Origin: Planococcus liqunii | GTDB lineage: Bacteria; Bacillota; Bacilli; Bacillales_A; Planococcaceae | NCBI RefSeq assembly: GCF_030413595.1 | Contig: NZ_CP129238.1 | Location: 620,001-684,000, forward strand | Reading direction: 5' to 3' | Length of the DNA: 64,000 bases | Part shown: positions 1 to 64,000 of the stretch, in pieces | How positions within the stretch are numbered: the first letter of the stretch is position 1 | Layout: every line of letters starts with the position of its first letter | Notes under the pieces: generated by a model | What the model was told of the DNA's origin: nothing | Databases searched by the model: none | What the model saw: only the letters and a program-made list of their open reading frames with translations | Made by a program: the position numbers and the translations under genes

Positions 1-1
1 G

Positions 2-1258
2 AAACTGAACAGTTTCCTTGCGTTATTGATTTCTGCAATTTTTGTCGGAATTTTAAACGGACTCAGATTGCCGGATGTCATCGAATCAATCAAAGCCGGC
101 TTCGGCGGTACACTCGGAAGTTTGGCATTGATCATCGGACTGGGTGCTGTACTCGGTAAGTTGATGGTCGACTCTGGAGCTGCTCAGCGCGTAGCTTCAA
201 CATTGTTGAAAAAATTCGGCGTGAAGAATATCGAATGGGCGATCCTGATCGTCGGCGGAATCTTCGGGATTTCCGTGTTCTATGAAGTAGCGTTCATCAT
301 TTTAGCGCCGCTTGTTATCAGTATTGCGATTGAAGCCAAAGTTTCATATATGCGTCTTGGAATCACGATGGTTGCTGCGGCCACAATGGCCCATAGCCTA
401 TTCCCGCCACAACCTGGCCCGACCGCGCTTGTTGCAGCATACGGCGCAGATATGGGTATGGTGTACATACTCGGCGTCGTGGTATTTATCCCGGCTGTTA
501 TTGCCGCAGGTGTCATCTTGCCGAGATTGCTGCGTAATCTGGACAAGCCGGTTCCACCTCTTTTGAAAAAGCCAAAAGAATTCAGCGACGATGAAATGCC
601 TGGATTTGCAATCAGTATTTTGGTTCCTTTATTGCCAGCAATCATTATCACAAGTGCGACAATCATTAACTATTTCATCACAGAAGGTTCTTTGACACAC
701 GATATCGTCAACTTTATCGGAAGCGCCGAAATTAGCTTGCTTCTAGCTGTCTTAGTTGCGATCTATGTGTTCGGCCTTCGCCGCGGACGCAAAATGCATG
801 AAGTCATGGATTCGTTCTCAAGCGCCATACAAAGCATCGCGATGATTATCCTGATTGTTGGTGCCGGTGGTGCCTTCAAACAAATCATTTTGGATTCCGG
901 CGTCGGTGATTTCATCGCCGGCATGATGCAAAATACCAGCGTTTCCCCGCTTATTATGGCGTGGCTCATTACCGCCATTCTGCGTATTGCAACCGGTACA
1001 GGCGTGGTATCCGCCATTACTGCTGCAGGAATCGTAGGTCCGCTGATCGATACATTTGATGTAAACCCGGTATTGATGGTACTCGCAACAGCAGCAGGAA
1101 GCAACACGATTACACATGTCAACGATGCTTCGTTCTGGCTGTTCAAAGAGTACTTCAACTTATCGATCAAAGAAACATTCAGAACATGGGGCCTTCTGCT
1201 ATTGACCACTTCTCTGGTCGGTCTTGGCGTGGTTCTATTGCTCAGCTTGTTCATTTAA
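2..1258 (+). CDS. GntP-family gluconate:H+ symporter-type permease (5' end outside window)
   Basis: The reading frame is open from the first bases of the window, so the N-terminus is missing. The remaining ~418 residues are a string of hydrophobic segments with the GntP-family look, including the PPQPGP motif near base 410 and a C-terminal NTITHVNDASFW segment typical of gluconate/GntP permeases. The first in-frame start inside the window is a TTG at 26, but homologues begin further upstream and the residues before it (KLNSFLAL) continue the family pattern. Members take up gluconate or related sugar acids with protons across the cytoplasmic membrane; the exact substrate cannot be told. It is closed by a strong terminator, so it belongs to the operon to its left, not to the murR region. 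Confidence 0.85.
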   Translation, partial: KLNSFLALLISAIFVGILNGLRLPDVIESIKAGFGGTLGSLALIIGLGAVLGKLMVDSGAAQRVASTLLKKFGVKNIEWAILIVGGIFGISVFYEVAFIILAPLVISIAIEAKVSYMRLGITMVAAATMAHSLFPPQPGPTALVAAYGADMGMVYILGVVVFIPAVIAAGVILPRLLRNLDKPVPPLLKKPKEFSDDEMPGFAISILVPLLPAIIITSATIINYFITEGSLTHDIVNFIGSAEISLLLAVLVAIYVFGLRRGRKMHEVMDSFSSAIQSIAMIILIVGAGGAFKQIILDSGVGDFIAGMMQNTSVSPLIMAWLITAILRIATGTGVVSAITAAGIVGPLIDTFDVNPVLMVLATAAGSNTITHVNDASFWLFKEYFNLSIKETFRTWGLLLLTTSLVGLGVVLLLSLFI

Positions 1259-1265
1259 TAAATAA

Positions 1266-1298
1266 AGTCCGTTCTGCTCCAAGCAGAACGGGCTTTTT
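1266..1298 (+). terminator. Rho-independent terminator of the GntP gene
   Basis: A 13-bp stem (AGTCCGTTCTGCT with AGCAGAACGGGCT, one G-U) with a two-to-three-base loop is followed by a T run, 8 bases after the stop codon. Confidence 0.85.
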
Positions 1299-1419
1299 AA
1301 CTTGTCCTTAAAAACTGGACGGTTCTAAATTACGTTGAAAGTTTAGGAGTCATCTCATGGAAGAGAGGGACCCGGAAACTTAAAAGCTGGATTTAAAAAC
1401 AGCAGCGTGCAGGAAGTTC

Positions 1420-1450
1420 TTGATTGCGGGAAAAATCATTCTCCTATAAT
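1420..1450 (+). promoter_or_regulatory. Possible sigma-A promoter of murR
   Basis: A perfect TATAAT lies at 1445-1450 with TTGATT at 1420-1425, a rather long 19-bp spacer. The murR start is about 50 bases downstream. Confidence 0.4.
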
Positions 1451-1501
1451 ATTCAATGAAAGTGGCACACACCATAACAAAAAGCAGTTGGGAGATATGC
1501 A

Positions 1502-2350
1502 ATGAAATCGTTACTTACAAAAATTGAACTCGACCTGGAGCAATTGTCGGCAGCGGAACGGCGCATCGGCGAATACATCATCCAGCAGCCGGATGCCATT
1601 CCGCATATGACCACAAAAGAACTGTCGGAAAAAGCGGGCGTGAGCGAAGCGACCATCATCCGCTTCTGCAAATCGATCGGCATGGGAAGCTTCAAATCCT
1701 TCAAATTGGCGCTCATGAAAGACCTGACCCTGACCGATACGAACCTGACGGACTTTTCGGTGCTTCAGCAGAAAGATTCCCCTTATGATTTATTCCATAA
1801 AGTGATCCACGTCAACAAGTCGGCCATTGAATCCTGTGCAGATTCGATGGACCGGAAAGAATTGGTGCAAGCGGTCGACGCGATGAAAGGCGCAAACAAA
1901 ATCGTCTTTTTCGGCGTTGGCGGCTCTTCGACAGCGGCCGTGGATGCCCAGTACAAATTCATGCGGCTCGGCTATCAGTCCATCACTTCGCTGGATTTCC
2001 ATTACATGCTGTCATTGATTCCGCATCTGACGGAAAACGACGTGTTTGTCGCAATCAGCATGTCGGGGCGGACAAAAGACGTGTTGGAACTGTCGCGCTT
2101 TGCGAAAAAAAGAGGTGCAAAAGTGATTGCCATTACGAACTTGAACAAATCGCCGCTTTACAAAGAAGCGGACATCCGGCTATGTACGCCAAACGTTGAA
2201 CAGGATTTCCGGAGCGGCAGCATCGCTTCCCGGATGACCCAGCTCACCGTAATCGACACCCTTTATATGAGCGTTTTCCACCACCTCGGCGAAAAAGTGC
2301 TGCAGCAGTACTACGATGCCCGCAGTGAAATGGAAAGTTTGAGAAGGTAA
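1502..2350 (+). CDS. murR: MurR/RpiR-family transcriptional regulator
   Basis: The 282-residue protein has the RpiR layout: an N-terminal helix-turn-helix domain (about residues 1-77, with the TTKELSEKAGVSEATIIRFCK recognition region) and a C-terminal SIS phosphosugar-binding domain (about 120-260, with GVGGSS and SMSGRT loops). A GGGAG ribosome site precedes the ATG. In Bacillus and relatives MurR represses murNAc catabolic genes and responds to MurNAc-6-P; the gene is next to murQ and murP here, which supports the same role. It is followed by its own terminator and murQ has a separate promoter, so murR is transcribed alone. Confidence 0.85.
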   Translation: MKSLLTKIELDLEQLSAAERRIGEYIIQQPDAIPHMTTKELSEKAGVSEATIIRFCKSIGMGSFKSFKLALMKDLTLTDTNLTDFSVLQQKDSPYDLFHKVIHVNKSAIESCADSMDRKELVQAVDAMKGANKIVFFGVGGSSTAAVDAQYKFMRLGYQSITSLDFHYMLSLIPHLTENDVFVAISMSGRTKDVLELSRFAKKRGAKVIAITNLNKSPLYKEADIRLCTPNVEQDFRSGSIASRMTQLTVIDTLYMSVFHHLGEKVLQQYYDARSEMESLRR

Positions 2351-2352
2351 AG

Positions 2353-2378
2353 AGAGCTGAGAAATCAGCTCTTTTTTA
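2353..2378 (+). terminator. Terminator of murR
   Basis: An 8-bp stem AGAGCTGA/TCAGCTCT with a GAAA tetraloop is followed by TTTTTT, immediately after the murR stop codon. Confidence 0.85.
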
Positions 2379-2386
2379 TTTTTCTT

Positions 2387-2462
2387 CATGAAATTAAAAT
2401 TCATGATTTGGATAATTTATATTGACATGAAATTTCTTAAGAGTAAAATGAAGTCAAGAAAT
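2387..2462 (+). promoter_or_regulatory. murQ promoter with candidate MurR operators
   Basis: The promoter is TTGACA (2422-2427), 16-bp spacer, TAAAAT (2444-2449), 34 bases before the murQ ATG. Two symmetric elements flank it. One is a near-palindrome CATGAAATT/AATTCATG at 2387-2405, whose left half recurs as CATGAAATT at 2426-2434 across the -35. The other is ATTTCTT (2432-2438) with AAGAAAT (2456-2462) spanning the -10. The promoter is well supported. The assignment of either repeat to MurR is inference from position. Confidence 0.6.
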
Positions 2463-2483
2463 AACCAAATAAAGGATGAGCCG

Positions 2484-3368
2484 ATGTTAGAGAATTTGTC
2501 TACAGAGAAAAGAAATGACGATACGATGAAGCTGGATGAAATGTCGACGCTGGAAATCCTTGAAACGATGAATCGGGAAGACCAGACGGTTCCAGGTGCG
2601 ATTGCCAAGGAGATGGACCGCATTGAACAAGCGGTGCAAGCAGTGATCAAATCGTTCCAGGCTGGCGGCCGGCTGATTTATGTGGGGGCAGGCACAAGCG
2701 GGCGTCTTGGCATTTTGGATGCAGTAGAGTGTGTACCGACTTTTGGCGTCTCGCCGGATGTTGTGCAAGGTTTCTTAGCCGGTGGAATGGAAGCGTTCAC
2801 AATGGCTCAAGAAGGAGTGGAAGACAACCCGTCTCTTGCTAAGGAAGAATTGAAAAAAGTTTCCTTAACGGAAAAAGACACGGTGATCGGCATTGCAGCA
2901 AGCGGCAGAACGCCTTACGTAATCGGGGCGCTGGAGTATGCAAGTGAAGTAGGCGCGAAAACGGTAGCCATTTCCTGCAATACGGAATCGGAAATCAGCC
3001 GGTATGCGCAAATTGCCATTGAAATCGAAACAGGGCCGGAAGTTTTGACCGGTTCTACGCGTTTAAAAGCGGGAACAGCCCAAAAGCTCGTATTGAACAT
3101 GATTTCAACGGCTTCGATGATCGGCGTCGGCAAAGTTTACGGAAATTTGATGGTGGATGTACAGGCGACCAACAAAAAACTGATTGAGCGTTCGAAGCGT
3201 ATTATTATGGACGCTACGCAAGTGGATTATGAAACAGCGGAGCGTTTTTACGAAAAAGCCGATCGCCATGTCAAAACGGCCATCGTCATGATTTTATTGG
3301 ATTGCTCAAAAGGGGAAGCGGCTGAGAAGCTGGAAACAGCTGGCGGTTTTGTAAGAAAAGCTTTATAA
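2484..3368 (+). CDS. murQ: N-acetylmuramic acid 6-phosphate etherase
   Basis: MurQ cleaves the D-lactyl ether of MurNAc-6-P to GlcNAc-6-P and D-lactate in the cytoplasm. The 294-residue product, normal length for the family, has the SIS fold with the GAGTSGRLG motif, the GIAASGRTPYV loop and the TGSTRLKAGTAQKLVLN segment typical of MurQ. I chose the ATG at 2484 because AAAGGATG precedes it; an in-frame ATG at 2388 would lie upstream of the promoter. The murP start follows within 25 bases, so murQ and murP are co-transcribed. The GlcNAc-6-P made here feeds NagA and NagB further downstream. Confidence 0.93.
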   Translation: MLENLSTEKRNDDTMKLDEMSTLEILETMNREDQTVPGAIAKEMDRIEQAVQAVIKSFQAGGRLIYVGAGTSGRLGILDAVECVPTFGVSPDVVQGFLAGGMEAFTMAQEGVEDNPSLAKEELKKVSLTEKDTVIGIAASGRTPYVIGALEYASEVGAKTVAISCNTESEISRYAQIAIEIETGPEVLTGSTRLKAGTAQKLVLNMISTASMIGVGKVYGNLMVDVQATNKKLIERSKRIIMDATQVDYETAERFYEKADRHVKTAIVMILLDCSKGEAAEKLETAGGFVRKAL

Positions 3369-3393
3369 CACAATGGGAGAGCGGGGGGACAGT

Positions 3394-4773
3394 ATGAAAA
3401 AAGAACAAAAAATGGCGCAGGATATTCTTAAGCAAGTCGGGGGAAAAGAGAATATCCAACGGGTAGCCCACTGTATGACGCGTTTGCGCTTGTCGCTGAA
3501 AGACGACAGCAAAGCGAATATCAATGACTTAAAACGAATTGACGGCGTGATGGGCGTCGTTGAAGACGACACACTTCAAATCGTGGTAGGACCGGGAACG
3601 GTTAATAAAGTCGCGGCTGAAATGAGCAATGAAACAGGGCTTGCAATCGGGGAAGAAGCGGCTGTCAACGAAGGCGATATGGATTTCAGCGAAAAAGCGG
3701 AACTCGACCGCGAAAAAATGAAGCAAAAAAACAAAACGCCGTTCAAGCTGTTTTTGCGCAGAGTCGGCAATATTTTCATACCGCTGATTCCTGGTTTGAT
3801 TGCTTCGGGAATCATCAACGGTGCAGCGAACTTCGCTAAAAATGCCGGAGTGGATGAAACAGCGACGTATATGCAGATTTTATTGCTGCTGGGAAGCACG
3901 GTCTTTACATACTTGGCCATTTTAGTCGGCTGGAACACAGCGAAAGAATTCGGCGGAACGCCGGTGCTCGGTGCGATTGCCGGGGGAATTTTGTTCAATC
4001 CGTTATTGGCGGATATTACGATTTACGGGGAACCGCTCGTCGTCGGGCGCGGTGGATTGTTCGGAGTCATTTTTGCAGCTTGGCTGATGACGTTTGTTGA
4101 AAAGAAAGTGCGTTCTGTCATGCACAGTTCGATTGATATTCTTTTTACGCCATTAATTACGGTTCTTGTAGTTGGATTTATTTCTTTATATGCAATTGTT
4201 CCAGTTGCCGGTGTATTGAGCGACATCATTACTACTGGGTTGATTTCAGCGCTTGATGTCGGCGGAGTGGTAGCCGGCGGCGTCTTGGCAGCATTCTTCC
4301 TGCCGCTTGTTATGCTCGGGCTTCACCATGGTTTGACGCCGATTCACGTGGAATTGATGAACACGTTCGGCAGTACGGCGTTATTGCCGATCCTGGCAAT
4401 GGCAGGTGCAGGGCAAGTCGGCGGAACGATTGCCATTTACGTGAAAACGAAAAACCAGCGTTTGCGCAATATCATCAAAGGCGCATTGCCGGTTGGAATC
4501 CTTGGAATCGGAGAGCCATTGCTATACGGTGTCACCTTGCCGCTTGGGCGTCCGTTCATCACCGCTTGTATGGGTGCAGCATTCGGCGGTGCCTTCCAGG
4601 CAGTGATGCACACAGCGGCACAAGGCATCGGCGTATCGGGCATCTCGTTGATCCCACTGATTGCTGACAGCAAATACATCTGGTACTTCCTGGGGCTCGT
4701 TGTTTCGTACGTCTTTGGATTTATCTTCACGTATTTGTTTGGATTCAAAGAGAGAATGGCAGAAGGGATCTAG
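3394..4773 (+). CDS. murP: PTS transporter, MurNAc-type EIIBC
   Basis: About 459 residues: an N-terminal EIIB domain with the phosphorylated cysteine at residue 27 (HCMTRLRLS), a linker near 85-110, and an EIIC membrane domain with about ten segments to the C-terminus, including GLHHGLTPIHVELM and GIGEPLLYGVTLPLGRPF. There is no EIIA domain, as in known MurP proteins, so an EIIA must be lent by another PTS; the nagE gene in this region carries one. It imports and phosphorylates MurNAc or MurNAc-GlcNAc. The ATG at 3394 follows a GGGGGGA; an alternative ATG lies at 3373 with poorer spacing. It sits between murQ and mupG, which makes a disaccharide substrate likely. Confidence 0.88.
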   Translation: MKKEQKMAQDILKQVGGKENIQRVAHCMTRLRLSLKDDSKANINDLKRIDGVMGVVEDDTLQIVVGPGTVNKVAAEMSNETGLAIGEEAAVNEGDMDFSEKAELDREKMKQKNKTPFKLFLRRVGNIFIPLIPGLIASGIINGAANFAKNAGVDETATYMQILLLLGSTVFTYLAILVGWNTAKEFGGTPVLGAIAGGILFNPLLADITIYGEPLVVGRGGLFGVIFAAWLMTFVEKKVRSVMHSSIDILFTPLITVLVVGFISLYAIVPVAGVLSDIITTGLISALDVGGVVAGGVLAAFFLPLVMLGLHHGLTPIHVELMNTFGSTALLPILAMAGAGQVGGTIAIYVKTKNQRLRNIIKGALPVGILGIGEPLLYGVTLPLGRPFITACMGAAFGGAFQAVMHTAAQGIGVSGISLIPLIADSKYIWYFLGLVVSYVFGFIFTYLFGFKERMAEGI

Positions 4774-4783
4774 AAAAGTGGAA

Positions 4784-4980
4784 AGAGCCGTTCAGCTTTG
4801 ACCGGCATAAGACCGATTGGTGAAGCGGCATGTTCTCAGCCGCACAGCCAAGTGGGCTTATGACCCGAGAAGCTGGCTCTTGCAGCTGGACACAAAGAAA
4901 AGCGGCGGCGGCCATCTAGCCCCGACAAGCGCTGGAGGGTTTGGCAGGAATGGCGCACTTTGCCATTCAGGACAAAACCG
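4784..4980 (+). other. Nested-hairpin intergenic element, possible structured RNA
   Basis: The 312-base gap between murP and mupG is not coding but highly self-complementary. Working inward, AGAGC (4784-4788) pairs with GCTCT (4876-4880), CAGCTT (4793-4798) with AAGCTG (4870-4875), CATAAG (4806-4811) with CTTATG (4857-4862), and GCGGC (4825-4829) with GCCGC (4839-4843). A second nested unit pairs GGTTT (4938-4942) with AAACC (4975-4979) around AATGGC (4949-4954) and GCCATT (4962-4967). A terminator follows at 5033. It could be a regulatory RNA, an mRNA-processing or stabilising element between the two genes, or a copy of an interspersed repeat family. I do not recognise it as a named riboswitch. 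Confidence 0.5.
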
Positions 4981-5032
4981 AAGCGGCCCTTCATATACTA
5001 CACACCATGAAAAACATAAGAGCAAGACAACC

Positions 5033-5062
5033 AAAAAGGGAGATTCAGTTCTCCCTTTTTTT
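5033..5062 (+). terminator. Intrinsic terminator upstream of mupG
   Basis: An 11-bp stem AAAAAGGGAGA/TCTCCCTTTTT with a six-base loop runs into a T tract. It lies 24 bases before the mupG start, so murP transcripts would stop or be attenuated here. No clear promoter is visible between it and mupG, which suggests read-through. Confidence 0.8.
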
Positions 5063-5085
5063 CTTTAGCCAAAAGGAGGAATAGC

Positions 5086-6153
5086 ATGCGCGGCATATCA
5101 GTTTATTTAGGAGAAGGCTCGCCGAAAGAACTTGAGCCTTATATTCAAAGGGTCCGAAAGCTCGGATTCAGTGCAATTTTCACGTCGCTGCACATCCCGG
5201 AAGAAGACCCGTCGTTGTACGAAGAAAGGCTGCGGGAGCTGGGAGCACTGGCGCGGGCATACGACATGGAATTGATGGCGGACATTTCGCCGAAATCGCT
5301 GGGGCATCTCGGGTTCACTTGGGACAATGCAGAAGGCTTAGTGGAATGGGGCGTCACCGGGCTCCGGATCGACTACGGCATCAAAGAGAACACGATTGCT
5401 GAGCTGTCTGGGAAAATGAAAATCGCCTTGAATGCCAGCACCTTAACAAAAGAAGGATTAGCGCGGTTGAAAGCAGCGGGCCTTCGGACAGAAGCGGTTG
5501 AAGCCTGGCATAATTTCTATCCGCGGCCGGAAACCGGGTTGGATACGCAAGATTTCTATGAAGTGAACGAGTGGCTGAAAAGCGAAGGCTTGGCGGTCAT
5601 GGCCTTTATACCGGGAGACGGCAAGCGCCGGGGGCCTTTATTCGAAGGACTGCCCACTTTGGAAGAGCATCGCTGCGTTTCGCCATTTGCGGCGTATGTG
5701 GCATTCGAAAAAAGCGGACTGGTGGATAAGATTTTGGTGGGCGATATCACACTCAGCGAAGAAAGCCTGGCGCAATTCGCTGCTTATGAGCAAGGTGTCC
5801 TCCAATTGCGTGCAAAGAAGCTGATCGAAAATCAGGCTTTGCTAGAAACAGCCGGTCTGGTCCAAACCAACCGAATGGATGCGGCAAGAGACTGCGTCCG
5901 TTCGATGGAGTCAAGGGAATACGGCTTGTTCGGCACACGGCGGCTGGCGCCGGAACAGACCATTGAACGGCCAACCGGCAGCATTACAATCGACAATGAA
6001 CGCTACGGCCGCTACCAGGGCGAGATGCAAATCACAAAAAGAGATTTGCATGAAGACGACCGGGTCAATGTCATCGGAAGAGTTCTGCAGGAAGATTTAA
6101 CATTGCTCAAGCATGTAAAATCCGGAGTGGAATTTCAGTTAATGTGGGTATAA
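5086..6153 (+). CDS. mupG: 6-phospho-N-acetylmuramidase (DUF871, GH170)
   Basis: The 355-residue protein matches the DUF871/MupG family: a TIM-barrel N-terminal part (MRGISVYLGE, FTSLHIPEED, MADISPKSL, LRIDYGI, NASTLT, WHNFYPRPETGL) and a C-terminal barrel-like domain from about residue 240. S. aureus MupG splits MurNAc-6-P-GlcNAc, imported by MurP, into MurNAc-6-P and GlcNAc inside the cell. A strong AAAGGAGG site sets the ATG at 5086. Its place after murQ and murP supports this role and implies that the PTS here imports the disaccharide as well as, or instead of, free MurNAc. Confidence 0.9.
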   Translation: MRGISVYLGEGSPKELEPYIQRVRKLGFSAIFTSLHIPEEDPSLYEERLRELGALARAYDMELMADISPKSLGHLGFTWDNAEGLVEWGVTGLRIDYGIKENTIAELSGKMKIALNASTLTKEGLARLKAAGLRTEAVEAWHNFYPRPETGLDTQDFYEVNEWLKSEGLAVMAFIPGDGKRRGPLFEGLPTLEEHRCVSPFAAYVAFEKSGLVDKILVGDITLSEESLAQFAAYEQGVLQLRAKKLIENQALLETAGLVQTNRMDAARDCVRSMESREYGLFGTRRLAPEQTIERPTGSITIDNERYGRYQGEMQITKRDLHEDDRVNVIGRVLQEDLTLLKHVKSGVEFQLMWV

Positions 6154-6357
6154 AGAAGAATTTTAATTTCTAAATTTATTCCTCCAAAAGGCGTACTTCT
6201 GCCCCTGAACCTGAGCAAATATAAACGGAACGAAAAATGGAAAGCGCAAAATCCATTTAAAGACAGAGCTATTGGGGCATGGGCAATAAAAGAATTGTCA
6301 GATAATATTGGACAGTAGAGGTAAATAAATACAAAAAAGAATAAGAGGAGGAAAGAA

Positions 6358-7995
6358 ATGAAAAAAAGAACGAAGCTCAAAGTTCTGTCATCTGCCTTGG
6401 TTTGTTCGCTTGCTTTCACATCTGTTCTCGCTTCACCGGCAATGGCGGCTCCGGCGAATCAATGGAATCAGCCAGGGCCGATGTCGCCTGTACTCCATCC
6501 GGGTTCAGTGAAAGGGGCGGGCATGATCCAGGAACCGCTGGACCGTTTTGACACTGAAATTGAAAGCGCTTTAACGGCGAAGACGACGCCAGGTGCGGTC
6601 GCGTTTGTTGCCCGAAGCGGACATATCATTAAGCACGATGCGTATGGCTATGCATCTCTGTACGCCGACGACCAGTTTACACCGGTGGCTAATCCGATTG
6701 AAATGAAAGAAGACACGATTTTCGACTTGGCTTCCATCAGCAAAATCTTTACGACGACGGCGGCGATGAAGCTGTACGAAAAAGGGCATTTCAAGCTGGA
6801 CGATCCGGTGGCTCTGCACCTTCCGCAATTTGCGGAGAACGGCAAAGAAGCAGTCACCATTCGCCAGCTCATGACGCACACGTCCGGGTTTATCGCCTGG
6901 GTGCCGCTCTATCAGCAAGGAAAGACGCGCGAAGACCGCATCGAATACGCGCTGCGCTATCCACTGGCCAATCAGCCGGGCACCCATTACACATACAGCG
7001 ATTTGAACTTGATCACGCTCGGGGCATTGATTGAGAAATACTCCGGCAAACGGCTCGATCAGTTTGTAAAAGAGGAAATTACGGACCCAATCGGCATGAA
7101 AGACACCATGTACAACCCGCCTGCATCTTTGAAAAACCGCATCGCGGCAACGGAATACCAGCCGGTGCTTGGGCGCGGCATGGTATGGGGGGAAGTCCAC
7201 GATGAAAACGCCTGGTCCTTGGGCGGTGTTGCCGGACATGCCGGTGTTTTCTCTACAGCTTCGGATTTAGCGAAATTCGCCCATATGTTTTTGAACAATG
7301 GCAAATACGGCGGCAAACGGATTTTGGAACCGGAAACGGTCCGCTTGCTTGAAACCAACCAGATTCCGGAATTTCCGGGAGATGACCACGGGCTTGGCTG
7401 GGAACTGAACCAGGGCTGGTATATGGACGCGTTAGCAGATCCGGCGGCATTCGGTCACACCGGCTACACGGGTACAAGCATCGTCATCAACCGGAAAAAC
7501 AACACGATTGCCATCCTGTTGACGAACCGCGTGCATCCATCGAGAAGCACGATTTCGACAAACGGCATCCGCCGGGCCTTTGCCAGATCGGTCGCGGACG
7601 CCATATCGGCTCCAGTTCCGAAGCATCAGGAGGCTTGGTTCTCGGGCTACGGCGATAAATTAAACAATGAAATGCAAGTCGCTGTTCCGGCGGGCGCCAC
7701 TGCAGCCTCATTCGATTCATGGCATCGTCTGGAAGCCAACTCGGATTTCGGTTTTATTGAAACGTCTTCGGATGGTGTGAACTGGACGCAAGCGGCTGCT
7801 CCTCTTACGGGTGAAAGCGGCGAATGGGGACGGGTTTCAATCGAATTGCCGGAAGGCACGAAGCATCTTCGCTTCCGATACCAAACCGACGCTTCCGTTA
7901 ATGGGCGCGGCTGGTACGTCGGCAATATCCAGATAGACGGCAAACGGATCCAGCCGAAAGCGGAAAACAACAACTGGACTGTACGCAGCAATTAA
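6358..7995 (+). CDS. amiE: Secreted beta-lactamase-fold N-acetylmuramyl-L-alanine amidase (AmiE/YbbE type)
   Basis: A 545-residue exported protein. A signal peptide (residues 1 to about 30, ending SPAMAAPA) precedes a serine beta-lactamase/esterase-fold domain (about 60-425) with the SxxK motif SISK at 126-129, a YSDLN motif at 213-217 and a FGHTG motif late in the domain. In B. subtilis the equivalent YbbE (AmiE) removes the peptide from MurNAc and is encoded with nagZ and namZ, exactly as here. This copy is about 100 residues longer: residues about 430-545 form a beta-rich region, probably an added binding domain. The gene starts after AGGAGGAAAG and nagZ begins 18 bases after its stop. Confidence 0.87.
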   Translation: MKKRTKLKVLSSALVCSLAFTSVLASPAMAAPANQWNQPGPMSPVLHPGSVKGAGMIQEPLDRFDTEIESALTAKTTPGAVAFVARSGHIIKHDAYGYASLYADDQFTPVANPIEMKEDTIFDLASISKIFTTTAAMKLYEKGHFKLDDPVALHLPQFAENGKEAVTIRQLMTHTSGFIAWVPLYQQGKTREDRIEYALRYPLANQPGTHYTYSDLNLITLGALIEKYSGKRLDQFVKEEITDPIGMKDTMYNPPASLKNRIAATEYQPVLGRGMVWGEVHDENAWSLGGVAGHAGVFSTASDLAKFAHMFLNNGKYGGKRILEPETVRLLETNQIPEFPGDDHGLGWELNQGWYMDALADPAAFGHTGYTGTSIVINRKNNTIAILLTNRVHPSRSTISTNGIRRAFARSVADAISAPVPKHQEAWFSGYGDKLNNEMQVAVPAGATAASFDSWHRLEANSDFGFIETSSDGVNWTQAAAPLTGESGEWGRVSIELPEGTKHLRFRYQTDASVNGRGWYVGNIQIDGKRIQPKAENNNWTVRSN

Positions 7996-8013
7996 GTTAG
8001 AGGGGGATGGAAT

Positions 8014-10116
8014 ATGAAAAAAATTCATAAATTATTGGTTTTGCCGCTGGTGATCGCCGCCTTGGTGGTTTCTTCACTGGCAGCCGGCGCAGGAGCAGCA
8101 AAAGCGCAAAACTCGGCGGCCGATTTGGTGATTCTTCAAAACGTGCCTGAAGTCGAAGTCGACAGCAACGGGGAACTCACATTAAAAGCCGTGCATTTGT
8201 ATGAAGACGGACACTTTTTGGGGGCTTCGGAAGGATTGGAATGGAGTTCGACGAATAAAACCGTAGCTTCTGTAGACGCCGAAGGTACGGTAACGGTTCT
8301 TGGAAAACCGGGGAAAACGTTTATCACAGTAACCGACGGCAGCTACACGGATCGAATCGCCGTGCAGGTAAAGCCGGATGGGTCCGCTAAAACCGGCAAA
8401 GGCAAACCGCCGGTAAAGGTGTCGGTAATTAAAAGCGGCGGAGAGCGCTATAACTTGATCGAAAAAGCAGTAGCCGGCATGACGATGGAGGAGAAAGTCG
8501 GCCAGATGCTGATGCCGGATTTCAGAAACTGGAAAGGGCAAAACGTCACACAGCTACTTCCAGAAATTGAGCAACTGGTGAAGCAATACCATCTGGGCGG
8601 GGTCATCTTGTTCCGTGAAAACGTCGTAACGACTGAACAGACAACAAAGCTTGTGGCGGACTATCAGGAAGCGGCAGAAAAATACGGCCTCTTGATGACG
8701 ATTGACCAAGAAGGCGGCATCGTGACGCGTCTGCAGTCCGGAACCGATATGCCGGGAAGCATGGCGCTGGGAGCGACGCGCTCTGCAGAAATTACGGAGA
8801 ATGTGGGGAACGCAATTGGCGAAGAGCTTTCCGCTCTTGGCATTAACATGAACTTTGCCCCGTCATTTGATATCAACAACAATCCGGACAACCCGGTCAT
8901 CGGCGTCCGTTCATTCGGCGAAAATCCGGAACTGGTCGCGGAACTGGGTGTAGCTTATACGAAAGGGCTGCAAGCTTCCGGAACTGCTGCGACTGCGAAA
9001 CATTTCCCGGGACACGGTGACACAGCGACCGATTCCCATATCGGCTTGCCGGAAGTGCCATATGATTTGGAACGATTGAAAGCAGTTGAATTGTACCCGT
9101 TCCAAAAAGCGATGGAAGCGGGCATTGATGCCATCATGACCGCGCACGTGACGTTCCCGAAAGTGGACGGCACAAAAGTCATTTCGAAAAAAGACGGCAG
9201 TGAAATCACGTTGCCGGCTACGCTCTCACACAAAGTACTAACGGAATTGATGCGGGATGAAATGGGCTATGAAGGCGTCATTTTCACCGATGCCTTGAAT
9301 ATGCAGGCGATTGCCGACCATTTCGGACCGGTTGAAGCCGTGATCCGTGCGGTCAATGCTGGAAGCGATATCGTCCTCATGCCGGTTGGGCTTGAAAGTG
9401 TCGCAAACGGTTTATACGAAGCGGTCCGTTCAGGAGAAATTTCCGAAGACCGCATCGAATCTTCAGCCAAGCGCATCCTGGCATTGAAATTAAAGCGCGG
9501 CATTGTGAAAGAAGAAACACCGAAGCCGGTTGAAGAAAAAGTGGCCAATGCGCTGCAGGTGGTCGGCTCGGAAGAACATCAGCAAGTTGAACGCGAAGCA
9601 TCGGAAAAATCTATTACGCTTGTGAAAAATGAAGGCGTATTGCCGCTGGCACCAAATCCCGAAGACTTAGTGGTGGTTGTCGGAAATGCCTATTCCGATG
9701 AACTTTATGCAGGATTGAAAGCGCGCCATGGCAACACCATCTGGATTCAAAAAGATAATTTATTGACCGAGCAGGAACTGGCCCAAGTCCAAGCTGCAAA
9801 AGCAGTGGTAGTCGGAACGCGTACATCCACTGTCTCGCAGCGTTCGCCGAACAGCGGACAAATGAAAATGGCCAACCAGATTATTGCCTCTACCGATGCA
9901 CCAGTCATTGCAGTCGGCATCCAAAATCCATACGATATTATGGCTTATCCGGAAGTGGATGCGTATTTGACGCAATACAGCTTCCGAACAGCAAGCTACG
10001 AAGCGATGGCTTCAACGATTCTAGGGCAATTGTCACCAACCGGAAAATTGCCGGTAACCATTCCGGATCTCGCAGGCGGCACACTTTATGAATACGGACA
10101 CGGTTTGACTTACTAA
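8014..10116 (+). CDS. nagZ: Secreted beta-N-acetylglucosaminidase, GH3
   Basis: A 700-residue exported GH3 enzyme. After a signal peptide (about 1-32) comes a beta-rich Ig-like (Big_2-type) domain at roughly 45-125, then the GH3 barrel. The general acid/base segment HFPGHGDTATDSH is at residues 330-342 and the nucleophile is Asp426 in FTDALNMQ. A C-terminal alpha/beta domain follows, as in the two-domain NagZ of B. subtilis. It trims GlcNAc from the non-reducing end of muropeptides or GlcNAc-MurNAc chains outside the cell. The extra N-terminal Ig-like domain is not part of the minimal enzyme and may anchor it to the wall. It lies between amiE and namZ, with short gaps, in one operon. Confidence 0.92.
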   Translation: MKKIHKLLVLPLVIAALVVSSLAAGAGAAKAQNSAADLVILQNVPEVEVDSNGELTLKAVHLYEDGHFLGASEGLEWSSTNKTVASVDAEGTVTVLGKPGKTFITVTDGSYTDRIAVQVKPDGSAKTGKGKPPVKVSVIKSGGERYNLIEKAVAGMTMEEKVGQMLMPDFRNWKGQNVTQLLPEIEQLVKQYHLGGVILFRENVVTTEQTTKLVADYQEAAEKYGLLMTIDQEGGIVTRLQSGTDMPGSMALGATRSAEITENVGNAIGEELSALGINMNFAPSFDINNNPDNPVIGVRSFGENPELVAELGVAYTKGLQASGTAATAKHFPGHGDTATDSHIGLPEVPYDLERLKAVELYPFQKAMEAGIDAIMTAHVTFPKVDGTKVISKKDGSEITLPATLSHKVLTELMRDEMGYEGVIFTDALNMQAIADHFGPVEAVIRAVNAGSDIVLMPVGLESVANGLYEAVRSGEISEDRIESSAKRILALKLKRGIVKEETPKPVEEKVANALQVVGSEEHQQVEREASEKSITLVKNEGVLPLAPNPEDLVVVVGNAYSDELYAGLKARHGNTIWIQKDNLLTEQELAQVQAAKAVVVGTRTSTVSQRSPNSGQMKMANQIIASTDAPVIAVGIQNPYDIMAYPEVDAYLTQYSFRTASYEAMASTILGQLSPTGKLPVTIPDLAGGTLYEYGHGLTY

Positions 10117-10136
10117 ACGGATAGGGAGAGATGACT

Positions 10137-11396
10137 TTGAAAAAATGGATTGTAATGCTGCTCACCGCCATGCTCGTTTTATCTACACTTTCGATCGCAT
10201 TCGCCAATCATGACAACGGCAACGGCAAATCGAAAGACCGCGGCAAAGGCAAAAAAGACCAATTTGCCATCGGAATCGAAGTGCTGCTGGAAGACCAGAA
10301 ACACTTGATCGAAGGGAAAAACGTCGGGCTGATCACCAACCCGACAGGCGTGGATAAAGACTTGAACAGCATCGTGGACCTTTTGCACAATGATCCCGAT
10401 GTGAATCTGACGGCATTGTACGGGCCGGAACACGGTGTGCGCGGGGATGCGCAGGCTGGGCAATATGTAGAATTCTATAATGATGAAGTGACCGGCCTTC
10501 CGGTTTACAGCCTATACGGCTCTACCAGAAAACCGACACAGGAAATGCTTGAAGGCGTTGACGTGCTGCTGTTTGATATCCAGGACGTCGGCACTCGTTT
10601 CTATACGTACATCTATACGATGGCGCTAGCGATGGAAGCGGCCAAAGAAAAAGGCATTCCGTTTATCGTGCTTGACCGTCCGAACCCACAAGGCGGCGTT
10701 AAAGTGGAAGGGCCGGTGCTTGATCCGAAATTCGCTTCATTTGTCGGGCAATACGCGATTCCGCTTCGCCACGGCATGACGGTCGGCGAATTGGCTGGAC
10801 TGTTCAATGAAGAATTTGGCATCGGTGCCGACCTGACCGTCGTCAAAATGAAAGGCTGGAAGCGGAACATGTTCTACGATGAAACCGGGCTGGAATTTGT
10901 CGCACCTTCACCGAACATGCCAACACTTGAAACGGCTCTAGCCTATCCGGGAACCGCTTTGATTGAAGGCACGAACGTGTCGGAAGGCAGAGGCACGACC
11001 AAGCCATTCGAATACATCGGCGCACCGTTCATCAACAGCACCGAACTGGCAAAAGAATTGAATGCGCTGGAATTGCAAGGCGTCGCTTTCCGCGCAGCCT
11101 CGTTCACTCCGGCATTCTCGAAACACTCCGGCAAACTGTCGCACGGCATCCAAGTCCATATCACGGACCGCGACGCATACCTGCCGGTTGAAACCGGACT
11201 CCACATCGTCAAAACGATTTATGATCTGTATCCGGGCGAAGTTACATTGACTGCGTTCTTCAACAATTTGATCGGCAACGACTGGATTGCCCAAGGCATC
11301 AAAGACGGCATGACCGTTGAAGAAATGAAAAAACAATGGAAACCGGAACTGAAAGAGTTCGAGAAAGTCAGAAAGAATTACTTGCTGTATAAATAG
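10137..11396 (+). CDS. namZ: Exo-beta-N-acetylmuramidase (DUF1343, GH171)
   Basis: About 419 residues with a signal peptide ending near AFANHD and a following basic linker, then the DUF1343 domain (NPTGVDKDL, YGPEHGVRGDAQAG, QDVGTRFYTYIYTMA, VLDRPNPQGG, SPNMPTLETALAYPGT, EGTNVSEGRGTTKPFE). NamZ of B. subtilis removes MurNAc from the non-reducing end of peptide-free glycans, complementing NagZ and AmiE. I take TTG 10137 as start, because GGGAG at 10124 is then 8 bases away; ATG at 10131 would be only 2 bases from it. A terminator ends the amiE-nagZ-namZ group. Confidence 0.9.
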   Translation: MKKWIVMLLTAMLVLSTLSIAFANHDNGNGKSKDRGKGKKDQFAIGIEVLLEDQKHLIEGKNVGLITNPTGVDKDLNSIVDLLHNDPDVNLTALYGPEHGVRGDAQAGQYVEFYNDEVTGLPVYSLYGSTRKPTQEMLEGVDVLLFDIQDVGTRFYTYIYTMALAMEAAKEKGIPFIVLDRPNPQGGVKVEGPVLDPKFASFVGQYAIPLRHGMTVGELAGLFNEEFGIGADLTVVKMKGWKRNMFYDETGLEFVAPSPNMPTLETALAYPGTALIEGTNVSEGRGTTKPFEYIGAPFINSTELAKELNALELQGVAFRAASFTPAFSKHSGKLSHGIQVHITDRDAYLPVETGLHIVKTIYDLYPGEVTLTAFFNNLIGNDWIAQGIKDGMTVEEMKKQWKPELKEFEKVRKNYLLYK

Positions 11397-11401
11397 GAAG
11401 G

Positions 11402-11437
11402 AAAGAGCTGCAGACCCCAAAGTCTGCAGCTTTTTTC
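11402..11437 (+). terminator. Terminator of the amiE-nagZ-namZ operon
   Basis: A 10-bp stem AGCTGCAGAC/GTCTGCAGCT with a six-base loop is followed by TTTTTTC, just after the namZ stop. Confidence 0.88.
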
Positions 11438-11496
11438 TTTTTCCTGATGCCGTATGTCCAAGTAACTGAATTATTTTTTTCTATTTGAAGTAAAAA

Positions 11497-11510
11497 GAAA
11501 ACGCATACAT
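11497..11510 (+). promoter_or_regulatory. Possible CcpA cre site upstream of nagE
   Basis: AGAAAACGCATACA agrees with the cre consensus TGWAANCGNTNWCA at 12 of 14 positions and lies just upstream of the promoter. A role in carbon catabolite control is inference. Confidence 0.35.
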
Positions 11511-11530
11511 TTTTTTATGAAAACGTCAAA

Positions 11531-11565
11531 TTGGTATAGACATCTATACATATTAACTCTATAGT
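11531..11565 (+). promoter_or_regulatory. nagE promoter with NagR (YvoA) operator
   Basis: A perfect 16-bp palindrome GTATAGACATCTATAC at 11534-11549, preceded by TTG, closely resembles the dre sites bound by B. subtilis NagR/YvoA (TTGGTATAGACAACT-like). The promoter is TAGACA (11537-11542), 17-bp spacer, TATAGT (11560-11565), so the -35 lies inside the operator. NagR binding would block RNA polymerase. The regulator gene lies 4 kb downstream in the same cluster. Confidence 0.8.
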
Positions 11566-11600
11566 AAAAATTAAGACTAAGAAAAAAGAGGTGGATTCAC

Positions 11601-13508
11601 TTGTTCAGTTTTCTGCAGAAAATAGGGAAATCATTGATGTTCCCGATCGCAACATTGCCGGCAGCGGCTTTGCTCCTGCGGTTTGGCCAGGATGACTTGC
11701 TCGGCATTCCGTTCTTATCGGCAGCCGGTGCGGGAATCATCGACAACCTTGCCATCATTTTTGCCATCGGTATCGCTTTCGGGCTTGCCCATGACAGCAA
11801 CGGCGGGGCGGCGCTTGCGGGTGCCATTGCTTATCTCGTATTGACTTCAGCGATTGTCACAATCAATGAATCAATCAATATGGGCGTATTTGCCGGAATC
11901 CTTTCCGGGATTGTCGGCGGGCTATTATACAATAAATTCTATAACGTGAAGTTCCCGGCCTGGCTCGCGTTCTTTGGAGGACGGCGCTTTGTTCCGATTA
12001 TAACCGCTGCCACCATGACGGTGCTGGCAGGGATATTAGGCTACGCATGGCCGCCGATCCAGGATTTGATCGACAGCGCAGGCGACTGGATTTTAAACGC
12101 AGGCATGTTCGGGGTAGGGGCTTATGGTTTCTTCAACCGTTTGCTGTTGCCAACCGGATTGCACCACGTCATCAACACGATTGTCTGGTTTGATTTTGGT
12201 ACATTCACGGACGCGACGGGAGAAGTCGTGCGCGGTGAGATCAACCGTTTCCTAAAAGGGGACCCGACAGCGGGGCCGTTCCTTTCCGGTTTTTTCCCAA
12301 TCATGATGTTCGGGCTTCCGGCAGCATGTTTGGCTATGTATGCAGCAGCTAAAAAAGAACGCAAAGCGATTGTTGGCGGGATGCTGTTCAGTATCGGTTT
12401 CACGTCATTCCTTACTGGGATCACGGAACCAATCGAATTCTCATTCATGTTCTTATCGCCATTGTTGTATGTTGTCCATGCTTTATTGACAGGCGTATCG
12501 ATGATGATTGCTTATGCACTTGATGTCCATCACGGCTTCGGATTCTCGGCAGGCGCCATCGACTTTGTTCTGAACTACGGGCTGGCACAGAATCCGCTGG
12601 TGCTCCTGGTTATGGGACTCGGAACCGGTGTCATCTACTTTGCCATTTTCTACTTCCTGATTGTCAAACTGGATCTGAAAACGCCTGGGCGTGAAGACGA
12701 AGATGCAGAAGACGGCAATGCAGATACGGGCAATAAAGGAATCGACATCAGAGCGTATCACACAATCGAAGCGCTTGGCGGCGCCGAAAACATTGCGGCA
12801 GTTGATTATTGCACAACGCGTCTTCGTATGTCTGTAAAAGACGCAGACCGGGTAAATGAAAAAGAACTGAAGCGCCACGGAGCAATGGGTGTTATGAAAG
12901 TGAATAAAACAAACGTCCAAGTGGTAATCGGAACAGCTGTTGAATTCTTGGCAGACGCCATGAAGAAACGCTTGGCCAATGGCAACCCGGCGCCTGAAAG
13001 CTTGAACGTGCCGGAAGAAGAAATGTCCACAGAACCTGAAATGGTGAAAGAAATCCGTGCAGAAGACTTTGCGATGCCGATTGACGGAGAAATCATCCCG
13101 TTGTCCGAAGTGCCGGATGAAGTATTTGCCAAAGCGATGATGGGGCCAGGATTCGGAATTGTGCCATCGGGCAACACGCTGCATTCACCGGTTGATGGCC
13201 GCGTAGTTACCGTTTTCCCGACGAAGCACGCCATCGGCATTGAAACGGATACCGGCATCGAAATCCTGATTCATGTAGGGCTCGATACGGTCAAACTGAA
13301 CGGCGAAGGTTTTGAGACCCTCGTGGAACAAGGCCAGCTGGTTCAGCGCGGAGATGCATTATTGAAAATGGATCTGACTTATCTTGGAGCTAATGCACCT
13401 TCGGTGGTTACACCGGTCATTTTCACTAACTTGACAGGTCAGGAGCTTGAAGTGCTGAAAAAAGGTTCTCAAAAACAAGGCACTGTTTCGATCTTAAGAA
13501 TTCAATAA
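11601..13508 (+). CDS. nagE: PTS N-acetylglucosamine transporter, EIICBA fusion
   Basis: A 635-residue three-domain PTS permease. EIIC occupies about 1-360 (GFTSFLTGITEPIEFSFMF, LDVHHGFGFSAGAIDF), EIIB about 380-460 with the phosphocysteine at 404 (DYCTTRLRMS), and EIIA-Glc type about 490-635 with the active His558 (ILIHVGLDTVKL) and a second conserved His in PTKHAIGIE. It takes up and phosphorylates GlcNAc to GlcNAc-6-P. The start is TTG after AAGAGGTGG. The operator upstream fits a NagR target. Its EIIA domain could also phosphorylate MurP, which has none. EIICB without EIIA is the B. subtilis NagP form; the full fusion seen here is the E. coli NagE form. Confidence 0.9.
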   Translation: MFSFLQKIGKSLMFPIATLPAAALLLRFGQDDLLGIPFLSAAGAGIIDNLAIIFAIGIAFGLAHDSNGGAALAGAIAYLVLTSAIVTINESINMGVFAGILSGIVGGLLYNKFYNVKFPAWLAFFGGRRFVPIITAATMTVLAGILGYAWPPIQDLIDSAGDWILNAGMFGVGAYGFFNRLLLPTGLHHVINTIVWFDFGTFTDATGEVVRGEINRFLKGDPTAGPFLSGFFPIMMFGLPAACLAMYAAAKKERKAIVGGMLFSIGFTSFLTGITEPIEFSFMFLSPLLYVVHALLTGVSMMIAYALDVHHGFGFSAGAIDFVLNYGLAQNPLVLLVMGLGTGVIYFAIFYFLIVKLDLKTPGREDEDAEDGNADTGNKGIDIRAYHTIEALGGAENIAAVDYCTTRLRMSVKDADRVNEKELKRHGAMGVMKVNKTNVQVVIGTAVEFLADAMKKRLANGNPAPESLNVPEEEMSTEPEMVKEIRAEDFAMPIDGEIIPLSEVPDEVFAKAMMGPGFGIVPSGNTLHSPVDGRVVTVFPTKHAIGIETDTGIEILIHVGLDTVKLNGEGFETLVEQGQLVQRGDALLKMDLTYLGANAPSVVTPVIFTNLTGQELEVLKKGSQKQGTVSILRIQ

Positions 13509-13510
13509 AC

Positions 13511-13543
13511 AAAAAAACAGTGGAGCTCACCCCTCCACTGTTT
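13511..13543 (+). terminator. Hairpin after nagE, weak terminator
   Basis: A 10-bp stem AACAGTGGAG/CTCCACTGTT directly follows the nagE stop, but the trailing T run is only three bases long. Confidence 0.55.
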
Positions 13544-13573
13544 GCAGTTAAGGCACTTACAGGGCGATAAAAC

Positions 13574-13610
13574 AAAACCAGGAAACTCATCCGTGATGTT
13601 CCTGGTTTTT
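13574..13610 (+). terminator. Terminator-like hairpin immediately before the nagA ribosome site
   Basis: A 9-bp stem AACCAGGAA/TTCCTGGTT followed by five T residues ends only three bases before the AAGGAGAGG site of nagA. It could terminate nagE transcripts, attenuate nagA, or protect the 5' end of a processed nagA mRNA. No separate nagA promoter is obvious between the two hairpins. Confidence 0.7.
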
Positions 13611-13628
13611 CGTAAGGAGAGGCAAAAA

Positions 13629-14798
13629 ATGAAGAAAACCATTTTGATTTCATCTATTCATATTGCGGATGCAAAAAACGAACCGTTTCTTGGAGATGTC
13701 TACCTGGAGGACGGGAAAATTGCAGCAATCGCTCCGTCACTTGCAAAAGAAGCGGATCTCCATATTGATGCAGCCGGAAAAGATTGGACACTCGTTCCGG
13801 GATTTATCGACGTCCACATCCACGGTGCGGCAGGTTTTGATGCTATGGACGCGACGCCGGAAGCGCTGAGCGGCATGGCGAGCGCTTTGCCAAAAGAAGG
13901 CACGACAAGCTTTTTGGCGACGACAATGACCCAATCCGATGAAGCTGTATCGCAAGCGCTTCAAAATGCAAGCGGATTTGAATCAGGTGATGGCCAGGCC
14001 GAAATGGTGGGCATCCACCTGGAAGGTCCGTTCATTTCGAAAAAGCAGCCGGGTGCACAGCCGGTGGAACACATCATTCCGCCATCGACTGAACTGTTTC
14101 AGAAATGGCAGAGCCTGAGCGGCGACCGCATCAAGCTCGTGACGATGGCGCCGGAAACAGAAGGCGGCTATGGCTTTGTCGACGAAGTGACGTCCACCGG
14201 TGTGATTGCTTCCATTGGCCATTCAGACGGCACCTGGGAAGAAATGCAGCATGCCATTTCGGTTGGCGCAAGCCATGTGACGCATCTCTACAACCAGATG
14301 AGTGCATTCCATCACCGGGAACCGGGCGTCGTAGGAACGGCTTTGGTGGACAAACGCTTGTCGGTAGAAATCATTGCGGACTTTATTCACAGCCATCCGA
14401 AGTCGGTAGAGCTGGCGTTCCGCCAAATTGGGGCTGATCGCCTCGTCTTGATCACCGACGCTATGCGGGCAAAAGGGCTTAAGCCGGGTACGTATGATTT
14501 GGGCGGGCAAGATGTATTCGTTACTGAAAACGGCGCGCGGCTGGAAAGCGGCGCTCTCGCCGGGAGCATTCTGACGATGGATGAAGCGATGAAAAACGTG
14601 CAATCGTGCACAGACTGTTCGATTTCGGAACTGGTTGCCGTCACTTCTTACAACGCAGCAAAAAAATTGGGCTTATCCCATAAAGGAAGCATCGAAAGAG
14701 GCAAAGACGCCGACTTGGTCATTCTTGATGAACATTTGGATGTGCAGCTGACAATTTGCCGCGGCACCATTGCGTATAAGAAGGAGGGGCTGGCATGA
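13629..14798 (+). CDS. nagA: N-acetylglucosamine-6-phosphate deacetylase
   Basis: A 389-residue amidohydrolase that converts GlcNAc-6-P to glucosamine-6-P and acetate. The metal motif PGFIDVHIHGAAGFD, the GTTSFLATTMT segment, HLEGPFIS, the ASIGHSDGT histidine, THLYNQMSAFHHREPGVVG and the catalytic aspartate in LITDAM are all present. The start is set by AAGGAGAGG; the frame is open further upstream only through the hairpin. Its last four bases overlap the start of nagB (ATGA), so the two are translationally coupled. It receives GlcNAc-6-P both from the nagE transporter and from MurQ. Confidence 0.95.
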   Translation: MKKTILISSIHIADAKNEPFLGDVYLEDGKIAAIAPSLAKEADLHIDAAGKDWTLVPGFIDVHIHGAAGFDAMDATPEALSGMASALPKEGTTSFLATTMTQSDEAVSQALQNASGFESGDGQAEMVGIHLEGPFISKKQPGAQPVEHIIPPSTELFQKWQSLSGDRIKLVTMAPETEGGYGFVDEVTSTGVIASIGHSDGTWEEMQHAISVGASHVTHLYNQMSAFHHREPGVVGTALVDKRLSVEIIADFIHSHPKSVELAFRQIGADRLVLITDAMRAKGLKPGTYDLGGQDVFVTENGARLESGALAGSILTMDEAMKNVQSCTDCSISELVAVTSYNAAKKLGLSHKGSIERGKDADLVILDEHLDVQLTICRGTIAYKKEGLA

Positions 14799-15535
14799 AT
14801 GTGATTGTGGTGGAAAACTACGATGAAATGAGCCTGCGCGCTGCAGAAATCGTGGAACAGCAAGTTTTGAAAAATGCAAAATCGATTCTCGGACTAGCTA
14901 CCGGTTCCACTCCGCTCGGCCTTTATGGCAAAATGGTTGAGGGGTTTAAAAACCGTGGCGTTTCCTATGAGCAGATCAAGACCGTCAATCTCGACGAATA
15001 CCAAGGACTGAATCGCAACCATCCGAACAGCTACCATAGTTTCATGTACGAAAATTTATTCAAACACATCAACATTCAGATGCGCAATACCTATCTTCCG
15101 GATGGGCAAGCCCGCTCGGTGGAAGAGGAATGCGTTCGCTACGAGGCGCTGATTGACCGGATCGGCCCGGTGCATTTGCAGATTCTCGGAATGGGGACGA
15201 ATGGCCATATCGGATTCAACGAACCGGGTACCCCTGAAGACAGTTTGACGCATTGCGTCGAACTCGATGAATCCACACGCAAAAACAATGCCCGCTTTTT
15301 TGAATCACAGGAAGCCGTGCCGACGCATGCAATAACGATGGGAATCACTTCGATTTTAAAAAGTGACCGCATTTTGTTGCTGGCATCCGGGAAGAAAAAA
15401 GCCCCAGCCGTCAAAAAGCTGATGGAACAGCAAGTAAGCGAAGATTTTCCGGCTTCGTTTTTATGGAACCATGACGATGTGACACTTATTGCAGACCGGG
15501 ATGCCTATCAATTGGTGGAACCAGAAAGGCAGTGA
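14795..15535 (+). CDS. nagB: Glucosamine-6-phosphate deaminase
   Basis: A 246-residue, single-domain NagB of the short Gram-positive type. Asp67 (VNLDEY), the GTNGHIGFNEPG segment with His138 and Glu143, and the ATGSTPLGLY phosphate loop are intact. It turns glucosamine-6-P into fructose-6-P and ammonia, the last step of the salvage route. The C-terminal allosteric extension seen in E. coli NagB is absent. It overlaps nagA and nagR by four bases on either side, so the three form a tightly coupled unit. Confidence 0.95.
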   Translation: MNVIVVENYDEMSLRAAEIVEQQVLKNAKSILGLATGSTPLGLYGKMVEGFKNRGVSYEQIKTVNLDEYQGLNRNHPNSYHSFMYENLFKHINIQMRNTYLPDGQARSVEEECVRYEALIDRIGPVHLQILGMGTNGHIGFNEPGTPEDSLTHCVELDESTRKNNARFFESQEAVPTHAITMGITSILKSDRILLLASGKKKAPAVKKLMEQQVSEDFPASFLWNHDDVTLIADRDAYQLVEPERQ

Positions 15536-16260
15536 TCGCGGTGCTCGATAAACAATCCCATATCCCGATGTATGTCCAAATCGAAGAAGAGCTGAAGCGC
15601 CGGATTAAAGACGGCGAAGTGGCGGTGGGGACAGCGATTCCGTCAGAACGGGAATTGACCGAGCAGTTTGGCGTCAGCCGCATGACCGTCCGCCAGTCCA
15701 TCACCAATCTGGTGAATGAAGGTTTGCTGTACCGGGAAAAAGGGCGCGGCACCTTTGTCGCTTCGCAGAAAGTCGAACAGCCCCTGAACGGCTTGACGAG
15801 CTTTACGGAAGATATGAAAGCCCGCGGGCTGACGCCAAGCAACAAAGTCATCCAGTTTGAAAAAATGCTGCCGGAGCCAGACATTTCCGCAGAGCTTCAG
15901 CTGAAGCCAAGCGAGGAAGTGTTCAAGGTTGAACGGATCCGCTACGCCAATGAAAAGCCGATGGCGCTCGAACGGACGTATTTGCCGGCCAAACTGTTTC
16001 CAGGCCTTGACGAACAGGCATTGGACGGTTCGCTGTATTCGCTCATTGAGTCGGGCCAGCAGTCCATCAGCCATGCTTCCCAGCGCATGGAAGCGGCACT
16101 TGTCCGCAAAGAAGAAGCGGAGCTGCTTCAAATCGCCATGCCGTCCGCCATTCTGATTATTGAACGGATTTCTTATTTAACAAACGGCACGCCGTTTGAA
16201 GTGGTCCGCAGCATTTACCGTGCGGACCGGTACAAATTCGTCACCGAAATTCAACGCTAA
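15532..16260 (+). CDS. nagR: GntR/HutC-family repressor NagR (YvoA)
   Basis: A 242-residue regulator with an N-terminal winged helix (about 5-75, with IPSERELTEQFGVSRMTVRQ) and a C-terminal UTRA effector domain (about 95-238). B. subtilis NagR/YvoA has the same build, binds GlcN-6-P or GlcNAc-6-P, and represses nagAB and nagP. The palindrome before nagE is a probable target. The GTG at 15532 overlaps the nagB stop; a second in-frame GTG at 15541 is a possible alternative start with better spacing from AAAGG. Confidence 0.9.
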   Translation: MIAVLDKQSHIPMYVQIEEELKRRIKDGEVAVGTAIPSERELTEQFGVSRMTVRQSITNLVNEGLLYREKGRGTFVASQKVEQPLNGLTSFTEDMKARGLTPSNKVIQFEKMLPEPDISAELQLKPSEEVFKVERIRYANEKPMALERTYLPAKLFPGLDEQALDGSLYSLIESGQQSISHASQRMEAALVRKEEAELLQIAMPSAILIIERISYLTNGTPFEVVRSIYRADRYKFVTEIQR

Positions 16261-16288
16261 AAACAAACCCAAAGGAGAACTGAAAAAC

Positions 16289-16555
16289 ATGATTGAAAAA
16301 AACTATACTATTACAAGCGATGAGGGCCTTCACGCCCGTCCGGCTTCACGCCTAGTACAGACCGTTACACCATTCTCAGCCGATGTGAAATTGGAGTTTA
16401 AAGACAAGCAAGTAAACATGAAATCCATCATGGGCGTCATGTCGCTTGGCATTTCAAAAGGCAAAGAAATCAAAATCATTGCAGATGGCAAAGACGAAGA
16501 AAAACTGATGGCTGCAGTGGATGAACTCATTGTAGGCGAAGGCCTCGGAGCGTAA
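16289..16555 (+). CDS. ptsH: Phosphocarrier protein HPr
   Basis: An 88-residue HPr with the PEP-dependent site His15 (EGLHARPAS) and the regulatory Ser46 (MKSIMGVMS) that HPr kinase modifies for CcpA control. AAAGGAG precedes the ATG at 16289. The gene follows nagR by 28 bases, and there is no ptsI (enzyme I) beside it, unlike the usual ptsHI pair. It is therefore either the only HPr gene displaced into the nag operon or a second copy dedicated to amino-sugar PTS transport. Both key residues are present, so it should work in transport and regulation. Confidence 0.93.
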   Translation: MIEKNYTITSDEGLHARPASRLVQTVTPFSADVKLEFKDKQVNMKSIMGVMSLGISKGKEIKIIADGKDEEKLMAAVDELIVGEGLGA

Positions 16556-16585
16556 ACATTCTTTGAAGACAGGAGCGGATGAGGC

Positions 16586-17320
16586 ATGCTGAAGGCCTAT
16601 TTTAAAGAAGCACGCGAAAGGCTGCGGCTAGTCGAGGAACAGGAAGCTGAAGCGATGGCCGAAGCGGCAGGGAAAGTCGCGGCAGCCATACAGAACGGCG
16701 GCATTGTTCAGCTGTTCGGCTGCGGCCATTCCCATATCCTGACCGAAGAAGTGTTTTACCGGGCTGGCGGGCTCGTTCCGGTCAAGCCGATTTTCATCGA
16801 GCCACTGATGCTTCATGAAGGAGCGGTCCGTTCTTCGCAGCTTGAGCGGCAAAACGACTATGCCGAAGAAGTGCTGCGGGAGCAGGATTTCCGCCCGGAA
16901 GACGTGGTATTTGTCTTGTCTACTTCCGGACGCAATCCCGTGCCGATCGATTTCGCATTGGCGGCCCGTGAAGCGGGCGCATTCACTATTGGATTGACGT
17001 CGCTGGAATACGCCAACAGCCAAACATCGCGGCATCGGAGCGGTAAACATCTGCACGATGCTGTGGATCTCGCCATCAATAACCATTCCGTGATCGGCGA
17101 TGCCGTACTCCAGGCAGAAAACGTCCAAGTGCCTTTTGGTCCGACTTCGACTGTCGTAGGCGCCACAATCCTGAACGCCATATTCGCTGAAGCGATCCAG
17201 CTAATGGCCGACAACGGTTTCGAGCCGCCGGTTTTCCTCAGCGGCAATATCGACGGCGCCGACAGCCACAACAACCGCTTGATTGAAAAATACAAAGAGC
17301 GCATTGCGGCGTTGGCATGA
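16586..17320 (+). CDS. SIS-domain phosphosugar-binding protein (UPF0309-like)
   Basis: A 244-residue protein with a single SIS fold. The phosphosugar loops LFGCGHSHILTEEVFYRAGG and LSTSGRNPVPID and the conserved NNHSVIGDAVLQ segment place it with the SIS_2 or UPF0309 group, distant relatives of MurQ and GmhA. As the last gene of the nagA-nagB-nagR-ptsH run it probably acts on, or senses, an amino-sugar phosphate. Isomerase, etherase or phosphate-sugar chaperone roles are all possible and cannot be separated from sequence alone. A terminator follows directly. Confidence 0.78.
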   Translation: MLKAYFKEARERLRLVEEQEAEAMAEAAGKVAAAIQNGGIVQLFGCGHSHILTEEVFYRAGGLVPVKPIFIEPLMLHEGAVRSSQLERQNDYAEEVLREQDFRPEDVVFVLSTSGRNPVPIDFALAAREAGAFTIGLTSLEYANSQTSRHRSGKHLHDAVDLAINNHSVIGDAVLQAENVQVPFGPTSTVVGATILNAIFAEAIQLMADNGFEPPVFLSGNIDGADSHNNRLIEKYKERIAALA

Positions 17321-17327
17321 GAAGCAG

Positions 17328-17364
17328 CAGATTCCAAGCACCTACTTGGAATCTGTTTTTTTTT
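17328..17364 (+). terminator. Terminator of the nag operon
   Basis: An 11-bp perfect stem CAGATTCCAAG/CTTGGAATCTG with a short loop is followed by nine T residues. Confidence 0.92.
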
Positions 17365-17462
17365 GCTTTTCGCTTAAAAAAGGTGCAGTGCGAATAAATT
17401 TTCACAAGCGGCAATAAACCCGGTTGTGCTACTATATAAAGTAAATCTAAGGGGGAATTGGC

Positions 17463-18026
17463 ATGTTTATACATAAAATTGACGATGAGCTGGCGTTGAA
17501 ACTTCCGGAACTGAAAGACGCAGAGCGGATTTTCGAATTGACAGACAGCTCGCGTGAGTATTTGAAAGAATGGCTTCCGTGGGTGGACTTCACCGCGAAA
17601 GTAGAAGACACGCAGGATTTTATTAAAGCAGGCAGAAGCAATTTCGCAGAAGGCAAAACTTTGAACGCCGCTATTTTGTTTGAAGGGGAAATAGTGGGGA
17701 TGGGCGGTTTCAACAGCATTATCCAAGCGAACAAAGCAGCGTCGATCGGCTATTGGCTCGCGCCGCAATATCAAGGGCATGGCATCATGACGCGTGTCGT
17801 AAAAGCGTTTACCGAACATGCATTTGACGAGTTGAAGCTGAATAGAGTGGAAATTCGTGCCGCTGTCGGCAACCAGAAAAGCCGCAGTATCCCAGAGCGC
17901 CTGGGCTACGTGGAAGAAGGCACCATCCGCCAGGCAGAATGGCTGTACGACCATTACGTTGACCACACGGTTTACGGCATGCTGGCAGAAGATTGGCACA
18001 ATCGAATAAAAAACACCCAGCAATAA
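17463..18026 (+). CDS. GNAT acetyltransferase, RimJ/RimL type
   Basis: A 187-residue GNAT protein close to the ribosomal-protein-serine acetyltransferase/YdaF group: the pattern KLPELKDAERIFEL...REYLKEWLPWVD, then IGYWLAPQYQGHGIMTRVVKAF for acetyl-CoA binding and LNRVEIRAAVGNQKSRSIPERLGYVEEG. RimL-like enzymes acetylate protein N-termini or small amines; the substrate here is unknown. It stands alone after the nag terminator, with an AAGGGGG ribosome site. Confidence 0.82.
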   Translation: MFIHKIDDELALKLPELKDAERIFELTDSSREYLKEWLPWVDFTAKVEDTQDFIKAGRSNFAEGKTLNAAILFEGEIVGMGGFNSIIQANKAASIGYWLAPQYQGHGIMTRVVKAFTEHAFDELKLNRVEIRAAVGNQKSRSIPERLGYVEEGTIRQAEWLYDHYVDHTVYGMLAEDWHNRIKNTQQ

Positions 18027-18036
18027 GCTGGATGTT
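18006..18036 (-). terminator. Terminator of csbD, overlapping the 3' end of the GNAT gene
   Basis: The imperfect stem AACACCCAGC/GCTGGATGTT is followed on the minus strand by TTTTTT. It starts inside the last codons of the convergent acetyltransferase gene. Confidence 0.65.
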
Positions 18037-18041
18037 GGAAG

Positions 18042-18221
18042 TTAAGAACCGCGTTTGAGTTTTCCAATGGTCTTCTGGAATTTGCCTTTGGTCTTGTCAA
18101 ACTTGCCTTCATTCTGCAGGCGCGGATTGTCTGTGGCATTGCCGACTTGATCTTTGACTTCACCTTTTGTCCGGCTGACGACGCTTTTCAGTTTGTCTGA
18201 GAACCCTTTGTCACGGGCCAT
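18042..18221 (-). CDS. csbD: CsbD-family stress protein
   Basis: A 59-residue, highly charged protein (starting MARDKGFSDKL, ending IGKLKRGS) with the CsbD pattern of repeated K-G-E/K and D-N-P motifs (TKGEVKDQVGNATDNP, GKFDKTKGKFQKTIG). An AGGAGG site lies 8 bases before its ATG. CsbD is a sigma-B-controlled general stress protein in B. subtilis whose molecular role is not known. A sigma-B-like promoter lies upstream here. It is convergent with the acetyltransferase and divergent from the exonuclease gene. Confidence 0.88.
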   Translation of the reverse strand: MARDKGFSDKLKSVVSRTKGEVKDQVGNATDNPRLQNEGKFDKTKGKFQKTIGKLKRGS

Positions 18222-18257
18222 TTTAGACGCCTCCTATTGAAGTTTCTTACTCTTTGT

Positions 18258-18283
18258 ATAGCACCAGAACGGAAATTTTAAAC
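18258..18283 (-). promoter_or_regulatory. Sigma-B-like promoter of csbD
   Basis: On the minus strand GTTTAA (18278-18283), a 14-bp spacer and TGCTAT (18258-18263) match the sigma-B consensus GTTTAA-N12-15-GGGTAT with a perfect -35 and 4 of 6 at -10. It lies 37 bases before the csbD start. Confidence 0.6.
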
Positions 18284-18330
18284 TTTTTCCGGTACAATAG
18301 AGAGAAAGTTTAATTGGAAGGAGGGACGGC

Positions 18331-18945
18331 ATGGAAAAACGAGACCCGAGACAGATTCTTGAACAGAAAATGCGGGAGACCCGCCCGAAATGGACGCGGA
18401 ACCAGACGCCGAGCCCGAAGAAATACAAACCGAGCATGGAATTGGTGGAAAATTACGTCGTCCTGGATTTTGAAACAACCGGCCTACGGGCAGGAAGCGA
18501 TAAAATCATCCAGATTGGGGCCGTAAAATACATCGGGCACAACCGGGAAGACACGATGTATTTGCTGATCAATCCGGAACAATACATTTCTCCGACCATT
18601 ACGCGCATCACCGGCATTAAAAACCAAGACGTCCAGGATGCGCCGACAATTGACGAAGTGGCGCACGACTTGATCGAGTTTATCGAGGGACTGCCGCTAG
18701 TGGCACATAACGCACCGTTTGATATGGGCTTTTTGTACGCCCTCGACAAAATCACGCCGATTCCGGAGTACACGGTCATCGATACGGTGAAACTGGCGCG
18801 GAAAGTCATCCGCGAAACGCCGAACCACAAGCTGGGAACTTTAGCGCAGTACCTGCAGCTTGAGCACAATGCCCACGATGCGTTAGGCGATTGCCTGGTG
18901 ACAGCGGAAATCTACCAGTATTGCATCAGCCGAATGAAACGATAA
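18331..18945 (+). CDS. DEDDh 3'-5' exonuclease (DnaQ/epsilon-like)
   Basis: A 204-residue protein with a basic, disordered N-terminus (1-38) and an exonuclease domain. The acidic residues of the DEDDh set are visible: Asp46 and Glu48 (VVLDFETTGL), the Asp in HNAPFDMGFL, and His and Asp in HNAHDALGD near the C-terminus. Such proteins remove nucleotides from DNA or RNA 3' ends with two metal ions. It could act in repair or proofreading beside DNA polymerase, but nothing in the context tells which. It starts after GGAGGG and ends in a strong terminator. Confidence 0.88.
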   Translation: MEKRDPRQILEQKMRETRPKWTRNQTPSPKKYKPSMELVENYVVLDFETTGLRAGSDKIIQIGAVKYIGHNREDTMYLLINPEQYISPTITRITGIKNQDVQDAPTIDEVAHDLIEFIEGLPLVAHNAPFDMGFLYALDKITPIPEYTVIDTVKLARKVIRETPNHKLGTLAQYLQLEHNAHDALGDCLVTAEIYQYCISRMKR

Positions 18946-18948
18946 GAG

Positions 18949-18977
18949 CAATCTCCTTAGTGGAGATTGTTTTTTTA
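18949..18977 (+). terminator. Terminator of the exonuclease gene
   Basis: An 8-bp stem CAATCTCC/GGAGATTG with a five-base loop precedes a run of T, right after the stop codon. Confidence 0.87.
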
Positions 18978-19060
18978 TTGCCTAAGCGGCTATGAATCAG
19001 AACGGAAAAGAGTAAAATACAGAGTAATCACGCATTCGTTTTTGAAATGGGGGCTTGTCC

Positions 19061-19786
19061 ATGAACGCCAGCATAGAGTTGAAAAACGTCAGCAAAAGCT
19101 TTGGCAAGAAAACCGTGCTGCAGGAAATCGATTTGTCGATTGGGGAAGGCCAGATTTATGGACTGATCGGGCCATCGGGTTCGGGAAAGACAACTTTGGT
19201 GAAAATGATCGTCGGCATTGATGCGCCGGATTCGGGTACGGTTCGGGTGCTCGATGTGCAAGTCCCGGATCTGGAACTGCTGAACGAGATTGGCTATATG
19301 GCGCAGTCCGATGCCCTGTATCCGGAGCTCACCGGCAAGGAAAACCTGGACTTTTTTGCATCGCTGTATCCGATGAAAAAATCCCATATGAAAAAGCGCA
19401 TTGCTTATGCTGCGGACCTGGTCAAACTGTCCGATGACCTTGGAAAGAAAGTATTGGCTTATTCCGGCGGCATGAAGCGCCGGCTGTCGCTCGCAATCGC
19501 GTTGGTGCACGATCCGAAAATCCTGATACTTGATGAACCGACAGTGGGGATTGATCCGGAACTGCGTGTAGCTATCTGGAACGAGTTGTTTCATTTGAAA
19601 AACGAACAGCAAAAAACCATCCTCATCACGACGCATGTCATGGACGAAGCGGAAAAATGCGACCAAGTGGCAATGGTGCGGGACGGAGCTGTTTTAGCGA
19701 GCGGCACACCGGCAGAATTGAAAGGTCATTACGGCGTCAATCAATTAGAAGAAGCCTTCCTAAAAGCGGGGAGGGAGCAGCGATGA
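19061..19786 (+). CDS. ABC transporter ATP-binding protein
   Basis: A 241-residue ATPase with Walker A GPSGSGKTT, the signature YSGGMKRRLSLA, Walker B ILILDEPTVGID and the switch histidine in ITTHVMDEA. This is the DrrA/NatA-like type that pairs with ABC-2 permeases. The ATG at 19061 is preferred; an in-frame TTG lies six bases earlier. The last codons overlap the permease start (ATGA), so the two form one exporter, probably for a drug, lipid or antimicrobial compound. Confidence 0.9.
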   Translation: MNASIELKNVSKSFGKKTVLQEIDLSIGEGQIYGLIGPSGSGKTTLVKMIVGIDAPDSGTVRVLDVQVPDLELLNEIGYMAQSDALYPELTGKENLDFFASLYPMKKSHMKKRIAYAADLVKLSDDLGKKVLAYSGGMKRRLSLAIALVHDPKILILDEPTVGIDPELRVAIWNELFHLKNEQQKTILITTHVMDEAEKCDQVAMVRDGAVLASGTPAELKGHYGVNQLEEAFLKAGREQR

Positions 19787-20805
19787 GAATTGCCGCGTTG
19801 GTGCGCCGGATCACCAAACAAATGCTGCGGGACAAGCGGACCTTGGCGCTGCTGTTTCTGGCGCCGCTATTTGTCCTGACGCTGATGTACTTCTTTTTCA
19901 ACGGCAATACGGTTCAGCCTGAACTTGGGACAGTGGATGTTCCCGAATCGTTGGCTATGGCTTTGGAAGAAAGAGGGATGATCATCACCTCTTACAGCCA
20001 AGCCACGGAGGAAACGGTGATAGAAGACGATTTGGACGGTTTGCTGGAATTGGAAAGCGGCAGGATGACCTTAACCTTGCTGAATGATGATCCGTCGCTG
20101 GCGAAAAATCTGCTGGCGCAGGTCAGCCAGACGGTTTTGCTGGCTTCGGGACAAGCTCAGCCCATACCGCTCGAAACCGCCTATATTTACGGCAGCAGCG
20201 ACACGGAATTTTTCGATGTGCTGTCGCCGGTATTGATTGGCTTTTTTGTGTTCTTTTTCGTCTTTTTGATTTCCGGGATCGGCTTGTTAAAAGAACGGGT
20301 ATCCGGTACGCTGGAGCGTTTGATGGCGACGCCCATCCGCAAAGGAGAGCTGATTGCGGCCTATTTAATCGGATTTGGCATTTTCGCGGTCATTCAGACG
20401 GTCATTGTGGTGGCGTTTTCGATTACGGTGCTGGATGTGGTACTGGTCGGATCGGTGTGGCATGTGCTGCTCATTAATTTACTGCTGGCATTAGTGGCGT
20501 TGGCGCTCGGTATTTTATTGTCGACCTTTGCATCTTCTGAATTCCAAATGGTCCAATTCATCCCGATTGTGGTCGTGCCGCAAATCTTTTTTGCCGGTAT
20601 TTTCCCCGTCGAAGGACTGGCAGACTGGCTGCAGGCAATCGGCCGCATCATGCCGATCTACTATGCAGCGGACGCATTGAAAGCAGTCATGTACAAAGGT
20701 CAGGGCTTCAGTGAAATCAGCGGCGATCTGTTGGCATTGGTGGTTTTTGCGTCCGTCTTTATTGTGCTGAATCTTGTCGTATTGAGAAGACATCGGAAAT
20801 TATAA
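19783..20805 (+). CDS. ABC-2 type permease
   Basis: A 340-residue membrane protein: one N-terminal segment (about 20-42), an extracellular domain of about 150 residues, then five or six segments from about residue 145. It contains the family pattern LKERVSGTLERLMATPIRKGELI and the PQIFFAGIFPVE segment. It overlaps the upstream ATPase gene by four bases. Together they would export a substrate that the sequence does not reveal; the topology matches YhgE/DrrB or NatB-like exporters. Confidence 0.87.
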   Translation: MRIAALVRRITKQMLRDKRTLALLFLAPLFVLTLMYFFFNGNTVQPELGTVDVPESLAMALEERGMIITSYSQATEETVIEDDLDGLLELESGRMTLTLLNDDPSLAKNLLAQVSQTVLLASGQAQPIPLETAYIYGSSDTEFFDVLSPVLIGFFVFFFVFLISGIGLLKERVSGTLERLMATPIRKGELIAAYLIGFGIFAVIQTVIVVAFSITVLDVVLVGSVWHVLLINLLLALVALALGILLSTFASSEFQMVQFIPIVVVPQIFFAGIFPVEGLADWLQAIGRIMPIYYAADALKAVMYKGQGFSEISGDLLALVVFASVFIVLNLVVLRRHRKL

Positions 20806-20886
20806 CAGATGGATTCGACTTCCTGCGTTTTGGAAGTTAGGAAGAACCCTTCCAAAAGGAGGGGAAGAACAAGGGGGATATGCACA

Positions 20887-21639
20887 TTGCTGAATTACTA
20901 CAGTAAATTATCAACAGAAGTATACGACTTGGACAAACCCGTCGGCAGTTCGTTCGGCGATATCGAGTATTATCTGGAGCGGCTGCAAGGAACAGCTGGG
21001 CGGATTTTGGAACCGGCAGTTGGCACAGCACGCATGATGATTCCGCTGCTCCAAGCCGGATTTGAAGTTGACGGCTTTGATGTATCGCCGGAAATGCTCG
21101 CGAGATGCCGGGACAATTGCCGTGAAAGGGGGCTCAGTCCGGAACTGTTTGAAGGGCGGATGGAGTCGTTTACTGCTAGCGGGAAATACGGGGCGATCAT
21201 CCTTCCGACCGGCACGTTTCTGCTTTTGCATGAACGGGAGCAATCGCTGCAAGCTTTAAGCAATTTCCATCGTCATCTGGAAAGCGGCGGCCGGTTCATC
21301 GTTGATCTGTATTTGCCGGGGAATATCGAGCTGGAGAAAACTTCGACTCGCACTTGGACCCTTGAAAACGGGGACACCATTACGCTGGAAAACAAAAAAG
21401 TCGAAGTGGATTGGATTAACCAATATAGTATTTCGCACAACCGCTATGAAAAGTGGCGGGACGGCAAGCTGATTGAAACCGAACTGGAGCGCTTTCCTAT
21501 GCGCTGGTACGGTGTAGCAGAATTTAGGCTGTTGCTGGAACAGGCGGGATTTACGGCTATCACGATTTCAACCGATTACCGATACGGGGAGTATCCGACT
21601 GGAGCGGGACAATGCATCACGTTTGAAGCGGTGAAATAA
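20887..21639 (+). CDS. Class I SAM-dependent methyltransferase
   Basis: A 250-residue methyltransferase. The protein core begins LNYYSKLSTEVYDLDKP, with motif I ILEPAVGTARMMIPLLQAG and the acidic residue VDGFDVSPEML that binds the SAM ribose. TTG 20887 is chosen as start, 9 bases after GGGGG; the frame stays open to 20809 but without a ribosome site there. The beta-rich C-terminal half (TRTWTLENGDTITLENKK) is typical of small-molecule methyltransferases. The substrate is unknown. Confidence 0.8.
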   Translation: MLNYYSKLSTEVYDLDKPVGSSFGDIEYYLERLQGTAGRILEPAVGTARMMIPLLQAGFEVDGFDVSPEMLARCRDNCRERGLSPELFEGRMESFTASGKYGAIILPTGTFLLLHEREQSLQALSNFHRHLESGGRFIVDLYLPGNIELEKTSTRTWTLENGDTITLENKKVEVDWINQYSISHNRYEKWRDGKLIETELERFPMRWYGVAEFRLLLEQAGFTAITISTDYRYGEYPTGAGQCITFEAVK

Positions 21640-21658
21640 ATCGGCGATTTTAGGAAAC

Positions 21659-21714
21659 TTGGGCATAAACAGCCGAAGTTGGGCATAAACAGCTGCGACT
21701 CGGGCATAATCAAC
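21659..21714. repeat. Short-period intergenic array, core GGGCATAA (locus 1)
   Basis: GGGCATAA occurs at 21661, 21681 and 21702, spacings of 20 and 21 bases. The first two units share TTGGGCATAAACAGC. The array lies between the stop of the methyltransferase gene and a bidirectional terminator, in a convergent gene gap. Three other arrays in the window have the same spacing but different cores. Confidence 0.7.
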
Positions 21715-21749
21715 AAAAAAAGGATGGCTCCGCGGAGCCATCCTTTTTA
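21715..21749. terminator. Bidirectional terminator
   Basis: A perfect 32-bp palindrome with A and T tracts at its ends (21717-21748) serves the convergent methyltransferase and DUF1801 genes. The stop codon of the latter lies in its right edge. Confidence 0.92.
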
Positions 21750-22103
21750 GCGCCGATTCAAATCAATCGCTTCCCAAATTAAGTTTTTGAACGGTCCCGG
21801 CTGGATGTCAGCAAGCTTCCGGATTCGGATATGGCGCATCTTTGTACCGTCGCCTTCAAGAAGGCCTTCCCGGTCATCCAGTTGGGCGCCTTGGTAAAAG
21901 CCGAAATTGATATGGCTTTTAGCGGTTTGCAGGTAGCATACCAAGCCGTCGCGTGAATAAGAAGGTTTGCCCCATTTGATTTCTTCGGTCATGCTTTCGG
22001 AAACTTCGAAAATCAATTGACGCAATTCCACCGCCATTTGCTGGACATGCTCTGGAAGTTCTTTGATGTATTGGTCGACTGCTGGATTAAGCTGTACGTT
22101 CAT
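21747..22103 (-). CDS. DUF1801-domain protein
   Basis: A 118-residue protein with the DUF1801/YdhG-like pattern: VDQYIKELPEHVQQMAVELRQLI, EEIKWGKPSYSRDGLVCYLQTAKSHINFGFYQGAQL and the GTKMRHIRIRKLADI C-terminal block. The family is common in Gram-positive bacteria and has an iron-chaperone-like fold, but no established function. It starts 12 bases after the XRE-cupin gene ends on the same strand, so the two are in one operon. Confidence 0.85.
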   Translation of the reverse strand: MNVQLNPAVDQYIKELPEHVQQMAVELRQLIFEVSESMTEEIKWGKPSYSRDGLVCYLQTAKSHINFGFYQGAQLDDREGLLEGDGTKMRHIRIRKLADIQPGPFKNLIWEAIDLNRR

Positions 22104-22115
22104 CGGACACTCTCC

Positions 22116-22637
22116 TCATTTCGTTTTGGATGAAACCACCAGAAAGCGTACGTCGCGGTCGGTCAAATTAAACCAGTAATGCGTTTGGCGCGCATCGAAC
22201 ATCGTCGATTGCTGCTCGCTGAGTTCAAATTGCCGGCCATCCACTTCCACAGTCAATACGCCTTCCACGACGAAAATAAATTCATAGCCGTGATGAGCAA
22301 ACGCGTTGCCTTCGTTTTCCCCGGGATGCAAGGTGACGAGAATCGGAGAAAAGTCCGCTTCTTTTACATCATTCGATAAGTCCTTATAATAAAACCGTTC
22401 CAGCCGCATCGCCAGCTCGTCCTGATCAGTATCGCCTTCAGCAAAGAATGCACTGGGATCCACATTCAAGGCATCGGAAATCTTCCGCAGCGATTCCAGC
22501 GTGACGCTTGATTTTCCCCGTTCCACTTGAGACAGGAAACTGATGGACACACCGGTCTCATCAGCTAATTCTTTTAATGTCATTTTTCGCTTTTTGCGAA
22601 GATCTTTCAGCGTAAAGCCAATTGAACTCGTTGGCAT
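22116..22637 (-). CDS. XRE-family regulator with cupin domain
   Basis: A 173-residue regulator: an N-terminal XRE helix-turn-helix (about 6-62, LKELADETGVSISFLSQVERGKSSVTLESLRKISDAL) and a C-terminal cupin (about 100-170, HHGYEFIFVVEGVLTVEVDG). ATG 22637 is preferred over ATG 22643 because it is better spaced from GGCGGGG. Regulators of this form often control amino-acid or polyamine catabolism and bind a small ligand in the cupin. It is divergent from the MFS and ornithine-cyclodeaminase-like genes, whose leader has a 21-bp palindrome that it may bind. Confidence 0.9.
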   Translation of the reverse strand: MPTSSIGFTLKDLRKKRKMTLKELADETGVSISFLSQVERGKSSVTLESLRKISDALNVDPSAFFAEGDTDQDELAMRLERFYYKDLSNDVKEADFSPILVTLHPGENEGNAFAHHGYEFIFVVEGVLTVEVDGRQFELSEQQSTMFDARQTHYWFNLTDRDVRFLVVSSKTK

Positions 22638-22749
22638 AACCATTCCCCGCCTTACTCTAATCGTTCTATCCTTTTCATCAGCCTGCTTTCAGACTGAAGT
22701 TCCCTTTATCATAACGTACTTGCCAAAAGCCCACCACTGAAAAAAGTCG

Positions 22750-22778
22750 TTGACAGAAAATTTGGAACTGAATAAGAT
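22750..22778 (+). promoter_or_regulatory. Promoter of the MFS-OCD operon
   Basis: A consensus TTGACA (22750-22755), 17-bp spacer and TAAGAT (22773-22778), about 60 bases upstream of the TTG start. Confidence 0.8.
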
Positions 22779-22792
22779 AGGAACATGGGAGA

Positions 22793-22813
22793 AATTGAAG
22801 TGCTACTTCAATT
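22793..22813 (+). promoter_or_regulatory. Perfect palindrome in the MFS leader, candidate operator
   Basis: Nine-base arms AATTGAAGT and ACTTCAATT are separated by GCT, giving an exact 21-bp dyad just downstream of the predicted transcription start. The divergent XRE-cupin regulator is the natural candidate to bind it; that link is inference. Confidence 0.65.
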
Positions 22814-22838
22814 CAAACAAACACAAGGAGGAGTCAGT

Positions 22839-24143
22839 TTGGACAAGAAGCAAACACGGCGGGTATTGACGGCAAGTTTAGTGGGAAGTTCGATTGAGTG
22901 GTTTGATTATTTTTTATATGGAACAATGGCGGCTCTTGTATTTAATCAATTATTTTTCGTTAACGAGGATCCGACAGTCGGGCTGATGCTCGCTTACGCC
23001 TCATTTGCATTATCGTTCTTCATTCGTCCGTTTGGCGGCATCATCTTCAGCCATATCGGCGACCGCATTGGGCGCAAGAAAACCTTGGTCATTACGCTAA
23101 GCTTGATGGGGCTTGCTACATTCGGCATGGGTCTGCTGCCAACCTATCAGGCTATCGGCATTTGGGCACCTATTCTATTAATCACGCTGCGTTTGGTGCA
23201 AGGCCTTGGAATCGGCGGCGAATGGGGAGGGGCGCTGTTGCTTGCGACGGAATACGCACCGCCTGAAAGACGCGGATTTTTCGGCAGTATTCCACAAATG
23301 GGCGTTACGATCGGGATGGTCATGGGAACGTTGGCGCTTTGGATCATGACCTTGCTGCCGGACGGGGCATTCATGACATGGGGCTGGCGCGTGCCGTTCA
23401 TCTTGAGCGCATTCCTCGTTATTTTCGGTTTATGGATCCGTAAAGGCATCGATGAAACACCGGAATTTAAGGCCGTACAGGCATCGGGCGAAATCCCGAA
23501 ACTGCCGATTGTCGATACACTGAAATACCACTGGCGCGAAGTGCTGATTGCAATCGGCGCGAAAGTGGTGGAAACCGCACCGTTCTATATTTTCGGGACA
23601 TTCGTGGTATCGTATGCCACAACGAATCTTGGCTTTTCACAAACTGCGACATTGGGGTCGGTAATGATTGCGACAGTCATCACGACAATTTTAATTCCGA
23701 TTATGGGCTCGCTGTCCGATAAAGTCGGGCGCAAGAAAATGTACATTGCCGGAGCAATGGCAATGGCGCTTTACGCGTTCCCGTATTTCTGGATGTTGCA
23801 CCAAGGGTCTGTCCTGCTGCTGGTGGTAGCGACCATTATTGGCCTTGGCATTATTTGGGCGCCGATTACTGCCGTTCTCGGCACCATGTTCTCGGAAATT
23901 TTTGACGCCAAAGTTCGCTACACGGGTGTTACGCTCGGCTACCAGATTGGCGCAGCCCTGGCAGGCGGAACAGCTCCGCTCGTTGCGACGGCGTTGCTTG
24001 CAAACTTTGATAATTCTTATGTGCCGGTCGCGATTTACATCATCTTCACCGCGCTGATCTCACTTGTCTCTATCTGGGCAGTGAAAGATCTGAGCGGCAA
24101 ACAGGCAGCACCGAAAGTGGCGGCGAAAGAAAGCCGCGTATAA
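22839..24143 (+). CDS. MFS transporter, metabolite:H+ symporter (MHS) family
   Basis: A 434-residue, 12-segment transporter. The N-terminus SLVGSSIEWFDYFLYG, the HIGDRIGRKKTLV loop between segments 2 and 3, GLGIGGEWGGALLLATEY and the second-half LSDKVGRKKMY loop are hallmarks of the MHS family (KgtP, ShiA and ProP relatives). TTG 22839 is taken as start because AAGGAGGAG lies 7 bases before it. It is followed by an ornithine-cyclodeaminase-family gene and is divergent from an XRE-cupin regulator. The cargo may be an amino acid or related acid, such as ornithine, proline or a hydroxyproline derivative, but this is inference. Confidence 0.85.
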   Translation: MDKKQTRRVLTASLVGSSIEWFDYFLYGTMAALVFNQLFFVNEDPTVGLMLAYASFALSFFIRPFGGIIFSHIGDRIGRKKTLVITLSLMGLATFGMGLLPTYQAIGIWAPILLITLRLVQGLGIGGEWGGALLLATEYAPPERRGFFGSIPQMGVTIGMVMGTLALWIMTLLPDGAFMTWGWRVPFILSAFLVIFGLWIRKGIDETPEFKAVQASGEIPKLPIVDTLKYHWREVLIAIGAKVVETAPFYIFGTFVVSYATTNLGFSQTATLGSVMIATVITTILIPIMGSLSDKVGRKKMYIAGAMAMALYAFPYFWMLHQGSVLLLVVATIIGLGIIWAPITAVLGTMFSEIFDAKVRYTGVTLGYQIGAALAGGTAPLVATALLANFDNSYVPVAIYIIFTALISLVSIWAVKDLSGKQAAPKVAAKESRV

Positions 24144-24169
24144 GCCACTTTCTTCAAGGGAGGACAACC

Positions 24170-25153
24170 ATGCTCATCATCAATGAACAACAGATTCAGG
24201 AATCGTATAACATGGCAGATGCCATCAAAGACATCACGGCAATTTTGATAGCAAAACAGCAAGGCAAAATCGACAACCCACACCGCACCGTTCTGGATTT
24301 CCCGGAACGCCAGGCATCATCCTTGTATATGCCGAGTGCCGATTTAGTGGGCGACATTGCCGGCGTGAAAGTGGTCACCATCTTTCCGGAAAACCCGGCG
24401 CAAGGAAAACCGACAACCCAAGGCATGATCCTGTTGTCGGATGCAGCGAACGGTGAACACGTTGCACTCATGACGGCGTCTTACCTGACGCGCTTGCGGA
24501 CAGGTGCATTAAGCGCCATTGCAACAGAGCGCCTGGCGAGAACTGATAGCCGCGTCCTGACTGTAATCGGCACGGGAGCGATGGCGTTTGAGCAAGTGCT
24601 TGGAGTGCTGGAAGTCCGGGCAATAGAACGCATCACTTTGGTGAACCGGACGCCTGAAAAAGCGGAGGCTTTCGGTGGGAAATTGAAAGCATTCGGCGTC
24701 ACGGTTCCATACGAAGTCGAAACGGATGTCCAGAAGGCCGTCAACCAGGCAGACATCCTCTGCTGCGCCACGCGTTCTGATAACCCGGTATTTGATGGAA
24801 GGGATTTAAAGCCAGGAACCCATATAAACGGCGTCGGATCTTATTTGCCAAGCATGCGCGAAGTGGACGAAGTTACCGTAGAGCGGGCTGATAAAATCGT
24901 TGCCGATGATTTAGTTGGTGTTCGGGATGAAGCCGGTGAACTGATCCACTGTGCAGAAAGCGGCGATTGGTCGTTCGACAATATTTACGCCGAACTTGGC
25001 GAACTGGCAGGCAGCGAAAAAGCCGGACGCGAGTCAGCTGAAGAAATTACTTTCTTTAAATCGGTCGGAGCCGCCTATTTTGATCTCGCTGTCGCCAAAG
25101 GGGTTTTTGCAAAAGCGAAAGCATTGGATTCCGGAATAGAAATAGAAATGTAA
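24170..25153 (+). CDS. Ornithine cyclodeaminase/mu-crystallin family protein
   Basis: A 327-residue enzyme with the family layout: N-terminal substrate half (MPSADLVGDIAGVKVVTIFPEN, GEHVALMTASYLTRLRTGALSAIA) and a Rossmann NAD(P)-binding half (TVIGTGAMAFEQVLGVLEV, ITLVNRTPEKAEAF). Family members convert ornithine to proline, or reduce cyclic imines such as pyrroline-2-carboxylate, or are ketimine reductases. The conserved Asp of true ornithine cyclodeaminase cannot be placed with certainty by eye. It is co-transcribed with the MHS transporter 26 bases upstream, so the pair probably imports and converts one amino-acid-like compound. Confidence 0.85.
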   Translation: MLIINEQQIQESYNMADAIKDITAILIAKQQGKIDNPHRTVLDFPERQASSLYMPSADLVGDIAGVKVVTIFPENPAQGKPTTQGMILLSDAANGEHVALMTASYLTRLRTGALSAIATERLARTDSRVLTVIGTGAMAFEQVLGVLEVRAIERITLVNRTPEKAEAFGGKLKAFGVTVPYEVETDVQKAVNQADILCCATRSDNPVFDGRDLKPGTHINGVGSYLPSMREVDEVTVERADKIVADDLVGVRDEAGELIHCAESGDWSFDNIYAELGELAGSEKAGRESAEEITFFKSVGAAYFDLAVAKGVFAKAKALDSGIEIEM

Positions 25154-25154
25154 G

Positions 25155-25601
25155 AGGCTGTCCGCAAAGTATAAATTAAATGAATAGAAATCCATAAAAC
25201 CAACCGGACCGGCCACTTCGCTTTCCGTGGGCTCAGCTTTAGCCTCCTCGCCGCTCTGCACCTCCGGGGTCTTCAGCTTTCGTCGCTCAGTCGCGTTGCT
25301 CCTTCACTGCTCCCACAGGAGTCTTCGTGGCCGAACCGGTTGGAAGACTCACTTTCATCTCTGAAAGTGAACGATAACCCGATTGAAGACCTACCATCTG
25401 GATGTAGAAGAAAAGTGACACCTCTGGGTAACCTCCACTTTGAGGATTCGGAGTGGAAGCCGGCGACTCCTACGGGATAGTGCGGCGCGAGCCAGCGGAA
25501 CGCGTCCGGCTGAAACGGAGGATCCGGGATGCCCGGTTGTATGTTCATTCATTTCTCATGCGTAAAAATTCTTTTGTCTGCAAACTCAGGCTGTCCGCAA
25601 A
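25155..25601. mobile_element. Non-coding insertion flanked by a 14-bp direct repeat
   Basis: AGGCTGTCCGCAAA occurs at 25155-25168 and again at 25588-25601. The right copy is the left arm of an intact terminator; the left copy is the same arm cut off after the loop. The 419 bases between them carry no gene and look like a GC-rich interspersed element. The simplest reading is an insertion into the terminator of the OCD gene with duplication of the target. The duplication is longer than for most known insertion sequences, and no transposase remains. Confidence 0.5.
25200..25343. repeat. 144-bp element with inverted termini
   Basis: The ends pair as CCAACCGG (25200-25207) with CCGGTTGG (25336-25343), then GGCCAC (25211-25216) with GTGGCC (25327-25332). 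The interior is rich in CCTC and CGCT blocks of the kind seen in interspersed palindromic repeats of Bacillaceae. An AGGAGTC at 25317 can pair with GACTCCT at 25465, so the stretch up to about 25540 may be part of a larger folded unit. It looks MITE-like; membership in a repeat family cannot be proved from one window. Confidence 0.55.
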
Positions 25602-25616
25602 TGCGGACAGCCTTTC
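25588..25616 (+). terminator. Terminator right of the insertion
   Basis: An 11-bp stem AGGCTGTCCGC/GCGGACAGCCT with an AAAT loop is followed by TTT. It was probably the original terminator of the ornithine-cyclodeaminase-family gene 435 bases upstream. Confidence 0.75.
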
Positions 25617-25846
25617 ATATTTGCAGGATAATTACTTTTTTATATAGACAAAATGAAATAATCAGTACATTAGGAGGATGTAATTTTCAGCCAAAATAAC
25701 TATATTCAATGGTAGTATGTGCTAAAAACTTTACAATAAAACAGTATATTCGTTGCATAAAAGTGTTAAAATAAAGAGATAAAATACATTTATTGGAACG
25801 GATTCTAAAATCGAACCGATTAATCATAGAATTGGGGAGCGTATGG

Positions 25847-28627
25847 ATGCGAAAAGAACAGACACGATATTCTCGGCTGGCTCAAATCACCAAATTAATC
25901 AATACAAAACTTGAATTGAGAGAAGTGCTTGAACATGTCATCACTGCGATTTCTGAAGAAATTGTCCAGTGTGATTCGGTCGGCATTTATTTGCCTGAAG
26001 AGAATGGAGATTTCCGCGGCTTTGTCGGCAAACCGGAAATCATAAACGGCATGACACTGGATATGCATTTCATCGATACAGAATATGATTTGTTGGCAAA
26101 AGAAGTAATCGAAACAAAGAAAACGATTTACATTCCGGATACCTCCAAAGATGACCGGCCGGATCATCGGGCGGTTGCAGGTTTCCAAATTAAATCGTTG
26201 CTTGGGTTGCCCATCACGTATGAAGATGAATTGTTTGGTCTGGTGTTTTTATTTGACTATGGAATTCCAATGAATTTAAAAGAAGATGAGATCCAGACGG
26301 TGGAAGCTTACGTCAATATGGCAGGCGTTGCCATCCGCAATGCCACCAACTTGACCCGCAAAGAAAATCTGTTGGCTGAAAAACAGGTGCTGCTGGACTT
26401 TACGCGGGAATTGTCGATGTGTTCAACAATGTCCCAAGCACTGGACAAATGCTTTTCCTATGTTGGCGAAGTATTGAACAACTACAATGTAGGCGTGCAT
26501 CTTCTGGAGCCTTTAGCTGAAAAGAAGATTGAACCGGCGACGTTGAGCAAAGACAGTGATTGGTCAGAAGAAGAATGGTTGGCGACGCACACGAAAGCGC
26601 CGCTCGATCCCGCCAATGACGGGGTGTTCCAGGAAGTGATCCGCACAAAAAAGCCTTTGCTTATTCCGAATGTATTTGAAGATGACCGGCCGAACCATGA
26701 AGTCTGCGCCAATTTTGGCATTAAAGGCATGTTCATGATGCCGTTGATCGCCATGGGTGAAGTACTGGGGGCACTCGCGGTTCCGGAATTGGAAAAAGAG
26801 GAACTTTCATTTGCGGAAGCGGACATGCAGCTGGCTCAGTCTTTGGCAGATGCCACCGCGGCCACTTTATCAAACTTGCTGTATATGGAAAAGCAGGAAG
26901 TCATCATTGAAGAACGGACCTCGGAAATCCGGATCAAGAACAATGAATTGGAACGGGTAGTAGCAGAACTTGGGAATTTGAGCCGTGAACGGGAACTGAT
27001 TTTGAACTCCGCAGGAGACGGATTATTCGGTTTGGATTTGGAAGGGAAAATCACCTTCTGCAATCCTGCCAGCGAATCGATGCTTGGCTACGAATCCGGA
27101 GAACTGATCGGCAAAAGCTCCGACATCATTTTTGGCAAAAAAAAGCCGGCGATTTCCGAAACGGCTCTTTTTGAACCAAATCAGCAGTTTTTCAAAAAAG
27201 ACAAATCGAGCTTTTCCGTTGAATACGTCATTTCTTCTATTAAAGACGGCAGCCAAGTGCTGGGCGAAGTTGTGTCCTTCAAAGACATCTCTGAACGAAT
27301 GAAACTCGAAGAAGAAATAAAGTACTTGGCTTATTATGACAGTTTGACCGATTTGCCAAACCGGGTGCTGCTGAATGATCGACTGAAACAAATGCTGGCT
27401 AAATCCAAAGCAAGAGGCAAAAAATTGGCGGTTCTTTATTTGGACCTGGATCGCTTTAAGCTGATCAATGATAGCCTGGGGCACAGTTATGGGGACATTT
27501 TGCTGCGTGAATCCGCTGAACGCCTGCGGGAAAGCATTCCTGAAGACGCCATTGTATCACGCCAGGGGGGCGATGAATTTACCATCATTTTGCCGGAGAT
27601 AAACTGTAAAAACGATGTACTGCCGCTGCTTGAGCAAGTCATAGATTCTTTTTCAAAACCATATTGGCTGAAAGGCAACGAAGTTTATATCAAAACAAGC
27701 ATCGGCATCAGCATGTATCCGCAGGACGGCGATACGGCGGAAGTCCTCATTAAAAATGCGGACGCCGCCATGTACAAATCAAAAGAACGTTCAGGGACCT
27801 ATTATCACTTTTTTGAAAGTGAAATGAGCAACCGGAACCTTGAAAGCATCAAATTGGAAAATGCGCTATACAAAGCTTTGGACAATGATGAGCTCGAGAT
27901 CTATTATCAGCCTCAAATCGACAGCAAAACGAACACCTTGATCGGCGCTGAAGCGCTGCTCCGCTGGATTCATCCGACAGAAGGCATGGTTTCTCCGGTG
28001 AACTTCATCCCACTGGCGGAAGAAACCGGGCTGATTATTCCAATCGGCAAATGGGTGCTGGAAAATGCGTGCCGGCAATTGATGGAATGGCATGCAGAGG
28101 GATATACCGAGCTGAGCATTTCGGTAAATTTGTCCGGACGCCAATTTGAAGAAGACAATCTGGTAGCCATGGTCGAAGCAATCATCAAAGAGCAGAAAAT
28201 CGATCCGGAATGCCTTCATATTGAACTGACGGAAAATCAATTGATCCGCAATACAGGCGTAACCATCAAAAAAATGAAGGAATTAAAGAAGCTCGGCGTG
28301 AAAATTGCCATTGATGATTTTGGGACCGGCTATTCATCGTTGGGGTATTTGAAAAACTTCCCGATCGATGCACTCAAAATTGACCGGTCCTTTGTCCAGG
28401 ATATTGAACACGACAGCGACAATGCGGCCATCACCGACACCATTATTACGTTAGCGCAAAACTTAAAACTGAATGTTATCGCAGAAGGGGTGGAGACTCA
28501 GGAACAATTGGATTTCCTGATGTCCAAAGACTGCTATATCATGCAGGGCTTTTTCTTCAGCAAACCGGTCAAAGCACTGGATTTTGCCGAAAAATACTTT
28601 ATCAGCAACAATAATACATTACATTAA
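25847..28627 (+). CDS. Cyclic-di-GMP signalling protein, GAF-GAF-PAS-GGDEF-EAL
   Basis: A 926-residue cytoplasmic protein with no membrane segment. GAF domains lie at about 10-165 and 190-345, joined by a coiled coil (345-382) to a PAS domain (about 382-495). A GGDEF domain has an intact GGDEF signature at 574-578. An EAL domain has EALLRW from 702 and the conserved ELTEN, DDFGTGYSS and EGVETQEQ segments. Both catalytic motifs are intact, so it could make and break c-di-GMP under control of ligands bound by GAF and PAS. The ATG at 25847 is preferred, after GGGGAG; the frame is open upstream to a TTG at 25793. A remnant of a similar EAL protein lies at 31.2 kb. Confidence 0.92.
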   Translation: MRKEQTRYSRLAQITKLINTKLELREVLEHVITAISEEIVQCDSVGIYLPEENGDFRGFVGKPEIINGMTLDMHFIDTEYDLLAKEVIETKKTIYIPDTSKDDRPDHRAVAGFQIKSLLGLPITYEDELFGLVFLFDYGIPMNLKEDEIQTVEAYVNMAGVAIRNATNLTRKENLLAEKQVLLDFTRELSMCSTMSQALDKCFSYVGEVLNNYNVGVHLLEPLAEKKIEPATLSKDSDWSEEEWLATHTKAPLDPANDGVFQEVIRTKKPLLIPNVFEDDRPNHEVCANFGIKGMFMMPLIAMGEVLGALAVPELEKEELSFAEADMQLAQSLADATAATLSNLLYMEKQEVIIEERTSEIRIKNNELERVVAELGNLSRERELILNSAGDGLFGLDLEGKITFCNPASESMLGYESGELIGKSSDIIFGKKKPAISETALFEPNQQFFKKDKSSFSVEYVISSIKDGSQVLGEVVSFKDISERMKLEEEIKYLAYYDSLTDLPNRVLLNDRLKQMLAKSKARGKKLAVLYLDLDRFKLINDSLGHSYGDILLRESAERLRESIPEDAIVSRQGGDEFTIILPEINCKNDVLPLLEQVIDSFSKPYWLKGNEVYIKTSIGISMYPQDGDTAEVLIKNADAAMYKSKERSGTYYHFFESEMSNRNLESIKLENALYKALDNDELEIYYQPQIDSKTNTLIGAEALLRWIHPTEGMVSPVNFIPLAEETGLIIPIGKWVLENACRQLMEWHAEGYTELSISVNLSGRQFEEDNLVAMVEAIIKEQKIDPECLHIELTENQLIRNTGVTIKKMKELKKLGVKIAIDDFGTGYSSLGYLKNFPIDALKIDRSFVQDIEHDSDNAAITDTIITLAQNLKLNVIAEGVETQEQLDFLMSKDCYIMQGFFFSKPVKALDFAEKYFISNNNTLH

Positions 28628-28646
28628 AACCAGGGGGCTTTATAAA

Positions 28647-30284
28647 ATGAAAGCAGTTCGCTCAGTATTGGAGTATTTGCAAGGCATGGGAGTTAAACAC
28701 GTATTCGGTATTCCAGCAGGTTCCGTCAACGGATTTTTCAATGAGCTTTACGATATGCCAGAAATCACACCAGTTGTCACGAAACACGAAGGGGCTGCCG
28801 GCTACATGGCTGCTTCTTATGCCAAATACAGCAATCAATTGAGCGTCTGCATCGGCAGCAGCGGCCCAGGAGGCACAAACCTTGTCACGGGCGCTGCAAA
28901 TGCCATGCGTGAGCATTTGCCTGTCTTGTTTTTAACAGGTGCAGTCCCGGTGAGTACAATGGGCTTGAACGCCTCTCAGGAATTGGATGCAGATCCGGTA
29001 TTCAAATCGGTCACCAAATACAGCGTAACGGTTACCGACAGCAAAGACTTGCTGAAGGAAATCGTCAAAGCGGTAGAAATTGCGATTTCCGGCGTACCGG
29101 GGCCCGTCCATGTGGCCATGCCAATCGACATTCAGCACAGCCCAGTAGGAGAAGTGGAAATTCCAGCCCCAATAAAGCGGGAAAGCATGACGCCGGATCT
29201 TGAAGCGATTAAAAAAGCTGCGAAGGAAATCGCACAAGGCCAGAGCGGCTACATTTTTGCAGGGCAGGGAGCACGGAATTCTACGGAAGCACTGATTGAA
29301 CTGGCTGAGTTGCTCGAATGGCCGATCATGGTTTCGCCGCAGGCAAAAGGAATTATCCGCCACGACCATCCGTTGTTTGCCGGAATTTTCGGGTTTGCCG
29401 GAAGCGAAAGCGCCTCAACCTTGATGAACGAAGGCGATGCCAACACTCTCCTTGTAGTCGGTTCAAGCCTCGGGGAAACAGCGACAAACAATTACAACGC
29501 CAATATGGCGAAAGATCGTTTCCTTGTTCAATTGGATTTTGATGCATCGGTCTTTAACCGCAAATACGAAGTGGATGTGCCGGTTTTAGGGGATATTCAA
29601 TTAAGCCTGGTATTTTTGATTGAAGAATTGAAGGCGCTTGGGCTAACAGCGAAGCCGCTGAAGCCGCTCGAAGTGGCGGAAACAGCAGGGGAGCTTGAAG
29701 AATACAGCACGAAAAATGTTTTGCTGAAACTTCAGGAATATTTGCCGGCTTCAACGCGCTACACCATCGACATCGGCGAATTTATGGCGTACGTTATCCA
29801 CCATATGAAAGTGCTTGATGAAGGGACGTTTGACATCAATGTCCATTTCGGAGCTATGGGAAGCGGGCTTAGCGCGGCGATCGGCTCGAAGTTTGCAGAA
29901 CCGGAGCGCCCGACGGTAGCGATTACGGGAGACGGCTGTTTCTTTATGCACGGCATGGAGATTTTGACGGCGAAAGAATACAATTTGCCGATCTTGTTTG
30001 TGGTCATGAACAACGCCCGCCTTGGCATGGTCTACCACGGACATGCGCTGCAGTTCAAACGGGTGCATGCGGCGTTTGAGCAGGAGCCGATTGATATTTC
30101 AGCAATGGCAAAAGCGATGAACATTCCAAGCTACCGTGTGGACGGTATGGACGACTTGAATCCGGAAGTTCTTGAGAACCTGATGAACATGAACGGCCCG
30201 GCAGTCCTGGAAGTGGCGCTTGTCGACAACAACACGCCGCCAATGGGCGACCGCGTGAAGTTCTTATCCTCGTTCGGAAAATAA
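28647..30284 (+). CDS. Thiamine-diphosphate enzyme, pyruvate oxidase/acetolactate synthase type
   Basis: A 545-residue enzyme with the three-domain POX/ALS layout. The catalytic glutamate is Glu48 (VVTKHEGAAGYMA). The middle FAD or ADP-type domain spans about 190-330 (GYIFAGQGARNSTEALIELAELLEWP). The C-terminal ThDP motif runs from AITGDGCFFMHGMEILTA to VVMNNARLGM. Candidates are pyruvate oxidase, catabolic acetolactate synthase or a 2-oxo acid decarboxylase; the sequence does not settle which. GGGGG lies before the ATG, 19 bases after the stop of the c-di-GMP gene, so the two may be co-transcribed. Confidence 0.83.
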   Translation: MKAVRSVLEYLQGMGVKHVFGIPAGSVNGFFNELYDMPEITPVVTKHEGAAGYMAASYAKYSNQLSVCIGSSGPGGTNLVTGAANAMREHLPVLFLTGAVPVSTMGLNASQELDADPVFKSVTKYSVTVTDSKDLLKEIVKAVEIAISGVPGPVHVAMPIDIQHSPVGEVEIPAPIKRESMTPDLEAIKKAAKEIAQGQSGYIFAGQGARNSTEALIELAELLEWPIMVSPQAKGIIRHDHPLFAGIFGFAGSESASTLMNEGDANTLLVVGSSLGETATNNYNANMAKDRFLVQLDFDASVFNRKYEVDVPVLGDIQLSLVFLIEELKALGLTAKPLKPLEVAETAGELEEYSTKNVLLKLQEYLPASTRYTIDIGEFMAYVIHHMKVLDEGTFDINVHFGAMGSGLSAAIGSKFAEPERPTVAITGDGCFFMHGMEILTAKEYNLPILFVVMNNARLGMVYHGHALQFKRVHAAFEQEPIDISAMAKAMNIPSYRVDGMDDLNPEVLENLMNMNGPAVLEVALVDNNTPPMGDRVKFLSSFGK

Positions 30285-30340
30285 AAGAAACGCCAATCAG
30301 CGGGTGAGTGCTGCCTCTGGTTATTATAGTTGGATAAAGT

Positions 30341-30374
30341 AAATCCCCTTTTCGAATTGAAAAGGGGATTTTTC
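30341..30374. terminator. Bidirectional terminator
   Basis: A 13-bp stem AAATCCCCTTTTC/GAAAAGGGGATTT with T runs on both sides serves the ThDP enzyme gene and the convergent gene whose stop it touches. Confidence 0.9.
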
Positions 30375-31027
30375 TATAAATCGGTATAAGATGCTTGAAT
30401 GGTTTGATGGATGGCGCCCATTGTTTGGCGCTTAAATGGATCTGGCACCGATTGGCCGCTTGGATTGGCGTAGTAATACGCGCCAATTTCTTCGTCATAA
30501 GTGAAGCCCAAATTGCGCAAAGCTTGCTGCAGGTCTTCCGGCAGCTGCTGCGTTCCGGTTTTTTCGATAAAATAAGGAGTCGGAATCACTTTTACATCGA
30601 TGTCGTTTTTTCCGGTATGCACAATGAACAAATCTTTTTCGTTTTGGACGATCCACTGGTCTTTGGAATAAAGCGAAATGCGCCGCTCATGCAATTGCGA
30701 AATGCCCTCCAGATTGGTGCCGAATATATGGTTCAATAAAGCGCGGACTTCTGGTCCTGTTTGCGGTTTGCGGCTCTCTTCTATGTATAGATCCACTGCA
30801 GCGGCAGAAAGGTCGCTTGTATTTGGAACCAGAGCGGTGACTCGCTTTTCAAAGTCCTTGTCGAGCAAAGGGGCTTTAGACAAGTCCAAGCCATAAACTT
30901 CACGGATGACGGTACAGATGGTTGGGCCGTCAATCTTTTCAGTTGACGCGATGCGTTGGTCCATCCATGCTACCTTTGTCAGTGCCGGTGCATCTTTTTG
31001 GGGGGAATCGGAAAAAATCTTTTTCAT
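30374..31027 (-). CDS. Protein of unknown function
   Basis: A 217-residue soluble protein I do not recognise. The ATG at 31027 follows AGGAGGAG. The N-terminal half is helical and charged (KIDGPTICTVIREVYGLDLSKAPLLDKDFEKRV region), and the C-terminal half is mixed, with a YFIEKTGTQQLPEDLQQALRNLG segment and an aromatic-rich GAYYYANP. There is no signal peptide, membrane segment or clear catalytic motif. It is a single gene between convergent terminators and a degraded EAL gene. Confidence 0.75.
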   Translation of the reverse strand: MKKIFSDSPQKDAPALTKVAWMDQRIASTEKIDGPTICTVIREVYGLDLSKAPLLDKDFEKRVTALVPNTSDLSAAAVDLYIEESRKPQTGPEVRALLNHIFGTNLEGISQLHERRISLYSKDQWIVQNEKDLFIVHTGKNDIDVKVIPTPYFIEKTGTQQLPEDLQQALRNLGFTYDEEIGAYYYANPSGQSVPDPFKRQTMGAIHQTIQASYTDL

Positions 31028-31174
31028 GTTTTTACTCCTCCTTTTAAACAAATAATCATAGTTTTCCTATTCATTCCATTATAGCTCATACATTCCAGTA
31101 AAAATATTCCTCTTTTCAAGAATTGAAGTATAGCTAATGTTGTCTGAAAAGAGTACGAATCAAGCAGTAGAACA

Positions 31175-31324
31175 GCAGGCGCGGAAGGTGTCGAAACGAA
31201 GGCACAATTGGACTTCCTGCGGGAAAAGAAATGCTGCGAAGTCCAAGGCTACTATTTCAGCAGGCCCCTGCCAGCATTACAAATGTCCAAGCTATTAAAC
31301 CGGCAATTTTCATTTGAACAATGA
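31175..31324 (+). pseudogene. 3' remnant of an EAL-domain gene
   Basis: In one frame the sequence reads AEGVETKAQLDFL...CEVQGYYFSRPL...LNRQ and ends in TGA at 31322-31324. This matches the last part of the EAL domain and C-terminus of the intact protein at 25847-28627 (AEGVETQEQLDFL...IMQGFFFSKPV). Upstream of about 31175 the match stops and no start or ribosome site exists. About 48 codons therefore remain of a second c-di-GMP phosphodiesterase-type gene, still followed by what looks like its own terminator. Confidence 0.8.
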
Positions 31325-31369
31325 AAAAAGCAGAACCCATCCGGAAATCCGGCTAGGTTCTGCTTTTTT
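31324..31369 (+). terminator. Terminator after the EAL remnant
   Basis: A 14-bp outer stem AAAAAAGCAGAACC/GGTTCTGCTTTTTT encloses a small inner CCGGA/TCCGG hairpin. It begins one base after the remnant's stop. Confidence 0.85.
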
Positions 31370-31435
31370 GTTTTAATTGGGAGGTGCATTTTCTATTGCA
31401 AAAAGGGGTATAAAAAGCCAAAGGAGTGAATGTCC

Positions 31436-31882
31436 ATGGCTTTTGATTACGACCTTGACTATGAAAATCTGGATCTCAGAAAACATCCCGAGCTGTACCG
31501 AGTCGGCAAAGGCGAGCAGGGCGTACTGTTGGTGGAACCGTATAAAGGTGAGATTTTGCCGCATTGGCGCTTCAAGACGCCCGAGATTGCACAGGAATCC
31601 TGCGACAAAATTTACGAGATGTTTGAGGAGTACCGCAAACAAGATGATTTTGTCGGCATGGACATGGCGCGGAAGTTCATCCAAATGGGCTATACACGTG
31701 CCCGCCGATACACCAATTACAAAGGCGGACGCAAATACAACGAAGACAGAACGATTAAAGAACGCCAAATCGATCCGGTCAAAGCGGAGTCGGCGGCCAT
31801 TTTCAAAAAGAAATGGGACGAAATTCGGGAAGACGAAGATTATTTGCGGCGCAAAAAAGAACACCAGAAAAAGTATGGATAA
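31436..31882 (+). CDS. DUF4385-domain protein
   Basis: A 148-residue protein that matches the DUF4385 pattern end to end: FDYDLDYENLDLRKHPELYRVGKGEQGVLLVEPYK, then LPHWRFKTPEIA, DDFVGMDMARKFIQMGYTRARRYTNYKGG, and a basic helical C-terminus. The family is widespread in bacteria and has no known function. ATG 31436 is preferred over ATG 31430 because it is 9 rather than 3 bases from AAGGAG. Confidence 0.88.
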   Translation: MAFDYDLDYENLDLRKHPELYRVGKGEQGVLLVEPYKGEILPHWRFKTPEIAQESCDKIYEMFEEYRKQDDFVGMDMARKFIQMGYTRARRYTNYKGGRKYNEDRTIKERQIDPVKAESAAIFKKKWDEIREDEDYLRRKKEHQKKYG

Positions 31883-31906
31883 AGGCTGCAGGATCAGCCT
31901 TTTTTC
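31882..31906 (+). terminator. Terminator of the DUF4385 gene
   Basis: A 7-bp stem AAGGCTG/CAGCCTT with a six-base loop and a T run overlaps the stop codon. Confidence 0.8.
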
Positions 31907-32026
31907 TATGCCCGGCACTTAGCAATTCCAGGCGGAGTTTATTTTCCAAAGTCCCGGTTTTCGGGAATCTTGTTTGCGGCTTCTGCGTCCTTTTAACTAA
32001 TAACAGAGAAGAAATGGGGAGACAAT

Positions 32027-32914
32027 TTGAAAAAGAAAGTGGTAATCGCAGGCGGCACCGGATTTATCGGCCAATACTTAGAGAAGCAGTTCCAGGAACA
32101 AGGCTACGAAGTGCTGATCATCTCCCGCCAATCAAACCAGATTTCATGGAGTGATTCAAGCGGAATTGTAGCGGCATTGGAAGGGGCGGAAATGCTTATC
32201 AACCTTGCCGGCAAGTCGGTCAACTGCCGCTATACTGATGAAAACAAGAAAGAGATTTTGGAATCACGGACCGAAACGACGCGCCTTCTCGGCGAAGCTG
32301 TAGAATCATGCGAAAACCCGCCGCCGCTATGGATCAATGCCAGCACAGCAACGATGTACCGCCATGCAGAAGACCGGCCGATGACAGAAGAAAAAGGCGA
32401 AATCGGCAGCGGCTTTTCTGTGGAAGTCGGCCAGGCATGGGAACAGGCCTTTTTTGCTTTCCAGCTGCCGAAAACCCGCCAGGCAGCTCTTCGCCTCGCC
32501 ATTGTGCTGGGAGATGAAGGCGCTATGGGGCCGTATAAAAACATGGTGCGCTTCGGCCTTGGCGGCAAGCAGGGGAATGGCAAGCAAATGTTCAGCTGGA
32601 TTCATGTGGAAGACGTCTACCGCATTGTTCTTTTCTTGCAGCAACACGAAGAGTTAAGCGGTGTTTTCAATGCCTCGGCGCCCAATCCGGTTACCAACAA
32701 GGAATTCATGGAATCGGTGCGCAAAGTGATGCACCGCAGAGTTGGACTGCCGGCGGCAAAGTGGATGTTGTCAGTTGGCGCAGTCGCAATCGGCACGGAA
32801 ACGGAACTGATCTTAAAAAGCCGGTGGGTGCTGCCGGAACGCTTGGAACGGGCCGGGTTTGAGTTTAAATACAAAATGCCGGAGCCGGCACTGCGCGAGA
32901 TTTTAAAGAAATAA
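32027..32914 (+). CDS. TIGR01777-family NAD-dependent epimerase/dehydratase-like protein
   Basis: A 295-residue extended short-chain-dehydrogenase fold: the nucleotide loop VVIAGGTGFIGQYL at the N-terminus, MLINLAGKSVNCRY, the INASTATMYRH segment, FSWIHVEDVYRIV and a C-terminal DUF1731 block (GLPAAKWMLSVGAVAIGTETELILKSRWVLPERL). This is the YfhF/YfcH group. A nucleotide-sugar substrate is often assumed but not shown. The start is TTG after GGGGAG. Confidence 0.88.
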   Translation: MKKKVVIAGGTGFIGQYLEKQFQEQGYEVLIISRQSNQISWSDSSGIVAALEGAEMLINLAGKSVNCRYTDENKKEILESRTETTRLLGEAVESCENPPPLWINASTATMYRHAEDRPMTEEKGEIGSGFSVEVGQAWEQAFFAFQLPKTRQAALRLAIVLGDEGAMGPYKNMVRFGLGGKQGNGKQMFSWIHVEDVYRIVLFLQQHEELSGVFNASAPNPVTNKEFMESVRKVMHRRVGLPAAKWMLSVGAVAIGTETELILKSRWVLPERLERAGFEFKYKMPEPALREILKK

Positions 32915-32932
32915 TTAGTTTAAATAGCATTA

Positions 32933-32968
32933 GACAAAAGGAACTTCCCAATGGGAGTTCCTTTTGTC
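32933..32968. terminator. Bidirectional terminator
   Basis: A 13-bp outer stem from GACAAAAGGAACT, extended inward by TCCC/GGGA, lies between convergent genes and overlaps the stop codon of the minus-strand acetyltransferase. Confidence 0.9.
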
Positions 32969-33431
32969 ATTCCAATTGCAGTTTCATTCCTTCGTGTGTG
33001 GCTTTGAAGCCGAGCTGGCCATAAAAGCGCAAGGCATCTTCCCGCTGCTTGTCCGAAGTGAGTTGGACCATCCGGCAGCCGCGCTCTTTTGCCCGTTCGA
33101 TTGCCCAGGAAATCATCTGGCGCCCGATTCCTTTGCCGCGGACAGAAGCTGCGGTCCGTACGCCTTCAATGGTCGCTCGCCAACTGCCCTGCCTTGCGAT
33201 ATAAGGCGTAAACGTAATTTGCTGGACGCCGACAATCACACCGTTCAGGCAGGCAACAATCAGTTCATTGTTTGGATCAGCTTCGATCGCTTCAAAAGCT
33301 TGAATATAAAAATTCGGCAGCGGCTGCTCAAAGCGTTCCCGTTCTTTTCCAAGTACATCGTCTGCGAGCATTTCCACAATTCGGTCGAGGTCTTCGCGTA
33401 CAGCGTTTCTGAACTCTACAGCAGTTTCCAT
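32967..33431 (-). CDS. GNAT-family N-acetyltransferase
   Basis: A 154-residue GNAT protein: FRNAVREDLDRIVEMLADD at the N-terminus, the VRTAASVRGKGIGRQMISWAIERAKERG acetyl-CoA loop, and the C-terminal MVQLTSDKQREDALRFYGQLGFKATHEG block. The conserved LTSDKQREDALRFY motif is shared with aminoglycoside- or amino-acid-type acetyltransferases, but the substrate is unknown. Two adjacent ATGs follow AAGGAG; the second (33431) has better spacing. Confidence 0.87.
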   Translation of the reverse strand: METAVEFRNAVREDLDRIVEMLADDVLGKERERFEQPLPNFYIQAFEAIEADPNNELIVACLNGVIVGVQQITFTPYIARQGSWRATIEGVRTAASVRGKGIGRQMISWAIERAKERGCRMVQLTSDKQREDALRFYGQLGFKATHEGMKLQLE

Positions 33432-33515
33432 CATCCCACTCCTTTTTCTTCCATCGTACCTTACCTATCTCTATTCGTGAATTCGAAATTAAAGAAGCAA
33501 ATACATAAGCTTTTC

Positions 33516-34307
33516 TTATGGCTCATTGATGGAGGGTTGATCTTTTACCCGATACTTCAATGAACTTTTCACCCGCTTTAATTGGGCGACAATGATGACG
33601 GAAATGATGACCAATAAAAACCACGAGCTGATTTTGCCGATATGGACGAGCGACCAGGCAGCTTGCTGGTTAGGGTATTGCCAGGCGTCAAGAAACGTTG
33701 TGAGGTTTTCGGCTATCCAGATAAAGAAACCAATCAGCAGGAACGACAGGATCAGCGGCATTTTGTAGGTGCTTTGATAGATTCGGAACGTCACAGCAGT
33801 CCGGAAGAAAATCACGAACAGCAGCCCTTTTAAAATCCAGCGGAAATCGTAAGTGAAATGATGGGTGAAGAAATTGGCGTAAATTAAAACGGAAATGGCG
33901 ACGGTGAAGAACGGTTTGGGCCAATCGTAAATTTGGAGGTCCATCCGCCGCCACGCCTGGCAAATATAACTGGCGACACTGGCATACATAAAGCCGCTAT
34001 AGAGCGGGACGCCGAAAAACTTGGAGTAGGCTTCTTCGGGATAACTCCATGAACCCATATGCACTTTGTACAGTTCAAGCCCGAGCCCGATGACGTGGAA
34101 CACACAGATTACTTTAAATTCATCAAGGGTTTCCAGTTTCGAGGCCAGCATGAATACTTGCGCGGCCATGCACACAAGCAGGATGAAATCGTATCGGGGG
34201 ACAAATGGAATTTCAACAAACTTTGATAAAGCGAGTGCGGCAAAAATGATGACTGGAAAAAGACAGGACAGTGCTTGAAGATAGCCGAAGCGCAAAAAGT
34301 TTCGCAT
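33516..34307 (-). CDS. DUF817 membrane protein (YoaT-like)
   Basis: A 263-residue integral membrane protein with about eight hydrophobic segments. The pattern FKVICVFHVIGLGLELYKVHMGSWSYPEEAYSKFFGVPLYSGFMYASVASYICQAWRR is characteristic of DUF817 proteins such as B. subtilis YoaT. Conserved His, Glu and Trp residues sit within or near membrane segments. The function is unknown. It has an AAAGGAG site, is followed by 81 bases without a strong terminator, and shares its direction with the GNAT gene downstream. Confidence 0.85.
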   Translation of the reverse strand: MRNFLRFGYLQALSCLFPVIIFAALALSKFVEIPFVPRYDFILLVCMAAQVFMLASKLETLDEFKVICVFHVIGLGLELYKVHMGSWSYPEEAYSKFFGVPLYSGFMYASVASYICQAWRRMDLQIYDWPKPFFTVAISVLIYANFFTHHFTYDFRWILKGLLFVIFFRTAVTFRIYQSTYKMPLILSFLLIGFFIWIAENLTTFLDAWQYPNQQAAWSLVHIGKISSWFLLVIISVIIVAQLKRVKSSLKYRVKDQPSINEP

Positions 34308-34472
34308 GTGAATGCTCCTTTCCGTTTCTGGAAGAAAGATTTTACATTGAGACGAACGGGCTTCGCTTCATGTTTCCCAGGTTCTCAAAAAAGAGGCTTG
34401 ATTCACAGAAAGCGGGTATAGAACAAAAAGATGTACAGTGATTATTACAATTTGTAAAAAGGAGGAAATAGC

Positions 34473-35249
34473 ATGCCAGAATTTAATTCAAACGGCGTCC
34501 GCTTGTATTACGAGGAAACAGGGGACGGCGAACCGCTGCTTTTGCTGCATGGGTTAGGCTCAAGCCATTTTATGTTCAAGGAAGAGATGGAGCATTTCAA
34601 AAACGGCTACCGCACCGTTGCCCTCGATTGCCGCGGGCACGGCCAATCCGATCGGCCGGCCAAGTTCACGCTTAATGACCATATTGAAGATGCCGTAGCA
34701 CTGCTTGACCATTTAGGCATCGAAAAAGCCCACGTGATGGGCGTGTCGATGGGCAGCTATATTGCCCAGGGCTTAGCGCTTTCGCATCCGGACCGAGTTG
34801 GAAAACTCATCTTGGTCGTTTCAAAAGCCCACGGGAAAACTTCGTCCACACAGGAAATGCTCGTCCGCTATGCAGATGAGCTGGAAGGGATCCCTGAACA
34901 AAAGCAAATGGAACACTTGTACAAATATGTCTTTCATAACTTGCCGGCAATTCAAAAATGGCAGGAAGAAATGCTGAAACTTGAACCGGAATTGTCGATT
35001 ACCGAAATGGCAGCGGCAAACAAAGCCATGGAAGGGTTTGATTTTCGGGCAGCACTGCCGACTGTAGTTGCTGAAACCTTAGTGATTAGCGGCTCCCATG
35101 ATGGATTGAATCCACCGGTCAGAGGGCAAGAGCTGGCTTCGCTTATTCCAAATGCAGAATTTGTTGAATTCGAACAGTCGGGCCATGCCCCAAATGTTGA
35201 AGAACCGGAGAAGTATTTAAATATAGTGGATGATTTCCTTCGAGAGTAA
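34473..35249 (+). CDS. Alpha/beta-fold hydrolase
   Basis: A 258-residue hydrolase with the complete catalytic set: oxyanion LLLHGLGSS, nucleophile Ser in GVSMGSYIA, aspartate in ISGSHDGLNPP and histidine in FEQSGHAPNVEEP. The sequence is closest to the 3-oxoadipate enol-lactonase/BioH-like esterase group, with a helical lid at about 125-185. The substrate is not predictable. AAAGGAGG precedes the ATG. A small dyad TTACAATTTGTAA at 34445-34457 lies just before the ribosome site. Confidence 0.86.
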   Translation: MPEFNSNGVRLYYEETGDGEPLLLLHGLGSSHFMFKEEMEHFKNGYRTVALDCRGHGQSDRPAKFTLNDHIEDAVALLDHLGIEKAHVMGVSMGSYIAQGLALSHPDRVGKLILVVSKAHGKTSSTQEMLVRYADELEGIPEQKQMEHLYKYVFHNLPAIQKWQEEMLKLEPELSITEMAAANKAMEGFDFRAALPTVVAETLVISGSHDGLNPPVRGQELASLIPNAEFVEFEQSGHAPNVEEPEKYLNIVDDFLRE

Positions 35250-35281
35250 CCGGTCTGGACTTATTCAAAAAGCGAAATAGA

Positions 35282-35310
35282 TTGACACTCTTCCGTATTT
35301 GCTTTACTGT
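35282..35310 (+). promoter_or_regulatory. Promoter-like sequence downstream of the hydrolase gene
   Basis: A consensus TTGACA (35282-35287), 17-bp spacer and TACTGT (35305-35310) lie in the intergenic region with no gene start within 150 bases but a terminator about 100 bases on. Confidence 0.5.
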
Positions 35311-35315
35311 TAGAG

Positions 35316-35436
35316 ACGCGATGAGCTCGTTTGCGTAAGACGACCAGCAATCCTTCATTGGAACACGTTGTGGAGCGTGGCTAGGACGCCGCAAATTTAT
35401 CGAGACCACTTTGCCTTCGGGCGAAGTGGTTTTTTA
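35316..35436 (+). ncRNA. Candidate small RNA of about 120 nt
   Basis: The promoter-like sequence at 35282-35310 and a strong terminator at 35405-35436 bracket a non-coding stretch with internal helices: ACGC with GCGT near the 5' end, and GCGT with ACGC around GGCTAGG near 35368-35385. No reading frame with a ribosome site fits. I do not recognise it as a named RNA. It may instead be the 3' leader of the hydrolase mRNA. Confidence 0.35.
35405..35436 (+). terminator. Terminator with TTCG tetraloop
   Basis: An 11-bp stem ACCACTTTGCC/GGCGAAGTGGT capped by TTCG precedes TTTTTT. It lies 155 bases after the hydrolase stop, unusually far, which favours a separate transcript. Confidence 0.88.
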
Positions 35437-35520
35437 GTTGATTTATCTAAGGAATCGGCTATGTCAATATACAGCATGGTCGAACGTGGCGAAACAGGTT
35501 TTCCGGATGCGAAAAATAAA

Positions 35521-35628
35521 ATACGCTCAGCGATGGCAGAAATACGCACAGCAAACGATAAAATACGCACAGCAAGTGAAGAAATACGCTCAACAACGCT
35601 TAAAATACGATTCCAGCAAAAAATACAT
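35521..35628. repeat. 21-bp-period intergenic array, core ATACGC (locus 2)
   Basis: ATACG starts at 35521, 35542, 35563, 35584 and 35605, exactly 21 bases apart, and a last degenerate ATACA follows at 35623. Each unit is AAATACGC plus a variable, A-rich remainder that often contains CAGCA. The array sits between the TTCG terminator and the terminator of the convergent S9 peptidase gene. Frames through it are open because 21 is a multiple of three, but there is no ribosome site. Confidence 0.85.
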
Positions 35629-35633
35629 AGAAG

Positions 35634-35674
35634 AAAACGGAGCGGCCCAAATTCCTTGGACGCTCCGTTTTTTT
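35634..35674. terminator. Terminator of the S9 peptidase gene
   Basis: An 11-bp stem AAAACGGAGCG/CGCTCCGTTTT with a 16-base loop and A/T tracts on both sides. Confidence 0.8.
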
Positions 35675-37604
35675 ATGGCCTTAAGTTTTCAATTGGTACC
35701 GGTTCGATGGCATCGGCCGGTTCAAAACCGAAAATTTGGCTATAGAAATACAGCTCGGCTTCAATCGAACGCTTGATGTTTTCTGCCATGCGGAAACCGT
35801 GGCCTTCGCCTTCAAATGCCAAATAAGCGACAGGCAACCCTTTTTTCCTTAAGGCATCAACCATCAGCTCTGCCTGATTCGGCGGAACGATTTTATCTTC
35901 GAGCCCTTGCAGAAAAATGATCGGGCAGGACAGCTGATTCGTGAAATTGATGGGTGAGCGGTCGTAATACACTTGTTTCGCTTCCGGGAACGGCCCGATC
36001 AAGCCGTCCGCATAGCGGGATTCCAATTTATGCGTTTCGGTGGCGAACACTTCGAGTTCACTGATGCCGAAATAACTGGCGCCTGCGCGGTAGACGTCCG
36101 TGAAGACGAGCGAGGCCAGGGTCGTATAGCCGCCGGCGCTGCCGCCGACAATAACGGCGCGGTTGCCGTCAACTTCATCTTGCTCCACCAAGTACTTTAC
36201 GGCATTCGCCGAATCTTCCACATCAACTATGCCCCAATTGCCTTTCAGGCGCTCCCGGTATTCCCGGCCGTAGCCGGTCGAGCCGCCGTAATTGACGTCG
36301 ACTACCGCAAATCCCCGGCTTGTCCAATACTGGAATTCCAAGTTCAAAGCGGAAGTGGCGGCACTTGTCGGACCGCCGTGGACCGTTACGATGAGCGGCG
36401 GCTTCTCGCCTGGTGGTGCGGTGTAATGCGGATTTTTCGGACGGTAATAAATGCCGTGAGCCGTCTTGCCGTGAGCTGTCGGAAATTCAATCGTTTCCGG
36501 AATCGACAAATAGTTTGGATTCAAGTCCAGATCTGAAGATACTTTCACGTCCTCCATACGGCCATTTCTATCCATTCGTATAATGCGCAGCGGATCCATG
36601 GGCGATGCAGCGAGAAAGGCGGCTTCGCTGCCATTGCCATGAATGGAAGAAAATACAGTAAAGCGGCTGTCGACCGGAGCCAAATTGCCGGTTTCAAGGT
36701 CGATCTTCGCCAGTCGCCGGTTGCCGTTTTGTGAATAGGAAGCAAGCACCGTCGAGTCGTTCAAGAAATCATAATCCGACCGGCCGAAGATCCAGCTCGG
36801 CCCGCCAAATTCCGCTTCCATAGGGCACACGGCTTCCACTTCGCTGCCGTTCCAGCGCATGAGGTTCCACCAGTTGCTTCGGTCGGACAGGAAGTAAAGC
36901 ACCCCGTCCGGTGACCAGACCGGCTGCAAAATGGAATCAGCAGATCCGCCGGCCACCATACGGGCATTGCTTAGTGAACCATCGTCATTTAAATCAGCAA
37001 GCCACAATTGGGTTTCATCCCATGGCATGTTTGGGTGGTTCCACGTCAAATACGCCAGTTGTTTTGCATCCGGACTGATCCGTGGATTGGAATAAAAATC
37101 ATTGCCGGAAGCGACAATCCGCTCATTGCTGCCGTCGAGGTCTATGACGACAATGGTTGTTTCTGCGGAAATGGTGGATTTGCGGTGGTCTTCGCGTATC
37201 CCGTACAAGCGCCCGCGTGAAGCATCAACTGCCGCATCGGCGTAGCGCAGATCCGGCTCCGAAGTGAGTGCGTGGAATTGCTTTTCCCCTTTTCGGACAT
37301 ACAGCAGATTGTCATCAAAATTCGAGAAGTACAAATGGGATTGATGGACGATAAACGGAGCGCCGCCGTATTCGTGGACGCGGGTGCGCACATTGAAAGG
37401 CGCAGGCGTCAGTTCTATCGTCGACCCGTCTGGAGTTCTTTTCATGACCGTATTGCGTCCGCCTTCCATTGGAAGTTGTTCAACCCAATAAAGGTCCGGT
37501 CCGTCCCATGCCACACTGAGTAGACCGACAGTATCTTGGGTTAGCAAGTCCGGTGCAATAAGTGATTTCCAGCTGCCGTACGGCGAAGTTGCAGGTTGGC
37601 TCAT
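35673..37604 (-). CDS. S9-family prolyl oligopeptidase-type peptidase
   Basis: A 643-residue cytoplasmic peptidase. An N-terminal beta-propeller (about 30-380) with WDG/WSPDG repeats is followed by an alpha/beta hydrolase domain. The nucleophile is in VIVGGSAGGYTTLA, the aspartate in LQGLEDKIVPPNQ and the histidine in FEGEGHGFRM; the TVHGGPT oxyanion segment is present. This is the acylaminoacyl-peptidase/dipeptidyl-peptidase class that cleaves short peptides. ATG 37604 follows AAGGAGG; an upstream in-frame start at 37625 is less likely. Confidence 0.92.
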   Translation of the reverse strand: MSQPATSPYGSWKSLIAPDLLTQDTVGLLSVAWDGPDLYWVEQLPMEGGRNTVMKRTPDGSTIELTPAPFNVRTRVHEYGGAPFIVHQSHLYFSNFDDNLLYVRKGEKQFHALTSEPDLRYADAAVDASRGRLYGIREDHRKSTISAETTIVVIDLDGSNERIVASGNDFYSNPRISPDAKQLAYLTWNHPNMPWDETQLWLADLNDDGSLSNARMVAGGSADSILQPVWSPDGVLYFLSDRSNWWNLMRWNGSEVEAVCPMEAEFGGPSWIFGRSDYDFLNDSTVLASYSQNGNRRLAKIDLETGNLAPVDSRFTVFSSIHGNGSEAAFLAASPMDPLRIIRMDRNGRMEDVKVSSDLDLNPNYLSIPETIEFPTAHGKTAHGIYYRPKNPHYTAPPGEKPPLIVTVHGGPTSAATSALNLEFQYWTSRGFAVVDVNYGGSTGYGREYRERLKGNWGIVDVEDSANAVKYLVEQDEVDGNRAVIVGGSAGGYTTLASLVFTDVYRAGASYFGISELEVFATETHKLESRYADGLIGPFPEAKQVYYDRSPINFTNQLSCPIIFLQGLEDKIVPPNQAELMVDALRKKGLPVAYLAFEGEGHGFRMAENIKRSIEAELYFYSQIFGFEPADAIEPVPIENLRP

Positions 37605-37779
37605 ATCTTTATTCCTCCTTGGCAAGTAAACTTCTTTCGATGTTATTTCTTTATTTTACCAGCCAATCTGTCAGAATTGGTGAAAAATTTGAAGGTAATA
37701 TCTTCCTTTTTTCGTAGACAGAAAGCGGGAAGTGTGGAAGAATAGAGCCACAATCCCGATAGAGAAAAGAGGGGGCTTT

Positions 37780-38964
37780 ATGGAGCTGAAGGGGTACGGA
37801 AAAGGCAGCTGGATATCGGAAAATTTTAAAGTTATTGCGGCGTTTCTCGCGGCTAAACTATTTCCGAATACAAGCGGCAAAAAAATTGTGCTGGTCGGCG
37901 GCAATCTGGGAGAAAAATACGAAGACAACGCCGCGGTGCTGCACCGGTATTTAATCGATCATTACGCGGATGAGATGAGCATTTACTGGCTTTATGACCC
38001 GAACACAGCTTATGTAAAAGAACAGAACATCCCAAATGCCATTGCGCTCGGAAGCTGGGAAAACTATGTGCTGTTTTTCCAGGCGGACTATTCGTTTCAC
38101 AGCCATTCGATTCTTTACGACCTTGCGCCTTTTGCGCCACATTTTCTGCCTTTGAACGACAAAACAGTCATGACACACGTCAGCCACGGCATTGAAGGAT
38201 TTAAAAAAATTCTGATCCAGAAAGAAGACCTGCCGCAATTAGAGCGGACGGATTTTTTCAATTGCGCCTCGCAATTCGAACGGCGGATCAAACGGAATGA
38301 ATGGGGAATCCCGGAAGAAAAGCTGATTGTGACCGGCTTTCCGCGTTTTGACCGGTATCCGGCGGATCAGCCGGCCGAACGCGTCAAACGGGTGCTGGTA
38401 ATGATGACGTGGCGTGAATGGCTGCTCGAATCCGGCTCCAAGGAATTCGAACAAAGCGATTACTATCTCAATACGTATGGGCTGCTGCAGCATGGCGGCA
38501 TCCAAAAACTGCTGGAAGAACAGGACATGGAAGTGACGGTTGCACTCCATCCGTTCATGCAGCGCTTTGAAAAGCATTTCGAAGAAATTTCAAGCGGACG
38601 GATCCGCTTTGTGGCTTTTGAGGAACTGTCCATTTCCAAAGCCATTGAAGAAAACGACATGCTGCTGACCGATATCACAAGTGTATCCTGGGACTTCCTT
38701 TATTTGAACAAACCGATTATCTTTTATTTGTTTGACCAGGAAGACTGGGAAACGAAGCGGGGAATCTACTTGGATTTGAACAAAGACTTGTATGGCTATA
38801 AAGCGAAGACAGCAGAAGATGTTTACGGATTTTTGAAAGAGATCACCGAAGGCGTTAATTACAACAAATGGTACAGCATGGCACCACAGTTTATCGACTT
38901 TTTTGACCAGGACAATTGCAAGCGGCTTACCGATCGAGTATTTGGAACAAAACGTATAGAATAA
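37780..38964 (+). CDS. CDP-glycerol glycerophosphotransferase-family protein
   Basis: A 394-residue protein of the TagB/TagF family: KKIVLVGGNLGEKYEDNAAVLHRYLIDHY, then MTHVSHGIEGFKK, VTGFPRFDRY, the LHPFM and DMLLTDITSVSWDFLYLNKPIIFYLFD segments that form the nucleotide site. These enzymes add glycerol- or ribitol-phosphate units to wall teichoic acid or related glycopolymers at the inner face of the membrane. It stands alone, without tag or tar neighbours, so its acceptor is unknown. AGGGGG lies 4 bases before the ATG. Confidence 0.88.
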   Translation: MELKGYGKGSWISENFKVIAAFLAAKLFPNTSGKKIVLVGGNLGEKYEDNAAVLHRYLIDHYADEMSIYWLYDPNTAYVKEQNIPNAIALGSWENYVLFFQADYSFHSHSILYDLAPFAPHFLPLNDKTVMTHVSHGIEGFKKILIQKEDLPQLERTDFFNCASQFERRIKRNEWGIPEEKLIVTGFPRFDRYPADQPAERVKRVLVMMTWREWLLESGSKEFEQSDYYLNTYGLLQHGGIQKLLEEQDMEVTVALHPFMQRFEKHFEEISSGRIRFVAFEELSISKAIEENDMLLTDITSVSWDFLYLNKPIIFYLFDQEDWETKRGIYLDLNKDLYGYKAKTAEDVYGFLKEITEGVNYNKWYSMAPQFIDFFDQDNCKRLTDRVFGTKRIE

Positions 38965-39018
38965 AAAAAGCCTCCAGGTGGATGCATTCAGCAAATGCAC
39001 ATACTCGGAAGCTTCTTT
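38962..39018. terminator. Weak bidirectional terminator
   Basis: AAGCCTCC (38968-38975) pairs with GGAAGCTT (39007-39014) with one mismatch around an inner TGCATT/AATGCA helix. A seven-A run on the left gives a T tract for the minus-strand photoreceptor gene. Confidence 0.55.
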
Positions 39019-39032
39019 ATTAATGAAGGGAA

Positions 39033-39815
39033 TCAACGGATTCCGTTTTGTGAAAATGCCATAGCTTGCTGAATCGATGAAAAAGTCAACAACGGGCGGC
39101 TCTGGTCCTGAAGTGTGCCCAATTCGCGCGCAGCTTTTGGGGAAATGCCGGTGACATACAAATGTGTGCCCATCAGTTTCAGGACATCGCGGATGCTCAA
39201 CAGCCCTTCCAGCGGAAATCCTTCTTCCCAATAAAGTCCGGTGACATCAATCATAACGTGTTCAATCCGTTCTTTTTGCACATACAGGCTCAATTTCGAA
39301 ATCAAAAGGTCAAAGCGGTGGTGAGTCATGTTGCCGATTAAAGCGACAGCCGCCACATGGTCCTGCAGAGACAGGATTGGCAGCATAATCTGTTCAATTT
39401 CCAATTCTTTTTCGGTCAATTCCTGGCGTTGGTTGTGTTCCAGCGTGACATCGGTTTGGGTACCGATAAAGTAAAGAGCGCCCATGACTTCAACGGGTTC
39501 AATGTGCAGGCGGTTCCAGAAGAGAGATCCGTCCTTGCGGTAATTCTGCAGCGTGACCGTTACGCTTTCTCTAGCTTCGATCGCCGTTCTGATTTTCTGG
39601 CGCTCCGTGGGATCTGTTTCTTTTCGCTGGAGGAAACGGCAATTCCGGCCCAATACTTCGGATTGCTGGTAACCGGTCATTTTTTCAAAAGTTCGGTTTG
39701 TGTAAATGATCGGGTTGTCATCCTGTGAAGGGTCGGTTACGATAGTGGCTACATTGCTGCCATCCACCATAGCCTCAAGAAGCGTAAGTTGTTCTTCAAA
39801 AGCTAAAGTTTTCAT
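39033..39815 (-). CDS. ytvA: LOV-STAS blue-light photoreceptor (YtvA-like)
   Basis: A 260-residue protein, the length of B. subtilis YtvA. The N-terminal PAS/LOV domain (about 10-125) has the flavin motif GRNCRFLQ with Cys59 as the adduct residue, plus IIYTNRTFEKMTGY and the NYRKDGSLFWN segment that contacts FMN. A helical linker leads to a STAS domain (about 145-255). YtvA senses blue light through an FMN-cysteine bond and activates the sigma-B stressosome. GGAGGT precedes the ATG at 39815. The FLQ glutamine is in place, so it should be photoactive. Confidence 0.92.
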   Translation of the reverse strand: MKTLAFEEQLTLLEAMVDGSNVATIVTDPSQDDNPIIYTNRTFEKMTGYQQSEVLGRNCRFLQRKETDPTERQKIRTAIEARESVTVTLQNYRKDGSLFWNRLHIEPVEVMGALYFIGTQTDVTLEHNQRQELTEKELEIEQIMLPILSLQDHVAAVALIGNMTHHRFDLLISKLSLYVQKERIEHVMIDVTGLYWEEGFPLEGLLSIRDVLKLMGTHLYVTGISPKAARELGTLQDQSRPLLTFSSIQQAMAFSQNGIR

Positions 39816-39888
39816 CTGAATTACCTCCACCAAATCTTGCCTTGTTTAATTGCTTATTTATCGTAGCATAACAGCCAGAAAAAACCAA

Positions 39889-39934
39889 AAACCTGCCTGA
39901 ACGAGAAAATATCTCTGTTCAAGCAGGTTTTTTT
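39889..39934. terminator. Terminator of the SDR gene
   Basis: A 14-base stem AAACCTGCCTGAAC/GTTCAAGCAGGTTT with one mismatch, flanked by A and T tracts. Confidence 0.75.
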
Positions 39935-39951
39935 AGTGGAGCTCATTTCAA

Positions 39952-40710
39952 TCAATAAGAAGTCCAGCCGCCGTCGACTGTCACGACTTGGCCGTTTACA
40001 AAGCTTGCTTCATCGGATCCGAGGAATACCGCCAAGTTCGCAATTTCTTCCGGTTGGCCGACGCGCGGGTTCAATGCCATGCCCAGCTGCTGGCGGCCCA
40101 TGCCAACTTGGCTGATGTTGCTCATGCTGCTGCCGATATTGGTCGCAACTGCTCCAGGCGCAATGCCGTTCGTGCGGATGTTTTTATCGCCGTACATGAA
40201 TGCGGTGTTTTTCGTCAAACCAACGACTGCATGCTTGGAAGCTGTGTAAGCTGCTCCTGCACGCCCTCCGTAAAGGCCGCCGGCAGAAATATTGTTGACG
40301 ATGGCGCCGTGCCCTTGTTCAAGGAACAAGAGGATTGCCAAGCGCATTGTGTGCATGACTGCTGTTGTGTTGACCGCAAAAATACGGTCCCAGCGATCGT
40401 TTGAAATCTCGCCTACTGGCTCCATGCCGTCCATGATGCCGGCGTTGTTTACCAGGATATCCAGTTTGCCGAATGCCTGTTTCGTTTCTTCGAACAACTG
40501 GTTGATGTCTTCTTCCGAAGTAACGTTTGTTTTCACAGCAATCGCTTCAGCCCCTGTTTCTTTAAGCGCATCGGCTACTGCTGTTGCCCCTTCAAGATTC
40601 AAATCGGAAACGACGACTTTTGCGCCTTCTTTTGCATAAGCTTCTGCAATCGCTTTTCCCATTCCTGAAGCCGCACCGGTTACAATTGCAACTTTGCCTT
40701 CTAATCTCAT
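39952..40710 (-). CDS. SDR-family NAD(P)-dependent oxidoreductase
   Basis: A 252-residue classical short-chain dehydrogenase. It has the TGAASGMGKAIA cofactor loop, Asp38-type specificity (VVVSDLNLEGA) suggesting NAD, NNAGIM, the catalytic Ser in NNISAGGLYGG, and the YTASK catalytic pair. The substrate is not known; glucose dehydrogenase and 3-oxoacyl reductase relatives look alike. AGGAGG precedes the ATG. It is divergent from a TetR regulator, and the shared promoter region has operator-like dyads, so it is probably TetR-controlled. Confidence 0.9.
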   Translation of the reverse strand: MRLEGKVAIVTGAASGMGKAIAEAYAKEGAKVVVSDLNLEGATAVADALKETGAEAIAVKTNVTSEEDINQLFEETKQAFGKLDILVNNAGIMDGMEPVGEISNDRWDRIFAVNTTAVMHTMRLAILLFLEQGHGAIVNNISAGGLYGGRAGAAYTASKHAVVGLTKNTAFMYGDKNIRTNGIAPGAVATNIGSSMSNISQVGMGRQQLGMALNPRVGQPEEIANLAVFLGSDEASFVNGQVVTVDGGWTSY

Positions 40711-40730
40711 TATGAAAACCTCCTGAATTT

Positions 40731-40783
40731 TTATTGAACATTTGTCTAATAAAAAGTATAGTAGAGAAAATGAATAGCTTCAA
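40731..40783 (-). promoter_or_regulatory. SDR promoter with candidate TetR operator
   Basis: On the minus strand TTGAAG (40778-40783), a 17-bp spacer and TATACT (40755-40760) form a good promoter. An imperfect dyad at 40731-40752, half-sites TTATTGAAC and GTCTAATAA, covers the expected start of transcription. A related half-site GTTCATTAA occurs near 40804, in front of the TetR gene. Confidence 0.6.
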
Positions 40784-40851
40784 TAATCAAATAAATTTAT
40801 ACTGTTCATTAAACAACAGATTTTGTGAATTTGTTTATTAAGGGGATGGGA

Positions 40852-41424
40852 ATGCTGAAAAGTGATTTGCGGATAACAAAAACCAAACAGGCATTGGAAG
40901 AAGCACTGCTGACTTTATTGCAGGAAAAGCCGTTGAAGTCCATTTCCATTACAGAAATCTGCCGGCTCGCCAAGATCAACCGCGGGACCTTTTATCTGCA
41001 TTATGGCCAGATTGAAGACTTGTTTGAGGAATATTACAAGGAAATCATGAAAGACTTAACCGATTCGTACCAGGAGCCTTATCGGCATGTCGACATATTA
41101 AATCCGAGAGAACTGAACCCCTCGACCATTCGGATTTTCCACCATATTGAAACGTACAAAAACTTTTACCGCATTGTCTTTTCACGGACCGTGCCAATGT
41201 CTTACTATTATCTCCTGTTCAATCAAGTCCAGGATTTGCTGAAACGCGATATGGAGCTTACGTTGAAGACATCAGTCGATCCGGCGATGCTCAGCGCTTA
41301 CCAGGCAAACGCCATACTGGGGCTCATTATTGAATGGGGGCGGAATGATTTCCAGCAACCAGCGGAAGACATGAACCTGCTGCTGGTCCGCATTTTGAAC
41401 ATCCAAACGGAAAGCCGCCAGTAA
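40852..41424 (+). CDS. TetR/AcrR-family regulator
   Basis: A 190-residue regulator. The N-terminal helix-turn-helix (RITKTKQALEEALLTLLQEKPLKSISITEICRLAKINRGTFYLHY) is followed by a C-terminal domain of the TetR_C_7 kind (IFHHIETYKNFYRIVFSRT...YYYLLFNQVQDLL, and NAILGLIIEWGRNDFQ). The ATG at 40852 is 6 bases after AAGGGG. It is divergent from the SDR gene and is the likely repressor of it, and possibly of itself. Confidence 0.88.
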   Translation: MLKSDLRITKTKQALEEALLTLLQEKPLKSISITEICRLAKINRGTFYLHYGQIEDLFEEYYKEIMKDLTDSYQEPYRHVDILNPRELNPSTIRIFHHIETYKNFYRIVFSRTVPMSYYYLLFNQVQDLLKRDMELTLKTSVDPAMLSAYQANAILGLIIEWGRNDFQQPAEDMNLLLVRILNIQTESRQ

Positions 41425-41462
41425 GCGGACGCACGAGAGTTTTGGATTTCGACATATATTCG

Positions 41463-41491
41463 TTTCCACCAGGTACAAAAGATGTTATAGT
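41463..41491 (+). promoter_or_regulatory. Promoter of the riboswitch-terC transcript
   Basis: TTTCCA (41463-41468), a 17-bp spacer and TATAGT (41486-41491), about 35 bases upstream of the aptamer. Confidence 0.5.
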
Positions 41492-41523
41492 AAAGGTACA
41501 ACTCAATAGTCTTTGACTTTATG

Positions 41524-41627
41524 TCAAGGGGGAGTAGCTGTAGGGAAACCTATTTCACAGTCGTCATTACATGGTTCGTAGCCATCGGTTGTGATAGCAA
41601 TCAATTTTGCTTAGCGAGACCTTTGCC
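41524..41627 (+). ncRNA. yybP-ykoY manganese riboswitch
   Basis: The sequence carries the conserved elements of this class in order: AAGGGGGAGTAGC, a GGGAAACC hairpin (TAGG/CCTA, 41541-41552), the CAGTCGTCA segment, a variable CATGG/CCAT arm, and the 3' GCTTAGCGAGACC. P1 forms between AAGG (41526) and CCTT (41620). It precedes a TerC-family gene, the usual partner. Mn2+ binding stabilises P1 and so frees the downstream gene from the overlapping terminator. Confidence 0.93.
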
Positions 41628-41651
41628 TTTTATTAGGCAAGGGTCTTTTTT
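41617..41651 (+). terminator. Riboswitch-controlled terminator
   Basis: The 11-bp stem AGACCTTTGCC/GGCAAGGGTCT, with one G-U, runs into TTTTTT. Its left arm is the 3' strand of the aptamer P1 helix, so aptamer and terminator are mutually exclusive. Confidence 0.9.
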
Positions 41652-41680
41652 GTTGGCAAAAAACACAAGGAGGATGAAAG

Positions 41681-42466
41681 ATGGAAGCAATTTTATTGGA
41701 GTACGCTTGGGTATTACTGGTTTTAGTTGGATTGGAAGGGCTTTTGGCTGCCGATAACGCTGTCGTGATGGCAGTTATGGTGAAGCATTTGCCGAAAGAG
41801 CAACAGAAAAAAGCATTATTTTACGGATTAGCAGGGGCATTCATATTCCGTTTTGCCGCTTTGTTCATGATTACGTTGTTGGTGAACATTTGGCAGATTC
41901 AGGCACTTGGGGCCGCGTATCTATTATTCATCTCGATTAAACACATTTACGATCAGCGAAAAAGTGAAACAGGGCATGCTATTGACGTGGAACCAGAACC
42001 GAAAAAAGGTTCAGGTTTCTGGATGACAGTGTTGAAAATTGAACTGGCGGATATCGCCTTTGCAATTGACTCGATGCTTGCAGCGGTAGCACTTGCTGTT
42101 ACCTTGCCGCATTTGAATGTATTCGGAATGAATGATATTGGCGGCATCAACTCCGGGCAATTCTTCGTTATGCTTGCCGGTGGATTGATCGGTGTAATTA
42201 TTATGCGATTCGCTGCACACAAATTCGTTAAGCTCCTGGAAACATATCCACAGCTGGAAACAGCCGCTTTCGTTATTGTCGGATGGGTAGGGGTCAAACT
42301 TCTTGTAATGACGTTGTCACACGAAAAACTAGGCATCTTGCCGCATGACTTCCCGCACTCGACGCCATGGACCATCACGTTCTGGGTTGTATTGGTCGGC
42401 ATCGTCGTTGTCGGAGCATTGCTTGGTGTTAAAAAGAAAAAAGAAGAAGAAGCTGAAGCTAAATAA
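41681..42466 (+). CDS. ykoY: TerC-family manganese exporter (YkoY/MeeY-like)
   Basis: A 261-residue membrane protein with about seven segments. It has the TerC signature acidic residues: LEGLLAADNAVVMAVMVKHLP in the first segments and LKIELADIAFAIDSMLAAVA in the fourth. B. subtilis YkoY (MeeY) exports Mn2+, protecting against excess and supplying metal to secreted enzymes. The Mn2+ riboswitch in its leader supports that role. The C-terminus is a short charged tail (KKKKEEEAEAK). AAGGAGG precedes the ATG. Confidence 0.92.
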   Translation: MEAILLEYAWVLLVLVGLEGLLAADNAVVMAVMVKHLPKEQQKKALFYGLAGAFIFRFAALFMITLLVNIWQIQALGAAYLLFISIKHIYDQRKSETGHAIDVEPEPKKGSGFWMTVLKIELADIAFAIDSMLAAVALAVTLPHLNVFGMNDIGGINSGQFFVMLAGGLIGVIIMRFAAHKFVKLLETYPQLETAAFVIVGWVGVKLLVMTLSHEKLGILPHDFPHSTPWTITFWVVLVGIVVVGALLGVKKKKEEEAEAK

Positions 42467-42469
42467 GCA

Positions 42470-42526
42470 ACAAAATGAAAGAGCCTGCTTAGGTATCCAA
42501 GCAGGCTCTTTCATTTTGTGGTTTTT
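42470..42526 (+). terminator. Terminator of the terC gene
   Basis: A perfect 21-bp stem (42470-42490 with 42499-42519) with an eight-base loop and a GGTTTTT tail. Confidence 0.9.
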
Positions 42527-42586
42527 ATCCACTAAGGTGAACTTGCCGTTAAAAGAGGAAGGAAATTGGATGGAACGGAAAGGCAG

Positions 42587-42811
42587 CTAATGCGCTGAAT
42601 TGATAAAGCTTTCCTCATGATGCACCATCAACTGTACAGACGTGCAATGCGGGCAAATACTATACCCTTTTTGAATTTGGAGCGACTCGATGTAAACAGG
42701 GCAGTCCTCAAATTCACGTTTTTCGATCGGTGTCGTTATAAATCCGCACCGGTCTCCGGCATAGACGCGTTGATGAATCGTTTTTGTTGCATGATCAATT
42801 AAATATTTCAT
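42587..42811 (-). CDS. Small cysteine-containing protein of unknown function
   Basis: A 74-residue protein with four cysteines at 22, 37, 53 and 56 (RCGF, DCPVY, ICPHC), which could form a zinc-ribbon-like site. There is no signal peptide or membrane segment. An AAAGGAG site lies before the ATG at 42811. I do not recognise a named family. It stands alone between the terC terminator and a 330-base gap. Confidence 0.7.
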   Translation of the reverse strand: MKYLIDHATKTIHQRVYAGDRCGFITTPIEKREFEDCPVYIESLQIQKGYSICPHCTSVQLMVHHEESFINSAH

Positions 42812-42957
42812 TTCCCACACTCCTTTCTAAAAGAAAAGGCAAGGTATTCTATGGGTGTCTTATTCTTAGCTTACAGAAGCGCTAAAGAAAAGAGTAGTGC
42901 CGAAAAGTCTATTTTTATCTGAAAAATCAGATTTCATTTTGTGTAAAGGAAATAAAT

Positions 42958-43086
42958 ATGAGTTTTATTAAGTCCTTTTACCTAATTCAGAGTTGCTCCA
43001 AATATCCATTTAAGCGGAACCAACAATTCAGTACCAGGATTTTGCTTTCTGTTGAATTAGAACGAGTTAATGAAATGAGTATCTAG
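42958..43086 (+). CDS. Possible small ORF of 42 codons
   Basis: An ATG at 42958 lies 7 bases after AAAGGA, and the frame runs to TAG at 43084-43086, encoding a basic peptide that starts MSFIKSFYLI. A small hairpin ATCTGA/TCAGAT lies just upstream. No family is recognised and the remainder of the 42812-43154 gap shows only a TATAAT at 43103-43108 before the DUF2294 gene. It may be chance. Confidence 0.25.
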   Translation: MSFIKSFYLIQSCSKYPFKRNQQFSTRILLSVELERVNEMSI

Positions 43087-43154
43087 TCGGCTCCGATTCC
43101 TTTATAATGGGGCTAACTTAGAAGAACGTTTTCTTAAAGCAAGGGGGCTTTAGA

Positions 43155-43856
43155 ATGGCAAAAGAAAAAACGCTGGAATCGGAAATCGGCAGCTATTTTT
43201 CAAACTTGCTGCGGACACATTTTGGCAAAGGGCCAACTTCGGTTTACGTCACAATTGCGGAACCTTTTATCACTGTTCATTTTCGCGGGTTTATTTCGCC
43301 GATGGAGCGGGTGCTGATCAACCAAAAAGAATATCAGCGGATATTGGAAACCCGGGATTTAATGATGGATGAGTTGAAACCGGATATCATGCTTGAACTC
43401 AGCAAGCATTTGAACAACGATGTACAAGAATTGTATGCGGACTGGAATCTTGAAAAAGAAACCGGCATGATTATCAGTGTCTTGAACGGTGATGATTCCG
43501 AAGGCTCCATGCCAGTTCCGGAGGATATAGATCTAGAAGCTTTCCGTGGAAAAATCATTGAAGCGAGCAACAAGGCGCAAAAAGCTCCAGGCAGTACCAC
43601 CATCTATTGGCTGAGCGACCGGACGATTGTCGTGCGGCGTACGGAAATTTTGGTGGAGATTGAAAAGGCGCTGATCAAGAATGGATTTGAAGAACAATTG
43701 AAATTGGCTAAACGCCCGCTTGAGCAGCAAATGCTTCAGAAAGTAGGATTGGAAGCCGCCTTGAATCGCTCCATAACCGAAACTTTTTTGGATTGGAATT
43801 TTGAAAAAGACTTAGGCTTTACCATTTTTTTATTGGAACCCTCAAAAGCAAAATGA
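43155..43856 (+). CDS. Tandem DUF2294-domain protein
   Basis: A 233-residue protein made of two similar halves. Residues about 8-110 and 125-230 each follow the order GxTSVYVxxxEPFITVH / GSTTIYWLSDRTIVVR, a conserved L-I segment, and an ending YADWNLEKETGMIISVL / FLDWNFEKDLGFTIFLL. This is the DUF2294 fold duplicated. The family is found in many Bacillales and has no proven function. AAGGGGG precedes the ATG, and a strong terminator follows. Confidence 0.83.
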   Translation: MAKEKTLESEIGSYFSNLLRTHFGKGPTSVYVTIAEPFITVHFRGFISPMERVLINQKEYQRILETRDLMMDELKPDIMLELSKHLNNDVQELYADWNLEKETGMIISVLNGDDSEGSMPVPEDIDLEAFRGKIIEASNKAQKAPGSTTIYWLSDRTIVVRRTEILVEIEKALIKNGFEEQLKLAKRPLEQQMLQKVGLEAALNRSITETFLDWNFEKDLGFTIFLLEPSKAK

Positions 43857-43868
43857 AACGGGTCAATG

Positions 43869-43909
43869 ATTGCCGGCATGCAGAACCTTCTGCATGCCGG
43901 CAATTTTTT
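43869..43909 (+). terminator. Terminator of the DUF2294 gene
   Basis: A perfect 17-bp stem starting ATTGCCGGCATGCAGAA with a CC loop and TTTTTT tail. Confidence 0.92.
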
Positions 43910-44007
43910 ATGCGAAAATCTTCGGATATTGTTAGTAATTCCGAAAGAAAAGGTATAACACTAATACGCCAGGCTTGAAAGCGAACGGCCGATTAGGAGG
44001 GTAAGAT

Positions 44008-45030
44008 ATGTTCGAGCTAATGAAAAGGGCCGTCAAAATAAATACAACCAAGTTATTGATTTTTACAGCAATCTTTTATGTGCTTTCTGCGTTTATCATT
44101 CATTACCTTGAACCGGAGGAATTTCCCACGCCCTTTATTGGGTTCTGGTGGGTCATGACGACCGTCACGACCATCGGGTACGGCGATTATGCGCCGCGCA
44201 CGGTTCCGGGGATGCTGTATGGCATGTTTCTGTATTTGTTCGGCATCGGATTGATCGGGGTCATTCTTGGGAAAATTGTAGATGCGTATTCTTATTTTAG
44301 GAGGATGAAAATGCGGGGGAAATTGGATTACAAAGGAAACAATCATTTTCTGCTGATTGGCTGGTCCAAAAGTGTCCAGAAGACAGTGGAAGAAATACTG
44401 GCGAATAAAGACATTGAAAACGATGTCGTGCTGATCGATCATTTAAAGGAATCACCGTTCATACATGAACGGTTCCATTATATCCGCGGCAATCCGACCG
44501 ATATGGACATCCTGCAAAAAGCGAATATTGGCAAAGCCAATTCCGTATCGGTATTTGCTTCTGAAAACGAAGACGAAGTGACAACTGACGGAAAAACGCT
44601 GTTGGTCGCTCTGGCAATCGAGGAATACGCAGAAGCCCGGAATATTGAAATCTATACCATTGCTGAAATTGTCCACGAAGCCCATATCCGGATGTTTCAA
44701 TACGCCAAGGTTGATGAATTCGTGCTGTCCACGGAATCGTTTCCGCATTTGATGACAAAGGCTTTGCTGCACCACGGTTCCAGCCGGCTGTTTATGAACT
44801 TGATTAGCCATGCCCACGGCGAACATATGTGGGAAATCAAACCGGATCCTTCCTGGAAAACGTACGAAGACGCTTTCGAATCGTTGCGGCGCCAAGGAGC
44901 CAATTTAATCGCGGACGGCAACGACCTGAGCATCATCCGCCGCATGCACGATGCCATTCCTCCTGACTCCCGCCTGTATGTTATCTGCGATGAAGAAACG
45001 TACCGGAAACTGGAGCTGGCCCCACTTTGA
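44008..45030 (+). CDS. yugO: Two-transmembrane potassium channel with RCK domain (YugO-like)
   Basis: A 340-residue K+ channel. It has one segment at about 16-33, a pore helix and the selectivity filter TTIGYGD at 54-60, a second segment at about 68-92, then an RCK/TrkA-N domain (from about 110) and a C-terminal domain. The nucleotide loop reads LLIGWS rather than the usual GxGxxG, so NAD binding may be altered; the same change occurs in some channel RCK domains. B. subtilis YugO has this form and exports K+ in biofilm electrical signalling. TAGGAGGG precedes the ATG. Confidence 0.9.
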   Translation: MFELMKRAVKINTTKLLIFTAIFYVLSAFIIHYLEPEEFPTPFIGFWWVMTTVTTIGYGDYAPRTVPGMLYGMFLYLFGIGLIGVILGKIVDAYSYFRRMKMRGKLDYKGNNHFLLIGWSKSVQKTVEEILANKDIENDVVLIDHLKESPFIHERFHYIRGNPTDMDILQKANIGKANSVSVFASENEDEVTTDGKTLLVALAIEEYAEARNIEIYTIAEIVHEAHIRMFQYAKVDEFVLSTESFPHLMTKALLHHGSSRLFMNLISHAHGEHMWEIKPDPSWKTYEDAFESLRRQGANLIADGNDLSIIRRMHDAIPPDSRLYVICDEETYRKLELAPL

Positions 45031-45077
45031 GCAGAGAAAAGGCATCTTTGCCCCCTGAAAGGGTATAGTAAAAAGAG

Positions 45078-45106
45078 AAAAGGCATATCTTAAAGGATGC
45101 CTTTTG
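45078..45106 (+). terminator. Hairpin after the channel gene
   Basis: A 9-bp stem AAAAGGCAT/ATGCCTTTT with a ten-base loop; the T run is short, so termination is probably weak. Confidence 0.45.
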
Positions 45107-45171
45107 ACGGAATACATTCCTCAGGCATGTGATGCATCATATAGTATGAAAAAAGAAAGAAGGGACATCCT

Positions 45172-46647
45172 ATGACACAGCGACCCGAAAAAACGAAAAC
45201 CGGCTGGAAGCTTGAAAACAGTTACGCCCGACTTCCGCAAGTGTTTTTTACCCGTCTCCGGCCGGATCCGGTGCAGTCCCCGAAACTTGTGGCGTTCAAT
45301 GAACCGCTTGCAGAAACACTTGGGCTCCCTATAGAAGATCTGAAAAGCGACAGCGGCACAGCCATTCTGGCAGGCAATGAAATTCCGGAAGGTGCATTTC
45401 CGTTGGCTCAGGCCTATGCCGGCCATCAATTCGGCTTTTTGACGATGCTTGGCGACGGTCGTGCCGTACTGCTCGGTGAACAAATCACACCGGGCGGCGA
45501 ACGCTTTGACATCCAGCTGAAAGGTGCTGGACGCACCCCTTACTCGCGAGGCGGGGACGGACGTGCGGCACTTGGGCCGATGCTCCGCGAATACATTATA
45601 AGCGAAGCGATGCACGGCCTCGGGATTCCAACGACACGCAGCTTGGCTGTAGTTGCAACAGGAGAAGAAATCCGTCGCGAAACCAGTCTGCCGGGTGCTG
45701 TACTGACCCGCGTAGCAGCCAGCCATTTGCGTTTTGGCACTTTCCAGTACGCTGCCGGAGTAGGCGATATAGACAAGATTCGTGCGCTTGCGGACTATGC
45801 GATTGAGCGCCATTATGCGGACGTGGACCTTGGCGATAACCGTTACCTTGGCTTTTTCAAAGAAGTGGCGAAGCGCCATGCTTCGCTTGTGGCAAAATGG
45901 CAGCTCGTCGGCTTTATCCACGGCGTCATGAATACCGACAACATGACGATCAGCGGCGAAACCATTGACTACGGCCCTTGTGCCTTTATGGACGCGTACG
46001 ACCCGGCAACAGTCTTCAGTTCCATTGACCACCAAGGGCGCTATGCTTACGGCAACCAGCCGCAGATTGCCGGCTGGAACTTGGCGCGCTTTGCGGAAAC
46101 AATGGTTCCGCTGTTCCATGAAGATTCGGGAGAAGCGGTGAAACTGGCGCAAGCGGTATTGTCCGATTACATCAAAGCCTATTACGCGCATTGGTTGACC
46201 GGCATGCGTGCGAAGATTGGCTTATTCAACGAAGAAGCGGAAGACGAAGTGCTGGTGGCCGATCTGCTCAATTTAATGAAGGAGTACGATGCGGATTACA
46301 CAAATGCTTTCCGAGCGCTGACGCTTGGTGAATTCGAAGAAACTTCGCTGTCCGGGAAACCGGAATTTAACGAGTGGAGAGAACAATGGGAAGCACGGCT
46401 TGCACGCCAAGACCAGTCCATGGATGAAGTACGCCAGTTGATGCGGAGCCGCAACCCGTCCATCATTCCGCGGAACCACCGGGTGGAAGAAGCACTGGAT
46501 GCCGCTGTCCAAAGAAGCGACTACAGCGGCATGGACCGGCTGCTGAACGTACTCTCCAATCCATTTGCTTATTCCGAAGAACAAAAAGAGTACACGAAAT
46601 TGCCGCCGGAAGCGCCTGATTCTTATCAGACATTCTGCGGAACATGA
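45172..46647 (+). CDS. selO: Protein adenylyltransferase SelO (YdiU)
   Basis: A 491-residue pseudokinase-fold AMPylase. It has the family blocks [83 protein letters not shown] and [16 protein letters not shown]. SelO transfers AMP to Ser, Thr or Tyr of redox-related proteins. The C-terminus is FCGT, with cysteine where the eukaryotic protein has selenocysteine. The predicted ribosome site is AAGAAGGG. It stands alone between two terminators. Confidence 0.94.
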
Positions 46648-46660
46648 TTATATAGAAGAA

Positions 46661-46696
46661 AAACGGCTAACCCGGGGTGGGTTAGCCGTTTTTTTT
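46661..46696. terminator. Bidirectional terminator
   Basis: A 13-bp stem AAACGGCTAACCC/GGGTTAGCCGTTT with a five-base loop and T runs in both directions, between selO and the convergent bioY. Confidence 0.92.
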
Positions 46697-47276
46697 AGTT
46701 GTATTTCTGGATGATCGGACGCAGGCGGAAGGCGAAGAGTCCGGCCAGCACGGAAAGGATCAAGTCCTTTGGCAGCGGAACGGCCATCCAAGCCCAAGCC
46801 ATCTGGTAAGTAAAGCCTTCGGGTGCAGCGAACCAGAGTTTGTAGGCCGCATACATCCAGTTGGTGCCGAATCCGTAGTTGATGACCAGGCCGACCAGCG
46901 CTGCGACGACAAAGCCGGTGCGGGTAGGGAATTTCTTGGCGACCCAGCCGCTTGCCAGTGCAATGAGCACAAACGAAACGATGAAGCCAAATGTCGGGCT
47001 GATGATGGTGTCCATGCCGCCTGAGAAGCCCGCGAAAACCGGAACACCGGCAAGCCCGATAAAGGCATAGACGATCATCGCGAATGCGCCTTTCCGGCTG
47101 CCAAGCATGATGCCCGCTAAGATGGCAAAAAAGGTCTGTAGCGTAATCGGCACACCGCCGATGATAAGGAATGCGGAAATGTTTGCCCCGACGGCCATAA
47201 GCGCCGCGAACATGGCGATATGTATTAAGTGCAAAGTCTTGGTATGATTGGACGTTCTGGATGGAGCAGTTGTCAT
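46695..47276 (-). CDS. bioY: Biotin transporter substrate-binding subunit BioY
   Basis: A 193-residue membrane protein with six hydrophobic segments and the BioY patterns VPITLQTFFAILAGIMLGSRKGAFAMIVYAFIGLAGVPVFAGFSGG and the late DLILSVLAGLFAFRLRP. It is the S component of an ECF transporter that binds biotin. No ECF A or T genes lie here, so it would use shared ECF modules elsewhere. GGAGGG precedes ATG 47276; an in-frame start at 47321 falls within the promoter. The upstream BirA-like operator indicates biotin repression. Confidence 0.93.
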   Translation of the reverse strand: MTTAPSRTSNHTKTLHLIHIAMFAALMAVGANISAFLIIGGVPITLQTFFAILAGIMLGSRKGAFAMIVYAFIGLAGVPVFAGFSGGMDTIISPTFGFIVSFVLIALASGWVAKKFPTRTGFVVAALVGLVINYGFGTNWMYAAYKLWFAAPEGFTYQMAWAWMAVPLPKDLILSVLAGLFAFRLRPIIQKYN

Positions 47277-47306
47277 CTTTTTCCCTCCGTTGTTTGGACT
47301 AAATTC

Positions 47307-47359
47307 AGTATAATCAAACATAATATTTGAGTCAACTTAATTTTGAAATAGGTTAACAC
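47307..47359 (-). promoter_or_regulatory. bioY promoter with BirA-type operator
   Basis: On the minus strand TTGACT (47330-47335), a 17-bp spacer and TATACT (47307-47312) form the promoter. Read on the plus strand, GAGTCAAC (47329-47336), 15 bases, GTTAACAC (47352-47359) fits the BirA consensus TTGTTAAC-N15-GTTAACAA, with the weaker half over the -35. Biotin-loaded BirA would repress bioY. Confidence 0.7.
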
Positions 47360-47398
47360 AAGAATTAATAAATTTTATTTATCTTGAATTAAACCTCT

Positions 47399-47453
47399 AA
47401 GGAGGAATGGGATGCCTTATTTGTGTTCGAATTAGCAAATGTTCACTAATTCG
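47399..47453 (+). other. Seven-codon mini-ORF with hairpin, upstream of the alpha-glucosidase
   Basis: AAGGAGGA (47399-47406) is followed by ATG at 47412 and a TAG at 47433, coding for a heptapeptide. The stop lies in the left arm of a hairpin CGAATTAG/CTAATTCG (47428-47453). The arrangement resembles a leader-peptide attenuator, but no terminator is seen and it lies 460 bases from the next gene. The remainder of the 47454-47867 gap shows no convincing gene. Confidence 0.2.
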
Positions 47454-47867
47454 TGCGAGAGGGAGGCGCCTGGTGGCTGTTGAAACGTGATACTATGACA
47501 AACGGTGAAATTAAGAGCAGTTCAGCACAGGAAGATTTTTGGTGATTGGACTGAATGGATCAACTACATAGCACAGGATTAACTGAGTCAAGAGAAGAAG
47601 GTTTTGGAAAAGTGGCAGTGTGTGTTTTGTATAAGAAACGCCTAGTGATTCAGAGTTTTTTTGAAACGGAAAAACGTAAAAGAAATCCAAAAAAAAGTTG
47701 TTTTTTAGCCATAAATATGTGGTTTAAGGCGCATATCCTGTGGGCAAGCGGGTATGTACTAAAAACCAATAAAATCACTGCTGCTGCCGCTTGGAATTGT
47801 TGCAAAGACCCTGGAAAACACAAAAAATAAATGGAGGAAACGGGGCGCGAAACTAGTTTTTAACCTA

Positions 47868-47885
47868 CGCGGTTGATCAAACGCG
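47868..47885 (+). promoter_or_regulatory. Palindromic operator-like site before the alpha-glucosidase gene
   Basis: CGCGGTTGATCAAACGCG is an 18-bp dyad with one mismatched pair, ending 19 bases before the ribosome site. The form (CG-rich ends and a TTGATCAA centre) is like sites of LacI-family sugar repressors such as MalR. No such regulator is adjacent, so the assignment is inference. Confidence 0.5.
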
Positions 47886-47918
47886 GATTGTGTGATCGTT
47901 TTTAAAGGAGTCAGCGAT

Positions 47919-49544
47919 ATGAACAAAAAATGGTGGAAGGAAGCAGTTGCTTATCAAGTGTATCCACGAAGTTTTAAAGATTCGAATGGCGATGGGCTCG
48001 GCGATTTAGCAGGTGTGGCAAGCAAGCTCGATTATTTGCAGGAGCTCGGCATCGACGTCATCTGGATTTGCCCGATGTACCAGTCACCGAATGATGACAA
48101 TGGCTACGACATCAGCGATTATCAGGAGATTTTAGACGAGTTTGGGACAATGAAGGACTTTGACCATCTGCTTGAAGAGGTACACAAGCGCGGCATGAAA
48201 CTCATTATTGATCTGGTCATCAACCACACAAGCGATGAACATCCCTGGTTCCAGGAATCCCGTTCATCAAAAGACAATCCAAAGCGGGACTGGTATATTT
48301 GGCGGGACGAACCGACCAACTGGGAGAGCATTTTCGGCGGACCGGCCTGGGAGTATGACAAAGAGACGAAGCAGTACTACCTGCATTTGTTTTCCAAGAA
48401 ACAGCCGGACTTGAATTGGGAGAACCCCGAAGTGCGAAAAGCGTTGTATGAAATGGTGAACTGGTGGCTGGACAAAGGCATCGACGGCTACCGGGTAGAC
48501 GCCATCAGCCACATCAAAAAGGAATTCAGCGACATGCCGGACGATGCTCATCGGGCGTTTATCCCGGCTTGGGAAAAAATGATGAACGTCGAAGGCATCC
48601 AGCCGCTGCTTGCTGAACTCCGTGATGAGACATTTGCGAAATACGACATCATGACGGTTGGAGAAGCAAACGGCGTCCATGTCGATGACATTGATGAATG
48701 GATCAGCGAAGAAGACGGCAAATTCAATATGGTGTTCCAGTTTGAAGATATGGGGTTGTGGAATGCCGATTCGAAACACGGCGTCGATGTCCGCAGGCTG
48801 AAAGAGATCCGTTCCCGCTGGCAAAATGGCGTGGAAGGCAAAGGATGGAATGCACTGTTCATTGAAAATCACGATAAGCCCCGCATGGTTTCGACATGGG
48901 GCAACGACCGGCAGTACTGGCGTGAAAGTGCCACGGCCTTCGCTTGCATGTACTTTTTCATGCAAGGCACACCGTTCATTTACCAGGGGCAGGAAATCGG
49001 CATGACCAATGCGCCGTTCGAAGAAATCGAGCATTACAACGATGTGCGGACCCACAATCTTTACTTCTACAAACGGCAGACCGGCATGATGCATGATGAG
49101 GTCATGACGCTCATCAAAGCGACGAGCCGCGACCACTCCCGGACGCCGATGCAATGGGACGCAAGCCCGCACGGCGGTTTTTCGACTGCAGAACCTTGGC
49201 TCCGGGCCAACCCGAACTACAGTTGGCTGAACATGGAAGCGCAGAAAAACGATCCGCATTCAGTGCTGTCGTTCTATAAACAAATGATCTGGCTGCGCAA
49301 GCATATGGAAGTGCTCGTATATGGCCGCTACGATCTTGTGGAAATGGGGCACGAATCGGTTTTTGCCTATACACGGCAAGACGAGCATGAAAAAGTCCTC
49401 GTTGTAACCAATCTGGGGCAGCATGCCTGCTGGTGGGACGAACCGGAAGACGGCACTTTATTGTTAGCCAATTATAAAGTAATCGATCCCAACCAACTGT
49501 ACCCTTACGAAGCACGTGTTTATAAAGTGAAACTCAATCAATGA
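47919..49544 (+). CDS. Alpha-glucosidase, GH13 (oligo-1,6-glucosidase type)
   Basis: A 541-residue cytoplasmic GH13_31 enzyme that begins WWKEAVAYQVYPRSFKDSNGDGLGDLAG. The nucleophile is Asp194 (GYRVDAISH), the acid/base Glu lies in MTVGEANG, and the transition-state Asp in IENHDKPR. The C-terminal beta domain is present. It hydrolyses maltose- or isomaltose-type oligosaccharides. The residue after the nucleophile is Ala, not the Val usual in alpha-1,6-specific members, which leans to alpha-1,4 linkage. ATG 47919 follows AAAGGAG; a GTG 27 bases upstream is less likely. No transporter or regulator is adjacent. Confidence 0.9.
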   Translation: MNKKWWKEAVAYQVYPRSFKDSNGDGLGDLAGVASKLDYLQELGIDVIWICPMYQSPNDDNGYDISDYQEILDEFGTMKDFDHLLEEVHKRGMKLIIDLVINHTSDEHPWFQESRSSKDNPKRDWYIWRDEPTNWESIFGGPAWEYDKETKQYYLHLFSKKQPDLNWENPEVRKALYEMVNWWLDKGIDGYRVDAISHIKKEFSDMPDDAHRAFIPAWEKMMNVEGIQPLLAELRDETFAKYDIMTVGEANGVHVDDIDEWISEEDGKFNMVFQFEDMGLWNADSKHGVDVRRLKEIRSRWQNGVEGKGWNALFIENHDKPRMVSTWGNDRQYWRESATAFACMYFFMQGTPFIYQGQEIGMTNAPFEEIEHYNDVRTHNLYFYKRQTGMMHDEVMTLIKATSRDHSRTPMQWDASPHGGFSTAEPWLRANPNYSWLNMEAQKNDPHSVLSFYKQMIWLRKHMEVLVYGRYDLVEMGHESVFAYTRQDEHEKVLVVTNLGQHACWWDEPEDGTLLLANYKVIDPNQLYPYEARVYKVKLNQ

Positions 49545-49602
49545 GGTTTTCCACTGATTGTTAAAGCGGGATAAAGTGAAAAAATGAAACAAAATATAAA
49601 GT

Positions 49603-49631
49603 AAGCTGTCCTATTGAAGGACAGCTTTTTT
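49603..49631 (+). terminator. Terminator of the alpha-glucosidase gene
   Basis: A 10-bp stem AAGCTGTCCT/AGGACAGCTT with a five-base loop and T run, 58 bases after the stop. Confidence 0.87.
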
Positions 49632-49762
49632 GCGGAGAAATAGATTTCTTTTGCAAAGTTTCATTCGTAACCGAGTTTATTTTTAATTGAAAATATAGTG
49701 ATTTATTCTTTTTCTTATTCGGTAATTATTGGTAATATAAAGGAAGAACTGGAGGTCGGAAA

Positions 49763-51745
49763 ATGAAGAAATACTGGGCAGCAATTTTATTAATCGGAGT
49801 GTTTGTGCTTTTGGCAGGCTGCTCGCAGCAGGCCACGCCGGAAGACCGGCTGGCGGCATATATCAATCATTGGAATAAAGGCGAGTATGCCGAAATGTAT
49901 GATGGATTTTTAAATGACGGCACGAAACAGGCGTATGACAAAGCGCAGTTCGTGGACCGCCAGCAAAAACTGAAAAAAGACTTGGGAATCGATGGGCTGG
50001 AAGCGGCTTATACGAAACCGGCAGAAGATGCAAAATGGGAAGAAGAGCAGCCGGCGGATTTCCCGGTGCAGGTCAAAATGAACACACTCGCCGGACCGGT
50101 GGAGTTTGAAAAAACGATGACGCTTCTTCACGAGACGCAAGGCGAAACGGAAGACTGGTTTGTGGAATGGGATCCGTCATTCATCTTCCCGCAATTGGAA
50201 GCCGAAGACGAAATCCGCATCGACCGCATCAAAGCGGTGCGCGGAGAAATTTTGGACCGCACCGGAAAAGGAATCGCCATTAACGGCGGCGGCTATAATA
50301 TCGGCATTGTGCCTGAGAAATTCACCGATGACACCAAAAAAGCCGAGCTTGCGAAACTGCTGAACCAGACGGTCGAACAAATCGATGCGAAGCTGGGGCA
50401 GGACTGGGTCAAGCCGGAATTGTTTGTGCCGCTTGCAAAAATCGCGCGCAACAATACGGAAGTGCTCGATAAAGCCATTGCCATTCCAGGTGTCGCGGCG
50501 CAGCAAGTAGCGATGCGGGAATATCCGTACGAAGAAGCGCTGGGGCATTTGTCAGGCTATATCGGCAGCATCACTGCGGAGCAATTGGAAGAGCGGAAAG
50601 ATGAAGGCTACGCAGCCGGCGACCAAATTGGGCGCCAAGGCTTGGAGCGGACATTTGAAGAACAGCTCCGCGGCAAAGACGGAATGCGAATCTGGATCGA
50701 CAAACCGGCAGAAGGCGTGGAGCCGATTACGGTTGCCGAACAACCGGTGACAGATGGCGAAAACATCACGTTGACGATTGACGCGGAACTGCAGAAAAAA
50801 GCGTTCGCTTCGATGAAAGGCGAACCGGGAACAGCGGCAGCGGTGAATCCAAAAACGGGCGAAACTTTGGCGCTTGTTTCCTCGCCAAGCTTTGACCCGA
50901 ACGAATTCACACTCGGCATCAGCGGCGACCGCTTTAAGGAACTGGAAGCCGATCCATTGACACCGTTGTTCAACCGCTTTGCCCAGGCTTATGCACCGGG
51001 TTCGACTTTGAAACCGGTGACGGCTGCAATCGGCTTAGAAGCGGGGACCTTAAAACCTGCAGAAGGCTTGGAAATCAACGGCAAGTCGTGGCAAGGCGTC
51101 ACGCGCCTGCATCCGGAAGCACCGAATCCGATTGATTTGAACAAAGCCTTGGTGTTCTCAGACAATATTTACTTTGCCCAGCAGGCACTCAAAATGGGCA
51201 ATGAAACCTTTGTTGAAGGCTTGAAGAAATACGGCTTTGGCGAAGACATTCCATTTGCGATGAACTTGGAGGCTTCCCAAATTTCCAATGAAGGCAGCAT
51301 CGATTCGGAAGGCCAGCTGGCAGCGACTTCGTTCGGCCAAGGACAGATGCTGACGAATATCCTTCATTTGGCGACGATGTACGAACCGTTCCTGACTGAC
51401 GGCATCATGTACAAACCGACGCTTGTATTGGACGACAAAGATGCACAGGTGTGGAAAGAAGGCTTAATTTCAGCGGAAAACGCAGCGACGCTCCGCAAAG
51501 GCATGCGCAATGTAGTGGTTGACGGCTATGCGCAATCGGCGAACATTCCAGGCGCTGCGCTTGCCGGCAAAACCGGTACAGCCGAACTAAAAGCAGCCGG
51601 GGAAGAACGCGGCAAAGAAAACGGCTTTTTCGTCACGTACAACGAAGCTGATCCAACGCTTCTGCTTGCGATGATGGTTGAAAACGTCGAAGACAATGGC
51701 GGCAGCGATTACGTGGCCGGCATGGCGGCGGAAGTGTTTAAATAA
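49763..51745 (+). CDS. Penicillin-binding protein, MecA/PBP3-like lipoprotein transpeptidase
   Basis: A 660-residue class B PBP. A lipobox LLAGC puts the lipid on Cys20. A MecA_N (NTF2-like) domain spans about 25-145, a dimerisation domain about 150-320, and the transpeptidase domain the remainder. The SxxK motif is Ser414 to Lys417 (GSTLKP), SDN is 466-468, and KTGTAE starts at 603. It cross-links peptidoglycan outside the membrane. Proteins of this build (B. subtilis PBP3, S. aureus PBP2a) often have low beta-lactam affinity. No mecR/blaR regulators or resistance cassette lie nearby, so it is probably a resident gene. GGAGGT precedes the ATG. Confidence 0.93.
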   Translation: MKKYWAAILLIGVFVLLAGCSQQATPEDRLAAYINHWNKGEYAEMYDGFLNDGTKQAYDKAQFVDRQQKLKKDLGIDGLEAAYTKPAEDAKWEEEQPADFPVQVKMNTLAGPVEFEKTMTLLHETQGETEDWFVEWDPSFIFPQLEAEDEIRIDRIKAVRGEILDRTGKGIAINGGGYNIGIVPEKFTDDTKKAELAKLLNQTVEQIDAKLGQDWVKPELFVPLAKIARNNTEVLDKAIAIPGVAAQQVAMREYPYEEALGHLSGYIGSITAEQLEERKDEGYAAGDQIGRQGLERTFEEQLRGKDGMRIWIDKPAEGVEPITVAEQPVTDGENITLTIDAELQKKAFASMKGEPGTAAAVNPKTGETLALVSSPSFDPNEFTLGISGDRFKELEADPLTPLFNRFAQAYAPGSTLKPVTAAIGLEAGTLKPAEGLEINGKSWQGVTRLHPEAPNPIDLNKALVFSDNIYFAQQALKMGNETFVEGLKKYGFGEDIPFAMNLEASQISNEGSIDSEGQLAATSFGQGQMLTNILHLATMYEPFLTDGIMYKPTLVLDDKDAQVWKEGLISAENAATLRKGMRNVVVDGYAQSANIPGAALAGKTGTAELKAAGEERGKENGFFVTYNEADPTLLLAMMVENVEDNGGSDYVAGMAAEVFK

Positions 51746-51760
51746 GAGGGATGATTTTTC

Positions 51761-51792
51761 AGGCTGTCGAGAGCTTCTCGGCAGCCTTTTTT
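51761..51792 (+). terminator. Terminator of the PBP gene
   Basis: A 12-bp stem AGGCTGTCGAGA/TCTCGGCAGCCT with one G-U pair and a T run. Confidence 0.88.
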
Positions 51793-51821
51793 ATATTGAA
51801 TTGAAAACGTGTTTGTAACCA

Positions 51822-51940
51822 ACGCCGATAGAAAGTCCAGAAACGCCGATAAGAATATGAAAAACGCCGTTAGAAAACCTGAAAACACCGATAGAAAACT
51901 TAAAAACATCGATAAAAACAGCCAGAAACGCCGATAAAGG
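51822..51940. repeat. 21-bp-period intergenic array, core ACGCCGATA (locus 3)
   Basis: The core starts at 51822, 51843, 51864, 51885, 51906 and 51928: four spacings of 21 and one of 22. The core is mostly ACGCCGAT, with variants ACGCCGTT, ACACCGAT and ACATCGAT; the remainder of each unit is A-rich and variable. The array lies between the terminator of the PBP gene and the end of the convergent metalloprotease-like gene. Confidence 0.85.
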
Positions 51941-52005
51941 GTTGGGACGTTGGCCACCGAGTGTCCGGATCCACCTTTCAAACTTCTATACAGAAAACAT
52001 AGTTG

Positions 52006-52461
52006 TCAATTCGCAGCCTTTTTATAGAGCATCACTAGTTTTCGTCCATCAGTTTCACCGGCAATCGTAGTAAGCGGAATCAGATTAATCACGACGTTCA
52101 AGTAAGACACAAATATAAAACTGTCTAAATAATGGCGGAAGACCCCGAACTCGTATCCCGTAGCCAGGTCTAGGGCAAACGCCGAACCTAAATTAAAAAT
52201 GACGCCGCCTAGAAAAAAGAATGCTTTTTGATTTTTGCTCATCACATCAATATTGCTGGGAGTCACGCTTCCGCCTGCAAAATAGGCGTTTTTAATATGG
52301 AACTTGTTTTTCTTCCATAGCACATCCCCGTTTCCGATACTAAATTCGTGGATTTCTCCGCCAAATAGCTTAAGGAAAAAAGCGTGGCCTGCTTCGTGAA
52401 TAAGTGCAATAAAAGGAAAAATCAGCAAAGCAATCACAACAAAGTTAATCAAAAAATCCAT
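52006..52461 (-). CDS. M50-type membrane metalloprotease-like protein
   Basis: A 151-residue protein with about four hydrophobic segments. HEAGH in the first segment (LIHEAGHAFFLKLFGG) and an NLIPL...ETDGR segment near the C-terminus resemble the zinc-binding HExxH and the third-ligand NPxDG motif of site-2 proteases. It is smaller than most M50 enzymes, so it may be a minimal relative. The ATG at 52461 follows GGGAG; an upstream in-frame start at 52497 lacks a good site. The function is unknown. Confidence 0.78.
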   Translation of the reverse strand: MDFLINFVVIALLIFPFIALIHEAGHAFFLKLFGGEIHEFSIGNGDVLWKKNKFHIKNAYFAGGSVTPSNIDVMSKNQKAFFFLGGVIFNLGSAFALDLATGYEFGVFRHYLDSFIFVSYLNVVINLIPLTTIAGETDGRKLVMLYKKAAN

Positions 52462-52597
52462 TTCTGCAACTCCCTTTCGCTTTTTAAGGACAGGCATCTA
52501 TCTTTTATGTTTGGAAAATACTTGAAAGTTTCTTATCCTTATACGTTTTTATGAAAGAATAAGTTTCGCTTGTTCTGGGTCAGATACAGAAAGGCAA

Positions 52598-52626
52598 ACA
52601 AAAGAGCACTGCAGCATGCAGTGCTC
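52598..52626 (-). terminator. Terminator of the WapI-like gene
   Basis: A 10-bp stem GAGCACTGCA/TGCAGTGCTC followed on the minus strand by TTTTGTTT. Confidence 0.65.
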
Positions 52627-52650
52627 AGAAAATGTTTCATATACAAATCT

Positions 52651-53085
52651 TCACCGAACTTTTCCCACCACCGGATAAGCTTCAAGCACTGCATCCACTT
52701 CATCGATCAAAATCCGCAGGTAGCTTTGGTCGGAGGTGAAGGTGCAGGACAGTTTGGCGCTGTCACCTGCCGGAAAGCGGGTCTCCAAGTTCCAGATGAT
52801 CTTGCCGAGTGAATTCATCGTGCCGGTCAGATGGATATAATCATCCAGGTTTTTTAAAGTAGCGGTTCCTTTTAAGGCCTCGTTCATGTCGCGCAGCTCA
52901 TCAACAAATTCCTTCAATTCATTTGTTCGGAGGTCTGCTTCAAAATGCGCGGTGTATCCAGGGATCTCCAGATGGATGCGGGAAGCGATCCAATTGGCAT
53001 CCCAGTAATCCCGGCTATTCGGGTAATTCCGCTGCAGTACTTCAATCTCCAATTTCGTTTTGTCACCCAACACAAGAAACTTCAA
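52651..53085 (-). CDS. WapI-like protein (possible immunity protein), family uncertain
   Basis: A 144-residue soluble protein. The blocks YWDANWIASRIHLEIPGYTAHFEADLRTNELKEFVDELRDMNEALKGTATLKNL and the C-terminal DQSYLRILIDEVDAVLEAYPVVG have the look of the WapI immunity-protein group of Bacillales, though I cannot confirm membership by eye. TTG 53085, with GGGGTG before it, is my preferred start; ATG 53103 is an alternative. There is no toxin gene beside it, so if it is an immunity protein it is an orphan. Confidence 0.6.
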   Translation of the reverse strand: MKFLVLGDKTKLEIEVLQRNYPNSRDYWDANWIASRIHLEIPGYTAHFEADLRTNELKEFVDELRDMNEALKGTATLKNLDDYIHLTGTMNSLGKIIWNLETRFPAGDSAKLSCTFTSDQSYLRILIDEVDAVLEAYPVVGKVR

Positions 53086-53195
53086 TCTCTTCACCCCGGT
53101 CATGATAACTGTTGTAACTTAAGTCTATCAATAATGCACAGAAAAGAGTATCGAAAGAAAAAGAAAAAAGTGGAGAGCCAATAAACCGGTGAATG

Positions 53196-53248
53196 AAGTT
53201 TGAAAACCGATTCAACTTTTTGACTCTCAGGATGGATAGGAGTAGATT
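53196..53248 (+). promoter_or_regulatory. Promoter and dyad of the MarR-ABC operon
   Basis: TTGACT (53220-53225), a 17-bp spacer and TAGATT (53243-53248) form a likely promoter. An imperfect dyad with arms AAGTTTGAA (53196-53204) and TTCAACTTT (53211-53219) abuts the -35, and GTTCGAAA occurs twice at 53268 and 53282. MarR autoregulation through one of these is inference. Confidence 0.5.
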
Positions 53249-53311
53249 TAAGCTATCGAAAAAGATGGTTCGAAATGGAACTGTTCGAAAATGGAAGGAT
53301 GAGCGTGGCCC

Positions 53312-53788
53312 ATGAAAGAGGAAAATGAAAAGTTAACGCGTTCGATCCAGTTGATGCGGTCATTCCGGAATGTGCAGAAAAACTTGATTTGCCTGGAGCA
53401 GCAGACGGCAGCCCGGAACGGGTTGTCGATGCCGCAATACGCAATTTTGATGACGCTCGGAAAATGCAGGGAAATGACGCAGAAGAAGGTAGGGGAAGTG
53501 ACGTTCCTCCCGAAAAGCACGTTGAGCCAGGCGGTGGATGGCTTGGTTCGTGACGGGTTTTTGGACCGCCGTCAAGTGGAAGACAACCGGCGAGAGATGC
53601 AGCTTGCGTTGACCGAAAAAGGCGCAGCGCTTGTCGAAGCGATCCACCAGCAAGAAGGCGGAAGCCATCAGCGGTTCCAGGAAGCTGTGGAATCGCTGAG
53701 CGATGAACAATACGAGAAACTGCTGGAGATCCACCAGCACATTTCCGCGCATTTGAACGTGCGTGAGTTAGAGGAGCAGCGCAAATGA
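53312..53788 (+). CDS. MarR-family regulator
   Basis: A 158-residue MarR protein: N-terminal helices (QLMRSFRNVQKNLICLEQQTAARNGLSMPQYAILMTLGKC), the winged helix (MTQKKVGEVTFLPKSTLSQAVDGLVRDGFLDRRQVEDNRREMQLALTEKG) and a C-terminal dimerisation helix. It overlaps the first ABC gene by four bases, so it is the likely repressor of the exporter operon, relieved by a compound the exporter removes. Cys27 is the only obvious redox-sensitive candidate. Confidence 0.9.
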   Translation: MKEENEKLTRSIQLMRSFRNVQKNLICLEQQTAARNGLSMPQYAILMTLGKCREMTQKKVGEVTFLPKSTLSQAVDGLVRDGFLDRRQVEDNRREMQLALTEKGAALVEAIHQQEGGSHQRFQEAVESLSDEQYEKLLEIHQHISAHLNVRELEEQRK

Positions 53789-55509
53789 TACGAATTCTAA
53801 AAAACTTGAGTGTCTACAAATGGCTCATTGCCGCTGTCACGCTTCTGATTTTTGGCCAGTCGATGGCGGACCTCTTTTTGCCGACTTTGATGGCGGACAT
53901 CATTGACAACGGCGTCGTGAAAGGGAACATCCCGTATATCTGGCAGATCGGCGGCTGGATGCTGTTGATTTCCGCACTCGGGGCGGTTGCTTCGATTACG
54001 GCGAGTTACTATTCTTCAAAAGCCGCAATGGGTTTAGGGCGTGACCTTCGCGGCCGCGTATTCAAGCATGTGGAGAAATTTTCGCTGCAGGAGTTTGACC
54101 AGGTCGGCACGGCGTCGCTTATTACCCGGACAACAAACGACATCACGCAAATCCAGCAAGTGGTCATGATGATGCTGCGCATGGTCATCAGCGCACCAAT
54201 CATGCTCGTCGGCGGTTTGATCATGGCGATTTCTCAAGATGCGAAATTGTCGCTGGTCATTGTCGGCGCAATGCCGTTTCTGGCCGGTTCCATCATTTTG
54301 ATTTTCAGAAAAGCGATGCCGTTGTTCCAGGAAGTGCAAAAGCGGCTAGACCGCCTGAACTTGGTGCTGCGTGAAAACCTGACCGGGATTCGCGTCATTC
54401 GGGCGTTCAATCGCGAAACGGAAGAAAAAGCCCGGCTGCAAGGAGCGAACCGTGATTTGACGGACGTCTCTATCCGGGTCAATAAAATCATGGCATTCAT
54501 GATGCCGGCCATGATGCTCGTCATGAACTTGACGGTTGTCGCGGTCATTTGGTTCGGCGGCCTCCGCATTGACAATGGGGCAATGCAAATCGGTGATTTG
54601 ATGGCCTTTATCCAATACGTCATGATGATCATGTTTGCACTGGTCATGGCATCGGTTATGTTCGTCATGGTGCCGCGTGCCGCCGTTTCGGCGAACCGCA
54701 TCAACGAAGTGCTGGATATGAAACCGTCATTTCAGGACTTGGGCAATGATACGGCGGACCGTGAACGCGGCACGCTTGAGTTTGAAGACGTGACGTTCAG
54801 TTACCCGGGAGCCGAGAAGCCCGCGCTGTCGGACATTTCCTTCAAAGCGAAGCCGGGTGAAATCACCGCCATTATCGGCGGGACCGGCTCCGGGAAGTCG
54901 ACATTGATCAACTTGATCCCGCGTTTCTATGAGATTTCAAGCGGGGCCATCCGGGTCAACGGCGTCGATATCCGGAATGCGTCGCAGGATGAAGTGCGTT
55001 CAAAGCTCGGCTTTGTGCCGCAGAAATCGATTCTCTTTACCGGTACGATTGCCGACAACATCCGCTTTGGGAAAGAAGAAGCGACGCAGGCGGAACTTGA
55101 ACACGCCGCCTCGATTGCACAAGCGACTGAATTTATCAGCGGGCTGAAAGAAGGCTACGCGACGGAAATTGAGCAAGGCGGTTCGAATTTGTCGGGCGGC
55201 CAGAAGCAGCGTCTCGCGATTGCCCGGGCGCTTGTCCGGAAGCCGGATATTTATATTTTTGACGACAGTTTTTCGGCGCTTGATTTCAAAACGGATGCAC
55301 GGCTCCGCAAAGCGCTGAAAGATGAAACGAAAAATGCGACGGTCTTGCTGGTGGCGCAGCGCGTCAGCACGGTCGTCGACGCCGACCGCATCATCGTCCT
55401 GGAAAACGGGCGGGTTGTCGGCATGGGCACGCACGAAGAATTGATGAACAGCAACGAAGTCTACCGGGAAATCGCCTATTCCCAGCTGTCAGAGGAGGAG
55501 ATCGCATGA
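53785..55509 (+). CDS. ABC exporter half-transporter with degenerate ATP site (first subunit)
   Basis: A 574-residue half-transporter: six membrane segments (about 15-310) and an ATPase domain from about 335. Walker A GGTGSGKST and the signature NLSGGQKQRLA are canonical. The Walker B region reads YIFDDSFSALD, with Asp where the catalytic Glu should be, and the H-loop reads VAQRVST, with Gln for His. These are the changes seen in the non-catalytic half of heterodimeric multidrug exporters such as YfiBC or BmrCD. Its partner is the next gene, overlapping by four bases. Confidence 0.93.
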   Translation: MIRILKNLSVYKWLIAAVTLLIFGQSMADLFLPTLMADIIDNGVVKGNIPYIWQIGGWMLLISALGAVASITASYYSSKAAMGLGRDLRGRVFKHVEKFSLQEFDQVGTASLITRTTNDITQIQQVVMMMLRMVISAPIMLVGGLIMAISQDAKLSLVIVGAMPFLAGSIILIFRKAMPLFQEVQKRLDRLNLVLRENLTGIRVIRAFNRETEEKARLQGANRDLTDVSIRVNKIMAFMMPAMMLVMNLTVVAVIWFGGLRIDNGAMQIGDLMAFIQYVMMIMFALVMASVMFVMVPRAAVSANRINEVLDMKPSFQDLGNDTADRERGTLEFEDVTFSYPGAEKPALSDISFKAKPGEITAIIGGTGSGKSTLINLIPRFYEISSGAIRVNGVDIRNASQDEVRSKLGFVPQKSILFTGTIADNIRFGKEEATQAELEHAASIAQATEFISGLKEGYATEIEQGGSNLSGGQKQRLAIARALVRKPDIYIFDDSFSALDFKTDARLRKALKDETKNATVLLVAQRVSTVVDADRIIVLENGRVVGMGTHEELMNSNEVYREIAYSQLSEEEIA

Positions 55510-57365
55510 GCAACGAAAAACGGCCTCCAGGCGGCAGACCCGGTGGCGGTCACGGCGGGCCTCCGGGTATGAGCATGCCCGCTGAAAAGCCGAAAAACTT
55601 CAAAGTGACGTTTAGACGGCTCGTCCGGTATTTGAAGCCGCGCAGCAAGCGCTTGACGGTAGTTTTCCTCGCTGCCATTTTAAGTACGGTGTTCTCGATT
55701 GTCGGACCAAAGCTGACCGGGAACGCCATCACGGAATTGTTCGAAGGGGCATACGGCAAACTGCAGGGAACGCCGGGTGCCGGCATCGATTTTGGCGTCA
55801 TCGGCGAAATCCTGTTGGTGCTGGCCGGATTGTATATCTTCAGCAGTCTCTTCAGTTATTTGATGCAGTACATCATGTCAACGGTGGCACAGGATACGGT
55901 GTATGACTTGCGCCAGGATGTGAATAAAAAACTCGAGAAACTGCCCTTGAATTATTTTGATGGCCGGCCAAACGGTGAAACCTTGAGCCGCATGACGAAT
56001 GACATCGACACCATCGGCAGTACGCTGCAGCAAAGCTTGACGCAATTTATTACGTCGGTTGTGATGCTCGTCGGTATCATTGTCATGATGCTGACAATCA
56101 GTCCGTTATTGACCTTGATTGCATTTGTTTCATTGCCCCTGTCACTGTTTGTCATCCAGCCGATCTTGAAGCGGTCGCAGACACAATTCGCCAACCAGCA
56201 GCGCTCGCTCGGTGAATTGAACGGCCATATCGAAGAAATGTACACCGGGCATCCGGTGGTGAAAGCATTCGGCCATGAGAAAAAAGCAGTGGCCAAGTTT
56301 GAGCAAGTGAACGACGAATTGTACGAAGCGGGGCGGCGCGCCCAGTTTATCTCGGGGATCATCATGCCGCTCATGACGTTCATCGGCAACTTCAGCTATG
56401 TGGTGATCAGCGTTGTCGGCGGGATTCTCGTGACGCAGCGGGCGATTTCAATCGGAGACATCCAAGCATTCATCACATATTCGAAACAGTTTACGCAGCC
56501 GATCATGCAAGCGGCGAACATCGCGAACATTGTCCAGTCAACGGTGGCGGCAGCGGAACGAGTTTTTGAACTGCTCGATGAACCGGAAGAACAGAAGGAA
56601 GTCGCAGCGGTCAGCCTGGACAGAGCAAAAGGCGCGGTGGTATTCGAAGGAGTCGATTTCGGCTACGGCGAAGAATTGCTGATCCACGACATGAACATCC
56701 GAGTAAAACCGGGGCAGACGGTCGCCATCGTCGGGCCAACAGGTGCCGGCAAGACGACGTTGATCAACCTGTTGATGCGCTTTTATGAGTTGAACGCCGG
56801 ACGGATCCTGATCGACGGCCTGGATACCCGCGAAATGTCCCGAAGCTCGCTGCGCAAAAGCTTCGGCATGGTGCTGCAGGATACCTGGCTTTTCAACGGC
56901 ACCATCAAAGACAATATCGCCTACGGCAAAAACGGTGCGACCGACGAAGAAATCTTCGCCGCTGCCGACGCCGCGCATGCGGACCATTTTATCCGTACGC
57001 TGCCGGACGGCTATGACACCGTGCTGAATGAAGAAGCATCAAATATTTCGCAGGGCCAGAAGCAGCTCTTGACGATTGCACGCGCCATATTGGCGGACCC
57101 GCCGATCATGATTTTGGACGAAGCCACGTCAAGCGTCGATACGCGGACGGAAATCTTCATCCAGCAGGCGATGAACCGGCTGATGGAAGGGCGCACAAGT
57201 TTTGTCATTGCGCACCGCCTGTCAACCATCAAAGATGCCGATTTGATTCTCGTCATGGACAAAGGGAATGTCATTGAACAAGGCACCCATACAGAACTGC
57301 TCGAGAAAAACGGCTTTTACGCCGATTTGTACAACAGCCAGTTTTCGGAAAAAGTGGCCATTTAA
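55506..57365 (+). CDS. ABC exporter half-transporter with catalytic ATP site (second subunit)
   Basis: A 619-residue half-transporter with a Gly/Pro-rich, probably disordered N-terminus (about 1-30), six membrane segments and an ATPase domain. Walker A GPTGAGKTT, Walker B MILDEATSSVD and the H-loop IAHRLST are canonical. The signature reads NISQGQKQLLT rather than LSGGQ. The two subunits therefore combine into one full site (Walker motifs here with LSGGQ of the partner) and one degenerate site. It probably exports drugs or lipophilic toxins. A bidirectional terminator follows. Confidence 0.93.
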   Translation: MSNEKRPPGGRPGGGHGGPPGMSMPAEKPKNFKVTFRRLVRYLKPRSKRLTVVFLAAILSTVFSIVGPKLTGNAITELFEGAYGKLQGTPGAGIDFGVIGEILLVLAGLYIFSSLFSYLMQYIMSTVAQDTVYDLRQDVNKKLEKLPLNYFDGRPNGETLSRMTNDIDTIGSTLQQSLTQFITSVVMLVGIIVMMLTISPLLTLIAFVSLPLSLFVIQPILKRSQTQFANQQRSLGELNGHIEEMYTGHPVVKAFGHEKKAVAKFEQVNDELYEAGRRAQFISGIIMPLMTFIGNFSYVVISVVGGILVTQRAISIGDIQAFITYSKQFTQPIMQAANIANIVQSTVAAAERVFELLDEPEEQKEVAAVSLDRAKGAVVFEGVDFGYGEELLIHDMNIRVKPGQTVAIVGPTGAGKTTLINLLMRFYELNAGRILIDGLDTREMSRSSLRKSFGMVLQDTWLFNGTIKDNIAYGKNGATDEEIFAAADAAHADHFIRTLPDGYDTVLNEEASNISQGQKQLLTIARAILADPPIMILDEATSSVDTRTEIFIQQAMNRLMEGRTSFVIAHRLSTIKDADLILVMDKGNVIEQGTHTELLEKNGFYADLYNSQFSEKVAI

Positions 57366-57376
57366 TTTGGATAGAA

Positions 57377-57412
57377 AGAAACCGCTCAACAATTTGTTGA
57401 GCGGTTTTTATT
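57377..57412. terminator. Bidirectional terminator
   Basis: A 14-bp stem AAACCGCTCAACAA/TTGTTGAGCGGTTT separates the ABC operon from the convergent CPBP gene, whose stop lies at its right edge. Confidence 0.9.
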
Positions 57413-58250
57413 AATTTCTAAAACCTTTTTTATTGAGAAAGACGACTTTCCGGTTCCTTTTCCAAACGTTTTCACGGATCAGCCAGGCGGCAAAGCCGGC
57501 TAATAACAAGGTGCCGATGGCAAGAACGATGAGGTTCGGCACTGCTTTCTCGGTGATCTCAGACATTTCCTGCACACGCAGTGCTTCCGGCCAAGTTGGG
57601 GCATAGGCCATCGTGAGCGCATAAAAAGCGTTGTAGGCGATATGCAAAATAATCGGTGCCAGCAAATTCTGCGTTTTCAAATACAGCAAGGCCGCAATGA
57701 TCCCGAACAGGAAAGCGCCAAGAATGTCATCGTGCATCAAACCGAACAACAGGCTCGAGATGAAAACACCGCCCCAGCGGGAAGTTTTCAGCACCATCCG
57801 CTTCAACAAAACGCCGCGGAAAATGAATTCTTCTGCAATCGGTTCAAGCAAAATCATGATGGCGACTGTGATGGCCAAGTAAAGCGGACTTGCCGGCAGC
57901 GCAACCGGCTCCAGCAAATATGCGGCCCATCCCGGTGCAATCGACCCGAAGACGTTCAGCTGAAGCCACAAAAAGCCCAGCGAAAAAGCGGTCGACCCAA
58001 CAATCAGCCCGATGACCGCGCCAATCCAGCGTTCGATGCCTTGCGTAAAGGCGAACGTGGACAGCGTCACGCCCTGCAGGCGGAACTGGTATGTAAAGAA
58101 CCAGGCGGGTACGACTCCGTAAAGAGCCACCGATACCAGGATCCATTCCAAATCTTCGCTCATCGGGAAAACGGTCGTGGCGTATATTAACGAAAGGTAA
58201 ACAGTCAGCGTAATCCCGACAATGTAACGAAACTTCATTTTCTCAAACAT
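57411..58250 (-). CDS. CPBP-family intramembrane protease (first of two)
   Basis: A 279-residue membrane protein with about eight segments. The Abi/CPBP motifs are present in order: EEFIFRG (about 140), FGLMHDD and HIAYNAFYA. These motifs carry the glutamates, arginine and histidines of the putative metal site. Family members cleave within the membrane (as with Rce1) or serve in bacteriocin self-protection. It shares its layout with the next upstream gene on the same strand, so the pair is a tandem duplication, now diverged. Confidence 0.88.
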   Translation of the reverse strand: MFEKMKFRYIVGITLTVYLSLIYATTVFPMSEDLEWILVSVALYGVVPAWFFTYQFRLQGVTLSTFAFTQGIERWIGAVIGLIVGSTAFSLGFLWLQLNVFGSIAPGWAAYLLEPVALPASPLYLAITVAIMILLEPIAEEFIFRGVLLKRMVLKTSRWGGVFISSLLFGLMHDDILGAFLFGIIAALLYLKTQNLLAPIILHIAYNAFYALTMAYAPTWPEALRVQEMSEITEKAVPNLIVLAIGTLLLAGFAAWLIRENVWKRNRKVVFLNKKGFRN

Positions 58251-58325
58251 TCGTGCACCCCTAATGTAGAATAAATCCAGTATAGCAGGAGTTTCGGCTT
58301 ATGGAACTACAAATAAAGTGAAACT

Positions 58326-58350
58326 CCATCAGTGGTTTTTCCACTGATGG
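58326..58350. repeat. Perfect hairpin between the CPBP genes
   Basis: CCATCAGTGG and CCACTGATGG form a 10-bp stem around TTTTT. It lies between the two CPBP genes, about 75 bases upstream of the start of the first. There is no tail T run, so it is more likely an mRNA structure or processing site than a terminator. Confidence 0.5.
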
Positions 58351-58434
58351 GTAGTTGAACCAATCGGGCTTTTACGGTCAGTAGACTTCCCGCTCAGAAA
58401 AGCGGGAGTCCAACTGCCCGTTAAAGCGGGGAAA

Positions 58435-58465
58435 ATCCCGGAATGCATTTAAGGCATTTCGGGAT
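58435..58465 (-). terminator. Hairpin over the stop of the second CPBP gene
   Basis: ATCCCGGAATGC and GCATTTCGGGAT form a 12-base imperfect stem that spans the stop codon; on the minus strand it is followed by TTTCCCC. A GC-rich hairpin CCCGCT/AGCGGG lies a little further on. Termination is plausible but weak. Confidence 0.5.
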
Positions 58466-59324
58466 GATGGGGTTCGTTCTGCAGGGCTTCTTGTTGTTTC
58501 TTTAAGAAGGCCTGGTACTTCTCTTCTTCTTTTTTCTTGTTCAAGCTTTGCGCCAGCCGCAGGATCACAGCGAAGATCAGGATGCTGGTGACGAACAGGA
58601 CAATCGCATTCGGCACGGCTTTCGTGTAGATGTCCGCGCTTTCCATCACGGTCAGCCATTCGGGCCAGCCGGGGCTGATGAACATCAAACCGACAACAAG
58701 CGAGTTGTGGAAGATGTGCAGCAAAATCGGAATTAGCAGATTGTCCGTCAGCAAATAAAGAATCGACGCCGTCACGCCGAATAAAAACGCACCGAAAAAG
58801 TCCATATGCAGCATCCCGAACAACAGGCTCGATGTCCCGATTCCTTCCCACATCGACGTCTTGGAAATCAGGCGTTTCAGGAGAAGCCCCCGGAACATGA
58901 ACTCTTCCGCAATGGGTCCGATGACCGCCACAATGAGCGATACGGTGATGAGATATGCAGTGTTGTCAGGAAACGGCGCCCGCTCGAGAAGCGAGTCGAC
59001 CATCCAGGGAGCGACCGGCAGCAAGACGCGCAGCTGCAGCCAAAGCATCGCCATGGAAAAAAACGTCGACAGCGTGACGAGGCCGGCGAGCGGCACAAGC
59101 CAGCGAAAAGCGCCTTTTAAGAACACGACGCGCGACAGCGGTACTTGCTGCTTTTGAAACTGCCGTCCGAAATACAGGACCGGCACAATCACATAAAACG
59201 TCAGCTGAACGCCGACATCCAAGACGAGCGGATTTGGCGAAAGCTGCACCAGTGCGAAGGCGGCAATCAGAATTCCGAAAAACATCCAGCGGACAAAGTC
59301 ACGGGTCCTCATTTCTTCAAACAT
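58449..59324 (-). CDS. CPBP-family intramembrane protease (second of two)
   Basis: A 291-residue membrane protein parallel in layout to the first CPBP protein: EEFMFRGLLLKR, FGMLHMDFFGAFLFG and HIFHNSLVVG. After the last segment it has a charged C-terminal tail (NKKKEEEKYQAF...) that the first copy lacks in this form. ATG 59324 is preferred, with GAGAGGCGG 9 bases upstream; a GTG at 59333 overlaps that site. The role of the pair is unknown, and no bacteriocin gene lies nearby. Confidence 0.87.
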   Translation of the reverse strand: MFEEMRTRDFVRWMFFGILIAAFALVQLSPNPLVLDVGVQLTFYVIVPVLYFGRQFQKQQVPLSRVVFLKGAFRWLVPLAGLVTLSTFFSMAMLWLQLRVLLPVAPWMVDSLLERAPFPDNTAYLITVSLIVAVIGPIAEEFMFRGLLLKRLISKTSMWEGIGTSSLLFGMLHMDFFGAFLFGVTASILYLLTDNLLIPILLHIFHNSLVVGLMFISPGWPEWLTVMESADIYTKAVPNAIVLFVTSILIFAVILRLAQSLNKKKEEEKYQAFLKKQQEALQNEPHHPEMP

Positions 59325-59475
59325 GCTATGCACCGCCTCTCAGGTTGACCTAAGGCAAGCGAGAACAGTAAGGTTTGGCGACGGGGTATCCAGTTACTTA
59401 TATTTTACCCGAAAATGGACAGTCTAACTATTTTGGAGGAAGTTTGGAAGAGGAAAAGTTTCTTTTTTTGAAATG

Positions 59476-59500
59476 AAAAACCGCCCGGAAAGGGGCGGGG
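59476..59500 (-). terminator. Terminator of the small membrane protein gene
   Basis: CCGCCC/GGGCGG with a short loop, followed on the minus strand by TTTTTCATTTC. Confidence 0.6.
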
Positions 59501-59520
59501 AAATTCTTATGTATGAATGC

Positions 59521-59691
59521 TTAAAGGCCTTTTTGCTGAAGCTCCAGCTTTTTCTGTTCCAGCGCGACTTTGTCGCGTTCCAATTGGATTTTCGCGAGAT
59601 TTACTTGCGATTTCATGCGCATGTCAAAGCCGGCGAGTGTCATAAAGGCGACGCCAAGTACAGCTGTCAATGCAAATACACCGATTTCCAT
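59521..59691 (-). CDS. Small membrane protein with coiled-coil tail
   Basis: A 56-residue protein with AAGGAGGAATTCC before its ATG. Residues about 3-23 form one hydrophobic segment (GVFALTAVLGVAFMTLAGF). Residues about 27-56 are a charged amphipathic helix (KSQVNLAKIQLERDKVALEQ...), likely a short coiled coil. No family is recognised. It may tether or stabilise another membrane protein. Confidence 0.75.
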   Translation of the reverse strand: MEIGVFALTAVLGVAFMTLAGFDMRMKSQVNLAKIQLERDKVALEQKKLELQQKGL

Positions 59692-59782
59692 GGAATTCCT
59701 CCTTCGTAAAAGACTTCTGCTTATTCTACGGAAGAGAGGGACAGAAGTTTCAAAGGATATCAATGTGATTAAGGGCATGTGA

Positions 59783-59886
59783 GTCGTATTTCTTCCACTT
59801 CTAGTCGTATTTTCTGGACTACTGGTCGTATTTCCCAGACTACTGGTCGTATTTCAGCCGTTGCCGGTCGTATGCCCGCGGCTGCC
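59783..59886. repeat. 21-bp-period intergenic array, core GTCGTAT (locus 4)
   Basis: GTCGTAT starts at 59783, 59804, 59825, 59846 and 59867, exactly 21 bases apart. Most units read GGTCGTATTTC plus a variable part that includes ACTACT or GCCG. The array lies upstream of the small membrane protein gene and downstream of the terminator of the ureohydrolase-like gene, in a same-strand gap rather than a convergent one. Confidence 0.87.
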
Positions 59887-59936
59887 GGCTGAATCTCACA
59901 AAACCGCAACCCCTTTAAAGAATAGATGCCCAAACA

Positions 59937-59969
59937 TAAAAAAACGCACCAGCCAAGTTCAGCTGGTGC
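59937..59969 (-). terminator. Terminator of the ureohydrolase-like gene
   Basis: An 8-bp stem GCACCAGC/GCTGGTGC followed on the minus strand by a seven-T run. Confidence 0.85.
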
Positions 59970-59980
59970 ACTAAAAAGCT

Positions 59981-60916
59981 TTAATTAAACGCAGCCATCA
60001 CTTCGGCTACTAAATACGCTGCAAGCTTTGTGGTCTTGCCGTTCTCGTCAATTGTCGGGTTGACGTCGGAGATATCGAAGCTTTGCACTTTTTGGTTGAC
60101 AACGATGTGCCATAGCAATTGCCGCACGACAACCGGTTCAAGCCCGAACGGCGACGCGTCGACGATGCTCGGGGCATGGAACGACGACAGCGATTCCATG
60201 CAAAAGCTGACAATGACGTGGTCGTGCTTTTCGCAAAATGCATCGATGACGTTTTGAGTGCTTTGCAGATCACGCAGTGCAAGGTCTTCCGCGAGCACAT
60301 ACTGCGCGCCGAGTTTGTCGGCCTGATTGAATGTGGCACGTGTGTTGCCGAGCGGCTGAACGCCCAGCACCAGGTAGCCGGCGTTGTCATCCGACTCCAG
60401 GATTTGTTTGAACATCGTCCCGGCATGCGGGCGATCCGACTCCTGCAGATCGAAATTGGAATCGATGCTGATGATGCCGATTTTTGCATCGGGGCCGAAA
60501 AAGCGCCGCGCTCCCCAATAATGGCCGTAGGTGGTTTCGTGTCCGCCGCCGAGGATGATCGGCGTCGATCCGCAGCGCAGCAAATTGCTGACGTGTTCGC
60601 CCAGTTCCCGCTGCGCTTTTTCCATTTTGCCGTCTTTTTGCATCACGGTGCCGGCATCAATCAGCTGGCGCCCGCCCAAATGATCGGGCAATTGTGCGAG
60701 CTGGCTCCGGATCTGGTCTGGTGCTTCAGCAGCTCCGGCCTGTCCGCCGCTGCGCTGTACGCCTTCATCGCATTCAAAGCCGAGGATGGAAAAGGAACCT
60801 TTCGGCGCTTCAATGCTGCTGACGAATTCGACGCTTTGGTGAAAGCGGAAACTGTCCCGGTCTGACTCGCTGTCAATCGGTCCGTGCCAAAAATGCTTTC
60901 TCGGTAATTTATACAA
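59981..60916 (-). CDS. Arginase/formimidoylglutamase-family protein with altered metal ligands
   Basis: A 311-residue protein with the ureohydrolase fold and HutG-like overall sequence (ILGGGHETTYGHYWGARRFFG, AGTMFKQIL, SPFGLEPVVVRQLLW, FDISDVNPTIDENGKT). Of the six usual Mn2+ ligands, His126, Asp152 and Asp156 are present, but the DxHxD motif reads D-S-N-F-D (Asn154), and the later DxD motif reads Cys239-Met-Glu241. The APGVSAPSP block is also changed. It may be a poorly active or re-purposed HutG relative. No hut genes adjoin it. TTG 60916 with GAGGTG is preferred to GTG 60925. Confidence 0.8.
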   Translation of the reverse strand: MYKLPRKHFWHGPIDSESDRDSFRFHQSVEFVSSIEAPKGSFSILGFECDEGVQRSGGQAGAAEAPDQIRSQLAQLPDHLGGRQLIDAGTVMQKDGKMEKAQRELGEHVSNLLRCGSTPIILGGGHETTYGHYWGARRFFGPDAKIGIISIDSNFDLQESDRPHAGTMFKQILESDDNAGYLVLGVQPLGNTRATFNQADKLGAQYVLAEDLALRDLQSTQNVIDAFCEKHDHVIVSFCMESLSSFHAPSIVDASPFGLEPVVVRQLLWHIVVNQKVQSFDISDVNPTIDENGKTTKLAAYLVAEVMAAFN

Positions 60917-61018
60917 ATAGAACACCTCGAGTAAATATATTATAAAGCTTCATCTTTCTATTGTAATGAATTTCAGGGAGCTGTGCATGAAAACATTCCC
61001 CAAACGGCAAAGAACAAA

Positions 61019-61057
61019 AAAGGAGTTGTCCCAAAAGCAATTTGGGACAACTCCTTT
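61019..61057. repeat. 39-bp perfect palindrome
   Basis: A 17-bp perfect stem starting AAAGGAGTTGTCCCAAA with a five-base loop. It lies in the 340-base gap between the ureohydrolase-like and HxlR genes, with a T run on the minus strand. It could terminate the HxlR transcript. Between it and the next palindrome lie two similar direct repeats (CGAAGC...AGCGATGCA at about 61060 and 61100) and no gene. Confidence 0.7.
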
Positions 61058-61156
61058 GCGACGAAGCAAACGTAGCGATGCAACGGTTTTTCATGTCTCG
61101 AAGCTAGCGCAGCGATGCAGAGACAGGAGCAATAGTATTCCCTTACGCTTTATTAG

Positions 61157-61210
61157 AAGAAGGGGCTGTCCCATAAGTCTATTGTTCGACTTATGGGACA
61201 GCCCCTTCTT
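61157..61210. repeat. 54-bp perfect palindrome
   Basis: A 23-bp perfect stem (61157-61179 with 61188-61210) containing GGGGCTGTCCCATAAGT, with an eight-base loop. The sequence resembles the terminal inverted repeats of some Bacillales insertion sequences, but it may simply be a strong terminator for the HxlR gene 50 bases away. Confidence 0.7.
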
Positions 61211-61257
61211 ATTTATTTGGTCATTCTGCTTTTTTGATTCAAAAAGAGCCTGTCGCA

Positions 61258-61599
61258 TTAAGAGGATTCATTGTCAGATGGGCGTTCGATTTCCATGTAC
61301 TGCCGGGCCCATTGCTGCAAGGGCTGGAGGCTGTCTGCCAAAGCGCTGCCTTTTTCGGTCAAGCGGTAGGACATAGCTCCGGATGCGCTGCTATCCACGG
61401 CTTTCTCAATCAAACCTTCTTCTGCAAGTTCGGAAAGCTTCAGCGACAGCGATCTGGAGGTGATGCCCTTAATGTCGCGCTTAATGTCCGAAAAACGCGC
61501 CGTCTGGTTTTCACATAGCGATAAATAATGGACGAGCTGTCCGTTCCATTTTTTCCCGAGCACCTGAAAAGACGCTTCTATATATGGAGAGACTTTCAT
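61258..61599 (-). CDS. HxlR-family regulator
   Basis: A 113-residue winged-helix protein with the HxlR pattern: SFQVLGKKWNGQLVHYLSL, RFSDIKRDIKGITSRSLSLKLSELAEEGLIEKAV, YRLTEKGSALADSLQPLQQWA. Such regulators respond to aldehydes, quinones or redox change. It lacks the near N-terminal cysteine of HypR-type sensors. ATG 61599 follows AAGGAG; a GTG at 61608 overlaps that site. The regulated gene is not obvious. Confidence 0.88.
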   Translation of the reverse strand: MKVSPYIEASFQVLGKKWNGQLVHYLSLCENQTARFSDIKRDIKGITSRSLSLKLSELAEEGLIEKAVDSSASGAMSYRLTEKGSALADSLQPLQQWARQYMEIERPSDNESS

Positions 61600-61728
61600 T
61601 TTTATCACTCCTTAACAAAATTGCGAGCGCTATAAAGATTGTTCTAGTATAAAAAGTATACTTTCAAACGGTATTAGATGAAAACGGCCTCTTCCGGGTT
61701 TTATCCCCTGAAAAAGGCCTATTCATTT

Positions 61729-62118
61729 TTACTCTTTTTCCGTCAAGAACGTAATGACCACAAACAACAGGAAAGCGAGCAAGAGCAGCGAACCGCCGAT
61801 GATGAACAGAATCATCACCAATGTTTCATTCCAATTGAACGGATTCAAGTTGTAGATCCACATGCCGGCCGTTAAACCAAAGGCGCCGAGCATGGCGAGC
61901 ACGCTGTGGATGGCAACCAATTTCTTGTACTTGACCGTATAGACGCGGTAGAAAATACCCCAGGCAAATACCGATAGCCAGCCGACGACCAGGATGTGGG
62001 CGTGGACAGGGCGCAGCGAATAATCCATTTCGCCTGCCATTTGTGAACCAAGAAATGTGCCAATAAAGCCAAAAATGGCTGCGAACTGGATCAAACGTAG
62101 ACTCCAGGTTTTTTCCAT
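61729..62118 (-). CDS. Four-segment membrane protein related to heme-copper oxidase subunit I
   Basis: A 129-residue protein with four hydrophobic segments. The first half (FIGTFLGSQMAGE...LRPVHAHILVVGWLSVFAWGIFYRVY) resembles the N-terminal helices of cbb3-type oxidase or NO-reductase catalytic subunits, including a histidine pair. The catalytic helices are absent, so it is a short stand-alone relative and may bind heme. GGAGG precedes the ATG. It starts 19 bases after the sensor kinase gene on the same strand, so it is the third gene of that operon. Confidence 0.7.
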   Translation of the reverse strand: MEKTWSLRLIQFAAIFGFIGTFLGSQMAGEMDYSLRPVHAHILVVGWLSVFAWGIFYRVYTVKYKKLVAIHSVLAMLGAFGLTAGMWIYNLNPFNWNETLVMILFIIGGSLLLLAFLLFVVITFLTEKE

Positions 62119-62137
62119 AGTAAGAACCTCCAGTAAG

Positions 62138-63529
62138 TTAATGTTTCGTTTCCGGATGCGGGAAGGTGATGGTAAATTCACTTCCTTCTCCGGCACGGCT
62201 TTGGACTCTGATCGTTCCGCCGTGCAGCGTGACGATTTGCTGGACGATGGACAACCCGAGCCCGGTGCCGTCGTTTTTGCGTGCCGCATCAACGCGGTAA
62301 AAGCGCTCGAACAGCTGCGGGATGGCGTCTTCCGCAATGCCAATGCCGCTGTCTTTGAACGACACCGCTATCCCATTATCAGACGAACGCAAGTTGATTT
62401 CAATACTGCCGCCGGGTTTATTATACTTGATGGCATTGGTCAGCAGGTTGTCCCAGACGTTTTGGAGCAGTTCCGCATCTCCGTGGAATAAAACCGGGGC
62501 CAGCTTGTACGAGATGTCGATGTCTTCCTCTTCCAGGCGCCAGCGGTATTTCTGCACGACGCTTTTCAAACTTTCATCGAGTCGGAACTCGGCAGCTTTC
62601 ATCGGGTAGGCGCCTTGGTCTAGCGAAGTCAGCAGCAGCAATTGCCGCGTCAGGCTGGACAGCCGTTTCGCTTCCTGGTCGATGATCGACGTGTAGGCAA
62701 GGCGGTCGCTGTCTGACAGGTCCGGCGACTTTAACAGGTCTGCATAGCCCTGGATGTTCATGAGCGGCGACTGGAAATCGTGCGAGACGTTATTGATGAA
62801 CGATTTCCGCGCCAGGTCGTTATGCTTCAATTGCGTCTGCATCAAGTTGAAGCTTTCCGACAGCTGGCCGATCTCGTCGTTGCGCTTGATTTCCAGTGGG
62901 TAGCTATAGTTTTCGCGTGCAATGTAGCGGGTCGCTTCGGTCAATTGGACAATCGGACGCGTCAATTGGCGGGCCATCCAGATCATGCCAAGTATGCTGA
63001 CGATGCCGATGGCGCCGACAAACCCAATCAGGACGGCGTGGATATCCGTGGCGACGAGCTCTGTGTCGGTACGGATAAAAAGGCCGTACGGTTCATCATT
63101 AAACGTAAACGGCACACCGACCGTATTGTGGAGCTTGTTTGTAAAATGCGCAATCATGAAAATCTGGCTCGAGAAGTCATTCAGGCCGGTATAGATGTCG
63201 CCGTCCGTTATAACGCGTTCCGCTTCTTTTGGCAGTGCTGTATCGTCAAAAGAATCCCCGTAAAACTTTTTCTGGCCATCGCTGTCGACGACTGCAATCT
63301 GGTAGCCAAGGTTGGAAACAGCGTCCAGGTACCGGTCAAAGCTATTGTCGGAATGGGGCACGGCTTTCAGCGTCTGGACGATTTCCTTGGCAATGCCGAC
63401 ATCCTGTTCGATGGCTTCTTCTTTTGTGACAGCCAAGTAAAACAAATTGGCGAGTGTAAAGCCGATCAAAATGGAAATGGCCAGGATGAACAGCGTGGAA
63501 ACGATAAATTGGCGGTACAGCGACTTCAT
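62138..63529 (-). CDS. Sensor histidine kinase (HssS-like)
   Basis: A 463-residue membrane kinase. It has segments at about 8-33 and 163-185 with a ~130-residue extracellular sensor between them, a HAMP domain (about 186-238), HisKA with His250 (NNVSHDFQSPLMNIQGY), and an HATPase domain with N (NVWDNLLTNAIKYN), G1 (DSGIGI), F (LFERFYR) and G2 (GTGLGLSI) boxes. VSHDFQSPLMNIQGYADLL is like HssS, the staphylococcal heme sensor. This assignment is tentative; hrtAB, the usual HssRS target, is not in the window. The start overlaps the regulator gene by four bases. Confidence 0.88.
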   Translation of the reverse strand: MKSLYRQFIVSTLFILAISILIGFTLANLFYLAVTKEEAIEQDVGIAKEIVQTLKAVPHSDNSFDRYLDAVSNLGYQIAVVDSDGQKKFYGDSFDDTALPKEAERVITDGDIYTGLNDFSSQIFMIAHFTNKLHNTVGVPFTFNDEPYGLFIRTDTELVATDIHAVLIGFVGAIGIVSILGMIWMARQLTRPIVQLTEATRYIARENYSYPLEIKRNDEIGQLSESFNLMQTQLKHNDLARKSFINNVSHDFQSPLMNIQGYADLLKSPDLSDSDRLAYTSIIDQEAKRLSSLTRQLLLLTSLDQGAYPMKAAEFRLDESLKSVVQKYRWRLEEEDIDISYKLAPVLFHGDAELLQNVWDNLLTNAIKYNKPGGSIEINLRSSDNGIAVSFKDSGIGIAEDAIPQLFERFYRVDAARKNDGTGLGLSIVQQIVTLHGGTIRVQSRAGEGSEFTITFPHPETKH

Positions 63530-64000
63530 TTCGGTGCCTCGAGTTTATAGCCGATGCCGCGCAGTGTATGGATTTCGACATTGGCGCCGTAGCGCTTCAG
63601 CCGGTCCCGTATACGGTTGATATGGGTGTTCAAGGTCATTTCATTGCCTTCGTTGTCTTCGCCCCAAACCTGTTCCATCAACAAGCTGCGGGGAGTCGCC
63701 ATATTGGCGCGCGCCGCCAGGACCGACAGGATTTCGAATTCCTTCAGCGGCAGGATCAAAGTTTCATGGTCGATGGCCACTTCGAAATTGCGGCGGTTGA
63801 TCGACAGATTGCCGGCGTTCAGATTTTCCTGCAGGGAACGCTCAGAACGCCGGAGCACGACTGCGACACGGAACAACAGCTCGCGCGGTTCAAACGGTTT
63901 GACCATATAATCTTCGGATCCGGACAGGAAGCCTTTTTCCTTGTCGTCAAGCTGCCCCTTTGCCGTCAGCAGAATTACCGGGATTTCCAGCTCCTGCGTC
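63526..64000 (-). CDS. OmpR-family response regulator (N-terminus outside window)
   Basis: The visible 158 residues begin inside the receiver domain: VILLTAKGQLDDKEKGFLSGSEDYMVKPF carries the conserved Thr and Lys of the phosphorylation site. The remainder is the winged-helix DNA-binding domain (about the last 100 residues, ending HTLRGIGYKLEAPK). The frame is open to the last base, so the phospho-aspartate part lies beyond 64000. It forms a two-component pair with the kinase gene that overlaps its end, and resembles HssR. Confidence 0.88.
   Translation of the reverse strand, partial: TQELEIPVILLTAKGQLDDKEKGFLSGSEDYMVKPFEPRELLFRVAVVLRRSERSLQENLNAGNLSINRRNFEVAIDHETLILPLKEFEILSVLAARANMATPRSLLMEQVWGEDNEGNEMTLNTHINRIRDRLKRYGANVEIHTLRGIGYKLEAPK

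Follow-up and report, generated by a model that had tools for sequence, protein, structure and literature searches.

Our analysis describes a set of short intergenic arrays, four of them within the 64-kb stretch of DNA under study (hereafter the window), which share one pitch while each carries a core of its own. They combine this fixed pitch with a contrast between core and filler, families of cores, recurring positions, gain and loss of units, changes of core that run through an entire array, and a preference for gene ends and for one sense of reading. We give about an even chance to the explanation that the arrays are helically phased rows of asymmetric protein sites on double-stranded DNA, with family-specific cores and a putative reader; what points to a row of protein sites is the conjunction of a two-turn pitch, a slow and asymmetric core, a fast filler of fixed length, a recurring position and cores that are interchangeable. 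A wider proposal, which we hold more tentatively and would place somewhat short of even, is that the arrays could form a class of ladders set by helical pitch and mostly by a TA head, found in one family and a few other Bacilli, occupying conserved gene-end positions, read by diversifying putative DNA-binding proteins, and able to switch the address of a whole ladder in one step.

The four arrays of the window are the following.

35518 to 35628, minus strand: array A, five units, mostly NAAATACGCnCAGC on the plus strand, at 21-bp pitch, with a poor sixth at 18 bp
51821 to 51935, plus strand: array B, six units of the AAACnnCGATAGAAA type, with spacings of 21, 21, 21, 21 and 22 bp
59783 to 59875, plus strand: array C, five GGTCGTATTT units, all at 21 bp, flanked by two minus-strand genes
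21659 to 21708, plus strand: array D, three TTGGGCATAA units, with spacings of 20 and 21 bp

The original prediction had presented array A as an exact 21-bp array of five ATACGC cores. The pitch held, and so did four of the five cores, which we read at 35521, 35542, 35563 and 35584 in uniform 21-bp steps, but the fifth copy, at 35605, is ATACGA, and the weak sixth that follows 18 bp further on is ATACAT. Tandem Repeats Finder (TRF) scores for this array are 79 at period 21 and 116 at period 42. The three further arrays that had been reported in gaps of the window, here B, C and D, are all real. A fifth lag-21 match (18057-18109) was excluded as coding, since it lies in a minus-strand gene at 18042-18221. 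The cores had also been called unrelated, a description that survives in part: each array does have its own core, but most share a TA head, and the cores of B, C and D recur elsewhere in the same genome, that of B at L114:19016, L126:12404, L126:12608 and L126:13853, that of C at L222:11537 and that of D at L226:7296 and L128:3942 (L and G numbers are our labels for loci and genomes). The core type of A is also found at L166 in the twin genome G006. Most of these supposedly unrelated cores therefore belong to a single architecture.

The pitch stands out clearly from the background. The top scores for self-match at lag 21 in the window were 42, 35, 32 and 16, against a maximum of 13 at this lag in 100 dinucleotide shuffles and of 16 when 10 shuffles were scored over lags 12-63; in the window itself, only lags 21, 42 and 63 exceeded 16 within that range. 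A wide scan had been named as a possible refutation of the periodicity; run as a comparison of intergenic with coding sequence and with other lags, it left the periodicity standing, with a non-coding excess at lags 20-22. In the window's genome (G000, 3.96 Mb in a single contig), a 25% sample of 1.004 Mb contained 14 non-coding and 3 coding regions at these lags, while each of eight other three-lag bins (from 11 to 37) held 0-3 non-coding regions. The corresponding non-coding counts, at lags 20-22 versus other bins, were 20 versus 0-1 in G005, 14 versus 0 in G007 and 3 versus 0-1 in G006. Counts in stretches of G048, G049, G057 and G041 agree, but are not density estimates, these stretches having been picked for profile matches; together with 20 small regions from other genera, they are not independent evidence for pitch or head.

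The spacing itself is, as had been proposed, conserved: among 248 unit spacings in 54 parsed arrays (a set that includes one coding triple and two arrays from another family), 197 are of 21 bp and 35 of 20 bp, making 232 of either length, and the others include seven of 22 bp, six of 18 bp, two of 19 bp and one of 24 bp. The 20-bp spacings are mostly a property of whole families. In G005, G007 and G048, AGTGATCATAGAA arrays keep to 20 bp, any 21-bp steps falling mainly at their ends; CGCGGATAA arrays are spaced at 21 bp. In one 20-bp family (TTCTATGATCAC), the arrays at L259:17358, L188:11169 and L272:16064 start with different edge units of 21 bp (TTCTATGAGCGGTT). Arrays have 4-6 units in 78 of 101 cases in the genus, with a range of 3-18. 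Outside these 101 stand two A/T-rich arrays from another family of the same class (G030, L144:4554-4710 and 15401-15534), which have mixed steps of 20-22 bp (TTAAAAGTTAA, GGATTAAAAA). Hits that proved to be coding or A/T-rich on inspection were dropped (window:18057, L119:12985, L128:5373, L170:12052, L183:15198, L139:16481, L276:17139, L131:11648 and L268:13634). Tandem repeats of 7 bp, mostly in cyanobacteria (L018, L025, L042, L048, L076 and others), show lag 21 as a multiple of 7 and are unrelated to the arrays.

An origin of each array in decayed coding sequence, which had been named as a refuting outcome, is unlikely as a general account, given that whole families have a 20-bp pitch. Of the 101 arrays, only 8 have more than half of their length within a predicted gene, a count made after the earlier removal of hits judged coding; seven of these genes are weak calls and one is strong (L166:7210). 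Some 7-residue repeat 'proteins' in Bacillaceae annotations may be translations of such arrays.

Each array has its own asymmetric core, its units being direct repeats, and the commonest form of the unit on the sense strand is YGNNNRTAWWW. When 31 four-unit arrays are turned to one strand, they align without gaps, with little or no variation in the TA of any unit. These were hand-picked from 44 arrays as those with four units at exactly 21 bp (the 13 others have no such run), and strand and register were set through the TA motif, making the invariance in this alignment partly a matter of construction. Because the register was chosen with the motif in mind, a column-shuffle test serves as the control for the TA head: when WHTAY was sought freely in 43 arrays, 28 had it in every one of the four units and 34 in at least three, against means of 2.9 and 8.0 and maxima of 7 and 16 over 300 shuffles; twins and members of one family are not independent in this test. 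The head is missing from at least three of four units in 9 of the 43 arrays, and to the eye it is absent from the array at L001 and from GGGCGATTA arrays. Some cores contain a short palindrome (CCGCGG or TGATCA, for example). We also observed composite arrays, in which CGCTGATAAAC units are followed by an 18-bp step and then by CGACGATAAAC units, at several loci and in several species (L134:5121, L173:11038, L182:13821, L183:10809, L261:915 and L276:11580). Several of the 18- and 19-bp steps are junctions inside composite arrays.

It had been suggested that only spacing is conserved and that the sequences are unrelated. This view did not hold: the TA head is common, the families are dispersed, and cores change far more slowly than linkers or flanks. 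In 25 array pairs from orthologous gaps of non-twin genomes (all the unordered pairs found, those with a changed core included), differences amount to 135/1553 in the core (9%), 351/987 in the linker (36%) and 1863/6193 in the flank (30%). Core and flank differ with a p of 3e-78, places not being independent, and linkers lie slightly above flanks (p 6e-4), as cross-paired units in the alignments would produce. Core columns were defined by agreement within the array and units may cross-pair, which possibly inflates the contrast between core and linker; the exact ratio is soft for this reason, but the core evolves three to four times more slowly than its surroundings. The contrast is also seen in 15 orthologous arrays of two twin pairs (core 59/853, linker 173/613, flank 172/1154), in 11 cleaner twin arrays (core 15/588, linker 106/470) and in nine hand-picked pairs (core 32/648, linker 132/426, flank 641/2380). 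Array A and its ortholog in G006 differ by one base across five units.

Positions are conserved as well. The orthologous gap also holds an array in 28 of 38 directed comparisons between non-twins, a figure for which some targets were chosen for their hits, and in 19 of 24 between twins. The fair figure is that of the blindly chosen targets (G000, G005, G006 and G007), in which the array recurs in 11 of 17 cases against a base rate of 33/210 (p 2e-5), the base rate being that of gaps of at least 150 bp with an array in G005 and G007, and the comparisons not being independent.

What changes at these positions are the units and, in some cases, the identity of the whole array. The comparison of unit number that had been proposed as a check between strains, made here between close species, revealed differences by whole units between twins in array D (four units at 21 bp in G006), in AAGTTGGGC, GTTTATCGT and GATCATAGA arrays, and in others. 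At two twin gaps the identity itself has changed. The gap of array C holds GGTCGTATTT in G000 and a GAGCGTATTT array in G006, and one gap of the G005/G007 pair has CGACG units in one genome and CGCTG units in the other, with a conserved right flank. Also, the aligned counterpart of array B in G006 carries the core AACTTCGATA. Whole-unit differences between twins, together with recent duplications of units and of 42-bp dimers, are what one would expect of neutral minisatellites born from chance intergenic tandem duplications and maintained by slippage. However, founders of random length would yield many pitches, where we find an excess only at 20-22, and neutral repeats would not be expected to drift in their linkers while their cores barely change, nor to recur at the same positions across species, all of which makes this origin very unlikely.

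Gene context was obtained with a purpose-written dicodon gene finder, which gave two flanking genes for 97 of the 101 arrays, or 76 without the twins G006 and G007. The anticipated enrichment at convergent gene ends is there: 25 of the 76 arrays stand in convergent gaps, compared with 64 convergent gaps among 595 that are array-free and at least 150 bp long (p 1.7e-6, odds ratio 4.1), and divergent gaps are depleted (11/76 versus 178/595, p 0.004). Of the 40 arrays in tandem gaps, 36 were oriented, and 28 of these have a sense reading that runs with transcription; array C, whose sense reading opposes both flanking genes, is a counter-example to this rule. As for convergent arrays, 20 of the 25 could be oriented; a terminator precedes the array only on the antisense gene in 12 of them and only on the sense gene in one, with both genes having one in five and neither in two.

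A role in ending transcription had been among the functions first proposed, and it is not borne out in the form of a terminator. Array gaps are not poor in intrinsic terminators, which are found at 18/36 tandem gene ends versus 184/351 in array-free gaps, and at 33/42 versus 71/128 convergent ones; since array gaps hold terminators as often or more often, arrays are not substitutes for them. The same counts weigh against tandem transcription-stop sites, that is, an orientation-dependent roadblock like phage stoperators that would end elongation at gene ends. The asymmetric core, the orientation with transcription, the intergenic place and the several specificities are all traits common to stoperators (PMC9283540), and yet we regard this possibility as highly improbable.

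Orientation and gene-end placement would also suit an element acting at the level of RNA, in the form of motifs repeated in the 3' UTR, to which an RNA-binding protein or a small RNA would bind, with an action on mRNA 3' ends. The agreement of sense with transcription in tandem gaps, the convergent gaps in which the sense gene reaches the array without a terminator and the antisense gene has one (12/20 against 1 for the reverse), the convergent enrichment and the divergent depletion all speak for it. However, a rigid pitch of 20 or 21 has no obvious reason on a flexible RNA, 11 of 76 arrays occupy divergent gaps, and the terminator, where one is found, precedes the array at 42 of 51 gene ends. 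Nor did any of the 8 arrays folded as RNA do clearly better than its shuffles (z from -1.33 to 0.87), a result that fits a DNA target. We consider an RNA element unlikely on balance.

Replication provides another reading of the orientation. In G078 and G211, the origin of which was located by dnaA, 30/32 and 29/32 loci read along the replication fork (59/64 together), and few lie in the origin-proximal quarter (2/32 and 4/32, or 6/64 together). Such a pattern would be expected of an element linked to replication or recombination that is copied, dispersed and oriented at the fork, through single-strand insertion, gene conversion or topology, and that has no local job. Whole-array changes of core at one gap and composite arrays of two identities also resemble an exchange between loci. 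However, there is no such bias in G000 (6/13) or G050 (8/13), where the shortage near the origin is not seen either (6/13 and 3/13 in the proximal quarter), and in the genus sample, for which a cruder gene finder was used, it is absent from convergent (15:11) and divergent (8:7) arrays. Tandem gaps cannot separate the direction of genes from that of replication, and the absence of fork bias from the other two kinds of gap means that the strand bias of genes may explain the orientation. Moreover, the array-rich genomes G000, G048 and G057 have no Y1 transposase at E 1e-8, and copying leaves unexplained why slow cores should sit beside fast linkers. We see an element of this kind as rather improbable.

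Coming back to rows of protein sites on double-stranded DNA, each unit would be made up of a single site, some 10-16 bp long, with free filler behind it; the commonest form of the site would be YGNNNRTAWWW together with letters specific to the family. A pitch of 20 or 21 bp, about two helical turns, would place usually 4-6 bound monomers on one face of the helix, where they would be able to touch. The core family would be the address of one member of a group of proteins that would read the TA head alike and the rest with varying specificity. The resulting filament may have a local job at gene ends, such as shielding, insulating or marking them, distinct from ending transcription. We infer that the reader is a protein, that its target is DNA rather than RNA, and that its job is local to the gene end. 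Some points run against such rows: the TA head is not universal, the candidate domains do not track the arrays, and the transcription-wise orientation and the terminator placing would equally fit an RNA target.

Among known things, the arrays may work most like phage stoperators, although we would file them under neither stoperators nor LytTR repeats. Within a phage, stoperators stand singly and scattered, and serve one repressor. Those of cluster A mycobacteriophages comprise many asymmetric 13-mers, some in short intergenic spaces, whose orientation correlates with transcription; they are bound by monomers, and their repressors differ in immune specificity (PMC9283540). Array units are likewise asymmetric and oriented with transcription, but the arrays are rows of 3-18 sites at a fixed pitch, are chromosomal, have several cores per genome and do not replace terminators. 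The direct repeats bound by LytTR regulators are of 9 bp, mostly with 12 bp of free sequence between them, which amounts to a 21-bp pitch, and the sites consist of two repeats of the ACCnCTTAn kind directly upstream of the -35 box (PMC6193735). The likeness lies in short direct repeats at 21-bp pitch (197/248 spacings in our case); unlike these pairs, arrays have about five units and another consensus, and are depleted from divergent promoter gaps. Also, LytTR genes were not found in two genomes that have arrays, G002 and G053, and are present in array-free genomes.

Other repeats resemble the arrays in part. REP/BIME elements are dispersed and intergenic, favour gene 3' ends and avoid divergent promoters, all of which holds for arrays; their units, however, are palindromic, belong to one sequence family and are spread by a Y1 (RAYT) transposase, whereas arrays have direct asymmetric units, many sequence families, one pitch and no link to Y1. 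Plasmid iterons, like arrays, come as rows of direct repeats, about five in number and each some two helical turns long; every iteron is the site of a Rep monomer, and the rows sit at plasmid replication origins, at one locus per replicon. Arrays, in contrast, occupy tens of chromosomal loci, and an NCBIfam search of ten genes round the window arrays yielded no rep gene. Clusters of DnaA boxes are of the TTATnCACA type, from which the family-specific array cores differ. CRISPR arrays have identical repeats of more than 20 bp and unique, longer spacers, whereas an entire array unit takes 20-21 bp. With VNTRs and minisatellites the arrays share changes of copy number by whole units between close relatives, but their pitch is fixed across families and genera and their core is constrained while the filler is free. 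Close direct repeats in prokaryotes are normal to slightly over-represented, and the array class is not described in the available text of that survey (PMC4060949). Our literature search found no description of such arrays, though one may exist elsewhere. If our explanation is right, a widespread chromosomal system of gene-end marking has been overlooked, because each array resembles a private minisatellite and only the common pitch and head reveal one class. Even if the arrays act on RNA or are selfish, a constrained core beside a fast filler demands a reader, and none is named in the literature that we searched.

The class is widely but unevenly distributed. A profile (R1) built from the 31 aligned arrays, on sequence only, was run against 46 genomes of the genus; at E 0.01, 30 have matches and 16 have none, with up to 67 per genome, these per-genome counts being lower bounds, with at most 99 candidates scored. 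In the family sample, 84 of the 151 genomes have a match, and these cover 15 of the 19 genera; the corresponding figures are 75 of 150 genomes in the order sample and 7 of 151 in the class sample, four of the latter outside the family. Five matches that fall within examined stretches are, by eye, all outside predicted genes and array-like, and two of them had been missed by the lag scan. Twenty places from other genera are arrays with a best lag of 21, 41 or 42, as is natural for hits from a 21-bp profile. Some of the arrays in other genera (L279, L281, L291, L292 and L296) are long, with 11-18 units and a 42-bp higher-order repeat of alternating unit pairs. The 25% sample of G000 suggested regional clustering, an impression that the whole-genome profile search dispelled by placing matches all round the chromosome. 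Arrival on plasmids or phages was also rejected: with the low-complexity filter on, blastn of two arrays against 72,556 plasmid records and of one array against phages gave no match.

In a tree of 23 genomes, made from a single protein and rooted at the midpoint, the nine array-free genomes fall into two separate clades of 7 and 2. Given that other parts of the family do have arrays, this placing points to two or more losses, and to a function that looks dispensable. If the arrays have a reader, such array-free clades beside array-rich sisters would be a natural experiment for finding it, and array-wide changes of core would offer a model for the joint change of a DNA-binding specificity and its many sites. 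Three candidates for the trans factor were rejected, as their presence does not track the arrays. At E 1e-8, LytTR has no hit in G002 and G053 despite their array matches, gives 3-4 hits in the array-free G009, G011 and G019, and none in the array-free G001 and G010. The Y1 transposase is hit in 28 of 46 genomes and, at the same threshold, in none of the array-rich G000, G006, G042, G048, G051 and G057. The DnaA C-terminal domain occurs exactly once in each of the 46 genomes, with or without arrays.

The surroundings of array A include the following features.

34473 to 35249, plus strand: alpha/beta hydrolase gene, PcaD-like (below the family cut-off), one neighbour of array A
35318 to 35429, plus strand: BsrF small RNA gene (RF01411), above the Rfam gathering threshold with 54 bits and E 4.3e-7
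35636 to 35676, no strand assigned: hairpin AACGGAGCG...CGCTCCGTT with a T run, read from the sequence; it separates array A from the end of the S9 peptidase gene
35673 to 37604, minus strand: S9-type prolyl oligopeptidase-like gene, the convergent neighbour of array A

The BsrF gene lies in the gap of array A, just upstream, and terminates ahead of the array in a hairpin with a T run (about 35404-35436); it is the sole match to known RNA families (Rfam) in the whole window, and does not overlap the array. The sense reading of array A (identity letters plus RTAWWW) is on the minus strand, the strand of the S9 peptidase gene, a gene that we take to be of the prolyl oligopeptidase-like kind from a reading of its sequence. 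Its best 80 relatives come from Indiicoccus (65%), Alicyclobacillus, cyanobacteria, Chloroflexi and others, a list from which records very close to the window's genome have possibly been left out, and this spread over distant taxa makes horizontal transfer of the gene probable. Among these best 80 loci, a close relative is found only at L001 (Indiicoccus explosivorum, Caryophanaceae), which has a 21-bp array of its own, with a core that lacks the TA head, right behind the same S9 gene. The window's family would accordingly be Caryophanaceae/Planococcaceae. Array D lies between the stop codon of a plus-strand gene (21639) and a terminator hairpin, and array B between the terminator of a PBP gene and a convergent gene. 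This PBP2a/PBP4(5)-like gene (49763-51745, plus strand), which falls below the family cut-offs, has matches in 40 of the 40 genomes searched, some of them weak.
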